IMG/VR virus record: IMGVR_UViG_3300025889_000212
Coordinates: 1 to 44,656 of that record
Length of the DNA stretch: 44,656 nucleotides
Direction: 5' to 3' (one strand)
Source: a virus
The translations under genes and the position numbers were made by a program. The notes under the pieces were generated by a model. It was not told the origin of the DNA, did not search any database, and saw only the letters and a list, made by a program, of their open reading frames with translations. This document shows, piece after piece, positions 1 through 44,656 of the stretch (within the stretch, counting starts at the first letter, position 1; each line of letters begins with the position of its first letter).

Positions 1-180
<180 letters not shown>

Positions 181-311
181 GTATAAACAGCCGTAGGCTG
201 TCCATGCGCTTAGAACCCCCGAAAGGGTCGGCAAGCTACCCTGCCTCACCCTAAAGGGTTTCGTGGCCTCCTAGGGCCATACAGGAGCTTCTAGAGGCAC
301 TTGAATAGAAG
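181..311. other. GC-richer segment with a series of small stem-loops
   Basis: No convincing open reading frame is present. Four short hairpins follow one another: CAGCC/GGCTG at 188-200, CCC-GAAA-GGG with a GNRA-type loop at 218-227, ACCC-TAAA-GGGT at 248-259, and CTTCTA/TAGAAG at 288-311. Base composition differs sharply from the AT block before it. It could be a structured leader RNA or a small non-coding RNA; the sense strand cannot be decided by eye. Confidence 0.35.
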
Positions 312-403
312 ACGTCCCCCTAGCTAATTTTTTGCGGATAAATTTGAGTTGCAATTCTCTTCGACATGACACCCCCGACTCCCCCTCCCTACCCCTAGCC
401 TAG

Positions 404-418
404 TGTTATAGTATAACA
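404..418. promoter_or_regulatory. 15-bp perfect palindrome, operator-like
   Basis: TGTTATA-G-TATAACA is a 7+1+7 dyad in non-coding DNA. A second dyad, ATTAGC-N4-GCTAAT, follows at 425-440. The architecture suits a dimeric repressor or a replication protein. No cognate protein is identifiable here apart from the small HTH-like gene product at 11756-11947. Confidence 0.4.
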
Positions 419-711
419 TTACATATTAGCACTAGCTAATGCGACCAATAGTGTACCGAGTAGTACAGTAATTAGTAATACTACTAACAAGCCAAAGGGG
501 GTGAATTAGTTGCATTTGAAACTATTAACCTCCCCCTAATATAAACAATCGCTTATATACAAAGCAGCTAATATATCCCATGCCTAAATTATGCACCATT
601 ATGGTGCGTTAATTGCCCGTGCTACTGGTGGCTCTGTGTGGCTCTCTGTGCCTGTTTTGCCCTTGCCTGTGGTGTTGCATACCCTTGTGGGCGATATGGG
701 CAAGGGCTGAG

Positions 712-720
712 TTATCCACA
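712..720 (+). promoter_or_regulatory. DnaA box 1
   Basis: The nonamer TTATCCACA is a perfect match to the strong E. coli DnaA box. It lies in non-coding DNA, 23 nt from a second identical box in the same orientation, and both are preceded by AG. Confidence 0.6.
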
Positions 721-734
721 AGCTAGCTTACTAG

Positions 735-743
735 TTATCCACA
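735..743 (+). promoter_or_regulatory. DnaA box 2
   Basis: Second perfect TTATCCACA nonamer, in direct orientation 23 nt after the first. Two exact copies this close together in a gene-free stretch are unlikely by chance and suggest recruitment of host DnaA. Confidence 0.6.
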
Positions 744-774
744 GTTTATTCTGTTCAGGTTGTATTGTCTTATT

Positions 775-787
775 AATCAATAGCTTA
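775..787 (+). promoter_or_regulatory. IHF-like site
   Basis: AATCAA-TAGC-TTA fits the IHF consensus WATCAANNNNTTR exactly and lies 32 nt after DnaA box 2. The consensus is short and fairly common in AT-rich DNA, so the call leans on context. Confidence 0.35.
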
Positions 788-818
788 TAATTATTTTTAT
801 GCATTCGTTTGCAAAAGC

Positions 819-846
819 TTGACGTGCTGCACGGGTGTGCTATTAT
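819..846 (+). promoter_or_regulatory. Early rightward sigma70 promoter
   Basis: TTGACG at 819-824, a 16-nt spacer, and TATTAT at 841-846. It sits about 75 nt before the first small gene at 924. The -35 box is preceded by AAAAGC, a context that recurs at other promoters of this genome. Confidence 0.7.
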
Positions 847-923
847 GTACTCATAGCCTAAGCAATACCGCTGAGGCAAAAAGCCGAGGCACACCGCTAA
901 GGCATGACAAGGGAGCATTAAAC

Positions 924-1142
924 ATGGCAAGCGATACCAACACAGTGATTAACACCCTGCGCAGCATTAACGATTATGACACCCTGTTAGCTGCTATCGA
1001 AACACTAGAGTCTGTCGTATATAACTTTGAAAATCCTGAATGCTCATGCGACTACTTGAGGGACGCAGCAGATACGGAGGTGGAAGCATACACAAGCGGA
1101 GCATATAAACTAATCAAAGCCCTGCGCTTAATGGCAGACTAA
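924..1142 (+). CDS. Hypothetical early protein, 72 aa
   Basis: First gene after the promoter at 819-846. I chose the ATG at 924 because AAGGGAG (909-915) is a good ribosome-binding site just upstream; an in-frame GTG/TTG extension to 819 would lie in the promoter. The product is acidic and probably helical, with two Cys near the middle (ECSCDY). I do not recognise a family. Its position suggests a host-takeover role, which is inference only. Confidence 0.7.
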   Translation: MASDTNTVINTLRSINDYDTLLAAIETLESVVYNFENPECSCDYLRDAADTEVEAYTSGAYKLIKALRLMAD

Positions 1143-1193
1143 AGCATAGCTTTTTAGAATGCCTTGTGTTATCATAGGGCATTCAATAAAGGC

Positions 1194-1208
1194 TAGGCAT
1201 AATGCCTA
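1194..1208. promoter_or_regulatory. 15-bp perfect palindrome between early genes
   Basis: TAGGCAT-A-ATGCCTA is a 7+1+7 dyad between the first two genes. A longer-range hairpin (GAATGCC at 1157-1163 with GGCATTC at 1178-1184) precedes it. No T-run follows either, so they look more like an operator or an mRNA-processing signal than a terminator. Confidence 0.4.
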
Positions 1209-1251
1209 AGCTAGGGCAGTTCGGTCATAACTTTTAACGGAGGATAGCACA

Positions 1252-1419
1252 ATGAGCATTGATATTATGGTGGATAGATTGCTAAGCGATGGATTTATTC
1301 TTTCGGCACGGTTGCCCAATGGCGACTTGTTCAAAATGCGGTATATGGATTATGGAATTCGGGAAGCTAAACAATTATTCCGTGCCGATTATAAGGCACA
1401 AGCTAACAAGGGAGCATGA
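1252..1419 (+). CDS. Small hypothetical protein, 55 aa
   Basis: The ATG at 1252 follows a clear CGGAGG ribosome-binding site (1238-1243). The product (MSIDIMVDRLLSDG...) has one predicted helix followed by a beta-like stretch and a basic C-terminus. It is not recognised. The next gene begins 3 nt after its stop, so the two are probably co-translated. Confidence 0.7.
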   Translation: MSIDIMVDRLLSDGFILSARLPNGDLFKMRYMDYGIREAKQLFRADYKAQANKGA

Positions 1420-1422
1420 ACA

Positions 1423-1548
1423 ATGTATGCCACTTACTTTTATAATTTCGATTATTCGGTTCATTCTGCAACACTGGAAGAGGCACAAGAGATGGGCAGG
1501 AAATCGGGATTTCAATACAAGATTTACAAACTGGAAAATAAAGCTTGA
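1423..1548 (+). CDS. Small hypothetical protein, 41 aa
   Basis: Very short gene rich in aromatic residues (five Tyr and four Phe), starting at ATG 1423 behind GGAG at 1411-1414. Its TGA stop (1546-1548) lies inside the -35 box of the next promoter. No family recognised; support comes from the ribosome site, tight spacing and fit with neighbours. Confidence 0.55.
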   Translation: MYATYFYNFDYSVHSATLEEAQEMGRKSGFQYKIYKLENKA

Positions 1549-1573
1549 CAGATACTAACTAACCTGATACGAT
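1545..1573 (+). promoter_or_regulatory. Sigma70 promoter
   Basis: TTGACA at 1545-1550, a 17-nt spacer, and TACGAT at 1568-1573. The -35 box overlaps the stop codon of the preceding gene and is preceded by AAAGC. It should drive the gene at 1599 and those after it. Confidence 0.7.
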
Positions 1574-1598
1574 ACACAAACAATCAACAGAGGTTATT

Positions 1599-1778
1599 AT
1601 GTTTAAGGTAGTGGAAAAAGACAATCATTTAGCGGTGCATTGCATATGCGATACGATGGAACGCGCTGAACGATGGATAAATGTAAATGCCGTGGAGTAT
1701 TGCCAGAAAGGGTATTTCATGGACAAAACACTCACCCCAGAAAGCTTCACCATACAAACACAAACACCTAAAGGATAA
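1599..1778 (+). CDS. Small hypothetical protein, 59 aa
   Basis: ATG at 1599 sits about 20 nt after the expected transcription start of the promoter at 1545-1573, with AGAGG upstream. The product contains HCIC and YCQ cysteines and a Thr/Gln-rich tail. No known domain is visible. Confidence 0.65.
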   Translation: MFKVVEKDNHLAVHCICDTMERAERWINVNAVEYCQKGYFMDKTLTPESFTIQTQTPKG

Positions 1779-1782
1779 GACA

Positions 1783-1953
1783 ATGACTAGGCAAGATTAT
1801 TTAGATAAACATCCACAATATAACAGCCAAGAATGGTGTGTACAAAAGGTTGGCGAAGGTCTTGGGTGGTGGCATTGGAGAGCGTTATACATAGGCGGAA
1901 CATTTTCAGAGCGATATAGCATTAAACTTTCACAATCATATTGGAGAAAATAG
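1783..1953 (+). CDS. Small hypothetical protein, 56 aa
   Basis: Start is ATG 1783, preceded by AAAGGATAAG; the longer in-frame upstream extension overlaps the previous gene and lacks a ribosome site. The product is Trp-rich (GWWHWRALYIGG) with a Tyr/Lys tail. Function unknown. The next gene starts 2 nt after its stop. Confidence 0.65.
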   Translation: MTRQDYLDKHPQYNSQEWCVQKVGEGLGWWHWRALYIGGTFSERYSIKLSQSYWRK

Positions 1954-1955
1954 AG

Positions 1956-2285
1956 ATGAAAAAGACAGTTAATTACTATGATTTTGTACGTGCTTTCCAA
2001 GATGCAGGGCGCGGGGATCAATTCAGCCTAAAAGCATTGGGAGCTCTCTTCGACTACCTTGAGGAATATGAGGAGAGCTGCGGGGAGGAAATAGAATTGG
2101 ACGTTGTTGCCATATGCTGCGACTGGAGGGAAGAACACTGGCAAGATATTGCAGACAATTACAACGTAGACTTGTCCGACTGTGGTGATGAACAGGAAAA
2201 ACTAGAAGCAGTGGAAGCTTTTCTAGAATATCACACGCAATACGTGGGCATGGATGAGGGCGTATTTATATACGTGGCATTCTAA
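1956..2285 (+). CDS. Acidic conserved phage protein, 109 aa
   Basis: ATG 1956 follows GGAG at 1943-1946. The protein is strongly acidic (27 Asp/Glu against 7 Lys/Arg). The N-terminal VNYYDFVRAFQDAGR and ELDVVAICCDW segments look like a family I recall from many phages, without known function. The charge would suit a DNA mimic or an inhibitor of a host nucleic-acid enzyme, but this is inference. I did not call it ArdA because no diagnostic motif is visible. Confidence 0.75.
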   Translation: MKKTVNYYDFVRAFQDAGRGDQFSLKALGALFDYLEEYEESCGEEIELDVVAICCDWREEHWQDIADNYNVDLSDCGDEQEKLEAVEAFLEYHTQYVGMDEGVFIYVAF

Positions 2286-2308
2286 GCTAGTGCGGTCATC
2301 ATTCGCTA

Positions 2309-2337
2309 TTGACAACGGCAACAATTCATGATATATT
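2309..2337 (+). promoter_or_regulatory. Sigma70 promoter
   Basis: TTGACA at 2309-2314, a 17-nt spacer, and TATATT at 2332-2337 with an upstream TGA (extended -10 character). The segment from CATGATATATTGA to GGAGATTAAAATG is nearly repeated before the gene at 2899. Confidence 0.75.
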
Positions 2338-2359
2338 GACAAACTAAACGGAGATTAAA

Positions 2360-2842
2360 ATGCACACTGAAACAATATCTATTTATAAATTTAATGAATT
2401 ATCCGACTCCGCAAAACAAAGGGCAATATCAGACTGGCGGAATGATGGCACGGAATTCCCGTGGTTCGATGAATACATGGCAAGCCTTAAAGAATTCTGC
2501 AAGCATTTTAACGTGAGCATTAAAGATTATTCAGTGGGCACAGGCTGTCATTCTTATGTAGATACGGATGCAAAAAACATACATTTTCGACATATTAAAC
2601 TGCATGAATTTAGTCCAGAATATATGCCAACTGGATTCTGTTCAGACATTGCACTCTGGGGAACATTCTATAAAGACTTTAAGGCTACTGGGTGCGCATT
2701 GCAGGCTTTCAATTATGCCATTGATGCTTGGGTTCGGGACATTTTGGCAGACATGGAGTATCAAGAGAGCGATGAGGCTATAAGCGAAAGTATAGAGTGC
2801 AATGAGTATGAATTCACAGAAGACGGCGAGCTATGGAATTAA
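2360..2842 (+). CDS. Conserved phage protein of unknown function, 160 aa
   Basis: ATG 2360 follows GGAGATTAAA. The N-terminus reads IYKFNELSDSAKQRAISDW, a pattern I associate with a widespread phage/plasmid protein family with no firm function. The C-terminal third is acidic. It has its own promoter at 2309-2337, so it is probably an early product. A different-frame ORF inside it (2568-2783) is a shadow. Confidence 0.8.
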   Translation: MHTETISIYKFNELSDSAKQRAISDWRNDGTEFPWFDEYMASLKEFCKHFNVSIKDYSVGTGCHSYVDTDAKNIHFRHIKLHEFSPEYMPTGFCSDIALWGTFYKDFKATGCALQAFNYAIDAWVRDILADMEYQESDEAISESIECNEYEFTEDGELWN

Positions 2843-2843
2843 G

Positions 2844-2872
2844 CCGACAGCTATACAATAACATGATATATT
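2844..2872 (+). promoter_or_regulatory. Probable sigma70 promoter with extended -10
   Basis: CCGACA at 2844-2849, a 17-nt spacer and TATATT at 2867-2872 preceded by TGA. The -10 context CATGATATATTGA is identical to the promoter at 2309-2337. The -35 is weaker (4 of 6). Confidence 0.55.
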
Positions 2873-2898
2873 GATAGACACTCACAAAGGAGATTAAA

Positions 2899-3117
2899 AT
2901 GGGTAATATGGCATATTGCAGATTTGAAAATACACTGGCAGACCTTGAGGATTGTCAAGATAATTTTAATAGGGTTGAATCAATTGAGGAGGCACAGGCA
3001 GCTATTGACCTTTACAGGCTATGCGCCACAATTACAAACGAGGTTAGCTTGTCGCGCCTTGAGCGCAAGCTCAAAGAATTGGAACAGGAGCTAGAAGAGG
3101 ATGAAGACGATGAATAA
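2899..3117 (+). CDS. Conserved small acidic phage protein, 72 aa
   Basis: ATG 2899 follows AAGGAGATTAAA. The start MGNMAYCRFENTLADLEDC looks like a family I recall from many phages, usually annotated as hypothetical. The C-terminus is a highly charged helix ending in a Glu/Asp tract. It is the second gene with the duplicated promoter and ribosome-site cassette. Its end overlaps the next gene by 8 nt. Confidence 0.8.
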   Translation: MGNMAYCRFENTLADLEDCQDNFNRVESIEEAQAAIDLYRLCATITNEVSLSRLERKLKELEQELEEDEDDE

Positions 3118-3250
3118 ATACAAAATCTACCTGAATGAGGGCCTTATTGCTGAGGGTGAATACAAATCAGAGTATGAAGCACGGAAAGCATTTGCAGCAC
3201 TGTTCAAAATTAACATTAGACATTTTACAGCAGAAGAGGTGGCACAATGA
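3110..3250 (+). CDS. Small hypothetical protein, 46 aa
   Basis: ATG 3110 overlaps the end of the previous gene and follows AGAGGATGAAG, a plausible ribosome site. The product (MNKYKIYLNEGLIAEGEYKS...) looks like a compact alpha/beta peptide. Its stop TGA overlaps the next ATG (ATGA at 3247-3250), the signature of a coupled pair. Confidence 0.6.
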   Translation: MNKYKIYLNEGLIAEGEYKSEYEARKAFAALFKINIRHFTAEEVAQ

Positions 3251-3402
3251 ATAGCAATCAATATAAACTAGGCGTTAGGTTGAATCAAATGGACTGTGAG
3301 GATAGCTTGGGCTATCATAAGAAAGCTGAACGATGGGACAACATCGGGATTATTGTAGGTGTCATCGGCTTCGCCGTTGTGTTATACTCTTTCCTCTTTT
3401 AA
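3247..3402 (+). CDS. Small membrane protein, 51 aa
   Basis: Starts with ATGA overlap to the previous gene. Residues about 32-51 are a strong hydrophobic segment (NIGIIVGVIGFAVVLYSFLF) that runs to the C-terminus; the N-terminus is charged. This predicts a tail-anchored inner-membrane peptide. Function unknown; one of several tiny membrane proteins in this early block. Confidence 0.6.
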   Translation: MNSNQYKLGVRLNQMDCEDSLGYHKKAERWDNIGIIVGVIGFAVVLYSFLF

Positions 3403-3412
3403 GGAGATTGAT

Positions 3413-3595
3413 GTGAAATATGTGCGCTACATTAAAGACGACAATGCTTTTATGCGGAAAGGGGACATCGGAATCGTAGAAAAGGAACACGACAGTGGCG
3501 ACTTAGAGGTGAGGTGGCTAAATCCAATACAGCCTCATATAGAAAGCGTTCCTACTTGGTTTGTGATGCGTGCCAATGTTGAGGTGATTGAATGA
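3413..3595 (+). CDS. Small hypothetical protein with GTG start, 60 aa
   Basis: No ATG fits the ribosome site; AAGGAG at 3401-3406 points to GTG 3413 (6-nt gap). The product begins VKYVRYIKDDNAFMRKGDIG and contains a beta-rich, SH3-like pattern with a WF near the end. The family is not recognised. It ends in an ATGA overlap with the next gene. Confidence 0.65.
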   Translation: MKYVRYIKDDNAFMRKGDIGIVEKEHDSGDLEVRWLNPIQPHIESVPTWFVMRANVEVIE

Positions 3596-3681
3596 AGCGA
3601 TATTCTGTAAACATTGTTGACACCCTGCTTGGTATTATCGTTGTGGGAATTGTTATTTATATAACACTGGGGAATCTATGA
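3592..3681 (+). CDS. Tiny membrane peptide, 29 aa
   Basis: ATG 3592 overlaps the previous stop (ATGA) and its own stop overlaps the next ATG. The sequence is a short polar N-terminus followed by a hydrophobic segment (LLGIIVVGIVIYITL). It is too short for homology; the evidence is the two-sided coupling and the clean transmembrane profile. Confidence 0.5.
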   Translation: MKRYSVNIVDTLLGIIVVGIVIYITLGNL

Positions 3682-3770
3682 AAGAAAAACTATCTGATAT
3701 GGTTGGCACAATGATTTTGTGTGCGGTGTGGGTAATGATTCTTTATTTTCTATTTTGGAGTACGACATGA
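3678..3770 (+). CDS. Tiny membrane peptide, 30 aa
   Basis: ATGA-coupled to the genes on both sides. After MKEKLSD it is hydrophobic (MILCAVWVMILYFLFW), a single predicted membrane span. Together with the 29-aa peptide before it, it could form a two-component membrane unit. Function unknown. Confidence 0.5.
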   Translation: MKEKLSDMVGTMILCAVWVMILYFLFWSTT

Positions 3771-3961
3771 GATGTAGGGCTTGCGATTCATCTATTGAGG
3801 GGCGACCACGGATGGTGATGGATGAAAATAAATTCACTCATGTCTTAATTGACGACCTATGCGGATATTGCATAGTTCAATCAAAGCTCAAGTATTCAGA
3901 TGATGATTTGAGGGATGTATACACAGGAGTTCAATATGCGAATTTCAAGGTCATTCGTTAA
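3767..3961 (+). CDS. Small zinc-finger-like protein, 64 aa
   Basis: ATG 3767 overlaps the previous stop. Two Cys pairs (CRAC at residues 3-6 and CGYC further on) suggest a treble-clef or zinc-ribbon fold. The 3' end overlaps the primase start at 3936 by 26 nt. The specific family is not recognised. Confidence 0.6.
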   Translation: MRCRACDSSIEGRPRMVMDENKFTHVLIDDLCGYCIVQSKLKYSDDDLRDVYTGVQYANFKVIR

Positions 3962-4718
3962 GGAACATGCCCCGACAGATGGAATAGTTAGGGTTAATCA
4001 TAACGAGAATGGGTGTGTAGGCGACAGCGAGAGCTGCGTCATTAGAAACGAGGGTGGCAGGATTAGTGCTAAGTGCTATCGTTGTGGTGGGTGGCAGGTT
4101 ATAGACAATGACTCGTTCAATCCTGCACGGGTTGCTTCGGTCATCAAGCGTGAAGCACAACTACCAAGCGACTGTGTTCCTGCATGGCACACAATGCCAC
4201 GACAGGGCAGGGAATGGCTAGACAAGGCACACATAGGGCAAAGCCTTTGTGATTCCGTAGGAGTGCAATGGAGTGAGCGTACACAGCGTATGTACATCCC
4301 TGCTCGAAACATCTATCAACAGTGGTGGGTGGGGCGTAGCTTTTCCACTAACGAGGCACGGTACAAAACATTAGCAACGCTAAAGGATAGTTGCTTTGCT
4401 ATTAGCTTTGTTAATAGAAACAAACTGAGCAACAGGATTTGGATTGTTGAGGACTTACTGAGTATGTATCGTGTAGCACAGGCAGGCAACGACTGTATGG
4501 CTCTATGCACCACGACAATTAGCGACAAGGCTATTGCAATGCTTGCTAAGTTGGGGTATAATAAGGCTACTCTTAGCTTAGACAATGACAATCCGCAAGT
4601 GATTATGGCTAACAGTAAGATTGCACAGCGACTAGGATGGATGAAGGATGTATGCAGGTCGGATTTAACGACTGACCCCAAGTATTATTCCCCTGACGAA
4701 CTGAAGGAGATGGTATGA
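3936..4718 (+). CDS. DNA primase (zinc ribbon and TOPRIM), 260 aa
   Basis: Makes RNA primers for lagging-strand synthesis. Residues 27-50 form a zinc ribbon (C27, C34, C47, C50). The TOPRIM core shows the IVED glutamate motif at 170-173 and LDND at 215-218, the acidic metal-binding residues. This corresponds to the N-terminal half of T7 gp4; the helicase half is a separate gene at 5134. I chose ATG 3936 because AGGAG (3925-3929) lies just upstream. The stop overlaps the HNH gene's ATG. Confidence 0.9.
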   Translation: MRISRSFVKEHAPTDGIVRVNHNENGCVGDSESCVIRNEGGRISAKCYRCGGWQVIDNDSFNPARVASVIKREAQLPSDCVPAWHTMPRQGREWLDKAHIGQSLCDSVGVQWSERTQRMYIPARNIYQQWWVGRSFSTNEARYKTLATLKDSCFAISFVNRNKLSNRIWIVEDLLSMYRVAQAGNDCMALCTTTISDKAIAMLAKLGYNKATLSLDNDNPQVIMANSKIAQRLGWMKDVCRSDLTTDPKYYSPDELKEMV

Positions 4719-5137
4719 AAACTGATGAAGAGAAACGAGAGCGTTGGAAATTGTACAGTCGTGAGTATTATAGAAAGAATAAAGAAAAGGTAGATGCTAC
4801 TAAAATATCCTACCGTAAGATTCAAAGCCCTGCAGTTGCATTAGTAAAAGAAGCTCGTAAACGTGCAAAGAAACGTGGCGTTCCATGCACCATAACTGTT
4901 GACGACATTGTGCTTCCAAAGAAATGCCCGATACTAAAAATAAAATTAGTTGTTGGGCGCGGGAAGAAACAACATGGCTCGTATTCTCTTGACAGGATTG
5001 TGCCTGAGCTTGGATATGTTGTAGGAAACATTATTGTGATGAGTGATTTGGCTAACACAATGAAGAATGCTGCAAATAAGGAGATGTTGTTGAGGTTTTG
5101 TAAGAATGCACCAAAAATATACGGAGATTGTAGATGA
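4715..5137 (+). CDS. HNH-type endonuclease between primase and helicase, 140 aa
   Basis: The C-terminal half carries the pattern SLDRIVPELGYVVGN...MSDLANTMK of a common phage HNH/intron-type nuclease family (usual form SLDRIDxxKGYxxGNxxxxS). The N-terminus is very basic and probably binds DNA. The clear HNH residues are degenerate: no His is visible next to the CPIL segment. The gene is ATGA-coupled on both sides (4715-4718, 5134-5137), so it has inserted cleanly between two replication genes. Confidence 0.75.
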   Translation: MKTDEEKRERWKLYSREYYRKNKEKVDATKISYRKIQSPAVALVKEARKRAKKRGVPCTITVDDIVLPKKCPILKIKLVVGRGKKQHGSYSLDRIVPELGYVVGNIIVMSDLANTMKNAANKEMLLRFCKNAPKIYGDCR

Positions 5138-6369
5138 TTGACATTGAGATTGTTAGAGCACTTTCACAGCGCGATAACTTTGTCAAGTATAAACGATTCA
5201 TCAAGCAAGAGGCTCTGAGCCGTGAGGCATTCGAGATTCTTGACTGGTATGGTGAGTGGTTTAAGCTTCACAGAGATGCGCAAGTAGTTGATTACCAAAG
5301 CTTTGCCCCTTATGTACTGGTGAGCAAGCTTGGTGGCAGTAAGCCTGAACGACTGGAGATTATTAAACAATGGCTGAACGAGTTAAACAATGACGCAGAT
5401 GAGGACACAGTTGCTACAGTCATCCGTTCACTCGCTACGCGCTTCCATGCCAATGAAATTGCAAGCAAGGCGTTGGCAGTTGTGGATGGCAAAGAGGACA
5501 CTCTTGAGCAGATTGAGGCGCAGCTATCCAAGTATCATCAGGACTGCGGTAAGGTAGAGGATGATGATGACTACATTGTATCTGATGACATCATGGAGAT
5601 GTTGGCAGAGGCTAAGGCTTCTGGGTACAAATGGCGATTAAACGCTCTCAATGAGTCTCTAGGCGATTTAAGGCAGGGGGACTTGGTGGTGGTAGCCACT
5701 CGACCCGATACGGGCAAGACGACCTTCCTAGCGAGCGAGAGCACGTTCATCGCTGAGCAGATGCCGAAAGAGAAAGTTGTGCTATGGCTGAACAATGAGG
5801 AAGCAGGTAAGAAGGTTAAGCGTAGGATTGTGCAGTCTGCTCTTGGCATCACTACCCGCACCATGTTTGAGAAGCCTGAGAAGGTACGGGATGTATGGGC
5901 TGAACGGATGGGACGACCTGACAAGTTCATCCTGTTTGACAAGGCTGACGTATCTGTGTACGATGTAGAGAATCTGTTCGAGAAGTATGACGTAGGCTTG
6001 ATTGTGTTCGACCAGCTGTGGAAAGTACATGGCTTTGAGCGTGAGGCAGGTAATGAGGTGACACGTCAAACTATGATTTTTAATTGGGCACGAGAGCTTG
6101 CTAAGAAATACGCTCCGGTCATCACTGTCCACCAAGCTGACGGCTCTGCTGAGGGTGTGAAGTGGATTGATATGAGCAAGCTGTATGGCTCTAAGACTGG
6201 TGTGCAGGGTGAGGCTGACGCTATCATCACCATCGGACGATTGCCAGAGGAAGGCAACAAGCGGTATCTGTATGTTCCAAAGAACAAGCTAGACGGCAAC
6301 AACCAAGCGTTTCGGAACGGACGTTTCGAGATTGAAATTCAACCTGAGATTGGGAGATTCAAAGAATGA
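5134..6369 (+). CDS. Replicative DNA helicase, DnaB/T7 gp4 type, 411 aa
   Basis: RecA-fold hexameric helicase that unwinds DNA at the fork. Walker A is TRPDTGKT at residues 189-196, Walker B is LIVFDQ at 289-294, the sensor-like HQ lies at 333-334, and YGSKTGVQGEADA follows at 351-363. The N-terminal 180 residues resemble a helical DnaB-like domain, and no primase domain is fused. The Walker A loop lacks the usual first Gly but matches the DnaB form. ATGA-coupled to the HNH gene and to the next gene. Confidence 0.92.
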   Translation: MIDIEIVRALSQRDNFVKYKRFIKQEALSREAFEILDWYGEWFKLHRDAQVVDYQSFAPYVLVSKLGGSKPERLEIIKQWLNELNNDADEDTVATVIRSLATRFHANEIASKALAVVDGKEDTLEQIEAQLSKYHQDCGKVEDDDDYIVSDDIMEMLAEAKASGYKWRLNALNESLGDLRQGDLVVVATRPDTGKTTFLASESTFIAEQMPKEKVVLWLNNEEAGKKVKRRIVQSALGITTRTMFEKPEKVRDVWAERMGRPDKFILFDKADVSVYDVENLFEKYDVGLIVFDQLWKVHGFEREAGNEVTRQTMIFNWARELAKKYAPVITVHQADGSAEGVKWIDMSKLYGSKTGVQGEADAIITIGRLPEEGNKRYLYVPKNKLDGNNQAFRNGRFEIEIQPEIGRFKE

Positions 6370-6599
6370 GTACACGATGGGATAGCCCCGAAGACTATAC
6401 ATTAGAGGATTCTTATGCAGAGAAGTTTGACGACAAGGACTGGAAAGACCTTGTTCCAGACATGATAGTTTACTTTGAGATGAAGCCGCATGAGCTTGAT
6501 TCCTTTAAGGAATGGTGGGTGGAACGTGAGGTCTGCAACCACGACAAGGACAATGATGACTATTTGGCAGACCAAGCATGGGCTGACTACAACAGTTGA
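6366..6599 (+). CDS. Acidic hypothetical protein, 77 aa
   Basis: ATG 6366 overlaps the helicase stop (ATGA). The product is rich in Asp, Glu and Trp and lacks Lys/Arg clusters. It is the last gene before the AT-rich polymerase leader; its TGA stop lies in the -35 box of the next promoter. Unknown function; co-expression with helicase is expected. Confidence 0.75.
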   Translation: MSTRWDSPEDYTLEDSYAEKFDDKDWKDLVPDMIVYFEMKPHELDSFKEWWVEREVCNHDKDNDDYLADQAWADYNS

Positions 6600-6624
6600 C
6601 AGACTTGTTTTTAGCTTGTATAAT
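6596..6624 (+). promoter_or_regulatory. Perfect-consensus sigma70 promoter before DNA polymerase
   Basis: TTGACA at 6596-6601, a 17-nt spacer, TATAAT at 6619-6624. It directs transcription into an AT-rich leader and then the polymerase gene at 6696. Perfect boxes with optimum spacing imply strong recognition by host RNA polymerase. Confidence 0.85.
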
Positions 6625-6632
6625 GCTTTTAG

Positions 6633-6690
6633 AAGCTCTTATATATAATATATATATATATAAATATATAGCTTTTAATATAATATAGGA
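6633..6690. repeat. Internal AT-rich element related to the genome ends
   Basis: ATATATAAATATATA at 6656-6670 is identical to positions 1-15. AGCTTTTAATATA at 6670-6682 is the reverse complement of 34-46. AAGCTCTTATATAT at 6633-6646 matches 66-80 with one base missing. So the polymerase leader carries a rearranged copy of the terminal AT-rich block. Confidence 0.6.
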
Positions 6691-6695
6691 TTAGT

Positions 6696-7859
6696 ATGCT
6701 TTTTACTTTAGACTTAGAAACATCTGTAAACTGCAAGGATGAGGGGCGTATGTCTGGTAGTCCTCACTACTCTGGCAACAGCGTTGTACTTGCAGGTTGG
6801 AAAGCTGGCAACAATGCCGTTGGCACAGGAAGTGTAGACGACCTGACTATGGAGCTTGTCGAGTGGCTGTATAGTGACCACGACTACATCGTGTTGTGTG
6901 GGTTTAACATCAGCTTCGACCTCGCCTATCTGCTGCGGTATGAGAAGTTCCGCAAGCTGTTGGTGGAATACAAGGATGTAATACGTGTGTGGGACGCTCA
7001 GCAGGCTCAGTACCTCATATCTGGACAGTCAATGATATACCCCAGCTTGGATGGCTGCTGTGAGCTCTACGGGCTTCCTGTGAAGCCTGACAAGATTAAG
7101 GCATACTGGAACTCAGGCATGCGTACTGAGGACATTCCGATTGACGAGCTGACGGAGTACCTTGAGCATGACGTTAGCGTGACTGAGCAGCTTGCTAGGC
7201 TACAGGTTAAGGCTATGGACAAGACAATGAAGGACTTGTGTTTCATCAAGGGCGATGATATACTTTGTACCACCATCATGGAGAATGCAGGTATGCACTT
7301 TGATTTAGATAAATGCGCAGGGATTAGTGACGAGCTTCGTGTGTCCTTGCTTGAGGTTCAGGAAAAGATGCACTGGCTTGTCAAGAGTGAGACTGGCTTC
7401 GAGTACTTCACCCCCACCAAGAACAAGGAAGCTTCCACTGTCCTGTTCGGCGGTACGTTTGAGTGGGACACTAAGGTAGAGGACGGTGTGTACAAGAGTG
7501 GCATCAAGAAGGGTCAGGTTAAGCTCAAGAAGCAGGTCAATACGATTGACTTTGACGGCATCCTGAGCCCCGTCACCAAGACCAAGGCTAAGGAATTGTT
7601 TCAGGACAGCGTGAGTGACCAAGTGTTGCAGTGGATTCTTGAGAATGAGAATCCTGAGAATTGGGCAGTAGGGCAGTTCATCGGCTACTTGCAAGACTTC
7701 CGCGAGATGCACAAAGACTTATCGACATACTACGATGGCTACACCAAGCTTGTGTGGGATGATGGGATGATTCGCCCTAACTTCCAACACTGTGCTACAC
7801 GAACAGGACGACAGAGCTGCACACAACCCAACCTACAAAATGTTTCTAAAGGAGAATAA
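6696..7859 (+). CDS. Family A DNA polymerase, N-terminal part (3'-5' exonuclease and thumb), 387 aa
   Basis: Proofreading exonuclease and first polymerase segment of a T7/Pol I-type enzyme. Exo motifs are D6-L-E8, N71..F74-D75 and Y155..D159, a complete DEDDy set. The end contains TGR at 370-372 and PNLQN, the conserved strand just before palm motif A. The frame then stops at TAA 7857-7859, and the palm continues in a separate gene at 8041. Typical family members are 600-700 aa in one chain; the two parts sum to 663. ATG 6696 follows AGGA. Confidence 0.92.
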   Translation: MLFTLDLETSVNCKDEGRMSGSPHYSGNSVVLAGWKAGNNAVGTGSVDDLTMELVEWLYSDHDYIVLCGFNISFDLAYLLRYEKFRKLLVEYKDVIRVWDAQQAQYLISGQSMIYPSLDGCCELYGLPVKPDKIKAYWNSGMRTEDIPIDELTEYLEHDVSVTEQLARLQVKAMDKTMKDLCFIKGDDILCTTIMENAGMHFDLDKCAGISDELRVSLLEVQEKMHWLVKSETGFEYFTPTKNKEASTVLFGGTFEWDTKVEDGVYKSGIKKGQVKLKKQVNTIDFDGILSPVTKTKAKELFQDSVSDQVLQWILENENPENWAVGQFIGYLQDFREMHKDLSTYYDGYTKLVWDDGMIRPNFQHCATRTGRQSCTQPNLQNVSKGE

Positions 7860-8040
7860 TATGCAATATGTACCAATGACTGACGATGAGCTGCTTCATA
7901 TTGTGCGAAACCATTCAGTAGATACCATTGAATCAATGAGGGCAATCGAAAGGGCTGTTGTTTCTCGCATGACAAAGGTAGTTGAGCCGATTATAAGAAG
8001 CCAGCAGTACAACGATGAGGTTTATAAGGACGCCCCGTAA
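7857..8040 (+). other. 184-nt insert splitting the polymerase gene
   Basis: Removing exactly these 184 nt joins ...SKGE to MSRIKECF... in frame, giving the continuous family A sequence expected between PNLQN and motif A. The insert supplies a TAA, an ATG, a 59-codon gene, and a TAA directly abutting the next ATG. It has no splice-like or intein-like residues that I can see. Confidence 0.7.
7861..8040 (+). CDS. Small ORF between polymerase halves, 59 aa
   Basis: ATG 7861 follows the AAAGGAG at 7847-7853, which lies in the last codons of the upstream polymerase part. The product is a mixed-charge helical peptide (MQYVPMTDDELLHIVRN...) of unknown family. It is in the same frame as the downstream polymerase part and separated from it by a single TAA (8038-8040), so readthrough would fuse them. 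It is not recognisable as a homing endonuclease. It may be a bridging subunit or a fortuitous insert. Confidence 0.6.
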   Translation: MQYVPMTDDELLHIVRNHSVDTIESMRAIERAVVSRMTKVVEPIIRSQQYNDEVYKDAP

Positions 8041-8871
8041 ATGAGCCGTATCAAAGAATGCTTCACCACTAGGTTTGAGAATGGCAAGATTGTCAACGCC
8101 GACTTCTCTCAGCTAGAAGTTGTTGGCTTGGCTATCCTATCCCTAGACCGACAGCTTATTGACGACATTAAATCAGGACGGGACATGCACGTTGTTCGTG
8201 CTGCTGAGTTGCTTGGCATTGCAGAGAGTGCAGTCACTAAGCAACAACGACAGCTTGCCAAGATGCTGAGCTTCCAGTTGCAGTATGGCTCTGGCGCTCG
8301 CAACATGGCAGAGCAGAACAAGATTCACATTAACCTAGCAAAGAAGTTTATCGAGCAATATTACGAGAGGTACAAAGATGTCAAACGATGGCAAGACTAC
8401 GTTAGGGAGAGTGTCGTTGCGTCTCGCAGAGTTGAGGGGCATACTAAAGGAGGCTACCCCAGAGGAGTTGGAACATACCGAAGCCCTTCTGGTAGAGCTT
8501 ATTCGTTCTATGAATACGACCCTATGGGAAACTGGCAGAAAGACCCCAGCTTCTCCCCAACAGAAATGAAGAACTACCCCTGCCAAGGGTTCAGTACTGG
8601 CGATGTTATGGCGTTGTATCGGTCTCAGGTTATGAGACAGCTGCTGCCATACATGTTCACAAATATCTTATTTATCAATAGTGTACATGATAGCGTAATG
8701 TTTGACTGTGATAGTGAGGAGAGTGTTGCAATCTGTAAGAAAGTGCTGTATAATATGTGTAAGGAGCTTCCAATGCTTCTTACCAAGCGGTTCGGAATTG
8801 AAGTGCCGTTGGAGTTTAACATTGATGTAGAGACTGGCCCATCGTGGGCCGAACTAACTAAGGAGCAATAA
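8041..8871 (+). CDS. Family A DNA polymerase, C-terminal part (palm and fingers), 276 aa
   Basis: Carries the polymerase active site. Motif A is DFSQLE at 21-26, motif B (O-helix) is KQQRQLAK...QYG at about 67-83, and motif C is VHDS at 216-219, with Ser where most Pol I enzymes have Glu. ATG 8041 abuts the previous TAA with no separate strong ribosome site, so translation probably depends on coupling to the 59-aa gene. It must associate with the product of 6696-7859 to form a working enzyme (inference). Confidence 0.92.
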   Translation: MSRIKECFTTRFENGKIVNADFSQLEVVGLAILSLDRQLIDDIKSGRDMHVVRAAELLGIAESAVTKQQRQLAKMLSFQLQYGSGARNMAEQNKIHINLAKKFIEQYYERYKDVKRWQDYVRESVVASRRVEGHTKGGYPRGVGTYRSPSGRAYSFYEYDPMGNWQKDPSFSPTEMKNYPCQGFSTGDVMALYRSQVMRQLLPYMFTNILFINSVHDSVMFDCDSEESVAICKKVLYNMCKELPMLLTKRFGIEVPLEFNIDVETGPSWAELTKEQ

Positions 8872-9294
8872 ATGGCAGTAGTTACTGGTGTGGTACAGGC
8901 AGTTAAAGATGGTAAGCGTCTTCAGGTTAATGGTGACTGGTATGGCTCGTTCAATCCAGTAGGTAATGTGAATGCCGGAGACAACGTGACGTTCAATTGG
9001 GAGCCGGATAAGACTGGCAAGTATCGTAATATTAAAGGAGCTGTGAATGTTGTGGCAGGAGCGTCCAATCCTGTTTCTTCTGGCGGTGGCGTTGTTGCCA
9101 CTGGTGGTCGTGACCTCATCATTGTGCGTCAGAACGCTCTGGCTCACGCTACGGCGCTGGTGGTGGCCTCTGGTGTTAGTGATGTGTGGTCTTCTCAAAG
9201 CCTTGTCCTGCGCCTTGCCGAAGGGTTCACGAAGTACAGCGCAACTGGTGAGATTGAAGAAGACAGCCCAATCCACGAAGAAGACGGCTTCTAA
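8872..9294 (+). CDS. Single-stranded DNA-binding protein-like, 140 aa
   Basis: The N-terminal 60 residues read as an OB-fold beta barrel (GVVQAVKDGKRLQVNGDWYG...). A Gly/Ser/Val linker follows, and the C-terminus is acidic (EEDSPIHEEDGF), as in SSB proteins that recruit replication partners through an acidic tip. It starts directly after the polymerase stop, and its own stop overlaps the exonuclease ATG. Family assignment rests on fold pattern and context. Confidence 0.7.
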   Translation: MAVVTGVVQAVKDGKRLQVNGDWYGSFNPVGNVNAGDNVTFNWEPDKTGKYRNIKGAVNVVAGASNPVSSGGGVVATGGRDLIIVRQNALAHATALVVASGVSDVWSSQSLVLRLAEGFTKYSATGEIEEDSPIHEEDGF

Positions 9295-10022
9295 TGAAGG
9301 CTCTCATTGACGGTGACATCTTAGTGTACTCCTGTGGGTTTGCCTCAGATGCTGCTGCCAAAGAGCAAGGCATTGAAGCAGAGCCTGTAGAGTTTTGCCT
9401 TAACGGTGTGAAAGAAACAATCCGAAGCCTCTGTGAAGCTACAGAGGCAACGGAATACATCGTGTTCCTAACAGGCAAGGACAACTTCCGATACAAGGTT
9501 AGCCCTGATTATAAAGCTAACCGTAAGGATGCAGCAAAGCCCTACCACTATGACAGCGTTAGAAAGTATCTTGAGCAACATCATCCATGCAGCGTTAGCA
9601 AGGGTGAGGAAGCAGACGATGAGCTAGGTAGACATCAAGCCAAGGCAGAGCCAGCTAGTACAGTTATCATAAGCAAGGATAAAGACCTTGACATGATTGC
9701 AGGTTGGCATTACAACTGGAGTCCGAAGAACAAAGAGAAAGGGATGTACTTCACCACAGAGATTGACGGCTTACGGATATTCTACAAGCAACTAATCACT
9801 GGTGATGCTACGGACAATATCTCTGGAGTTTATCGTCTGTTTGGGCGTAAGGCTACAAAGGGATTGCTTGAGCCATTGGATGAAATGCGGAACGAGCGTG
9901 ACATGTTCCAGTATGTTTTAGATGAAGCCTATAAGGGCGACATTGACTTGATGGACAAGCAAGCAAAGCTCGTATGGATTAGGACAGATGAAACTTGGGA
10001 GGAGCACTTTTCGCGGCTATAG
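9294..10022 (+). CDS. 5'-3' exonuclease / flap endonuclease, 242 aa
   Basis: PIN/FEN-fold nuclease that would remove primers or degrade host DNA. Metal-binding acids are visible at D6-G-D8, EEADDE (105-110), SKDKD (127-131) and the helix-hairpin-helix-like TGDATDNISGV (169-179). The length is typical of phage versions such as T7 gp6 relatives. The 3' end, including the TAG stop at 10020-10022, lies inside tRNA-Arg, a 10-nt overlap. Confidence 0.9.
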   Translation: MKALIDGDILVYSCGFASDAAAKEQGIEAEPVEFCLNGVKETIRSLCEATEATEYIVFLTGKDNFRYKVSPDYKANRKDAAKPYHYDSVRKYLEQHHPCSVSKGEEADDELGRHQAKAEPASTVIISKDKDLDMIAGWHYNWSPKNKEKGMYFTTEIDGLRIFYKQLITGDATDNISGVYRLFGRKATKGLLEPLDEMRNERDMFQYVLDEAYKGDIDLMDKQAKLVWIRTDETWEEHFSRL

Positions 10023-10089
10023 CTCAACGGGATAGAGCATGAGCCTTCTAAGCTCAGGGTTCGGGGTTCGAGTCCCTGTGGTCGCACCA
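10013..10089 (+). tRNA. tRNA-Arg (anticodon TCT)
   Basis: All four arms fold. The acceptor is 10013-10019 with 10079-10085 (two G-U pairs). The D stem is GCTC/GAGC. The anticodon stem is TGAGC/GCTCA with loop CTTCTAA, and the T stem carries TTCGAGT. CCA is encoded at 10087-10089. It reads AGA codons. The first 10 nt are shared with the exonuclease gene. Confidence 0.95.
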
Positions 10090-10092
10090 ATT

Positions 10093-10167
10093 GCTCCGTT
10101 AGCTCAGTGGTAGAGCAGCCGCCTTGTAAGCGGCAGGTCGGGGGTTCAAGTCTCTCACGGAGCACCA
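10093..10167 (+). tRNA. tRNA-Thr (anticodon TGT)
   Basis: Acceptor GCTCCGT/ACGGAGC, D stem GCTC/GAGC, anticodon stem GCCGC/GCGGC with loop CTTGTAA, T loop TTCAAGT, and encoded CCA at 10165-10167. It reads ACA codons. It lies 3 nt after tRNA-Arg, so both are processed from one transcript. Confidence 0.95.
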
Positions 10168-10185
10168 CTTTAACAAAGGATATTT

Positions 10186-10332
10186 ATGAATGATGAATTT
10201 GAAATTGATACGGGAGACATGCAGAATCTGGCAGATGTTCCCACAGAGGTGCTGGTGACACTGGCCCTTGGTATCATTGAGGAACTTGAGCTTCGTGTTA
10301 AGCGTAAGGAAAAGCTTAGGGCGGTGAATTAA
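10186..10332 (+). CDS. Small acidic hypothetical protein, 48 aa
   Basis: ATG 10186 follows AAAGGA (10175-10180). The N-terminus is acidic (MNDEFEIDTGDM) and the rest is a long amphipathic helix ending in Lys/Arg. The stop overlaps the next ATG (TAATG). Unknown; its place behind the tRNAs does not suggest a role. Confidence 0.6.
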   Translation: MNDEFEIDTGDMQNLADVPTEVLVTLALGIIEELELRVKRKEKLRAVN

Positions 10333-10712
10333 TGGCGAAGCGAGCAAAGCCTAGTGGTGACTTTAAGCACTGGCCTTTGTGGAGCAACAGCCAGTTCTGG
10401 AGCTTTATACGTAGCGGCTTGCGTTCCAAGTGGAGTCGCTATCCAGTTAAGTTTCAAGTGTTAAATGCAGCAAAGCGCAAGGCATTGCTTAACCCACGAG
10501 CCAAGTGGGAGTATCAATGCGATGTGTGTAAGACTTGGAGCTTGCAGAAAGACGTAGAAGTTGACCATTTAATCCCATGCGGAACATTGCGTTCCTATGA
10601 AGATTTGCCACAGTTTGTTGAGCGTTTGTTCTGTGGTGCTGAACACCTACGTACCGTATGTAAGCAATGTCACAAAATCATCACAAAGGAAGAACGGAGT
10701 AAAGATGACTGA
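10332..10712 (+). CDS. HNH endonuclease-like protein, 126 aa
   Basis: The HNH/treble-clef layout is complete: C63-x2-C66, the catalytic DH at 78-79, and C110-x2-C113-H114, with the spacing seen in zinc-bound phage HNH proteins. The N-terminus is basic and aromatic. It could be a homing endonuclease or a packaging-type nuclease. It overlaps the previous gene by 1 nt and the next by 8 nt. Confidence 0.82.
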   Translation: MAKRAKPSGDFKHWPLWSNSQFWSFIRSGLRSKWSRYPVKFQVLNAAKRKALLNPRAKWEYQCDVCKTWSLQKDVEVDHLIPCGTLRSYEDLPQFVERLFCGAEHLRTVCKQCHKIITKEERSKDD

Positions 10713-11013
10713 TAAACTACCAGCTGCTAAGTTTCCGCCATTTGGCTACATGCCACATGAACGGGCAGAGCATCCACAACATGAGCACAAGCCTGACATG
10801 GTGAATGGCCCTCCCCACTACAGGCAGGGCAAGATAGAATGTATTACCGCAATAGAAGCTATGCTCACCAAGGCAGAGTATCAGGGCATGCTCAAGGGCA
10901 ACATCCTGAAGTATCTGTGGCGTGAGAACTACAAGGGCCGTCTTGAGAGTCTCAAGAAAGCCCAATGGTATCTAAACAAACTTGTGGAGTCTTATGAAAA
11001 TCCTTCTGCTTGA
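10705..11013 (+). CDS. DUF3310 family protein (T7 gp1.7-like), 102 aa
   Basis: Start ATG 10705 lies within the end of the HNH gene, after GGAGTAAAG. The core PPHYRQGKIECITAIEAM...LKGNILKYLWRENYKG...KKAQWYLNKL is the diagnostic pattern of DUF3310, the family that includes T7 gp1.7, reported as a nucleotide kinase. A role in the nucleotide pool is therefore possible. The 3' end overlaps the next gene by 20 nt. Confidence 0.85.
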   Translation: MTDKLPAAKFPPFGYMPHERAEHPQHEHKPDMVNGPPHYRQGKIECITAIEAMLTKAEYQGMLKGNILKYLWRENYKGRLESLKKAQWYLNKLVESYENPSA

Positions 11014-11737
11014 TATTGAGACATCCCCACACAGCGTATATGCGTGGGGTTTGTTCAAGCAAAACATCAGCTTGAGCCAAGTGAAAGATACAAGTCGTGT
11101 GCTATGCTCTGCATACAAGTGGCTTGGTGAACGGAAGACAAATTTTACATCTGAATGGACAGATGGTGTTGACGGCATGTTGGAAAACATGTATAATGTT
11201 ATTGAGGAGGCAGATGCAATCGTTACCTACAACGGGAATCGCTTCGACCTGCCCACCCTCAACAAAGAGTTCTTGCTAACTGGATATAGACCACCTGCCC
11301 CCTACAAGAGCGTTGACCTTTATCGTACCGTTAAAAACAAGTTTAGGTTCGCAAGTAACAAGCTAGACCACGTTGCACAACAGCTTGGGCTAGGTAGTAA
11401 GACCGACCACTACGGGTTTCAGATGTGGCTTGATGTCATGGATGGCAACAAGAAAGCTCAGAAGCTCATGGAGACTTACAACAAACAAGACGTAGTATTA
11501 CTGGAGAAAGTGTATGACATCGTTTTACCTTGGATTGCTAATCATCCTAACCGTAGCCATCACAGCGGTTCTGCTGTATGTCCAAACTGCGGTTCGAAGA
11601 GCCTCCAACATCGAGGATTTGCTATTACCGCCGTGGGACGACAACAGCGATACCAGTGTCAAGACTGCGGCAAGTGGAGTAAAGCTTCAGAAAGTTGTGA
11701 GAAAACCCCGAAAGAAAACCGTATCAACTCAATCTAA
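10994..11737 (+). CDS. DEDD 3'-5' exonuclease-like protein with C-terminal zinc ribbon, 247 aa
   Basis: RNase H-fold nuclease resembling the exonuclease domain of family B polymerases. Motifs are D7-x-E9, N82-x-F84-D85 and Y162...D166. After about residue 190 a zinc ribbon follows (C196, C199, C222, C225). I start it at ATG 10994 behind GTGGAG; the longer upstream version begins at a TTG. It probably acts in DNA or RNA processing next to the replication genes. A second reading frame overlaps its 3' third. Confidence 0.85.
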   Translation: MKILLLDIETSPHSVYAWGLFKQNISLSQVKDTSRVLCSAYKWLGERKTNFTSEWTDGVDGMLENMYNVIEEADAIVTYNGNRFDLPTLNKEFLLTGYRPPAPYKSVDLYRTVKNKFRFASNKLDHVAQQLGLGSKTDHYGFQMWLDVMDGNKKAQKLMETYNKQDVVLLEKVYDIVLPWIANHPNRSHHSGSAVCPNCGSKSLQHRGFAITAVGRQQRYQCQDCGKWSKASESCEKTPKENRINSI

Positions 11738-11759
11738 ACCTAAAGGAAACTCTAAATGA
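11514..11759 (+). CDS. Candidate overlapping gene: small membrane protein, 81 aa
   Basis: This frame overlaps the exonuclease gene's 3' third in the +1 frame. Three facts favour it: GGAG at 11503-11506 lies 7 nt before ATG 11514; the N-terminus is a clean membrane segment (LGLLIILTVAITAVLLYV); and the TGA stop overlaps the next ATG (ATGA, 11756-11759), as at many real junctions here. The tail is basic (VVRKPRKK). Function unknown. It could still be chance. Confidence 0.45.
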   Translation: MTSFYLGLLIILTVAITAVLLYVQTAVRRASNIEDLLLPPWDDNSDTSVKTAASGVKLQKVVRKPRKKTVSTQSKPKGNSK

Positions 11760-11947
11760 AACAGACTAAAATCCAAAAGCTCATCAATGCTCTGCGTAAG
11801 CGCAGCCTGACTGTCCGTGAGATTTCTTCTCGCTTCAGCGTCCCTAACGTCTATGCCATCATTGATGACATTCGCAAGGTGCACAACCTGAACGTGCAGC
11901 GTACCACAACCCGAACAGGCATCACAGCCTACCGCCTTGTTGCATAA
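11756..11947 (+). CDS. Small winged-helix/HTH-like protein, 63 aa
   Basis: Residues about 7-45 read as a helix-turn-helix (LINALRKRSLTVREISSRFSV...IIDDIRKV) followed by a beta wing (VQRTTTRTGITAYRLV). This is the usual form of tiny DNA-binding proteins in phages. It lies just upstream of the nrdJ group and could regulate it or the palindromes near the left end; both are inference. Confidence 0.7.
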   Translation: MKQTKIQKLINALRKRSLTVREISSRFSVPNVYAIIDDIRKVHNLNVQRTTTRTGITAYRLVA

Positions 11948-11955
11948 GGACTAGC

Positions 11956-12159
11956 ATGAAAGACCCTGATTTCCTCGAAGAAATTGTGGAGCGAGTGGAG
12001 TCTGCCTATGAGCCCGACGAAGTTGTCGGGCTCCTAGAGCTTTCCATGATGGACATAGCGCAAGCATTTGAGAAAGACTTTCTCGACCTTGCATTTAATT
12101 TAGGCTTTATTACGAGTCACGGAGAAGACTATGACAAAGAAGACGACGGTTATTGGTAA
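11956..12159 (+). CDS. Acidic hypothetical protein, 67 aa
   Basis: ATG 11956 follows AAGGA. The product is very acidic and helical (MKDPDFLEEIVERVESAYEPDEVVGLLEL...) ending in DYDKEDDGYW. No family recognised. Its last 29 nt overlap the start of the next small gene. Confidence 0.7.
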   Translation: MKDPDFLEEIVERVESAYEPDEVVGLLELSMMDIAQAFEKDFLDLAFNLGFITSHGEDYDKEDDGYW

Positions 12160-12256
12160 TATTTTGGGTGGCATTTATTGGTATGGTGTTGTGTTGATTG
12201 GCGCTATCCTTGCAGGTGTTGCATTCAATGTGTTTCTCACTTTTGCAGGATTCTAA
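12131..12256 (+). CDS. Small membrane protein, 41 aa
   Basis: ATG 12131 follows CGGAGAAG. After MTKKTTVIGN the rest is hydrophobic (YGVVLIGAILAGVAFNVFL), one predicted membrane span. The stop overlaps the nrdJ start (TAATG, 12254-12258). Unknown function; tight coupling to nrdJ supports that it is translated. Confidence 0.6.
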   Translation: MTKKTTVIGNILGGIYWYGVVLIGAILAGVAFNVFLTFAGF

Positions 12257-14115
12257 TGAACGACTATCAGCAATTTATTCATCGGAGCAGATATGCCCGA
12301 TACCTTGAGGACAAGGGACGACGCGAGACGTGGGAAGAGACGGTAGGGCGTTACATGGAGAATGTGGTTGGTAGCAAGGTAGAGCAAGACGTTGCTGACC
12401 AGATTCGGAAAGCAATCCTGAACATGGAAGTGATGCCCTCCATGCGCGGATTGATGACAGCTGGCAAGGCTCTGGAGCGTGACAATGTTGCACTATTTAA
12501 TTGTAGCTATATTCCCTGCGACCATCCGCGAGCGTTTGATGAGGCTATGTATATCCTCATGTGCGGCACTGGCGTGGGCTTTACTGTCGAGCGTCAGGAC
12601 ATATCTAAGCTTCCTACGGTCTCTGACGAGATGCACGACACAGACACTACTATCGTTGTGGAGGACTCTAAACTTGGATGGGCAAAAGCGTTCAAAGAAC
12701 TTATCTCCATGCTCTACGCAGGACAAGTTCCAAAGTGGGATGTGGACAAGGTTAGACCAGCTGGAGCACGACTTAAGGTATTTGGAGGACGAGCTTCTGG
12801 CCCTGAGCCTCTCATCTCCCTCTTTAAGTTCTGTGTTAAAACTTTCAAAGGCGCGGTAGGACGTAAGCTTACCAGCATTGAATGCCATGACATAATGTGC
12901 AAGATTGGCGAAACTGTGGTTGTTGGTGGTGTGCGACGCTCGGCTTTGATTAGCCTGTCTAACCTCTCAGACGACCGTATGCGCCACGCTAAGAGTGGTG
13001 CGTGGTGGGAGAACAACCCACAGCGTAGCTTGGCTAACAACAGCGTGTGCTACACAGAGAAGCCGGACATGCTGGCATTCATGAAGGAATGGCAAGCTAT
13101 GTACGAGAGTCAGTCTGGTGAGCGTGGTATTTTCAATCGTATTGCAGCTAAGAAGCAAGCAGGTAAGAACGGACGGCGCGACACCAATCACGACTTCGGC
13201 ACTAACCCTTGCAGTGAAATCATCCTACGTCCCTATCAGTTCTGTAATCTAACTGAGGTGGTGTGTAGGGCTGGCGACACCTTCGAGAGCCTGAAGCGCA
13301 AGGTGGAGCTGGCTACGATTCTTGGTACGATACAGGCTACATTCACAGACTTCCGCTACCTGCGGAGCATCTGGAAGCGCAACACAGAGGAAGAGGCATT
13401 GTTAGGCGTTAGCTTCACTGGCCTCATGGACAGCCCATTAAAGGATATGTATTATGAAAGTTCAGACCAACTCGAAGCCCTCAAGCAACACGCAGTCGAA
13501 GTCAACAAGCTCTGGGCAGATAGACTTGGAATCAATCAGTCTGCGGCAATCACTTGCGTCAAGCCGTCGGGAACAGTTTCACAACTCGTTGACTCTGCTA
13601 GCGGCTTGCATCCTCGCTTTAGTGATTTCTACATACGCCGTGTAAGAAACAGCATCAACGACCCTCTGACGCAGTTCTTGGCAAGCCAAGGCGTTCCGTG
13701 GGAGATGGACAAGGTGAGCCCGAACACGGCTGTGTTTAGCTTCCCTCAGAAGTCACCAGATGGTGCTGTGTGCAAGGATGGCCTGACGGCTATTCAGCAG
13801 ATGGAATACTGGAAGCACATCCAAGATAATTGGTGTGAGCATAAGCCTTCCATCACTGTCTACTACGGAGCTGATGAGTACATGGAGCTGGGTGCGTGGG
13901 TTTGGAAGCACTTCGATGAAGTGAGTGGCGTGGCATTCCTGCCCCGTCTTGAGCATACATACGAGCAAGCTCCCTACGAGGAGATTACGGCTGAGCAGTA
14001 TGAGGCACTTCGGTCATCAATGCCAACAATCGACTGGTCACAATTCACTGAGTCCGAAGACAATACAGAAGGTAGCCAAACCCTTGCGTGTGTCGGCTCT
14101 AACTGTGAGATATAA
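12256..14115 (+). CDS. nrdJ: Ribonucleotide reductase, class II (B12-dependent), monomeric type, 619 aa
   Basis: Reduces ribonucleotides to deoxyribonucleotides using adenosylcobalamin. The active-site triad is N317-P-C319-S-E321. The redox partner C330 lies 11 residues later, as in the Lactobacillus leichmannii enzyme, pairing with C83. CGTGVGF is at 103-109. The C-terminal shuttle pair is C612 and C617 (CVGSNC), again the CxxxxC of the monomeric type. The start is ATG 12256 behind AGGA, not the upstream TTG frame. It works without oxygen dependence but needs host or environmental B12. Confidence 0.95.
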   Translation: MNDYQQFIHRSRYARYLEDKGRRETWEETVGRYMENVVGSKVEQDVADQIRKAILNMEVMPSMRGLMTAGKALERDNVALFNCSYIPCDHPRAFDEAMYILMCGTGVGFTVERQDISKLPTVSDEMHDTDTTIVVEDSKLGWAKAFKELISMLYAGQVPKWDVDKVRPAGARLKVFGGRASGPEPLISLFKFCVKTFKGAVGRKLTSIECHDIMCKIGETVVVGGVRRSALISLSNLSDDRMRHAKSGAWWENNPQRSLANNSVCYTEKPDMLAFMKEWQAMYESQSGERGIFNRIAAKKQAGKNGRRDTNHDFGTNPCSEIILRPYQFCNLTEVVCRAGDTFESLKRKVELATILGTIQATFTDFRYLRSIWKRNTEEEALLGVSFTGLMDSPLKDMYYESSDQLEALKQHAVEVNKLWADRLGINQSAAITCVKPSGTVSQLVDSASGLHPRFSDFYIRRVRNSINDPLTQFLASQGVPWEMDKVSPNTAVFSFPQKSPDGAVCKDGLTAIQQMEYWKHIQDNWCEHKPSITVYYGADEYMELGAWVWKHFDEVSGVAFLPRLEHTYEQAPYEEITAEQYEALRSSMPTIDWSQFTESEDNTEGSQTLACVGSNCEI

Positions 14116-14127
14116 GGAGAGCAGACA

Positions 14128-14331
14128 GTGGCTATCTACAGTTACGATTGTCAAGAGCACGGGCGATTTGAATTAAGTCGCCCAATGGCAGAGAGTGATG
14201 AGCAGGGCGAATGCCCTGCTTGTCATGTCCTTTGCGATAGGGTTAAGTTTGTAGACATTAGCATAGCCCACGACTACAAAGGGCTATGGATGAAAAACCA
14301 CGGAGGATATAGTGTGATGGATAAGAAATGA
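14128..14331 (+). CDS. FmdB-like zinc-ribbon protein, 67 aa
   Basis: GTG start at 14128, 8 nt after AAGGAG (14114-14119). MAIYSYDCQEHGRFEL and the later CPAC motif match the FmdB-type small zinc ribbon (usual MPxYxYxCxxCG), although the second Cys of the first knuckle is replaced by His (CQEH). Function of the family is unclear. It overlaps the next gene by 4 nt. Confidence 0.7.
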   Translation: MAIYSYDCQEHGRFELSRPMAESDEQGECPACHVLCDRVKFVDISIAHDYKGLWMKNHGGYSVMDKK

Positions 14332-14804
14332 GAGACTGTTATATTGTATTAGACCCAGTAGCCCCAGACATGGATGAGTATAAGGCCTCTATTCTGGCTA
14401 ACGAATTCCAGACTTGGGACTTTGGACATGGACAAGCTTTTCATAACATAGCAAAGCTTGGCCCTACGCTGTTCTCCACCTGCCTACAGGGCTTTCTCCC
14501 AGCGTATGAGGAGGTTGCTCACTTTGCTAGGAAGAGCCCAGAGGGACAGATAGAGCCCAACTACATACACTCTGACGAGGCGCATGCAGACCTAACGGCC
14601 CTGTTGTTCCTGTCCGACCATCCCGACTGCGGGACTAGGCTGTACGGCAATGACGGGAAGCCTATTGTAACCATCCACATGAAGAAGGGAACTGCCTTTG
14701 TATTTACATCTAGTGTAAAGCACAGCAGGCTTCTTGAGAATAACTTCGGAGAGGGTGATGATGCTAGGCTTGTGGAGGTTGTGTTCCTAAAACAGATTGA
14801 ATAA
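14328..14804 (+). CDS. 2OG-Fe(II) oxygenase-like protein (DUF6445-like), 158 aa
   Basis: The likely iron ligands are H81-S-D83 and H132, with R147 in the position that binds 2-oxoglutarate. The intervening LTALLFLSD and GTAFVFTSSVKHS strands match the double-stranded beta-helix pattern. Substrate unknown; possible targets are a nucleotide, protein or small molecule. Last gene of the rightward arm, ATGA-coupled to the zinc-ribbon gene and followed by the shared terminator. Confidence 0.7.
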   Translation: MRDCYIVLDPVAPDMDEYKASILANEFQTWDFGHGQAFHNIAKLGPTLFSTCLQGFLPAYEEVAHFARKSPEGQIEPNYIHSDEAHADLTALLFLSDHPDCGTRLYGNDGKPIVTIHMKKGTAFVFTSSVKHSRLLENNFGEGDDARLVEVVFLKQIE

Positions 14805-14808
14805 AAAT

Positions 14809-14836
14809 AGCCCCTCTTTCGAGGGGCTTTTCTTTT
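14809..14836. terminator. Bidirectional rho-independent terminator
   Basis: An 8-bp perfect stem AGCCCCTC/GAGGGGCT with TTTC loop (14809-14828) is flanked by TTTTCTTTT on the right and AAAAAT on the left. It therefore gives a U-run on both strands. It separates the converging rightward and leftward transcription units. Confidence 0.93.
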
Positions 14837-15467
14837 AGTCTAATGCACGTAACACATCGTTCCATGCAACATGCGCCTTGTTATCTCCAACGCCTTCGTA
14901 CCTACTCTTTCCTGACTGGTCTTTTGGTAGTCCAGCCCATATCGTAGACAGGTTGTACGCTACTTTTTCCTTGCCTATCTTACCAGCCTTATAGTCGTTA
15001 ATCTTACCACGCTGTGTCAACAGCAAATCAAAGATTCTGTCTTGTCCTGCCTCATCAAATACATAACTTGACGGGTCTATGTTGGCTCTATTCAATGCGT
15101 CTATAGCGGTCTCATACTGAATCTGATACCTACCAAGAGCCTTGTTCCCAAACCTGCTGCCTATCTGCTCTACCGTCATCCGCTTAATCTCTGGTACTTT
15201 CTTCCCACCAGCAGCAGTTACGTAGTCTGGAGATTCGGCTTTAGTAAGGAGCTTCTGAATGTTTCCACGGAAATCACCCCTGCTAAACTGGAACTCCCCT
15301 TTGTTTCTAGCTCCTCCCCGTGACATAGGCATAGTCGGCTTATTCACTGTTCTGCTACCAAACAGCCTGCTGTGCCATCCACCAGTTTCGGCTGTAGCTG
15401 GCTTAGCTTGTTGCTGCTCCCTGCTTCCAAATAATGTAGCCCCCCAGTCTCTCATAGCTTCACTCAT
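14835..15467 (-). CDS. Virion-associated muramidase-like protein, 210 aa
   Basis: Last gene of the leftward operon. The C-terminal half matches the phage muramidase pattern (COG4678-like): a candidate catalytic Glu at E78 (AESPDY), the GRYQ motif at 112-115 and IWAGLP near the end. The N-terminal 60 residues are low-complexity, with two LFGSR repeats, and may tether it to the particle. Placement after the internal core proteins suggests local wall digestion during DNA injection, as the T7 gp16 transglycosylase does. Confidence 0.75.
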   Translation of the reverse strand: MSEAMRDWGATLFGSREQQQAKPATAETGGWHSRLFGSRTVNKPTMPMSRGGARNKGEFQFSRGDFRGNIQKLLTKAESPDYVTAAGGKKVPEIKRMTVEQIGSRFGNKALGRYQIQYETAIDALNRANIDPSSYVFDEAGQDRIFDLLLTQRGKINDYKAGKIGKEKVAYNLSTIWAGLPKDQSGKSRYEGVGDNKAHVAWNDVLRALD

Positions 15468-17245
15468 TGAACAAGCCTCTTAACAAAATCCCATGTACGT
15501 GCCGCCTCGCTTCCATAAGAATCGAAAGAAGCAAGCAGATTCTTGTCTACAGAGGAATGCGCCACTTGATAGCCAACATTCGCAGTAGCCTTACCAGTCT
15601 CAATCATATCGAGCAACTGCGATGACCTGACGGCCTTCCTAGCAATATTAGGATTATCCTTGCTCGCAGCAGCCACAACGTATTCATTATATCTATCAAG
15701 ATTCATAGCAATACCATACGCAATCTCAGTTCGCTCTTGCTTGGACAGAGACAGCATGGCCTTAGCTTGCTTAGAGTCCGCAAATGCCGGAGACGTAAAC
15801 GCATACAGCGAGCCAGATGAGCTAAAGATTTCTTCTGGCGACCTAGCAACAACTCTGTTGCTACCATCTACCCTCTGAGCTCCGTAGGAGTACAGGGAAT
15901 CTGTCAGCACAGGAACAACCTTGCCGGATTCTCCAGCCGCCGTTACACCCAGCTGATTAAACAGCTTATTAACCACAGTGCCACTGAGCTTGTCAGTAAC
16001 TCCAAGCGGAAACTTCACTGTCCACGGAGTAGCACCACCCATCATTTGCTGCTGAAGCGACTTACCAACGATGACGGACGGAGCCACAGACTTCACCCAA
16101 GCATCTCGGTCTTCTTGCTTATTGTAGAACAGCTTGGACAAATCCAAGAGCATCGACTCATCCGTAATGTTTAGCTGCAGAGCACTAAGCTCAGAGATAG
16201 ACTTGGCATTCTTCACCAGAGCCTCAGCCGTACCTGCTGTTCTAGCCTCTTGCACTCGCTCCATCAAATACTTTGCTTTGCTTCTGTAAGCATCAGCCAT
16301 CGCAGGAGACGTGGCCTCAACTCTGGCTGCATAATCTTCAATTGCAAAGATTTCTGCCTCAAGCTTGTTAAGGTTTTCCAAAGCAGCACTGTCAAGCTTT
16401 CCGTCCGGCCCAACTCTAATTTGACCAGAAGACGCTGCAGACACAATTGAATTTGCCTGATTTTGAACAGAGGTAAATGTATTGCTTACTTTCAGATTAG
16501 CGTCGGCAATAGTAAGTGACGCAGTAGTTCTGTACGTCTCCGTAATGCTGTTCATGGCTTCTTGACCAGCCGTTACAGACATGGTTCCTTGTGCCACGTT
16601 AGACTGGATGCGAATGAACTGCTCCATCAGTGGGGTTTGGATGTCCGTAGGTTGCATTTCAATAAGCTGCTTTGTAAGTCCTACGGTGTCTTTGTAAGAG
16701 TCTTGAGCAGACTTAGCTTGCGCATTAGCAAGGGCCACCTTACTCTCAGACTTGTCCAACAAGAAGTTGTAATAGTCCATAGCTGCGCCACGCACATCGA
16801 AGCCTAAAGCGCCAGCATACATCTTATCTGCCTCAGCAGCCAAGTCGGGACGGTCTCTCTTAAAGTCTCTCAACAGCCCTTCCTGCCTCGTGCGGAACTG
16901 GTGATACTTCAGAGCTCCCTGCTCCACGGCAGCCTGCAGGATAGCAGTTTCTGAACCATACTTATTAAGAACGGCTTGTTGCTCAGGAGTGTATTCCTGC
17001 CCAGACATCTTAGCAGAGGTGATGTCAGCATAGTCTTTCTGTGCCTGTGTCATCTCTCCAAAGAATTCTGAACGAGCTTGTTCAACTTCTTGCTGTTCCA
17101 CTCCAAGGGCTCGCTTCTGTTCGGCTTGGCCTGCCATTTCAAACAAACCTCCCAACACTTGACCAATGCCTGTCTGAACAGGCTTGCTGTATGTGTTTGC
17201 TCCGATTTCAACGGCTTCTGTGCGGTAGTTAGTTGGTGCTGCCAT
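15464..17245 (-). CDS. Internal virion (core) protein, 593 aa
   Basis: Largely helical and Gln/Ala-rich, with a predicted coiled-coil N-terminal third (GQAEQKRALGVEQQEVEQAR). The size and the place after the giant core protein match the T7 gp15-type ejection protein by gene order. No enzymatic motif is visible. It overlaps neighbours by 4 and 1 nt. Confidence 0.65.
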   Translation of the reverse strand: MAAPTNYRTEAVEIGANTYSKPVQTGIGQVLGGLFEMAGQAEQKRALGVEQQEVEQARSEFFGEMTQAQKDYADITSAKMSGQEYTPEQQAVLNKYGSETAILQAAVEQGALKYHQFRTRQEGLLRDFKRDRPDLAAEADKMYAGALGFDVRGAAMDYYNFLLDKSESKVALANAQAKSAQDSYKDTVGLTKQLIEMQPTDIQTPLMEQFIRIQSNVAQGTMSVTAGQEAMNSITETYRTTASLTIADANLKVSNTFTSVQNQANSIVSAASSGQIRVGPDGKLDSAALENLNKLEAEIFAIEDYAARVEATSPAMADAYRSKAKYLMERVQEARTAGTAEALVKNAKSISELSALQLNITDESMLLDLSKLFYNKQEDRDAWVKSVAPSVIVGKSLQQQMMGGATPWTVKFPLGVTDKLSGTVVNKLFNQLGVTAAGESGKVVPVLTDSLYSYGAQRVDGSNRVVARSPEEIFSSSGSLYAFTSPAFADSKQAKAMLSLSKQERTEIAYGIAMNLDRYNEYVVAAASKDNPNIARKAVRSSQLLDMIETGKATANVGYQVAHSSVDKNLLASFDSYGSEAARTWDFVKRLVQ

Positions 17246-20200
17246 TATTCGTAATCTCCAAAGGTTGTTTCAACCCACTTATTAATAAACCCGATATAAC
17301 TGTCCAAAGCCTGCGGATTCTCTCTTATCAAAGTGCTTTCTCCCATAATTTCTTTAATGTAGGAGAAGTCTTTATAGGAAGCCACGTCATTGCCCATCAT
17401 GCCAAGAGCGTTCTCAATCACTGTCTTTTCAATGCTCTCTTTGCTCATTGCATCGTCAAGAGCCTGATTGATTGCTGCTTCATACTCAATAGCATCCGCG
17501 GTGTCCATAGACGCTAGCTCGCTTGCCAGAAGTCTGCCATGTCTTTCCAAGGTAGCCTCTCTCAGCGAGATTGCCCTATCACCAGTGTCTGTTGCGAGGT
17601 AGGACAAGTCTTTTACAATGCCATCAACATAGCTTCTAGCAGCCTTCTTCATTTCCATCTGATAGCCAGAAGAGCCGTAGTAATTCTTAGCATTGAAGTT
17701 TCTCATCGCTTCGTTCAAGCGATAGGCTTCTTTCTCATCCAATGTCTGTAAACCAAAGAATGCTTTCAACTGTCCGTTCAGGCCCTCTTCAAACGCCCTG
17801 TTACGAGGCTTGCCATTGGCAATCTCTTGTCCGTAACGCTTACTGACGAGCAGGTTGATGAACGGCCTAGAACCTGCGACAGTGTGCTCAAGCGTAGCTC
17901 TTAGCGTAGCTCTGGCAGGCGACCACATAGGCTCCTCTCCACGATACGCAGAGCCCGTGATTCTACCAATAGACATGATGCTGTCCATGATGTTTTTCGG
18001 GGTCTTACCATTCACGCCAAGGTATGCAGTAGACATAGTGCCCACGGCAGACTTAGCTGCAGGCCACCAGCCCTCGGTTCCACCCACGGAAGACATGATT
18101 AACGCAGACTCGCCAAAGCCTTTCATTACGTTTCTAAATGTATTCTCAACAATAGAAGCGCCGCCAGTCACGGACATAAAGCCAGCAAAATCGAAGTCAG
18201 CATATTCGCTACCATCCTGCTCCTTGTCATCCCAAGCGTAATAGAAGGACTTCAGGTAGTTGTTTAAGAACATGCCAATCACGCCGTTCTCGACAAGCCT
18301 CTGAACACCAGACGACACTAAGAACTCGTTTCTGTCACGCTTCTCTTGGTCAGACAGGGTGGAGTCGTTAGCCCACTCAGATGCCAAGCTTGCAGCTGCG
18401 CTTCTAGCGCCCACCACTGCGTCAGCACCAAACATCAAGAGCTGTGTAGCAACCATGCCATACTTGTCTTTAGCAGACAGAAGCCTACTACCGCCAAGCC
18501 ACTTAGGAGCCAACGCATTCCAGTACATCTTAACGGAGTAGGAGTGGAATTGGAACATCGCTCTGAACATGCCCTTCTGCATAGCAAGAGCACCCTCACT
18601 CACCATGTTGCCTGACAGCACCATCGTCTTAGCAACAAGCTGTTCTTTGCCAGCCTGCGACATGATGTTGAAGCCCTTCTGCCCCTTCAGCACGTTGTAT
18701 TGTGTCAGGAACGTAGTAAGCATTGCCTCACGCTCACCAGCCACATCGCCAAGCTCACCAAGGGCTTTGTTCATGTTCTGCCACATAGCGTCCAGCTTTG
18801 CCATCTTGTCGCCGCCTTTGTAGCTTCCATTCAAGGCTCGCATTTCGACAAGCTGTGCTTCTGTTTCCAGAGAGTTTCTGAACAAGATGTTATTATCAGC
18901 AGCATTGTACACACCGCCTTCGCGGTAGGCCTTGACAAGTTCCTTAAGCTCTGCTACAGACACACCAAACTGCTTTGCTGTAGGAATCAACGCCTCATCA
19001 ATCTGCTTGGCAGACAGCGTAGTGCTCTCTGCAAAGTCCACAGCCGCATTAAACGCAGACCGCTGCTTCAGACCCTTAGCCATAGCCGTAGGATTAGCCA
19101 TATTAACTAATGCAGACGATATGTTCATAATCCGATGTTTAAGCGGATTGGTACGAATCTTAGTGAAGTAGTTAAAGCGAGTGACAGCCTGCAAGAGATT
19201 TGTGGGATTCTGCGCTTGTTTAATTGCAGCCTTTTCAATCAGCCTTCCCAAGAAAGGAATCTGTTTCTCAGCAGCCCAGTTAGCAGCAGCCGACCACGCA
19301 GCAGAGGCAGTCCTATCCACCATATCAGGTGCGATTCTCTGAGCCTCAATGTGCATCAGATAGCCTGTAAGTTGCTTATGGGCAGTAACCTCATCTCCAA
19401 CAAGGGAGCTACGTTCCACCAAGTCATCCGCAGTTCTAGCAACGGACACGTTAGGCTTCAACAGATTCCACTTGTTAGCGAATGACGTAGCCAAGCCTTC
19501 CGAATACTCAATGTGACGGCCTTTAGTCCACTGTTGTGCCAGCATGGATGTCATGTGCTCCACGGCTTCCAACGGGTCGAGCATCGTTGCATCGCCATTA
19601 ATGCCGGAGAAGTTCTGAATCTCATCGCCCTTCTGCCCGTACACCAGACCATTGAGATTCTCGTAAGTTTCTCTCTTGCCTACGGCTTGGTAGTCGTGGG
19701 TCATGCCCTTATAGATGTTCTGTCCGATTCCGTTAGGAAACTTCTTAGCCATCTTGGGGTCGGCCTTCAGTCTGTTTACAACAACCTTGGCCTCAGAGAT
19801 TGTGTCAACAAAGCCAATTACGTGCTTACGACCAGACTCAGACGTGCCCTCAATAGCAACACGGCCTGTGCGAATCTCAGGCGTGTAGCCCAAGGAGTAC
19901 GGAACTACGCCGTCTGCCATGATGTTCCTCACCTGCGCATCCTTAATGCCATTGGACACAAGGATGTGCGTAGTCTCTACATCCACCTCATCTGAAGTGC
20001 GTTTAGCAAACTGAGCAATCTTATTCTCGTATAATGAGAAGCCCTTCTTAGCCATGTTGTCAAGCTGTGAGCCTGTTACAGTGATGACATCATCCTTGCC
20101 AGCATCCACAAGCCTAACATTATATGAAGCATCGACTCTAAGGTTTCCACTTGCGACAGGCTTACCAAAGCCAACTCGAACACCATCAGCACCAACAACG

Positions 20201-22383
20201 TCCTTGAAGCCCTCTCTTGTAAGGCTTTCTGCAAAGTTGTTATCCACAAGACGCTTTACATTGTCAAGTGTGATTTTAGTGTTGAAGTATGCTGCCTGCC
20301 CATCAAGGGATGTAATGCCAGCTTCACGCAGCTGCTTACTCGACAGAAGACTGCCATCACGCTCTCTATTCTGTCTATACAAAATAGCAGACAGTGACTG
20401 GCGCTCTTTGGGGGCAACGCCCTCTAAGCCCAGAAGCTTGTTAAACTGTGTTGTGGCAAATCTGCTAGTGCCTGCGGCATACGTACCCTTACTGAGGACA
20501 TCGCTGCTCACCAGCTGCGACAAGCCAGCCGTGAAGTTTCTGCTCAATACGTTATCGCCACTAAGCACTCTACCCACTATGTTTGTAGATGTGTCAGCAA
20601 TGACAGAGCTTTCTACGCTCCATGTGGGCTGTTTAACATCAATGCGAGCCCACCAATCATACTCTGATGGATTCTTCTTTGCGTCCTTTAGCAAGCTCTT
20701 ATATGCCTCATCCTCTGGGTGAATCATCTGCCCAGTGGTGCGCTTCCTAAAGATTGTCACTACGGGGACGTTGCCAAAGAACTTCTTAGTGGTGGATGTA
20801 GCTTCGGCTGCAGACTTATACCCTTCTGTGTCCGTCTTCCCGAACACGCCATTAACTTCAAAAATGCCATCCTTAGCAGTGATGCTAGTGTAGCTCGTGT
20901 GCGGCACAATAGAGCCGCCCTTCATCTCGTTCATGTAGCCATCGACAAGCTTCTCAGGGTCAGCAATGTTGACAGGTGTATGCGAGACAGAGAACAGCTC
21001 TTCCATCATGCGCTTTCTGAACAAACCATCAGCAAGCACTTTCTGTTGCACATTATAGGCAACATCAGGAGACTCAAAGAAGCCTCTTTCCGATGGCATC
21101 ATTCTCAGCAGAGCCTCTTCACGCGAGGCATAGCCCATTGCTACAGCAGCTTCATCGCTCTGAGCAGCAGCCATAGCCACGTCTGTGGAAGCTTTAGGAC
21201 GAACAATGCCCATGAAGCGTGATGTTGTTTTCATCTGCGGCAAAATGCGCTTGGCTGAATTAACAACAATACTCTTGGCAACGCCCAGTGCAGGCAGATA
21301 GTCTAGGATAGCAAAGGCAGGTCTTATGATTTCCCTACCAATCCACTCAGCAGCAGGGGTTCGCATAGCAGTGCCAATAGTAGCACCCACGCCCTCAGCC
21401 TGCATGATGTCCTGCAGCGTATACTGTCCCGATTTCGGGTCAACAATTCGCCTAAACAGAATGTCCACAACGTCGGCATTAACGTGGTCAAGCACGGAGT
21501 CTAGGGTGCTGTCATTCATCAGCTTAATGACTTCTTCCGCAAGCACAATTAACTTAGCTTCTGGAAGCTTAGACACTGCCGTAAGGATGTCAGCGTCTCT
21601 ACGTCCTCTGTCGATGACGCTTCCGATAGCGCCATACTTGTCAAGAATAACCCCAATCTCAGGAGTGGTTCTGGAGAGCTGTCTATAGAAGTTATCCGTG
21701 GAAAGCTCTGTTGTTGCGGGCACAAAGCCAGCTGCTGTGTCTGCGCTGATTAACTTTGAACGGGCATTAATCATGTCTGTAAGGATAGACAGGCCGTATT
21801 TAACGCCGCCCTTAGCAACAGCTTCCCTAAACACAGCCAAGTCTCTTGTGCTATCCAAGCTCATTTCAATGTTTGTTTGACGCACAGAGTCGCCATTGCG
21901 GAATGCTTCCACAATGTCTTGTCGCTCGTCAATGGAGCCGTCTTCAATCAGTTCATTCTCAGCAGCATATTTAACAATGCTTGCACCCTTGTCAATTAGG
22001 GGAGCGTCTGGGCCGCTGGATGTTCCATAGTCGTAGGCCATCTGTGAGGCTGCGGCTCGCTGTTCCGGCGTATAGTCAAAGCTAATGGCAATTGCCTGCA
22101 GTGCTTTAATTGCAGTGGCCTTGTCCTCGCTTTGCGCAGCTTCCAGCAGAATGTCTGGTGTTCCACCAAGGAACTCATTCTCAACACCAAGGCCTCTACT
22201 AGCAGACTGTTTGATGTAATCGAGTTGCTTCAGGATGTCAAGCTCTTCTTTAGTTTTTACACGAACAGGCATCACTACTTCCTGAACTGCAAACTCCTGC
22301 TCTGGGGCAACTTCATTCAAAACGCTTTCGGGAACTGGTACGTCTTGTACCAACTCCTCTTCTTGCATTTGTTCATCATTCAT
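17245..22383 (-). CDS. Giant internal virion (ejection) protein, 1712 aa
   Basis: Gene order and size correspond to T7 gp16, the core protein that enters the host envelope during ejection. Unlike T7 gp16 it has no transglycosylase domain at its N-terminus; that activity may be supplied by the separate muramidase gene at 14835. The N-terminus is acidic (MNDEQMQEEELVQDVPV) and the remainder is mostly helical. TAATG-type overlaps link it to both neighbours. Confidence 0.75.
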   Translation of the reverse strand: MNDEQMQEEELVQDVPVPESVLNEVAPEQEFAVQEVVMPVRVKTKEELDILKQLDYIKQSASRGLGVENEFLGGTPDILLEAAQSEDKATAIKALQAIAISFDYTPEQRAAASQMAYDYGTSSGPDAPLIDKGASIVKYAAENELIEDGSIDERQDIVEAFRNGDSVRQTNIEMSLDSTRDLAVFREAVAKGGVKYGLSILTDMINARSKLISADTAAGFVPATTELSTDNFYRQLSRTTPEIGVILDKYGAIGSVIDRGRRDADILTAVSKLPEAKLIVLAEEVIKLMNDSTLDSVLDHVNADVVDILFRRIVDPKSGQYTLQDIMQAEGVGATIGTAMRTPAAEWIGREIIRPAFAILDYLPALGVAKSIVVNSAKRILPQMKTTSRFMGIVRPKASTDVAMAAAQSDEAAVAMGYASREEALLRMMPSERGFFESPDVAYNVQQKVLADGLFRKRMMEELFSVSHTPVNIADPEKLVDGYMNEMKGGSIVPHTSYTSITAKDGIFEVNGVFGKTDTEGYKSAAEATSTTKKFFGNVPVVTIFRKRTTGQMIHPEDEAYKSLLKDAKKNPSEYDWWARIDVKQPTWSVESSVIADTSTNIVGRVLSGDNVLSRNFTAGLSQLVSSDVLSKGTYAAGTSRFATTQFNKLLGLEGVAPKERQSLSAILYRQNRERDGSLLSSKQLREAGITSLDGQAAYFNTKITLDNVKRLVDNNFAESLTREGFKDVVGADGVRVGFGKPVASGNLRVDASYNVRLVDAGKDDVITVTGSQLDNMAKKGFSLYENKIAQFAKRTSDEVDVETTHILVSNGIKDAQVRNIMADGVVPYSLGYTPEIRTGRVAIEGTSESGRKHVIGFVDTISEAKVVVNRLKADPKMAKKFPNGIGQNIYKGMTHDYQAVGKRETYENLNGLVYGQKGDEIQNFSGINGDATMLDPLEAVEHMTSMLAQQWTKGRHIEYSEGLATSFANKWNLLKPNVSVARTADDLVERSSLVGDEVTAHKQLTGYLMHIEAQRIAPDMVDRTASAAWSAAANWAAEKQIPFLGRLIEKAAIKQAQNPTNLLQAVTRFNYFTKIRTNPLKHRIMNISSALVNMANPTAMAKGLKQRSAFNAAVDFAESTTLSAKQIDEALIPTAKQFGVSVAELKELVKAYREGGVYNAADNNILFRNSLETEAQLVEMRALNGSYKGGDKMAKLDAMWQNMNKALGELGDVAGEREAMLTTFLTQYNVLKGQKGFNIMSQAGKEQLVAKTMVLSGNMVSEGALAMQKGMFRAMFQFHSYSVKMYWNALAPKWLGGSRLLSAKDKYGMVATQLLMFGADAVVGARSAAASLASEWANDSTLSDQEKRDRNEFLVSSGVQRLVENGVIGMFLNNYLKSFYYAWDDKEQDGSEYADFDFAGFMSVTGGASIVENTFRNVMKGFGESALIMSSVGGTEGWWPAAKSAVGTMSTAYLGVNGKTPKNIMDSIMSIGRITGSAYRGEEPMWSPARATLRATLEHTVAGSRPFINLLVSKRYGQEIANGKPRNRAFEEGLNGQLKAFFGLQTLDEKEAYRLNEAMRNFNAKNYYGSSGYQMEMKKAARSYVDGIVKDLSYLATDTGDRAISLREATLERHGRLLASELASMDTADAIEYEAAINQALDDAMSKESIEKTVIENALGMMGNDVASYKDFSYIKEIMGESTLIRENPQALDSYIGFINKWVETTFGDYE

Positions 22384-22853
22384 TATGCGTATCCTGCAAA
22401 GTTAGACCCTGTATTGATAGTTGCCGATGTAGGCGCTGGAACTGAGGCAGGCGCTTTCGAGCCACCACCACTAAACATATTCGGGTATTGGGCAATTGTT
22501 CCAGCCACAGACGCTAATGCACCGAAGCCAGTAGCCATGTTATTCCAGTTAGTGATTTGCTGGGCATTAGCGAGCAATGCTCCCTGATAGCCAATAGCAC
22601 CCGCTGTAGAGCTGGCTGCAGCTCCCATAGCCCCAGTGACGGCACTGCCACCCGCAGTTCCAGATGCAACGCCCTGTGCTTCGAGGGAACGCTGTCTAAC
22701 ACGCATGGCTCTCAAAGCCTGCACACGCTCACGGGCATTCTGAATGTTAGCCATTTTCTGTTGTTGGCCTGCAGCCTTATTTGCGGCATACGCTTGCCCA
22801 ACAGTCGCTACAGCGGCTACGGTTGCTGCTACTGCCGTTGTAATTACAGCCAT
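22383..22853 (-). CDS. Internal virion protein, gp14-like, 156 aa
   Basis: A hydrophobic Ala/Val-rich N-terminus (AVAATVAAVATVGQAYAANKA) is followed by a Gln/Arg-rich helix and a Gly/Ala-rich hydrophobic region, the usual profile of small ejection proteins that form a channel. It precedes the larger core proteins in transcription, as gene 14 does in T7. Confidence 0.7.
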   Translation of the reverse strand: MAVITTAVAATVAAVATVGQAYAANKAAGQQQKMANIQNARERVQALRAMRVRQRSLEAQGVASGTAGGSAVTGAMGAAASSTAGAIGYQGALLANAQQITNWNNMATGFGALASVAGTIAQYPNMFSGGGSKAPASVPAPTSATINTGSNFAGYA

Positions 22854-23302
22854 TATGTGTTCTCCTTAATAAAACTTGTTTCCACTTTAACATATCCTTT
22901 TCGGTCTAGCCAATCGTTTAGTTGCTCTGGAGATGTGCTAAGAAGACTCATTCCTGTATACAGAAGGTTTTGTTCTTTACAAGCAGCTTCGTATGCCTTA
23001 ATCAAGCGCATTCCTGCGGTTGTATTTCTATAGTCCCCATCCACCCACCACATAACCTCTTGGCTTCTAGTTAGCGAATGGTTAATCCACAACATATCTC
23101 TTACAGCAAGAATCATGCCTATTGGATTGTCGTATTCATCAACAGCTACGAAGGACAGCTTAGAAGCCCTGCATTGATTGAAAGTAGAATAGACAGATGC
23201 CTTGTCTGGAGTTTGGTCTTTGTATTGCGTTGTCTCTAAGAACTGAAGACCCATTAACCAGCAGTCTTCGTAATGCTCTAAGTCAAATGGAACAATATTC
23301 AT
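22853..23302 (-). CDS. GNAT-family acetyltransferase-like protein, 149 aa
   Basis: Sequence shows the GNAT layout: IGMILAVRDM strand, then WWVDGDYRNTTAGMRLIKAYE (the acetyl-CoA binding region, degenerate from Q/RxxGxG/A), then a C-terminal GYVKVE strand. I start it at ATG 23302, which overlaps the stop of the tail tubular B gene; a longer frame has no ribosome site. Such genes are common beside podovirus core genes; the target is unknown. Confidence 0.75.
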   Translation of the reverse strand: MNIVPFDLEHYEDCWLMGLQFLETTQYKDQTPDKASVYSTFNQCRASKLSFVAVDEYDNPIGMILAVRDMLWINHSLTRSQEVMWWVDGDYRNTTAGMRLIKAYEAACKEQNLLYTGMSLLSTSPEQLNDWLDRKGYVKVETSFIKENT

Positions 23303-25428
23303 CAAACCACCGTATTGCCAGAGTATCGAATCGCCCACCCTAAGATGTGCATGTTCTTTCCATCGCTGCTGCTGAATCTAAGCGACAGTGCTTTGCCTCT
23401 ACCAGTAAGTCTATTCTTTGTAGTTACAACGCTATGTCCATAGTCAATTGGTTGTCCTGCTACAGGCAAGATGAATGCCCTATTCAGGCGGTACACTTCC
23501 GTGGCTGGGCCCCACTTACCACTTGTCGCGCTATCAGAGAAGTCCCATCGGCTCTGCAGAATGCAGGAGCTTGGGTCGTCATACTCCACAGCACCACCAG
23601 AGCCTACGGATTCCACGATGTCTTCAGTGCGTTTGAAATGCGTAATGATGTACGGAGCCTGCTTATTAACCATCGAGGTTCCAAGCGTCTCATGCCCTGT
23701 CAGCAGGTAGGCTTCGAAGTATCTGCCCACACCATTAAAGCTCTTCCAGTCTACAAACCCATCGTCCCTGTAGTGGGAAAATGTTACATTGGGGATGCTG
23801 GAGCCAGCCTCATAGTACAACACCAAATACTTTGTAATGCTACTACCAAGGTCGGCGGCACTAATTAGGTCTGGAGTTGTGATATATCCAGCAAGGTATG
23901 GGGATGCACCAGTTAGGGGAGTGATGCTATTCTTTGTGAATGCACCAAGCACTACGTCCAGAATCAGCTCTGTGTCAAAGTTATACTTATACGACACACC
24001 ATCAAAGGTCAGGCTTGTCGAATACAGCCATCTAACTGTGCGATTTACAGCATCGTAATTGCCTGTTGCATATTCTTTGTTGGCTTTAGGAAGTGCTACG
24101 AACAAACCCTGCACTGTGGCTTGGGAAATGTTCTTTGCACCAAAGCCCTGTTCGCCCTGCCCCAGATAATAAATACCAGCCTTGCTCCAGTACATGACAG
24201 CATCTTCTGTCTTGACAATGCTGTTGCCACTGACGACACCAAAGTCTGTAATCTTCTGCACCTGCTGCTCTACGCCATTAAAGCCAGAGTCACCACCAGC
24301 AATAGCCCACACGCCATTCTGGGCAAACACATACATCACGTCATTCAGCGGAACAAGCTTATAAATCTTTCCGCTGTCTGGGATGTTAATGTAGCCACCA
24401 TCAGGCTCTGCCACGCTGTTGTCAATCTCAGCTGTAGGGTCAGCGTCTGAGTGACACTGCCCGAAGTCTTGCGGGGTTCTAATGATTCGGCTGTAGAACA
24501 CAAAGCCTTGCATAGAAGGAGCTGTGTCTGTTGCGCTGATTTGTTTGCCATCAAGCCCAGAGTAGAACACACGCTGTTGGAAGAAGCCCACACAGGCTGG
24601 GCGAGAGTTCTCTGTGTCTGTAGGAACTGTAACGCCGCTGAGCGATGTGCGACTAGAGCTTCTTGCAAAGGCATCTATGATATATCTACCCTTGGGAGCA
24701 GCAGAGCTTCCGAAATCCAGCTTGCTTAACTTGCCTGCAGCAAAGTCATCGTTGCTGTCTTTAGACACATACCAAATTTCCGCATTAGATGGGAAGGTGG
24801 TTCTATTGGTGTCTACTGCGGTTGCCTTTGTCAAGTCCCAGCCCTGATTAAACAGGTTGTATTTATGGGCATCCGACAGGCTTGGGGGACGCTCATCTAT
24901 CTTGAGGCCATCGTATACGCCAAAGAAGTCTCTAATCTTAATGTCAATCGTGCGCATAGTCACTGTAGTGCCGACATACTCAAGCACCGCAGGAGCGCCG
25001 CTTCCTGACGTAAAGAAGAAGAAGCCCATGCCACAAGCACTCTGAATCTCTCTTGTTTCATCTACAATAACACTGGAAGCATCAATGGTAGCCAGCAGGC
25101 TAGAGCTCATCGAGGCAGCTGCAGCATTATACACAAGCAACTTATCACCAACTTGAACAACCGCAAACTGATTTGCCACTGTGTTGCCAGCATTAATCCA
25201 CTCATGGCTAGATACACCAATAGCCGCACTCGTCATGGACGGCACGGCTGTGGCTGTATATCCTGCTTCGAAGTCCATACCAAGGCGCAGCTGTCTGCTA
25301 CCATCTCTATTTAGGACAAAGTTTGCTTCATCAATGGAAGCATTTTCTGGAAAGTTTAACGCATTTGCTTCTGTAATAATGCCTTTTGCAAATGTATTAT
25401 ACTCTTTGTTTGCGTTTTGAATTGCCAC
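23302..25428 (-). CDS. Tail tubular protein B-like (gp12), 708 aa
   Basis: Predicted tail nozzle component. Length (708 against about 790 for T7 gp12), a beta-rich sequence and the position directly after tail tubular A support this. The start codon is GTG 25428, behind GGAGAG on the minus strand. It overlaps the 83-aa gene upstream by 32 nt. Confidence 0.8.
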   Translation of the reverse strand: MAIQNANKEYNTFAKGIITEANALNFPENASIDEANFVLNRDGSRQLRLGMDFEAGYTATAVPSMTSAAIGVSSHEWINAGNTVANQFAVVQVGDKLLVYNAAAASMSSSLLATIDASSVIVDETREIQSACGMGFFFFTSGSGAPAVLEYVGTTVTMRTIDIKIRDFFGVYDGLKIDERPPSLSDAHKYNLFNQGWDLTKATAVDTNRTTFPSNAEIWYVSKDSNDDFAAGKLSKLDFGSSAAPKGRYIIDAFARSSSRTSLSGVTVPTDTENSRPACVGFFQQRVFYSGLDGKQISATDTAPSMQGFVFYSRIIRTPQDFGQCHSDADPTAEIDNSVAEPDGGYINIPDSGKIYKLVPLNDVMYVFAQNGVWAIAGGDSGFNGVEQQVQKITDFGVVSGNSIVKTEDAVMYWSKAGIYYLGQGEQGFGAKNISQATVQGLFVALPKANKEYATGNYDAVNRTVRWLYSTSLTFDGVSYKYNFDTELILDVVLGAFTKNSITPLTGASPYLAGYITTPDLISAADLGSSITKYLVLYYEAGSSIPNVTFSHYRDDGFVDWKSFNGVGRYFEAYLLTGHETLGTSMVNKQAPYIITHFKRTEDIVESVGSGGAVEYDDPSSCILQSRWDFSDSATSGKWGPATEVYRLNRAFILPVAGQPIDYGHSVVTTKNRLTGRGKALSLRFSSSDGKNMHILGWAIRYSGNTVV

Positions 25429-25648
25429 TTGTCTCTCCGATAGGGGCTACTTCTTCCACTTTAATCTTCTGCTCAGACTCTGGCTTGGTTTCTGCCAGAT
25501 AGCGTTCAATTGCCTTCTTTGCAAGAGTGGTGTTTGTATATTCTCCTTGCAATTGCCAAGGAACATCACCAGACGTTCCCTCATAAGCAACAACACGATT
25601 GGAAGATGTGTTAGACATCTTAATTACAAAGTCTCTATTAGAAGCCAT
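25397..25648 (-). CDS. Hypothetical tail-region protein, 83 aa
   Basis: Sits between tail tubular A and B, overlapping B by 32 nt and A by 1 nt. The N-terminus is polar (MASNRDFVIKMSNTSSNR) and the C-terminus basic. Position suggests a virion or assembly role. Not recognised. Confidence 0.7.
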   Translation of the reverse strand: MASNRDFVIKMSNTSSNRVVAYEGTSGDVPWQLQGEYTNTTLAKKAIERYLAETKPESEQKIKVEEVAPIGETSGNSKRKQRV

Positions 25649-26394
25649 TATTTACGTCCGTAATGTGGGTAGGTAATACGTTTGCCGCCAGCTCTGAACT
25701 TCTCTCCAGACAGCCACTTGCGCTGTCTATCTGCAGCTTGCTCAACCTTTTGATGCGGAGCTTCTTTGATTGTGTAGAAGCATGTGCTCTTTGTCTCGTT
25801 GACAAAGTAAGGGAACATCTTTGCAGGGATGTCTGGGATGAAATCGTCTGTGGCAGTCCACACAGGCTCACGCTCGCCATAGGCATAGCACTTGGAGCTC
25901 TGGATAGTGGATTCAATCTCCGAGTTATAGCTATCGAAGATGATGGTTTTGTCATCAAACGAAGTCCAGTAGGTCGGAGCAGAGTTATTTATGATGAACA
26001 ACGGCATCACGTCAAGCACTGTATCCACTGTGTCTTGGCTAGGATTACGCTGCATCACGAAATCAGCAAAGTCCTTCGGAACCAAATATATCAGTTCTTT
26101 GGGATTCACTGGGTCGGCTTCTGTCATGCGACAGTCATATTTGATGCTCTCTACCCGAATGACATTATCCTCAATACGGACATGTGTGGGCTTAGCAGGA
26201 TTGACGAGAGCTGTCAGATTAAAGAACGATGCCGTATGTGGCAGAATGCGCTCGTTAATCATATTGAAATAGGTGCGCTTAGCAATCTGTACCACTTGCT
26301 GCGCTTCGATGGTATCGTTGATACTGTTTACGTTGTCCGAGTTCATATCGGACAGGATTTCTTGTACAACGTCTAGCAGAGTCATTTTAGCCAT
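25648..26394 (-). CDS. Tail tubular protein A-like (gp11 adaptor), 248 aa
   Basis: Predicted gatekeeper ring between portal and nozzle. The N-terminal LLDVVQEILSDMNSDNVNSI and repeated helices (QIAKRTYFNMINERI) match the T7 gp11 adaptor family; length is typical. It follows a hairpin at 26416-26443. Confidence 0.85.
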   Translation of the reverse strand: MAKMTLLDVVQEILSDMNSDNVNSINDTIEAQQVVQIAKRTYFNMINERILPHTASFFNLTALVNPAKPTHVRIEDNVIRVESIKYDCRMTEADPVNPKELIYLVPKDFADFVMQRNPSQDTVDTVLDVMPLFIINNSAPTYWTSFDDKTIIFDSYNSEIESTIQSSKCYAYGEREPVWTATDDFIPDIPAKMFPYFVNETKSTCFYTIKEAPHQKVEQAADRQRKWLSGEKFRAGGKRITYPHYGRK

Positions 26395-26415
26395 TTGGCA
26401 TTGATTCCTGTAAGA

Positions 26416-26443
26416 GAGGGGCTAGGCCAATTCCCAGCCCCTC
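26416..26443 (-). terminator. Possible attenuating hairpin between head and tail genes
   Basis: An 8-bp stem GAGGGGCT/AGCCCCTC with a 12-nt loop lies in the 59-nt gap after the decoration gene. No clear U-run follows on the minus strand, so it may act as a weak terminator or an RNA-stability element that keeps capsid expression above tail expression. Confidence 0.4.
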
Positions 26444-26453
26444 GATTTACTAC

Positions 26454-26912
26454 TTAGATAACGCGATACTGGAACACAACCTTACACTCACCAGCAGCGG
26501 TGATTGTCGGGCTTGTACCGTCCAGAGCCACCACGATGGTGGCAGCAGCCGCCAGCGGAGCGTCAACAGCAAGTGTGCCAGCCGGAGCAGCAGAGGCATA
26601 TGTGCCCACAGCTTCAGCGTTGGCTTCGCTGATTTCAGCAAGGTAGTTAGTACCGTGCGAACCAGAGACACCGACGTTGATGGTCGGGTTTGTACCACCG
26701 AGCACAAAGGCTTCAGTGATTTGAACCAGCGGCTTGCCCACGATGGTAGCGCCAGCCGGAAGGCTGAACGAAACCAAATCATAGTTAGCACCAGTAAAGA
26801 CAACCACGCCTTCTTTCACGCAGCCATCTGTTTCCAGAACGCCTTGCGTGGCTTCAAAACGGCCTTTAGCGCCGTAGTAGTTTTTAACGCCATTGATAAC
26901 TTGAATAGTCAT
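26454..26912 (-). CDS. Head decoration-like protein, 152 aa
   Basis: Directly after the capsid gene (15-nt gap). The protein is beta-rich with an Ala/Gly/Thr-rich composition (AGATIVGKPLVQITEAF...), the profile of small capsid-decorating proteins. No specific family is recognised, so the role rests on position and composition. Confidence 0.6.
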   Translation of the reverse strand: MTIQVINGVKNYYGAKGRFEATQGVLETDGCVKEGVVVFTGANYDLVSFSLPAGATIVGKPLVQITEAFVLGGTNPTINVGVSGSHGTNYLAEISEANAEAVGTYASAAPAGTLAVDAPLAAAATIVVALDGTSPTITAAGECKVVFQYRVI

Positions 26913-26927
26913 ATTAAATCTCCTTTA

Positions 26928-27905
26928 TTAGTAGTTGCTGGCAGAAGTCAGAACCACACCCAGAGATTCCGGACGCTGACGACCAAAGCCATAGCGAGCG
27001 CGAGTCACGAACTCGTCACGGGCCAAGTCTTTGTTACGGTCGCCTTCGACCTTCGGCATCTGACGCCATGCGCCCATAAGCGGCTTAGTGGAGTCGTCCA
27101 GCACGTTCATGAACACGTTGGCAACCGAGCCAATCGGAGCAGTTTCGGATGTACCGTTGTGCGAGATTGTTTCGGCGGCCGTGATGGTCGGGAGACGCGA
27201 AGAGGTGTAGATGTCCCAGCCAAACAGGTTGAACAGGAACTTGTGGTCACGCGAGAAGCCGTTTTCCAGAACGCCTTGGAAGCTCGGGTTTCTGTCCATC
27301 GAGACAGTGGCACCAGCCAGCTTGTTCAGGGTGGCTTCAACGACGGGGTCAACCAGCACGATACGACCAGCTTGCGGAACGTTAGCTTTGTCGAAGGCGA
27401 GTTTCATGTCGATGAAGTCGCTCAGGCCCATCTTGTAGCTGTTGTCAGCGCCAGCGTCAGCAACCCAGCGATGGTCGAAGCCGTTGATGGCGTTCTTGTT
27501 ACCAGCGGTTTGAGCAGTGATACCAGCAACTTTCAGGAACTTCGATTCGAAGTCTTCCTGAATGGCACGGGTGGATTCAACACCACGCATAGCCATCAGC
27601 TGTTCGATTTGAGCGCCGTCTTGACGCAGCACGTCCGACACATACCAAGCATCACCAATGTAGTCTGTGATAGCCAGTGTGACAGTCGAGGTGTCAATCG
27701 GGTTGTAGGTGACGGCTTTGTCTTCTTCAACGTCTTGGACGGTGGCAGCGCCAACGACCTTGATGTTCAGGGTAGTACCAGCCGGAAAGTCGCTGACGTT
27801 ACGGTAGAACGTGGACGGCAGGAGGCCGTCGTGCAGGTTCGCAAGAATGAACTGCGAATACTGCTGGGCTTCAATAAAAGCCGCTGTATTGGAAGTAAGT
27901 TGCAT
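26928..27905 (-). CDS. Major capsid protein, 325 aa
   Basis: Predicted HK97-fold shell protein. The N-terminus (QLTSNTAAFIEAQQYSQFIL), the AGTTLNIKV strand and the RAIQEDFESKFL spine helix fit podovirus capsids of about this length. It follows the scaffold gene, and GC-rich third positions suggest codon optimisation for high expression. A long antisense frame opposite it is a by-product of that codon use. Confidence 0.9.
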   Translation of the reverse strand: MQLTSNTAAFIEAQQYSQFILANLHDGLLPSTFYRNVSDFPAGTTLNIKVVGAATVQDVEEDKAVTYNPIDTSTVTLAITDYIGDAWYVSDVLRQDGAQIEQLMAMRGVESTRAIQEDFESKFLKVAGITAQTAGNKNAINGFDHRWVADAGADNSYKMGLSDFIDMKLAFDKANVPQAGRIVLVDPVVEATLNKLAGATVSMDRNPSFQGVLENGFSRDHKFLFNLFGWDIYTSSRLPTITAAETISHNGTSETAPIGSVANVFMNVLDDSTKPLMGAWRQMPKVEGDRNKDLARDEFVTRARYGFGRQRPESLGVVLTSASNY

Positions 27906-27914
27906 ATTTTTTCC

Positions 27915-28613
27915 TTATGGATTGTTAAGAGGATTAACTGCTCGCCATGCGTTCAACAAATCAGATGTTGAAGCGCCTGCCATTACAGCTTTAGGTGGAG
28001 CAGGTTGTTGGTTTTGGACAAAAGCTTGTGGATTGATAGAGCCGCTAGGAACCGCAGTAGCAACCTTTTCCTTGGCATTAGCCCCGAACAATTCGAGGGC
28101 CGCTACAGGAGACTTAGCTGCGAGGTCAGTTAAAAAGCCTTCATTAATACCAAGTTCCTCAGCCTTCTTCTTGAAGACCTCAGCGGCTTTCTCACCATAC
28201 TTGGACGTCAGGGACTCCTTAACCTTGCTCAAATTAACTCGTTTCTCTTCTGCTCGCTTTTGTTCTTCGAGCTTACGCTCTAGCACTGCGTCAATGAATC
28301 TTTCGTCTACAATTGGAGCAGAAGCGGTAACTTGTTGCTCTCCCTGTTGACGTGCCGCTAATGCTTCGTACACATCGTCAATAGCTTTTGCTTGTGCAGC
28401 TCTTTCCCTGAGCGCTTGCATTTCTTGTTCAAGACGTGCAATATGCGTTTGTGCATGGGGAACACTTTTCAAAGCATCTTCAACTGTTGCGTACTTCTTT
28501 CCAGTACCAACTAACGCCATAACTTCCTCTGGTAAGGACGGCTGTTGTGTCTGGGGGACTGCTGCAGCTTCAGGGGTCGCCGTGGCTTCAGCAAAAAGGG
28601 TTTCATCACTCAT
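27915..28613 (-). CDS. Capsid scaffold protein, 232 aa
   Basis: Acidic, Gln/Ala-rich N-terminus, a central coiled coil (HIARLEQEMQALRERAAQAK) and a Pro/Ala-rich linker with a short C-terminal segment, typical for assembly scaffolds. It lies immediately before the capsid gene and overlaps the upstream gene by 4 nt. Confidence 0.82.
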   Translation of the reverse strand: MSDETLFAEATATPEAAAVPQTQQPSLPEEVMALVGTGKKYATVEDALKSVPHAQTHIARLEQEMQALRERAAQAKAIDDVYEALAARQQGEQQVTASAPIVDERFIDAVLERKLEEQKRAEEKRVNLSKVKESLTSKYGEKAAEVFKKKAEELGINEGFLTDLAAKSPVAALELFGANAKEKVATAVPSGSINPQAFVQNQQPAPPKAVMAGASTSDLLNAWRAVNPLNNP

Positions 28614-28867
28614 TTGGATTCCTCAATTGGTAATAGGTCAATTACCTTTCGGTAAGTTCGTTTAGCGCCATTAATATCGGCTTGTAGATACGCCCAATTG
28701 GACGCATTGTATACATCGCTTTTTAACTCATTATCCTCCAAATTGTTTAGTTCGTCTTCTAGAATTTCCTTTAATACTTTTAATGCAGGAATACCTGCTT
28801 GAATAATTGCTTTACGTTCTGTCTTTGCTTCGGGAGTCTTTGCTCCCTTTAGCCAAGATGTCTTCAT
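28610..28867 (-). CDS. Hypothetical head-region protein, 85 aa
   Basis: I start it at ATG 28867, which overlaps the upstream stop (TAATG). The protein is helical (KVLKEILEDELNNLEDNEL) with a C-terminal stretch reminiscent of a TPR-like helix pair. No family recognised. Position between portal and scaffold suggests a head-assembly function. Confidence 0.7.
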   Translation of the reverse strand: MKTSWLKGAKTPEAKTERKAIIQAGIPALKVLKEILEDELNNLEDNELKSDVYNASNWAYLQADINGAKRTYRKVIDLLPIEESK

Positions 28868-29469
28868 TAGCCCTTGCCAACTTTCTTGCCCAAGTGCCAC
28901 TTGCCGCCGGTGCGTCCAGCAATACCAAGGTTAACATCCTTTTTAGCGGCTTTGCCACCAGACGCTTGAAATTTATCAAGCTCTGCGTTAAGGCTAGTGC
29001 CTGCCGACGGTTTAGAAATTTCAACGGTAGCTCCGCCTGCCTCAACTTGCTTATTCATGCTCCAAGCGGCACGACCACCACCAGCTTCGAGTTCTTTTCT
29101 AAATGACTCGTGCTGGGTGAAGCTATCGTCACCTTTCAGTTTAGTTGCAACTTTAGCTTTAGCAGAAGCTTTCTTTTTAGCAGGAAGCGGCTTAATTGTA
29201 TCTCCAGACATCGACACGCTTCCACGCACTTTAGTAGGAGCCTTTACAGCAACCTTGACTTCACCAGCCATCGGTTTGCCGCCCCGTGCTTTAGCGCCAG
29301 CCTTAGGAGCACCAGCCATAGGCTTTCCACCACGCACTCCTGCTTTAGAACCAGCCTTAGAGGCATTGCCTTGCAGTTTTGGGCCAAGGACGCTAGTTTT
29401 AAAAAAATCTTTTAGGGCCTTTGGAGCGTCCACTGTTTTAACTTTTGGTTGTACAAGCTTTATAGCCAT
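28867..29469 (-). CDS. Lys/Gly/Ala-rich basic protein with internal repeats, 200 aa
   Basis: Follows the portal gene. A KxxARGGKPMAG-type repeat appears twice in residues about 45-70 (VRGGKPMAG, ARGGKPMAG), within a Lys/Ala-rich, histone H1-like region. The C-terminal third is more ordered (SFRKELEAGGGRAAW). The family is unknown to me. A DNA- or core-binding virion role is plausible but inferred from composition. Confidence 0.7.
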   Translation of the reverse strand: MAIKLVQPKVKTVDAPKALKDFFKTSVLGPKLQGNASKAGSKAGVRGGKPMAGAPKAGAKARGGKPMAGEVKVAVKAPTKVRGSVSMSGDTIKPLPAKKKASAKAKVATKLKGDDSFTQHESFRKELEAGGGRAAWSMNKQVEAGGATVEISKPSAGTSLNAELDKFQASGGKAAKKDVNLGIAGRTGGKWHLGKKVGKG

Positions 29470-31265
29470 TACATTTGTCCTCTCATTGCAGCCTCAACTT
29501 CAGGTGGAAGCTGCGGCTCTGTTGGTGTAAGTTCTCTCTCTTGCAATTGCATTTGAGCTTCTTGAATCAAACTCTGACTTTCAGCATCCTCTTGGATACG
29601 GATGTTTTCTTGGAACAGCTGGAATCTTTCCAAGCCCAAGAACTCTTCAAACAACTGCGCAATTGCCTTGCCGGAAATGTGCGCTCTAACAGAGGGGTCT
29701 TGTCCAACAGCCGACTGATAGAAGTTGCTAATATTCTGAACAACAGTTGCTTGTGCTGAGAAGTGCCTTGCGCCAATGGGACGCAATTGCCCAGAAGCAG
29801 TGATGTCGTTCTTTGTAATCTCCATGAATTGAACTACGCCCAAGTCATTGTCAATCACTCGAATGAGGTCTGCCCCGTCCATGTTTCTACGAGCCGACTC
29901 AAACATCTTGTTAAGCACATCTTCAATACATTCAATCTCAAAGTGCGTAATCTTGTTCTGGAAGATGCGAGAAGCCGCTTGCTCAAGTGTCTGCACTTCG
30001 TAGGCTGTTTTCTCGCCCTGTGTGCGAATACCCATAGCTTGCTTTGGAGCGCCAGCCATCTCTTCCATCTTCTGTTCAAGAATGGCAATCTCATTATTGG
30101 CAGCCATTACGCCTTGCAAGCTTCTGCCCAGCTCCTGAATGTTTCCGCCCTCGCCAATGTAAATCTCAGCATTCGGGCCCCATTCAAACTCTTCCACATT
30201 GCCTGTAATCGCCAGAGGCGGATGCACAGCCAAGTCCATTGCGTCAGCCTTGAGGTTCTCCAGATGGTCGATGCGATACTGCATACCCACCAGATTGTCC
30301 AAAGGCCCCATACCATAAAGGTTGTCAGGGCGCATACGCCACTGTACGTGGCCCTTGGTGGTCTTACCCATCCATGAGGGCATGGGGACTACGCGGATTA
30401 CTTTAGACCTGTCTACAACCGTAATCAGGACGTTCTGGAGGTATTCGCCAGTGTCCTTGTTGTTGATAGAGCCTTCAAACTCCAGCACCTCAATATAGCC
30501 GCTTTGCAGGTAGTCGTAGAAGTTACCAAAACCATCTACCGAAAGAGCCACAGCCTTAGAAACATCTTCTGTAGCATAAGCGCCTAGGGTTTTACGATAT
30601 TTATCTACTTCTTCAATTATATCCTTATTATACCCTAATTCTGGCATATTGTCAAGCTCCCATTTGAGCTCCCCTACAGTTTTGAGGGTGCGGACAATAT
30701 TGTAGCTATCCTTAAAGCTGTTAGCCATAGGGTTAAAGGTAATGTCATAGGGACTAATACGCTTTAATTTGGGGCCACGGTAGCCTTGAATAACCTCACC
30801 ATTCTCGTCTTTGTGGGTTTCATTAACAAATACAATGTCCCAAAAGGCATTGCCATAGTCAATAAAGTCATACAAAAGCTTATAAACTTCAGACCTAAAG
30901 CCGCTTTGCCTAATCTTGTTGCTCATGTAGGCTTCGATGGCATTGCGTTTTTGCTTGGTTACAGCGTCCCTAGAGTAGCCTTCCCACTTAAACCAGTTGT
31001 CGTTGGGGAACAGCGCAGAGGCATAGTTGGCATGCAGGTTGTCACGGATTTGACAAATCTTCGGAATTGTGGTTTTATTCTTCCACGGCAACTGGCTATT
31101 GGTTGTCTTTGTCGTATCTGTGGCAAAGATGTAATTGCGCAGCTCTTCCTTTTCACTAACCCAAGTACGGCGCTGGGTGGTGAGATTGTCCCACATGTAG
31201 GCAACTTCACTAGCCAAGCTGTGAGGCTGTAGGATGTTCTTGATTTCAGCTACTTTAACACTCAT
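29469..31265 (-). CDS. Portal (head-tail connector) protein, 598 aa
   Basis: Forms the dodecameric ring for DNA entry and exit. The N-terminal sequence RTWVSEKEELRNYIFATDT, the WKNKTTIPKICQIRDNL segment, and the Gln/Glu-rich C-terminus agree with the T7 gp8 portal group; length is slightly above T7's 536. A perfect sigma70 promoter lies inside the coding sequence on the same strand. It overlaps terL by 4 nt. Confidence 0.9.
   Translation of the reverse strand: MSVKVAEIKNILQPHSLASEVAYMWDNLTTQRRTWVSEKEELRNYIFATDTTKTTNSQLPWKNKTTIPKICQIRDNLHANYASALFPNDNWFKWEGYSRDAVTKQKRNAIEAYMSNKIRQSGFRSEVYKLLYDFIDYGNAFWDIVFVNETHKDENGEVIQGYRGPKLKRISPYDITFNPMANSFKDSYNIVRTLKTVGELKWELDNMPELGYNKDIIEEVDKYRKTLGAYATEDVSKAVALSVDGFGNFYDYLQSGYIEVLEFEGSINNKDTGEYLQNVLITVVDRSKVIRVVPMPSWMGKTTKGHVQWRMRPDNLYGMGPLDNLVGMQYRIDHLENLKADAMDLAVHPPLAITGNVEEFEWGPNAEIYIGEGGNIQELGRSLQGVMAANNEIAILEQKMEEMAGAPKQAMGIRTQGEKTAYEVQTLEQAASRIFQNKITHFEIECIEDVLNKMFESARRNMDGADLIRVIDNDLGVVQFMEITKNDITASGQLRPIGARHFSAQATVVQNISNFYQSAVGQDPSVRAHISGKAIAQLFEEFLGLERFQLFQENIRIQEDAESQSLIQEAQMQLQERELTPTEPQLPPEVEAAMRGQM
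30627..30655 (-). promoter_or_regulatory. Perfect-consensus sigma70 promoter inside the portal gene
   Basis: Minus strand TTGACA (30655-30650), 17-nt spacer, TATAAT (30632-30627). It is oriented toward scaffold and capsid. The -35 is preceded by GAGC, giving the same AGCTTGACA context as other promoters of this genome. Local codons are unusually AT-rich for this gene. Confidence 0.7.
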
Positions 31266-32794
31266 GCGGCTACGCCTCCAAATCGGCTATTAAATTGCAA
31301 TACATTAGTTCGTTTCATTTTATTTCCCCTCCGTGTCGGCGGAGTGGCTACGTCAATAGCAGCTGTTAGGGCATCCTTAATATCGTCATGCGGAGGCTTC
31401 TCTAACATCAGCTCTTCTTCCAAGGCCGCAGTGTAGGCCCCCTTATAATGCCACACCTTCTGATTGTCATACTTAGGCTCAAGAGTTGCAGCAATACGTT
31501 CTGCCTTATTGCCCTCGTGTCTGCTCGGGCGGTATTCATCCACAATCAGATTCAGTCCCTGTCGAGAAATGTAGTTCTCTTTAAGGTCACGTACAATCAC
31601 CTGCTGCGCCACAGTGACTTCGCATCGAATCTTTCTGAATCCCCACTTCTGGTACATCCTCAGAATCGCGTTAAAGTAGTCACTAATCCTGTCGCTCTTA
31701 AACCTGTCAATATCCAGTACGTAGATGTTGGACTCACTATCCATGCCAATAACCACAATAGCTGTGCTGTCAGCCTTCGCTTTCGTCGAGAACGCAAAGT
31801 CGATAGCAGCAAATACGTTAAGGCGGAGGTCTTTGAAATACCAACCGTCAGGCTCATTGGTGACATGCTTAACATCAAAGTATTGAAACTTGTCTGTAGA
31901 GATGCGAAGATTAGACGGGTCATTGGGGTTTTGGTAATACTGAGCATAGAATTGGGTTTTGTCTTCGTATTCTGCATTAATCTTGCTTAACACATTCCTA
32001 TCAAAACCAAACCTCTTTCCGTCCTCTCGTCTTGCCCTAGGCCACAGAAACTCGCCATCTGTCTCCACTACCTTGATGTAGCTATCCCAAACGTACTCTT
32101 CGCCCTCGATTTCATCGTTCTCATCGTAGGTGAAGTATGACTGCTTCATGAACGTGGTGTACTGGTCTTTGCCGTGGTAGCGAGTGCCTACACAATCCAT
32201 CCTAGCGTCCGGCACTTTAATCGAGGCAATCTGGCTAATGATAGCAGCAACAGCCTGTCGTCCGTCTTCTGTGTAAGCATTCTTCGGAACCACCACGTCG
32301 TCCAGCTTAACCTTGCTTGCGTGGAAGCCCGTGATGTTCGTGGTCAAGCCAGCCGTCTTAATGGACGGGTCACGGACGCCCTCTTTCTTACGCAGCGGAT
32401 GGTCAACACAAATCTCGCTAAGGCTCCACTTCTCACGCTTGCCTTCTTGCGAATGAATCATCTCAGGCCAATACTTCATGTATGTCTTGCTGGTCATGAT
32501 GTTCTTCATCAAAGCCAGCTGCTGCTCCGCAAGGTCGCTTGTAGCAGACACGTACAGGATTGTCTCCGTGGGGTCTTTGGTTAGCTCCCAGACCGTCTTG
32601 TACGCAATGAGCATGCTCTTCAAGTGACCACGAGGCAGCAACACCATGACGTTATCTTTTCGGGCTGAGCTAGTCCACCAGCGGATTAGTTCTCTGTGGC
32701 ATTCGCCAATCAAGAGATGCGGGGCCACGAGCCCAATAAACACCTCCAAATCTGACTCAGCTGCTTGTCTAATCTCATCTTGTGTCAAACTCAT
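31262..32794 (-). CDS. terL: Terminase large subunit, 510 aa
   Basis: Packages DNA into the prohead using ATP and cuts concatemers. The ATPase has the T7 gp19-type Walker A PRGHLKS at 54-60 and an LDDVV Walker B-like motif. The nuclease domain begins with AAIDFAF and includes DDIKDALTAAID near the end. Small and large terminase genes are separated here by two fibre-like genes, which is unusual. Confidence 0.93.
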   Translation of the reverse strand: MSLTQDEIRQAAESDLEVFIGLVAPHLLIGECHRELIRWWTSSARKDNVMVLLPRGHLKSMLIAYKTVWELTKDPTETILYVSATSDLAEQQLALMKNIMTSKTYMKYWPEMIHSQEGKREKWSLSEICVDHPLRKKEGVRDPSIKTAGLTTNITGFHASKVKLDDVVVPKNAYTEDGRQAVAAIISQIASIKVPDARMDCVGTRYHGKDQYTTFMKQSYFTYDENDEIEGEEYVWDSYIKVVETDGEFLWPRARREDGKRFGFDRNVLSKINAEYEDKTQFYAQYYQNPNDPSNLRISTDKFQYFDVKHVTNEPDGWYFKDLRLNVFAAIDFAFSTKAKADSTAIVVIGMDSESNIYVLDIDRFKSDRISDYFNAILRMYQKWGFRKIRCEVTVAQQVIVRDLKENYISRQGLNLIVDEYRPSRHEGNKAERIAATLEPKYDNQKVWHYKGAYTAALEEELMLEKPPHDDIKDALTAAIDVATPPTRRGNKMKRTNVLQFNSRFGGVAA

Positions 32795-33324
32795 TAAAAC
32801 TGCTCCGATGGCGGAAATTCAGGCTCAAACGGAGGGCCTTGACCACTTTCCGTATATACATATGTAAAGGAGAATGGGAAGTAGAAATCAGCGGATGCTG
32901 CCAAAGAATCCGTAACTGTAACTTTAACCTCGCCAATCTTAGAGTCATTCCGCCCGACAGTTGTAGAAGCCGTAATTACAAACGTACTATTGTTAACTGA
33001 TAATGTTAGAGCAGGGCCGTCAACAACCACTGCAGTTACTGTGTATGGGCCAGTTCCACCAGAGGCGGCGTAGGTGATGGTATCACTCTGCGTATCCGTC
33101 AATGGACAGGAGCCGCTAGGATTATCGCAAGCTAGCGTGTCCTCAAAGCTGGAAGTGGTCGGATTTAGCAAGATAACACTACCGCCACCGCTAGGATAAA
33201 TGTCTACCCACGCACTTCCGTTCCAGCGTTTAGCAATGGTTAGATTTACCCATGAGGAGCCATTCCAGCGCTTTTTTATAGTATGGTCAACCCAAGCTGA
33301 CCCATTCCAGCGTTTACCTGCCAT
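32794..33324 (-). CDS. Tail/fibre-like protein with RWNGSxWV repeats, 176 aa
   Basis: The first 50 residues are three tandem copies of K-RWNGS(A/S)WV separated by about 16 residues, followed by YPSGGG and a beta-rich domain resembling an Ig-like fold (TVTAVVVDGPALTLSVNNS). Such repeats occur in phage surface proteins. It lies between the terminase genes; it may be a head or tail decoration protein. Confidence 0.7.
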   Translation of the reverse strand: MAGKRWNGSAWVDHTIKKRWNGSSWVNLTIAKRWNGSAWVDIYPSGGGSVILLNPTTSSFEDTLACDNPSGSCPLTDTQSDTITYAASGGTGPYTVTAVVVDGPALTLSVNNSTFVITASTTVGRNDSKIGEVKVTVTDSLAASADFYFPFSFTYVYTESGQGPPFEPEFPPSEQF

Positions 33325-33327
33325 AAA

Positions 33328-33804
33328 TCACCAGAACCACAAATTAGAACGTCCTGCAACAATTACTCCGGAAGCAGGTTCGCCAGCCTGAACCCAGATG
33401 TAGGGGTCGTCTTCTAGGGCATCGAGCCTAGTATCCAATGCCGCAAGGTCACTCACCAAGTCAGTCACATCGGATTTGACGTGCGTGTGTGCAGCTGGCG
33501 TAAATGTAGTGGGTTTTTCTGTAATGCTCGACCATGTGTGCACGTGATTCTCAGGTGTGTACAGGTTAAGCGTTCCAAGAGCAAGCAACTGTCCGTATGT
33601 AACAGGCTCATTGTTAGAACCAGCTGTCGGAAGGTTCAGAATGCGATTGCCATTCATGTCCAAAGCAGCAGACATCGAGTTAGGAGCCAAGCCATTTCTC
33701 GACAGCGTATTCTCCATAGCAGTTTCAATCGCGGTGAAGTTGGCATTGAGCAGGTCAACTGTGAAGCTACCGCTTGACAAATCATTTAATGTAAGTTTAG
33801 CCAT
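33328..33804 (-). CDS. Small fibre-like protein with tail-fibre N-terminal module, 158 aa
   Basis: The N-terminal 60 residues (FTAIETAMENTLSRNGLAPN...ALDMNGNRILNLP) share the LSRxxxxPNxMxxALDMxG pattern with the start of the giant fibre gene at 37636-42666. The middle has His-rich fibre motifs (ENHVHTW, AAHTHVKSDVTDL). It may attach to the same site on the particle or form a second small spike. Confidence 0.7.
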   Translation of the reverse strand: MAKLTLNDLSSGSFTVDLLNANFTAIETAMENTLSRNGLAPNSMSAALDMNGNRILNLPTAGSNNEPVTYGQLLALGTLNLYTPENHVHTWSSITEKPTTFTPAAHTHVKSDVTDLVSDLAALDTRLDALEDDPYIWVQAGEPASGVIVAGRSNLWFW

Positions 33805-34312
33805 TGCTATTTCCTTTTACAAGCGACAGGATTCGTGCGCTTTCTTCTTTGGTTTCTGTATCAATCATAGCCGCTTTCTTCAAAGCGCCCTCCCTATCGG
33901 CCTTACTCGGACGGCCCTTACCTGTTCCGTATTCCTTGTTTGCCATATACTTTGCAGCATTGTAATTGCCGTCTTCCGCAAGCTTCTGAATGTGTTTCAA
34001 GTGGCGAGCTGTAAGCTTCAGCTCTAACTCTTCTCTCCACGCTTCAATCTCTTTGCGAAGGTCGGCATTTCCACAAATCTTCTTCCAGTGATTCCATCCA
34101 GCCAGATGTGCGTCGGCAAAGGCGTACTCTGTTACGTCTTCCATTTCCAGATACAGGCGCTTCAGGCTTGTGTATGTCTTACCCTTGTACAGCTTGTCTA
34201 CGTCATCAAATGTGAAGAAGGCTTCTGGGTCATAGGCTGTCTCTAGAAATAGGCTCTGGGTTTTATATCTACCCATGCTATCCAGAAAGTCACTGCGTTG
34301 CTTCGTAGTCAT
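33797..34312 (-). CDS. terS: Terminase small subunit-like protein, 171 aa
   Basis: DNA-recognition subunit of packaging. The central helices (HWKKICGNADLRKEIEAWRE) and the AAKYMANKEYGTGKGRPSKA segment are typical of podovirus small terminases, the GRPSKA stretch especially. It overlaps the spanin gene by 16-23 nt and the fibre-like gene by 8 nt. Confidence 0.8.
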   Translation of the reverse strand: MTTKQRSDFLDSMGRYKTQSLFLETAYDPEAFFTFDDVDKLYKGKTYTSLKRLYLEMEDVTEYAFADAHLAGWNHWKKICGNADLRKEIEAWREELELKLTARHLKHIQKLAEDGNYNAAKYMANKEYGTGKGRPSKADREGALKKAAMIDTETKEESARILSLVKGNSNG

Positions 34313-34784
34313 TCTTAATTAGTCCTTGACAGGCTGCGAGCTGCCGCACGATTGCGTCTGCTCTTGTGGCTTCTCGAATAAGAAATTGCACATCCTCTCC
34401 AAGAAGTCCGGCTTCTGTTCCTCCATTATCTCCGCTGGCGGGACAGGCTTGCTGAACGAAACGGGCTTTGAGGCGCAGCCTACCAGACTGCCAATCAGCA
34501 ATAACTTTATCGCGTTTTTCATACTCTTTATTCCTCTCAGTAATAAACTGCTTTGCTTGTTCATTGTACTTCTGTTCAAGCTTCCTACGAGCCTCTTCAG
34601 CAAGTGCGCGTTCTGTGGCAAGCTCAATTGCTGCCTCTGCCTCTGCGTCTTGGTATCCTTCGTCATAGCGCTTGTGTCCGTAGTACAGAATGCCTAAAAG
34701 TAACGCAATGCTAATCCAAACCTTTAGTGGAACCTTTTTAATCAGCTCCCAAAGCTCTAAAAAGAAATGTATAACTAGAGGCAT
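34290..34784 (-). CDS. Rz: i-spanin (Rz-like), 164 aa
   Basis: Inner-membrane spanin that helps disrupt the outer membrane. A membrane segment lies at about residues 22-37 (WISIALLLGILYYG), followed by a long charged coiled coil (EEARRKLEQKYNEQAKQFITE). The C-terminal third faces the periplasm. The Rz1 gene is completely nested in another frame. Follows the endolysin gene. Confidence 0.88.
   Translation of the reverse strand: MPLVIHFFLELWELIKKVPLKVWISIALLLGILYYGHKRYDEGYQDAEAEAAIELATERALAEEARRKLEQKYNEQAKQFITERNKEYEKRDKVIADWQSGRLRLKARFVQQACPASGDNGGTEAGLLGEDVQFLIREATRADAIVRQLAACQGLIKNDYEATQ
34319..34522 (-). CDS. Rz1: o-spanin (Rz1-like lipoprotein), 67 aa, nested in Rz
   Basis: Lies entirely within the Rz gene in a different frame on the same strand. 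The N-terminus is a lipoprotein signal: MKNAIKLLLIGS then lipobox LVGC with the lipidated C16. A short Pro-rich tail follows (KPVSFSKPVPPAE). ATG 34522 has GAGG upstream. It works with Rz to fuse outer and inner membranes. Confidence 0.85.
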   Translation of the reverse strand: MKNAIKLLLIGSLVGCASKPVSFSKPVPPAEIMEEQKPDFLERMCNFLFEKPQEQTQSCGSSQPVKD

Positions 34785-35155
34785 TATTTACTCAGCTCGA
34801 AATGAGGGCCATCAATGAACGACTTCCAATCTCCACCCCAGACAATCTTGATGCCGAGCTTGGTAGCCACCTTTTTAATATGTGTAGCAACAGCTTTATA
34901 GTATTTCAGTTCCCACGTAATCTTTCCATCTACAAACACGGCAATGTCAATAGCGTCGCCAGTTAGATGCCTAGACTTCATGGTGCGGCTCTTACCTGTA
35001 GCAACCAGAACCTTCTGCTCCTCAACCGTGCGCAATCCGCAGGTTATGCTGAAGTCGTAAGGGCTGTCTACAATCGCGGCCTTAGCCAGTTGTTGCATAG
35101 GCTCTTTAACGCCAGCTAGCCTCTCAAGGCTTTTCTTTCCGAACTTCCACGCCAT
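34784..35155 (-). CDS. Endolysin, peptidase M15 type (L-Ala-D-Glu/VanY-like), 123 aa
   Basis: Cleaves peptide cross-links of peptidoglycan at lysis. Zinc ligands of the family are visible: H63 and D70 in SRHLTGDAID and H118 in GPHFEL. GLRTVEEQ at 40-47 and WGGDWKSF at 106-113 complete the pattern. No signal peptide, so it needs a holin. Overlaps the upstream membrane gene by 32 nt. Confidence 0.92.
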   Translation of the reverse strand: MAWKFGKKSLERLAGVKEPMQQLAKAAIVDSPYDFSITCGLRTVEEQKVLVATGKSRTMKSRHLTGDAIDIAVFVDGKITWELKYYKAVATHIKKVATKLGIKIVWGGDWKSFIDGPHFELSK

Positions 35156-35360
35156 CTTGTTCCTCCTTGCTAATCCACATCATCGCTACGGGGCCAACAG
35201 TGATGACACGCAGTACAATGTTTAAGGCAGCTAACACAGACACTGCGTATTCCCATCCGCCAAACAGGGCAAGAATGCCCTGCCTGACATCATCCCACTG
35301 CATTACTGCAATGGCAAGAATGTTAAATGTCAGCGTCTTCCAGCCTTTCATAAACTTCAT
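35124..35360 (-). CDS. Putative holin or lysis membrane protein, 78 aa
   Basis: Hydrophobic segments at about 10-20 (FNILAIAVM) and 38-62 (YAVSVLAALNIVLRVITVGPVAMMW) and a charged C-terminus (EEQDGVEVRKEK). ATG 35360 follows AAAGGA; the next ATG three codons in is less well placed. Location directly before the endolysin supports a holin role. Confidence 0.65.
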   Translation of the reverse strand: MKFMKGWKTLTFNILAIAVMQWDDVRQGILALFGGWEYAVSVLAALNIVLRVITVGPVAMMWISKEEQDGVEVRKEKP

Positions 35361-35361
35361 A

Positions 35362-35577
35362 TTAGTATCCTTTTAGGAAGCCAAACAACTTTAGAATAAG
35401 AACTGTTATAAACGACACTGCGCTTCCAAGGGCCACTAAGAGCTTCCACCCACCCTTTGTTTGATTAAGAGTAGCGGTAAGAGCTTCTACGGCAACTGTC
35501 AGTTTCTCTACACGGTCTTCCAGCTTATCTACTGTAGCCTGTAAATATCCAAATTCTTGTGGAGGGATGTCGTTCAC
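35362..35577 (-). CDS. XhlA-like membrane protein, 71 aa (possible holin partner)
   Basis: GTG start at 35577 behind AAAGGA. A coiled-coil N-terminus (VDKLEDRVEKLTVAVEAL) precedes one C-terminal membrane span (VALGSAVSFITVLILKLFGF), the layout of XhlA/hemolysin-type lysis proteins. It precedes the holin-like gene by 1 nt. Confidence 0.65.
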   Translation of the reverse strand: MNDIPPQEFGYLQATVDKLEDRVEKLTVAVEALTATLNQTKGGWKLLVALGSAVSFITVLILKLFGFLKGY

Positions 35578-35599
35578 TTCAATTCCTTTTGCTTATAAG

Positions 35600-36610
35600 T
35601 TATGTAATTACGCCTTGTGAACGGGCATACAGAGTTACCGTTCCTGAGCTTACTGTTACGCCATCTTTCCTAATGGCAACTGTACCACTGTCTGTTACGG
35701 TTTGACCTTCAGTAGATGAAATACCCTGTGCGCTGATAAAGAAGTAGACCTCGCCAGTATCTGCCAAAGAGTATGTTCCGTTAGTCACTACGCTAAATCC
35801 ACTAAGCACAACATCGTATGTGCCAGATGGTGCAGTTTCAGACGGAACTACCCAGTCGTAATAAGCGTATTCTTTAGGGTCGCCCAGAGCAAGAGCCTGC
35901 CCGACCACAATCTTTCCTGCCGTAATTGGGTGTGTCCTGCCATAAATGTAGAAGTCTGATACAGCTTCATCTGTCCACGGAGTGCGCACCTCAGAAGGAA
36001 TAGTACCGAAATTAGTGACAAACGGATTAGCCGACACATTAACTGCCGAAGTAATTGTCATATCAATTCCATTCGGAAGTTCTACGCTGTTATTGATATA
36101 ACTGACAATAATGTTCGGCACAGTAGTTGCGCTACTTGCTGTTGCAGTCTTAACCAGACGAAGCCATACGCCAGAAGCCAAACTATATTCTGTACCTTGA
36201 ACAATAGTCGCCCATGTAGAGCCACCATTTGTGCTGACCTCAATGCTACTAAAGGCAGGCTCAACACCTGCTAGACCAAACTTGATTTTTGGGGTAACTA
36301 AAGCACCGACATTGGTGTTCCATCGAGTCCATGCAAGAGATGTGGTTGCGCCATCAAAGTCCATGTAACCATTTGCTAGGAACTTGACATAGGTAGTGTT
36401 GGTGGTCGAGCCACCAGACGGGTTGCTTGTGGTTTTTGAGATAACGACAGGGGTTACATCGTACACAAAGCCATCATCACCACTACTACCGCCACCACCG
36501 CCAGTGCCCGTGGGGAATATCTTAGTGTTACCAATCCACACCTCTTTAATAGGGGTGCTACCCTTATAGAGCTCCTTAATCAAGTTACTGCCGTTTAATA
36601 TCTGACCCAT
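35600..36610 (-). CDS. Tail/surface protein, 336 aa
   Basis: N-terminal 35 residues have short repeats of the type LNGSN...LYKGSTPIKEVWIGNTK, then a poly-Gly/Ser linker and a beta-rich, Ser/Thr/Val-rich body. This looks like a particle-surface or fibre-accessory protein. No catalytic motif. It lies between the lysis genes and the fibre locus. Confidence 0.65.
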   Translation of the reverse strand: MGQILNGSNLIKELYKGSTPIKEVWIGNTKIFPTGTGGGGGSSGDDGFVYDVTPVVISKTTSNPSGGSTTNTTYVKFLANGYMDFDGATTSLAWTRWNTNVGALVTPKIKFGLAGVEPAFSSIEVSTNGGSTWATIVQGTEYSLASGVWLRLVKTATASSATTVPNIIVSYINNSVELPNGIDMTITSAVNVSANPFVTNFGTIPSEVRTPWTDEAVSDFYIYGRTHPITAGKIVVGQALALGDPKEYAYYDWVVPSETAPSGTYDVVLSGFSVVTNGTYSLADTGEVYFFISAQGISSTEGQTVTDSGTVAIRKDGVTVSSGTVTLYARSQGVIT

Positions 36611-36619
36611 GTTAAGTCC

Positions 36620-37228
36620 TTATGGTGGTTCGCCAACATTGCTGTGGGCTATTAATGTTAATACATTTGTGCTTGTTGTGCTTACTACTACGGAATCTAC
36701 TAACCGCCTGACCTCTGCCTTTACAGTAATAGTCCTTGTCAGGTTTACGCCATTATCTGCGGTAGCCGTCAAGCTAATCTCAGCATTTAATTGTTGCCAT
36801 GTATCAAAAGTACCAACTATATCGCTAGAACCTGAACCGCTTGTGGTGTCCGACATCTTGGTAAATCTAGCCTGATACACACTTCTTGGTGTTCCCGTAA
36901 TCCAGTCCTTTGTGAAGTCTGAAGTATTTCCTGTGCCGACCATGTCGCCACTTGTATTTACCTCAAGACTGACTGTTGACGGAAACGCATTATACTCATT
37001 GTTTCGCGCTGTCCCTGCCGTTACGGTTGCCACATAGCTTTCAACAATCTCTGCACCATGAAAGTTGGACAGGGCTATCGTTCCGCTAGTCGGCACATTA
37101 GGCACGGTGTCCGTAGTAAGGACAAGAGAACCGCCCTTGTAATACTCAGACAGCGAGTGTGGCGTAGAACCGCCGAACATCTGCGCTACCTGAAGTACGC
37201 TTATTGTGCCACTACTCGGCAGAGCCAT
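36620..37228 (-). CDS. Tail-associated protein, 202 aa
   Basis: The N-terminus LPSSGTISVLQVAQMFGG...SLSEYYKGG...VPTSGTIALSNFHGA matches a repeat common in phage tail and baseplate accessory proteins (SSGxIS...SLSEYY...SGTIxLxxFxG). The remainder is beta-rich. It overlaps the next-upstream gene by 17 nt. Confidence 0.7.
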   Translation of the reverse strand: MALPSSGTISVLQVAQMFGGSTPHSLSEYYKGGSLVLTTDTVPNVPTSGTIALSNFHGAEIVESYVATVTAGTARNNEYNAFPSTVSLEVNTSGDMVGTGNTSDFTKDWITGTPRSVYQARFTKMSDTTSGSGSSDIVGTFDTWQQLNAEISLTATADNGVNLTRTITVKAEVRRLVDSVVVSTTSTNVLTLIAHSNVGEPP

Positions 37229-37634
37229 CGGCTTCTACCGCTTCAGTCGTTATAGGGGCTTCGGTAGTTTCAGGGGCTTCTGGCTCTACAACGGGCTCAG
37301 CCCACGGGAAGTCAGTAGCCTGCACATCCTTGACTTGGCTCTTTACAGATTCAATCTGGGCAAGGATTTTCTGCTCTACATGGTCTTTATAGCCACCGAC
37401 CACCTCGGTTTGAATCCATCCAATCACCGTGTCTTGGTCTAAGTCTTGGTACGGCACAAAGTTGTGAAAATCTACATTCTCTAGCTTGAACGGAGTCGCA
37501 CCGCTAAAAGTTCCAGAGTTGCCATCCTCATCCGTACCAGTAAGTTCCCATCGAGTGCCGATAACGACATCCTGCGCTGACTCGGTGTTGCCTTTCTTGA
37601 GTCCAGTTAGTTTCCATTCGTAAGTGAGTGCCAT
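37212..37634 (-). CDS. Hypothetical tail-fibre accessory protein, 140 aa
   Basis: I start it at ATG 37634, 1 nt after the fibre stop; a longer version extends into the fibre gene. Beta-rich N-terminus (MALTYEWKLTGLKKGN), a helix, then a Pro/Glu/Thr-rich acidic tail (EPEAPETTEAP). It may be a fibre chaperone or cap; function unknown. Confidence 0.65.
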   Translation of the reverse strand: MALTYEWKLTGLKKGNTESAQDVVIGTRWELTGTDEDGNSGTFSGATPFKLENVDFHNFVPYQDLDQDTVIGWIQTEVVGGYKDHVEQKILAQIESVKSQVKDVQATDFPWAEPVVEPEAPETTEAPITTEAVEADGSAE

Positions 37635-37635
37635 G

Positions 37636-40600
37636 TTAGTTACCTTTAAGTTGTTCAATGGTTAATTTAAGTTCGTTGATTTGACCTTGTTGCTCTTTGA
37701 CTGCTTCAATCAGCAGGGCGATGGTTGCGTTATAGTCCACAGCCTTCACCTTGCCATTATCAAACACCGCTTCTGGAAGCACCTGCTCAATCTCTTGCGC
37801 GATAACACCTGCGTACTTGCGCTCCTTGTCCTCTAAGTCGGTACGGGTGTAGGTGACACCACGGATTTGATTCAGCTTGCCAATCGCGCCTTCGATGCTT
37901 TCGACATTATCCTTGACCCGAATATCGGAATAGGCCGTGACATTGCCAGTAGCAACTAGATTGCCTGAACCATTAATTGTTAGTTTTTCAGTTCCGTCAA
38001 CATTAAAAGAAATAATGTTTGAACTTCCATTAACAATCATTCTGTTACTGGCATTTGCGCCGTATACGGCTGAAGTTGAAGCTCCTTGACCAAAGCTCAT
38101 AATCGGCGCACTTGATGCGTTATACACTACAAAGTTGTCATCACTTTGAAGTAAAAAAGAAGCACTAGCAGTGTTTGCCACATTTCTGAACAATAATGAT
38201 TTGTTGTTAGGAAGCTGAATAGCACCTGCGACATTTAGGGCAGTGCCTGTATTGCTTGGGTCTACATAAAAAGCCGTGTTGTTTACATCATAGTAAATTG
38301 GTGCTTGGACTGATTCTCCTGCATAAAATGAACCGCTATCTGTAAATACAAATGGCACAGCGTTATAAGCACTATTTATTATCTCTAGATGCCCAGTAGA
38401 GCCAATCCGAAAGTGTTTTGCAGGATTTGTTGCGCCTGCCGATGAGTTATACAATCTGAACGTACCGCCAAACCCACCGCCAACTGCATTGATAATACGA
38501 ACTTCGCCACCAACATCCAGTGCAAATGATGTATCAGGCACACGAGCAATACCGACACTTCCGTTACTGGCAATACGCATCCTTTCGGAATTGCCTGCGT
38601 AAAACTCCATGCCATTATTGTTGTATCCCGTTGTCGAGCCACGCAGGGCTATTGCAGCACCACCAGTATTAAATGCAGTTCCTGCCGACAAACCAAGAGA
38701 AAGCGCAGTATTTGCAGAAGTTTTTAGATTAGACGCAACAACATCGCCTGCCACCACCATAGAAGTGCCACTATTAGCAGGGTCTAGGTAGTATGCTGAG
38801 TTATCGTTGTCATAGTATATGGATGCAAACATCGGCCCATAAGTAATGATATTCCCATACGGGTCAAAAACCATTCTGTCTGATGCACCATTATTCCTAA
38901 GAACAAGATTGCCAGTAGATGTGCAAGCAATCGTGCTATTCCAACTGCCCTGACTTTCAAGAGCAATAACAGCCGTACCAGATGATGCTTCGCTAACTAC
39001 AAGCTTTCCAAGTGACGCTGTTGCGCCTGCGCCGACAAGCACCTTGCCAGAGCCGTTAATACGCATACGCTCTGAACCATTACCTACCCATCTTTGGGTG
39101 GCAGTACCGTTAACTTCATAGGTTAGAAGATTTCCTGATTCATGTTTAACCGTTAAGGTTGACTGCGTATTATCAGTAAGCAACAAAGATGGACTATTGG
39201 CAGGAGAAGCAACAACTAATCTTGCCAATGTCGGGCTAGTAGTACCAATACCTAGATTGCCAGAGCTATCAATACGCATACGCTCTGTTGGTGTGTCACG
39301 GTTGCCACCATTAAATGTAATGCTACCACTGGAACGGTTGTACCGCAGGCTGAACGCGCCATCAGTTGCGCCCGAATAACCACCAAGTCCAAGTATGCTG
39401 ACAGCACCAGTAGAATAAAGCCATCCACCATCGGTACTGCTATTTGCAGACACCAATCGGAAGGTTGGACTTGTAGTACCAATACCTACATTACCGCCTA
39501 AAGGTTGCAAACTCAAACTTCTAAATCCAACACCACTTTCTACTGACTGCACCCAACTATACATGGTGGAAGTAGAATCAACACCCATAGCTAATCGTTT
39601 AGCTGTTGTGTTGCCAGTAATCGCAAATGTTCCAAGTTCGCCTGAAGCAAGTGATGAGCCACTAATGGTTAGCTTGTTGATTGGACTTGTAGTACCAATA
39701 CCTACATTACCTGCCACCACCATAGATGTCCCTGTGTCAGCAGGGTTTAGGTAATATGCTGTGTTGTTGTAATCATAGAATACAGGCGCACGAATATCGC
39801 CATATGCAGTTAAAGAGCCACTATCATTCAAATCCATCAAGGTAGTGTCGTTTGCACCACCTGCCAAGCCAGTATCGTTTCTACGCCAGTACCAGTTATA
39901 TGCGCCTGTTTTCTTGTAGTAGGCGATGTGGTCAGAAGCGTGATAGAAGTATTGAAATCCACCATCTGAAAAAATGGGATTAGAACTTAAAGTCTTGACG
40001 CCTCCAACAGTCTGATTACCAGTAGTATATACGCCGTTGGTTACAGTTCCTGCGTTACCTGAAACAGAGCCACTAATCGTACTGGAAAATGTCTTAGTAC
40101 CGCCAATGGTCTGATTGCCCGAAGTCGTTACGGCGTCAGTAATCCCGTAGCCTGCCACAGTAGTCGGCGTGTTAGAGATGTCATCCCAGTCAACGCCAAT
40201 ACCACCGCCTGTGGTCTTAAAGTAAATCGTGTTAGGGTCTGTTCCTGTTCCATCAACTTGAACATGGTAGCCATCTACAGTGTTGGCATCACCAACAGAC
40301 AATGCTGTTTGCGCAACATTTTCCCATACATTTAATGTAGAGTTGTATCGAAGAACATTATTACCAGCTATGCCATTAATTTTTACATTGTGGAGTTCGT
40401 CAATCTCATAACCATTGTCTACTTTGACAAAGATTTTACCGTGATTGGCGTGAGCATAAACAACGAAGCCGACAATGACAGTGTGAGTAGGTGCTTGTGG
40501 CTTAACTTTAGTTAGTCCACCTGCAACAGTTCCCGATAGGTACAGCAAATCGCCATCAGCCCATGTCTCGCCCTGAAGCGAGCCAGTGGTGTTGATGTTG

Positions 40601-42666
40601 TTAACCATGCCGCTGTTGGTTACAAAACCTTCTTCGTTGTTTGTAATGGTTTCAGTAACTATGCCGATGGTGTCAGCAGAGTTGGCGTCATTATTTGCCT
40701 GAGCCAAATCCACTTTGGGCCGCTGTCCTTGAGCACCGCTAATCCGAACGCACTGGTAGTTGGCTTCTAGCAGGTCTGCGCCAGTCTTATTAACAACACG
40801 AATGACTTGTTCTTGACCAAGCTGTAGTGTAACATTATTACCCTTGAGGCGCAAGTCCATCGTGCCGTCAGCGTCATTCCACTGCATCCTGCCGACTTCA
40901 AGCGCAGATGTCGGAGTTAGGTCAGCTTGCAGGAAGCCCGTAGTGAGTCCATACTCGCCAAGGTTTACGTTGCCAGTTGCTCCAGTGTAGGGAACTTTGG
41001 CATCGAGCGCAGCTTGCAAGTCTGTTTGAGCAGCCAGCGTACCAGTGATGCTTCCCCAGATAGCAGCGCTTGGGTCTACACCACCTGTAGTTTTGAAGTA
41101 AATTGTGTTCGGGTCAGTACCCGTACCATCGACCTGTACGTGGTATCCGTCGATTTTATCGGAGTTTACGGCAGTTGCCGTAGCTCCCAAATAGTTGCTA
41201 TCGCTTTGTGTTTTAGTGTAAGCATCTGTAATGCCATATCCAGCGATTGTTGTAGGTGTGCCGGAAACATCCACCCAGTCAACAGAAACAGTACCACCTG
41301 TGGTTTTCAGGTAGATTGTATTAGGGTCGGTTCCCGTGCCGTCAACCTGCACGTGATAGCCGTCAACTTTATCTGAATTTACTGCCGTAGCACTGATGCC
41401 TAGGAAACGGGCGTCGCTCTCTGTCTCCGTAAAGACGTCAGTTATGCCATACCCTGCGACTGTTGTTGGGGTGTTTAGAACATTATCCCAATCGACAGAT
41501 ATTTCACCGCCAGTTGTCTTAAAGTAAATAGTATTTGGGTCAGTGCCAGTTCCGTCTACCTGAACATTATACCCGTCAACTTTATCAGAGTTGACAGCGG
41601 TTGCATTGATTCCTAAAAATCTAGCGTCAGACTCAGTTTCGGTGAAGGCGTCCGTAATTCCATAACCAGCCAATGTAGTTGGGGTGTTGGATACGTCATC
41701 CCAATCCACCGAGATTGTTCCGCCCGTGGTTTTGAAATAGATAGTGTTGGGGTCTGTGCCCGTGCCATCTACTTGTACGTTATAACCATCGACGCTTGCA
41801 GCATTGATGTTCCAGTTGCCAGTAGCATATGTACCATTCACCAACGCATTGTAAAGGTCGGTTTGGTCTACGATGGAGCCAGAGATGTCACCCCAAATTG
41901 CGGCGCTAGGGTCAGTGCCGCCAGTGGTACGGAAGTAAATAGTATTAGGATTAGTGCCAGCCTCATCAACAGCTACGTGGTAGCCGTCAACCGTCTCAGC
42001 ATTACCCAAGATGTTAATGTTCCAATTACCACTTGCCCCGCCACCAGTCTTTGTTGGGGCGTCATTAGCAATCTCTGCATTAACAAACGCAGTGGTGGCA
42101 ACTTGTGTGGTGTTTGTGCCAACAGCAGCCGTTGGCGCTGTCGGAACGCCCGTCAACGCTATGTCTTCAAAATTAATCTCAGACAGGTCAGTAGAAACTT
42201 CTAAGTAGTTGGGGCCCTCGTCAAAGGCGATGCCGTTCCCAGCAATTAACGAATACTCGTTAGTTAAGGTTGGGTGGGGGCTAACAACTAAATACTTTGC
42301 ATCTTTAGGAGCGACGTTAAGCGTAGGGGTCAGAACATTAAGGTCTGACGTCCAAAAACGCTCCCCTCCTGTTGTAGAGGCCAACACCATGCCATCGGCT
42401 ACAGGTGCACCCAAATAGTCTTCTTTGGTGTCCAGCTGGCTTTTATTAACGGCGTCAGCACCTTCAGTGCCGTCTTCTACGTTAATAACTTTATGCCCAT
42501 CCATATCCAACGCATCAAGCATGTGGTTGGGAAGGCTGTTGTCTTCACGACTTAACATCTTCTCGAATTCATCTTCGATTTGACGGTAGCCGTTATTAAT
42601 TGTGGTGAGTTGAGCCTGAATATTCCCCGTGTTTACCAGCGTTGGGAGAGTCGGTTTGTTAGCCAT
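37636..42666 (-). CDS. Giant tail fibre with S74 intramolecular chaperone, 1676 aa
   Basis: Host-binding fibre. N-terminus: the LSREDNSLPNHMLDALDMDG anchor module. The region 40193-42000 holds five or six tandem VDGYxVQVDGTGTDPNTIY units. Further on are YYDxxNxAYYLDP...SMVVAG units and TERMRI beta-helix motifs. The C-terminus (last 100 residues, AYSDIRVKDNVESI...YAGVIAQEIEQVLP) is a peptidase S74 chaperone that trims itself after trimer folding; its SDIRxK start is complete. Confidence 0.93.
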   Translation of the reverse strand: MANKPTLPTLVNTGNIQAQLTTINNGYRQIEDEFEKMLSREDNSLPNHMLDALDMDGHKVINVEDGTEGADAVNKSQLDTKEDYLGAPVADGMVLASTTGGERFWTSDLNVLTPTLNVAPKDAKYLVVSPHPTLTNEYSLIAGNGIAFDEGPNYLEVSTDLSEINFEDIALTGVPTAPTAAVGTNTTQVATTAFVNAEIANDAPTKTGGGASGNWNINILGNAETVDGYHVAVDEAGTNPNTIYFRTTGGTDPSAAIWGDISGSIVDQTDLYNALVNGTYATGNWNINAASVDGYNVQVDGTGTDPNTIYFKTTGGTISVDWDDVSNTPTTLAGYGITDAFTETESDARFLGINATAVNSDKVDGYNVQVDGTGTDPNTIYFKTTGGEISVDWDNVLNTPTTVAGYGITDVFTETESDARFLGISATAVNSDKVDGYHVQVDGTGTDPNTIYLKTTGGTVSVDWVDVSGTPTTIAGYGITDAYTKTQSDSNYLGATATAVNSDKIDGYHVQVDGTGTDPNTIYFKTTGGVDPSAAIWGSITGTLAAQTDLQAALDAKVPYTGATGNVNLGEYGLTTGFLQADLTPTSALEVGRMQWNDADGTMDLRLKGNNVTLQLGQEQVIRVVNKTGADLLEANYQCVRISGAQGQRPKVDLAQANNDANSADTIGIVTETITNNEEGFVTNSGMVNNINTTGSLQGETWADGDLLYLSGTVAGGLTKVKPQAPTHTVIVGFVVYAHANHGKIFVKVDNGYEIDELHNVKINGIAGNNVLRYNSTLNVWENVAQTALSVGDANTVDGYHVQVDGTGTDPNTIYFKTTGGGIGVDWDDISNTPTTVAGYGITDAVTTSGNQTIGGTKTFSSTISGSVSGNAGTVTNGVYTTGNQTVGGVKTLSSNPIFSDGGFQYFYHASDHIAYYKKTGAYNWYWRRNDTGLAGGANDTTLMDLNDSGSLTAYGDIRAPVFYDYNNTAYYLNPADTGTSMVVAGNVGIGTTSPINKLTISGSSLASGELGTFAITGNTTAKRLAMGVDSTSTMYSWVQSVESGVGFRSLSLQPLGGNVGIGTTSPTFRLVSANSSTDGGWLYSTGAVSILGLGGYSGATDGAFSLRYNRSSGSITFNGGNRDTPTERMRIDSSGNLGIGTTSPTLARLVVASPANSPSLLLTDNTQSTLTVKHESGNLLTYEVNGTATQRWVGNGSERMRINGSGKVLVGAGATASLGKLVVSEASSGTAVIALESQGSWNSTIACTSTGNLVLRNNGASDRMVFDPYGNIITYGPMFASIYYDNDNSAYYLDPANSGTSMVVAGDVVASNLKTSANTALSLGLSAGTAFNTGGAAIALRGSTTGYNNNGMEFYAGNSERMRIASNGSVGIARVPDTSFALDVGGEVRIINAVGGGFGGTFRLYNSSAGATNPAKHFRIGSTGHLEIINSAYNAVPFVFTDSGSFYAGESVQAPIYYDVNNTAFYVDPSNTGTALNVAGAIQLPNNKSLLFRNVANTASASFLLQSDDNFVVYNASSAPIMSFGQGASTSAVYGANASNRMIVNGSSNIISFNVDGTEKLTINGSGNLVATGNVTAYSDIRVKDNVESIEGAIGKLNQIRGVTYTRTDLEDKERKYAGVIAQEIEQVLPEAVFDNGKVKAVDYNATIALLIEAVKEQQGQINELKLTIEQLKGN
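40193..41980 (-). repeat. Tandem fibre repeats with scrambled codons
   Basis: Six copies of the protein motif VDGTGTDPNTIY(F/L)KTTGG (the last more divergent: EAGTNPNTIYFRTTGG) occur near 40206, 41085, 41307, 41509, 41723 and 41920. Five of them form blocks of roughly 200-230 nt with TPTTxAGYGIT. The amino acids are nearly identical, but the DNA differs at many synonymous sites in every pair. Confidence 0.8.
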
Positions 42667-42675
42667 GAGTTCTCC

Positions 42676-42912
42676 TTATGGGATGTAGAGGGATGCGTTG
42701 TACGGATTACGGGCCCAAAGGGGAACTGAATTAGCAACATAGAACTTCTGAAGCATATCCGTGAATGAGCCAGTGTAGCCCAAGCCAACAAGATATTTAT
42801 ACCACATATCACCCACACTGGTGTACGTAGGAGTACCCAGAGCAGTCATTAACTTTGATTTTGTGTAATCAGCAAGGCTTTTACCAGCCAGTGCTACTTC
42901 TAAATCGCTCAT
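42676..42912 (-). CDS. Small hypothetical protein before the fibre gene, 78 aa
   Basis: Helical N-terminus (MSDLEVALAGKSLADYTK) and aromatic C-terminus (WARNPYNASLYIP). Ten nt before the fibre gene start and five nt after the peptidase gene. It may be a fibre-assembly partner. Not recognised. Confidence 0.65.
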   Translation of the reverse strand: MSDLEVALAGKSLADYTKSKLMTALGTPTYTSVGDMWYKYLVGLGYTGSFTDMLQKFYVANSVPLWARNPYNASLYIP

Positions 42913-42917
42913 TATTC

Positions 42918-43226
42918 TTATTCTTCTCTTGAGATGCCGAATCCGCCCTTGCTAGAGAGGATGGCTTGTGCCAGATATTCGCTGAATGCGTCTACAAAGC
43001 CCTCGTCTTTGCTCAACTCTTCCCGTCCCATTGTGTCCAACACAGCATGCACAAGCTCGTGCACGAAGGTTTGGTGGTAGAAAGTGTCGGGATTGCGCCT
43101 TGAGGGTTTGCGTAAGCGCATTGTCTTTGTTTCATTGTTCCATTCGCCCCAAGCTTCCTTTAGTGGGACATCTTTCAGTACATTAACTGTGTGCGCCCCT
43201 AGCTGAAACTTGTCTGGAATGAACAT
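42918..43226 (-). CDS. Zinc metallopeptidase-like protein (HExxH), 102 aa
   Basis: HELVH at 56-60 gives two zinc ligands and the catalytic Glu, and acids at E75 and E83 can supply the third ligand. The compact fold is like ImmA/IrrE or SprT-type domains. Target unknown: host regulators or a virion protein are both possible. Its ATG overlaps the upstream stop (TAATG). Confidence 0.75.
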   Translation of the reverse strand: MFIPDKFQLGAHTVNVLKDVPLKEAWGEWNNETKTMRLRKPSRRNPDTFYHQTFVHELVHAVLDTMGREELSKDEGFVDAFSEYLAQAILSSKGGFGISREE

Positions 43227-43387
43227 TATCTACCCTTTTTCTTCATAACGACCTTTTTAGCACCTTTGTGGCTCTTTCCAGCCATAATAGTGCCATCAGG
43301 CATCTTATGTGTTTGTTTTTTCTTGGATTTCTTCTTGCCGTACTGCTGACTTTCTACAAAAGCACCTGTATTTCCACTAGTTTGCAT
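43226..43387 (-). CDS. Very basic small protein, 53 aa
   Basis: Both ends use TAATG overlaps (43385-43389 and 43224-43228), which is strong support for a gene this short. Lys-rich (YGKKKSKKKQTHKMPDGTIM and KKVVMKKKGR). Likely binds nucleic acid or a virion component; unknown. Confidence 0.65.
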   Translation of the reverse strand: MQTSGNTGAFVESQQYGKKKSKKKQTHKMPDGTIMAGKSHKGAKKVVMKKKGR

Positions 43388-43653
43388 TAGTTTTTTCCGC
43401 CTTTAGCTTTGCCAGACTTGGGCTGCAGCTTCCCGCCCTGTGAATGTGAGGCTTTGGCACTCTGGACGCGCAAATTGCTGCGTCCTGTACCACCACCCTT
43501 GGTTAAGGGCTTCTTATGGTCAACCACCTTGCCGTCACCCTTGCTAACTTTGCCCTCACGCATCAACTCCCTACGGGCTTTGTTACGCTTGGCTCGTTCT
43601 TTAACACGCTCAGGCCGTTCAGCAAGGCGTTCTTTCGTATAATCTCTAGGCAT
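43387..43653 (-). CDS. HNH-like small basic phage protein, 88 aa
   Basis: I start it at ATG 43653 (MPRDYTKERLAERPER), which overlaps the previous stop. VDHKKPLTKGGGTGRSNLRV matches a widespread short HNH-type phage protein, but later HNH residues are poor, so it may be a non-catalytic relative. Rich in Lys, Arg and Gly. Confidence 0.75.
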   Translation of the reverse strand: MPRDYTKERLAERPERVKERAKRNKARRELMREGKVSKGDGKVVDHKKPLTKGGGTGRSNLRVQSAKASHSQGGKLQPKSGKAKGGKN

Positions 43654-43925
43654 TAGGAACATCCCCATCTTTTCAAAGAAGCAGCCTTTCTTGTAGGACG
43701 ACCCTTCTCATCCGTCATAGGGCCCTTCATTCCACTCATACGGGCACAGAAGCTCTTCTTCCTACCTGCATCAGCCTTCGTCTTCGGATTGGGCGCAGGA
43801 GCCTTCAGGTTGCTTCCTGTGGCTGCGTTATACTTCGCCCTGCCCTTAGCCGTCAGGCCAGCACCCTTGGACACGGGAAGCTTCTCCCCGCGACCAACAG
43901 CCAAACTTACGCCCTTCTTAGCCAT
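43653..43925 (-). CDS. Conserved small basic phage protein (DUF6321-like), 90 aa
   Basis: The segment GAGLTAKGRAKYNAATG...KTKADAGRKKSFCARMSGM matches what I recall of DUF6321, a small podovirus/cyanophage family of unknown role. The C-terminus ends in RKAASLKRWGCS. High Lys/Arg content suggests contact with DNA or the virion core. Confidence 0.75.
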   Translation of the reverse strand: MAKKGVSLAVGRGEKLPVSKGAGLTAKGRAKYNAATGSNLKAPAPNPKTKADAGRKKSFCARMSGMKGPMTDEKGRPTRKAASLKRWGCS

Positions 43926-44094
43926 TTCTCTTTTTCCCAGCTTTGTTTAAGGCAATAGCAATAGCTTGCTTCCTAGGCTTCCCATGCTCCATGTTCAGCT
44001 TAATGTCATTACGAACCTGCTTTCTAACCTGAGCATTGTGTAGGGTTTGCAAGGACTTGCTCTTGTCCTTCACAACCTTCGGCTTGTTACGCAT
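43918..44094 (-). CDS. Small basic protein (DUF6496-like), 58 aa
   Basis: ATG 44094 overlaps the upstream stop, and its end overlaps the next gene by 8 nt. The C-terminal HGKPRKQAIAIALNKAGK matches the DUF6496 signature (RKQAIAIAL). The rest is Lys/Gln-rich and helical. Function unknown. Confidence 0.7.
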   Translation of the reverse strand: MRNKPKVVKDKSKSLQTLHNAQVRKQVRNDIKLNMEHGKPRKQAIAIALNKAGKKRNG

Positions 44095-44306
44095 CACTTT
44101 TTCTTCTTAGGCTCAGGCTTCATCTTGGCTTTCTTAGCGTCAGCCTCAGCCTTACCCTTAAACTTGTTGGAAATAGCAGGAAACGCTCCCTGTATCTTCT
44201 TGCCAAGCTCTTCCGTAGGCTTACGCATGCCGGACATTTTGTCACGAATCTTCTCACCAAAGTCTTTCTCTGGTTTCTTGGGAGCTGGTTTCTGACCCTT
44301 GGGCAT
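44094..44306 (-). CDS. First gene of the leftward operon: Lys/Pro-rich protein, 70 aa
   Basis: Follows the strong leftward promoter by about 40 nt; ribosome site AAGGAATAAG. Low-complexity Lys, Pro and Ala (MPKGQKPAPKKPEKDFGEK ... PEPKKKK). No family recognised. As first gene it should be among the most expressed in the operon. Confidence 0.7.
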   Translation of the reverse strand: MPKGQKPAPKKPEKDFGEKIRDKMSGMRKPTEELGKKIQGAFPAISNKFKGKAEADAKKAKMKPEPKKKK

Positions 44307-44352
44307 ATCTTATTCCTTGTCGGTTTGTGAGAGTGGTGTCCTTCTACACCTA

Positions 44353-44381
44353 ATTATACCAAGAATAAAACCCAATGTCAA
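44353..44381 (-). promoter_or_regulatory. Perfect sigma70 promoter for the leftward operon
   Basis: On the minus strand TTGACA (44381-44376), 17-nt spacer, and TATAAT (44358-44353) with an extended -10 TGG directly before. The -35 is preceded by AAAAAGC. This is as good a host promoter as can be drawn from sequence. It starts the 29-kb structural operon. Confidence 0.9.
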
Positions 44382-44412
44382 GCTTTTTTTGTAAATATCT
44401 CACTTTAGCATA

Positions 44413-44450
44413 GGTGAGCGAGCCAGATGCTCCACCAAGGCGAGCGAACC
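44413..44450. promoter_or_regulatory. Direct repeats between divergent promoters
   Basis: GGTGAGCGAGCC (44413-44424) and GGCGAGCGAACC (44439-44450) are 12-nt near-identical repeats with two differences, 26 nt apart, lying between the leftward promoter and the rightward promoter. They could be operators for a regulator of both arms. Confidence 0.45.
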
Positions 44451-44470
44451 GCATTTACTTAAAAATACTA

Positions 44471-44493
44471 GCCACCCCTATTGACAGGGTGGC
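44471..44493 (-). terminator. Hairpin overlapping the rightward -35 box
   Basis: GCCACCC/GGGTGGC forms a 7-bp stem with a 9-nt loop. On the minus strand it is followed, after a few nt, by TATTTTT, so it may stop leftward read-through from the AT-rich end. The rightward -35 box TTGACA lies in the loop and first stem base of the plus strand. Confidence 0.5.
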
Positions 44494-44509
44494 AGAAGTG
44501 TGTTAAAAT
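44481..44509 (+). promoter_or_regulatory. Rightward sigma70 promoter near the right end
   Basis: TTGACA (44481-44486), 17-nt spacer, and TAAAAT (44504-44509). If the molecule is joined end to end, this transcript runs through the AT-rich block into the left-end leader region and the early genes. It faces away from the leftward operon promoter. Confidence 0.75.
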
Positions 44510-44519
44510 AAATATTTAT

Positions 44520-44656
<137 letters not shown>

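Follow-up and report, generated by a model that had tools for sequence, protein, structure and literature searches.

The water-borne phage studied here very probably makes its DNA polymerase out of two separate proteins, as does the whole branch of the phage family to which it belongs. In the window (the whole 44,656-nt stretch of viral DNA that was analysed), the family A DNA polymerase is encoded by two genes, polN and polC, with a 59-codon open reading frame (ORF) between them. The features concerned are the following:

3915 to 4718, plus strand: DNA primase, a separate gene (phrog_47, E 7e-17)
4715 to 5137, plus strand: ORF between primase and helicase, endonuclease VII/HNH-like (phrog_3322, E 1e-28)
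5134 to 6369, plus strand: DnaB-like replicative helicase, in the same operon as polN and polC
6696 to 7859, plus strand: polN, N-terminal half of the family A DNA polymerase, 387 aa (Pfam DNA_pol_A; PHROG phrog_9556, E 1.6e-55)
7848 to 7854, plus strand: AAAGGAG, Shine-Dalgarno sequence of the small ORF, 6 nt before the ATG at 7861
7861 to 8040, plus strand: small cargo ORF, 59 aa plus a TAA that abuts the polC ATG, with homologs in loci L003 and L009
8026 to 8030, plus strand: AAGGA, likely Shine-Dalgarno sequence of polC, 10 nt before the ATG at 8041 (anti-Shine-Dalgarno energy -5.9 kcal/mol)
8041 to 8871, plus strand: polC, C-terminal half, 276 aa (Pfam DNA_pol_A, E 1e-35; phrog_2573, E 1.5e-51)

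The polN product contains the 3'-5' exonuclease (DLET, NISFD and YLEHD), the thumb and the TGR..PNLQN portion of the palm, and ends in PNLQNVSKGE at a TAA stop codon (7857-7859); the polC product starts with MSRIKECF, immediately 3' of the TAA of the small ORF, and carries motif A (DFSQLE), motif B (RQLAKMLSFQLQYG) and motif C (VHDS). Because polN matches positions 28-132 of the Pfam DNA_pol_A profile (E 2e-12) and polC the consecutive positions 140-381 (E 1e-35), the two are successive portions of one domain. Thus a first-pass annotation of this DNA was right that the polymerase gene is cut in two and that the cut lies just ahead of motif A of the palm. It is polN and polC together that present the domain profile, motifs A, B and C, and exonuclease motifs I-III of a family A enzyme. 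Exonuclease residues D6, E8, N71, D75, Y155 and D159 of polN are invariant across relatives, as are the catalytic residues in motifs A, B and C of polC, and both halves are under purifying selection. Alignment with intact polymerases, a check that the annotation had proposed, indicated that the joined halves (QN-VSKGEMSR-IK) are equal in length to an intact enzyme (QN-IPRGDTSE-VK) across the junction. When aligned to the Bst and Klenow enzymes, the TGR arginine falls in polN and the metal-binding aspartates fall in polC; in Klenow, the TGR arginine touches the primer terminus. With the exonuclease and TGR..PNLQN in one chain and motifs A, B and C in the other, the polymerase active site is divided between the chains, and this division of motifs supports the earlier suggestion that an active enzyme would require both.

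The annotation also held that a 184-nt insert had cut the polymerase gene, and it is correct arithmetically that removing positions 7857-8040 (184 nt) gives a single frame. That insertion of the 59-codon element itself cut a formerly intact gene is, however, extremely unlikely. In locus L002, whose polC DNA is 96.4% identical to that of the window, the insert is absent and the polymerase is still encoded by two overlapping genes; the junction reads AAAGGAGAGTAATGAGC, the polN stop and polC start overlapping as TAATG. The same split is found without the insert in ICP2_2013_A_Haiti (9-nt gap) and in four further loci (L022, -4; L024, 3; L028, 1; L034, 2), and with other contents elsewhere: a different ORF in L001 and L004, a third in L005, an HNH ORF in phage ICP2 and an 86-aa ORF in phage VP41s3. 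Moreover, the split is common to all 22 relatives divided at the position used by the window, with differing cargo or none. The existence of an insert-free yet split allele, together with the varied or absent cargo of relatives, argues that the split predates the insert. (Note that because other close relatives mostly carry cargo, L002 could be a secondary deletion, which would still show that the split is independent of the insert.) A search of relatives for the same split, also proposed by the annotation, found it in cultured phages as well as in independent metagenome assemblies, and on the strength of this recurrence an assembly artefact was rejected.

We classified 249 loci from IMG/VR and GenBank phages, 160 as split and 83 as intact; the relatives were fetched with split-gene queries, and these shares are not prevalence in nature. 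Dereplication at 90% gave 117 relatives, of which 22 are split at site 1 (the position in the window), 56 are split at site 2 (about 12 residues further on, nearer motif A) and 39 are intact. A tree built from 91 joined polymerases (22 site 1, 30 site 2 and 39 intact) requires 3 changes of state, compared with a mean of 41 when states are shuffled. Site 2 constitutes a single fully supported group, the site-1 and site-2 splits occupy separate deep clades apart from the intact polymerases, and re-fusion is unnecessary. The small number of state changes relative to the shuffled mean argues that the split has been inherited over deep divergence and has arisen at at least two positions. In an AlphaFold model of the intact relative L046 (pLDDT 90), whose fold matches the Bst, Taq and Klenow polymerases, site 1 lies in the loop at 371-374 and site 2 in the loop at 382-387; the sites flank a helix (375-379) and both precede the motif A strand (388-394). 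A few of the 160 split loci (L057, L208 and L236) are interrupted at other places: near motif B, their polymerase genes have an additional or different break that neither site 1 nor site 2 accounts for. In L096, an apparent intein (ending ..GMLSHNC-SLEVV) sits in or immediately ahead of motif A of an otherwise intact polymerase.

What lies between the halves turns over among relatives. The gap between polN and polC ranges from an overlap up to 3.6 kb and is occupied by unrelated genes (small ORFs and HNH, dihydrofolate reductase and methylase genes), and 98 ORFs from this slot form 54 sequence clusters, mostly singletons; HNH endonucleases, a nucleotidyltransferase-like protein and DUF551 are among them. 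In ct2os315 a stretch of 3.6 kb that includes a cytosine methylase, a stomatin-like gene and other genes separates the halves, and in the metagenomic phage ctOsX528 (MW202697) the slot holds an R67-type dihydrofolate reductase gene (4849-5055 of locus L017; PF06442, E 2.7e-22). (A start codon could not be located close to where the polC homology of ctOsX528 begins.) Of the 77 loci for which a slot ORF is listed, 76 have the last one ending -32 to +7 nt from the polC start; in the lone exception, L018, the automatic ORF pick was off and the true last ORF ends 2 nt before the polC start. We rejected the idea that the slot is a special hotspot, because the primase-helicase, helicase-polN and polC-exonuclease borders of the same operons vary equally in length. 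Once split, the polymerase border acts like any other gene border. At the primase-helicase border of the window, for example, the endonuclease VII/HNH-like ORF (4715-5137) overlaps both neighbours by 4 nt, and in the close relative L001 primase and helicase overlap directly, with no such gene at that border. By eye, zinc-ribbon look-alikes (CRAC/CKAC..C..C) can be seen upstream of the primase in the window (3719-3961) and in the polymerase slot of L218 (8656-8940) and L179 (8152-8460). Two adjacent tRNA genes (10013-10164) lie shortly after the exonuclease gene of the window, with an HNH-like ORF (10332-10712) next to them on the far side; a tRNA pair is similarly placed in L001 and L031.

The product of the small ORF is predicted to form two helices (pLDDT 76). 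It has no significant match in Pfam, PHROG or a viral fold library (none below E 0.05 in Pfam or PHROG), and no relatives were found in GenBank phages (best match only E about 2) or in bacterial genomes. In particular, no HNH, GIY-YIG, LAGLIDADG or similar domain was detected in it with Pfam or PHROG, and the absence of a nuclease-domain match and the two predicted helices agree with the earlier view that it is not an endonuclease. A 59-aa homolog occupies the same slot in L003, and L009 has a stand-alone copy of the gene, 91% identical, outside the polymerase in an unrelated phage. Comparison with L009 gave a dN/dS of 0.037/0.92 (about 0.04), with 17 of the 25 differences at third positions, and comparison with L003 gave 0.19/1.04 (about 0.18). 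These low ratios argue that the ORF is not a chance one and that its protein is under purifying selection.

The copy in L009 is the last gene in a row of small ORFs and is followed by an inverted repeat that is GC-rich and has a T run; the phage has a fused primase-helicase and is without a match to the polC of the window. Directly 3' of the stop codon of this copy, L009 reads ATGAGCCATACAAAAAA, close to the start of polC in the window, ATGAGCCGTATCAAAGAA. (The 2.3 Mb of loci contain the pattern ATGAGCC.TA 12 times.) The 5' edge common to the window and L009 copies is CTAAAGGAGAAT, the Shine-Dalgarno region. The simplest reading of these sequences would be that the L009 copy left a polymerase slot carrying a scrap of polC. 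The occurrence of a 91% identical stand-alone copy with a polC footprint in an unrelated phage argues that the 59-aa gene is mobile cargo, a selected gene standing alone at an unrelated locus in the manner of a 'moron'. The slot ORF of L001 is a chimera, its tail being that of the ORF in the window and its front that of the L004 ORF.

The arrangement of start and stop signals is consistent with each protein being initiated separately. The AAAGGAG sequence that precedes the small ORF is embedded within the terminal codons of polN (SKGE), and in L002 the same sequence directly serves polC; the AAGGA sequence ahead of polC sits inside the small ORF. Across 76 split loci, predicted pairing with the anti-Shine-Dalgarno sequence was stronger at polC starts (median -5.9 kcal/mol) than at internal ATGs (-3.1 kcal/mol; p 2e-9), which supports separate but tightly coupled initiation for each protein. 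Stop/start abutment and the embedded Shine-Dalgarno sequences support the proposal of the annotation that polN, the small ORF and polC are set out for coupled translation, and the three would probably be translated in this way.

We regard as highly probable the explanation that the phage has a two-gene, two-chain polymerase, that the split is old and inherited, that the border between the halves exchanges passengers, and that the 59-aa ORF is such a passenger. Here, polN would supply the proofreading exonuclease, the thumb and the first palm segment, and polC would supply the remaining palm and the fingers, with all of the polymerase carboxylates. Both would be made from one polycistronic mRNA by means of closely spaced or overlapping stop/start signals and would assemble into one enzyme at the palm loop junction. 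The split would be ancient, with the border between the halves gaining and losing small passenger genes as other operon borders do, and the 59-aa ORF would be one selected, independently mobile small phage gene among these. Short-homology recombination at Shine-Dalgarno and start-codon sequences would most likely be the route by which cargo is gained and lost.

It is very unlikely that the insert is instead a small self-splicing intron, or the remnant of one, with the polymerase restored at the RNA level. Phage family A polymerase genes do carry group I introns, the slot of ICP2 has an HNH ORF, and RefSeq annotates the ICP2 polymerase as joined. The phiL7 intron lies at E. coli position 676, which in standard numbering we take to be inside the PNLQN motif and near site 1. 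The introns of phiL7, Pf-WMP3 and SPO1 (PMC3428280) interrupt the same conserved gene as the window insert does, that of phiL7 near site 1, but they have self-splicing RNA structure, which was not detected in the window, and yield one protein after splicing. At the gathering threshold, and without a positive-control intron, Rfam returned no intron family for the window or 10 other split loci, the matches being tRNAs and a tmRNA-like fragment only. Moreover, the 184-nt insert is almost all protein-coding (dN/dS 0.04-0.18), alleles that lack it are still split, the cargo is unrelated among relatives, and the 3.6-kb separation of the halves in ct2os315 means that splicing, whether of RNA or of protein, cannot be the general explanation. 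An intron-like element spliced from the mRNA, raised by the annotation as a challenge to its own reading, therefore finds no support in the Rfam result or in the insert-free alleles. Nor does the insert resemble an intein, as there are stop codons at 7857 and 8038 and its frame differs from that of polN. (A tmRNA-like match in the split-polymerase phage L033, at 7475-7553, is only 79 nt long and spans both ends of the Rfam model.) We think it just as improbable that the halves are joined by frameshifting or stop-codon readthrough to give some full-length polymerase. The cargo ORF of the window is in one frame with polC, a single TAA between them, and many junctions overlap by 1-17 nt; the frame relation, however, is not conserved (TAATG in L003, ATGA in L004 and an 8-nt overlap in L005), on which ground a readthrough fusion of the cargo ORF with polC was rejected, and gaps that run to hundreds of nt and contain several ORFs, or to 3.6 kb as in ct2os315, could not be bridged in this way.

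How the split arose is a separate matter, and a homing endonuclease that once inserted at these sites, cutting the gene in two, and has since been lost or replaced, with the current cargo as its successors, has in our estimation somewhat less than an even chance of being the origin. HNH ORFs are present in the slot of ICP2 and L181, polymerase genes are classic targets of introns and HNH endonucleases, and T4-like phages follow such a path in other genes. On the other hand, HNH genes make up a small minority of what the slots contain, they enter other borders too (such as 4715-5137 of the window), and an endonuclease may have entered a gene that was already split, as has been argued for Aeromonas phage 25. 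Note that an endonuclease origin would be compatible with a two-chain polymerase and an inherited split. We consider it unlikely that two independent splits at the loops flanking one helix before motif A were kept because the two-chain form is advantageous; two chains might remove the stretch from PNLQN to motif A as a target of introns and homing endonucleases, or might allow the exonuclease and polymerase chains to be controlled separately.

The large terminase subunit (TerL) of the window is 56-57% identical to those of MEP401, MEP402 and ICP2 (98-99% coverage), which makes the phage Zobellviridae-like; its polymerase halves are nearest to those of the VP41s3, ICP2 and MEP phages, and no close DNA relatives were found among GenBank phages. 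As in split polymerases of the Zobellviridae, polN and polC are separate and divided between PNLQN and motif A. The annotation named no precedent for a tiny non-endonuclease ORF at such a split, but MEP401 and MEP402 (PMC10580990) and VP41s3 each have one. MEP401 and MEP402, Methylophilales phages placed in the same family as the window by their terminase (57% identity), likewise encode a family A polymerase as two ORFs separated by a small one, but the split is about 12 codons downstream, after ..IKTLFLSRYGE, the C-terminal part begins MILNADAK, and the cargo is an unrelated 77-aa ORF. The 2023 paper described these and most of its group I genomes as having a polymerase in two ORFs together with a small uncharacterised ORF, and suggested an intron without deciding the matter (PMC10580990). 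The Vibrio phages ICP2, ICP2_2013_A_Haiti and VP41s3, also Zobellviridae, share site 1 with the window (..PNLQNxSN and a stop, then MS[D]IK..), but they are about 30-37% identical and differ in cargo: ICP2 has an HNH ORF, VP41s3 an 86-aa ORF and the Haiti isolate none. The RefSeq record of ICP2 (NC_015158.1) gives a two-part join around the HNH gene; relatives indicate two genes, and the record is misleading. In the Aeromonas T4-like phages 25 and 44RR the replicative polymerase is also encoded by a pair of genes, which may or may not have an endonuclease between them, but it is of family B and the interruption is a seg endonuclease or an untranslated spacer rather than small coding cargo (PMC2988022). 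The halves of the split gene 43 of phage 25 co-purify and are active (PMC2988022), which provides a precedent for a polymerase made of two chains.

Thus, the split Zobellviridae polymerase with a small ORF (MEP401/402, 2023) and the split polymerase genes of Aeromonas T4-like phages were already known. New findings are the alleles that are split yet lack the insert, the two separate split clades with the loops at which they divide, the halves that lie apart, the diversity of the cargo, and the stand-alone mobile copy of the 59-aa gene. The persistence of two genes across deep divergence and the use of two separate split sites argue against the intron suggested in 2023 for interrupted Zobellviridae polymerases and favour a heritable two-subunit polymerase. 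These findings provide natural split points for a single-subunit polymerase and a two-chain replicase that can be tested, and, because the ICP2 polymerase is stored as one joined gene, they call for caution in annotation. They also indicate that small phage genes pass quickly through a gene border, even one within an essential enzyme.
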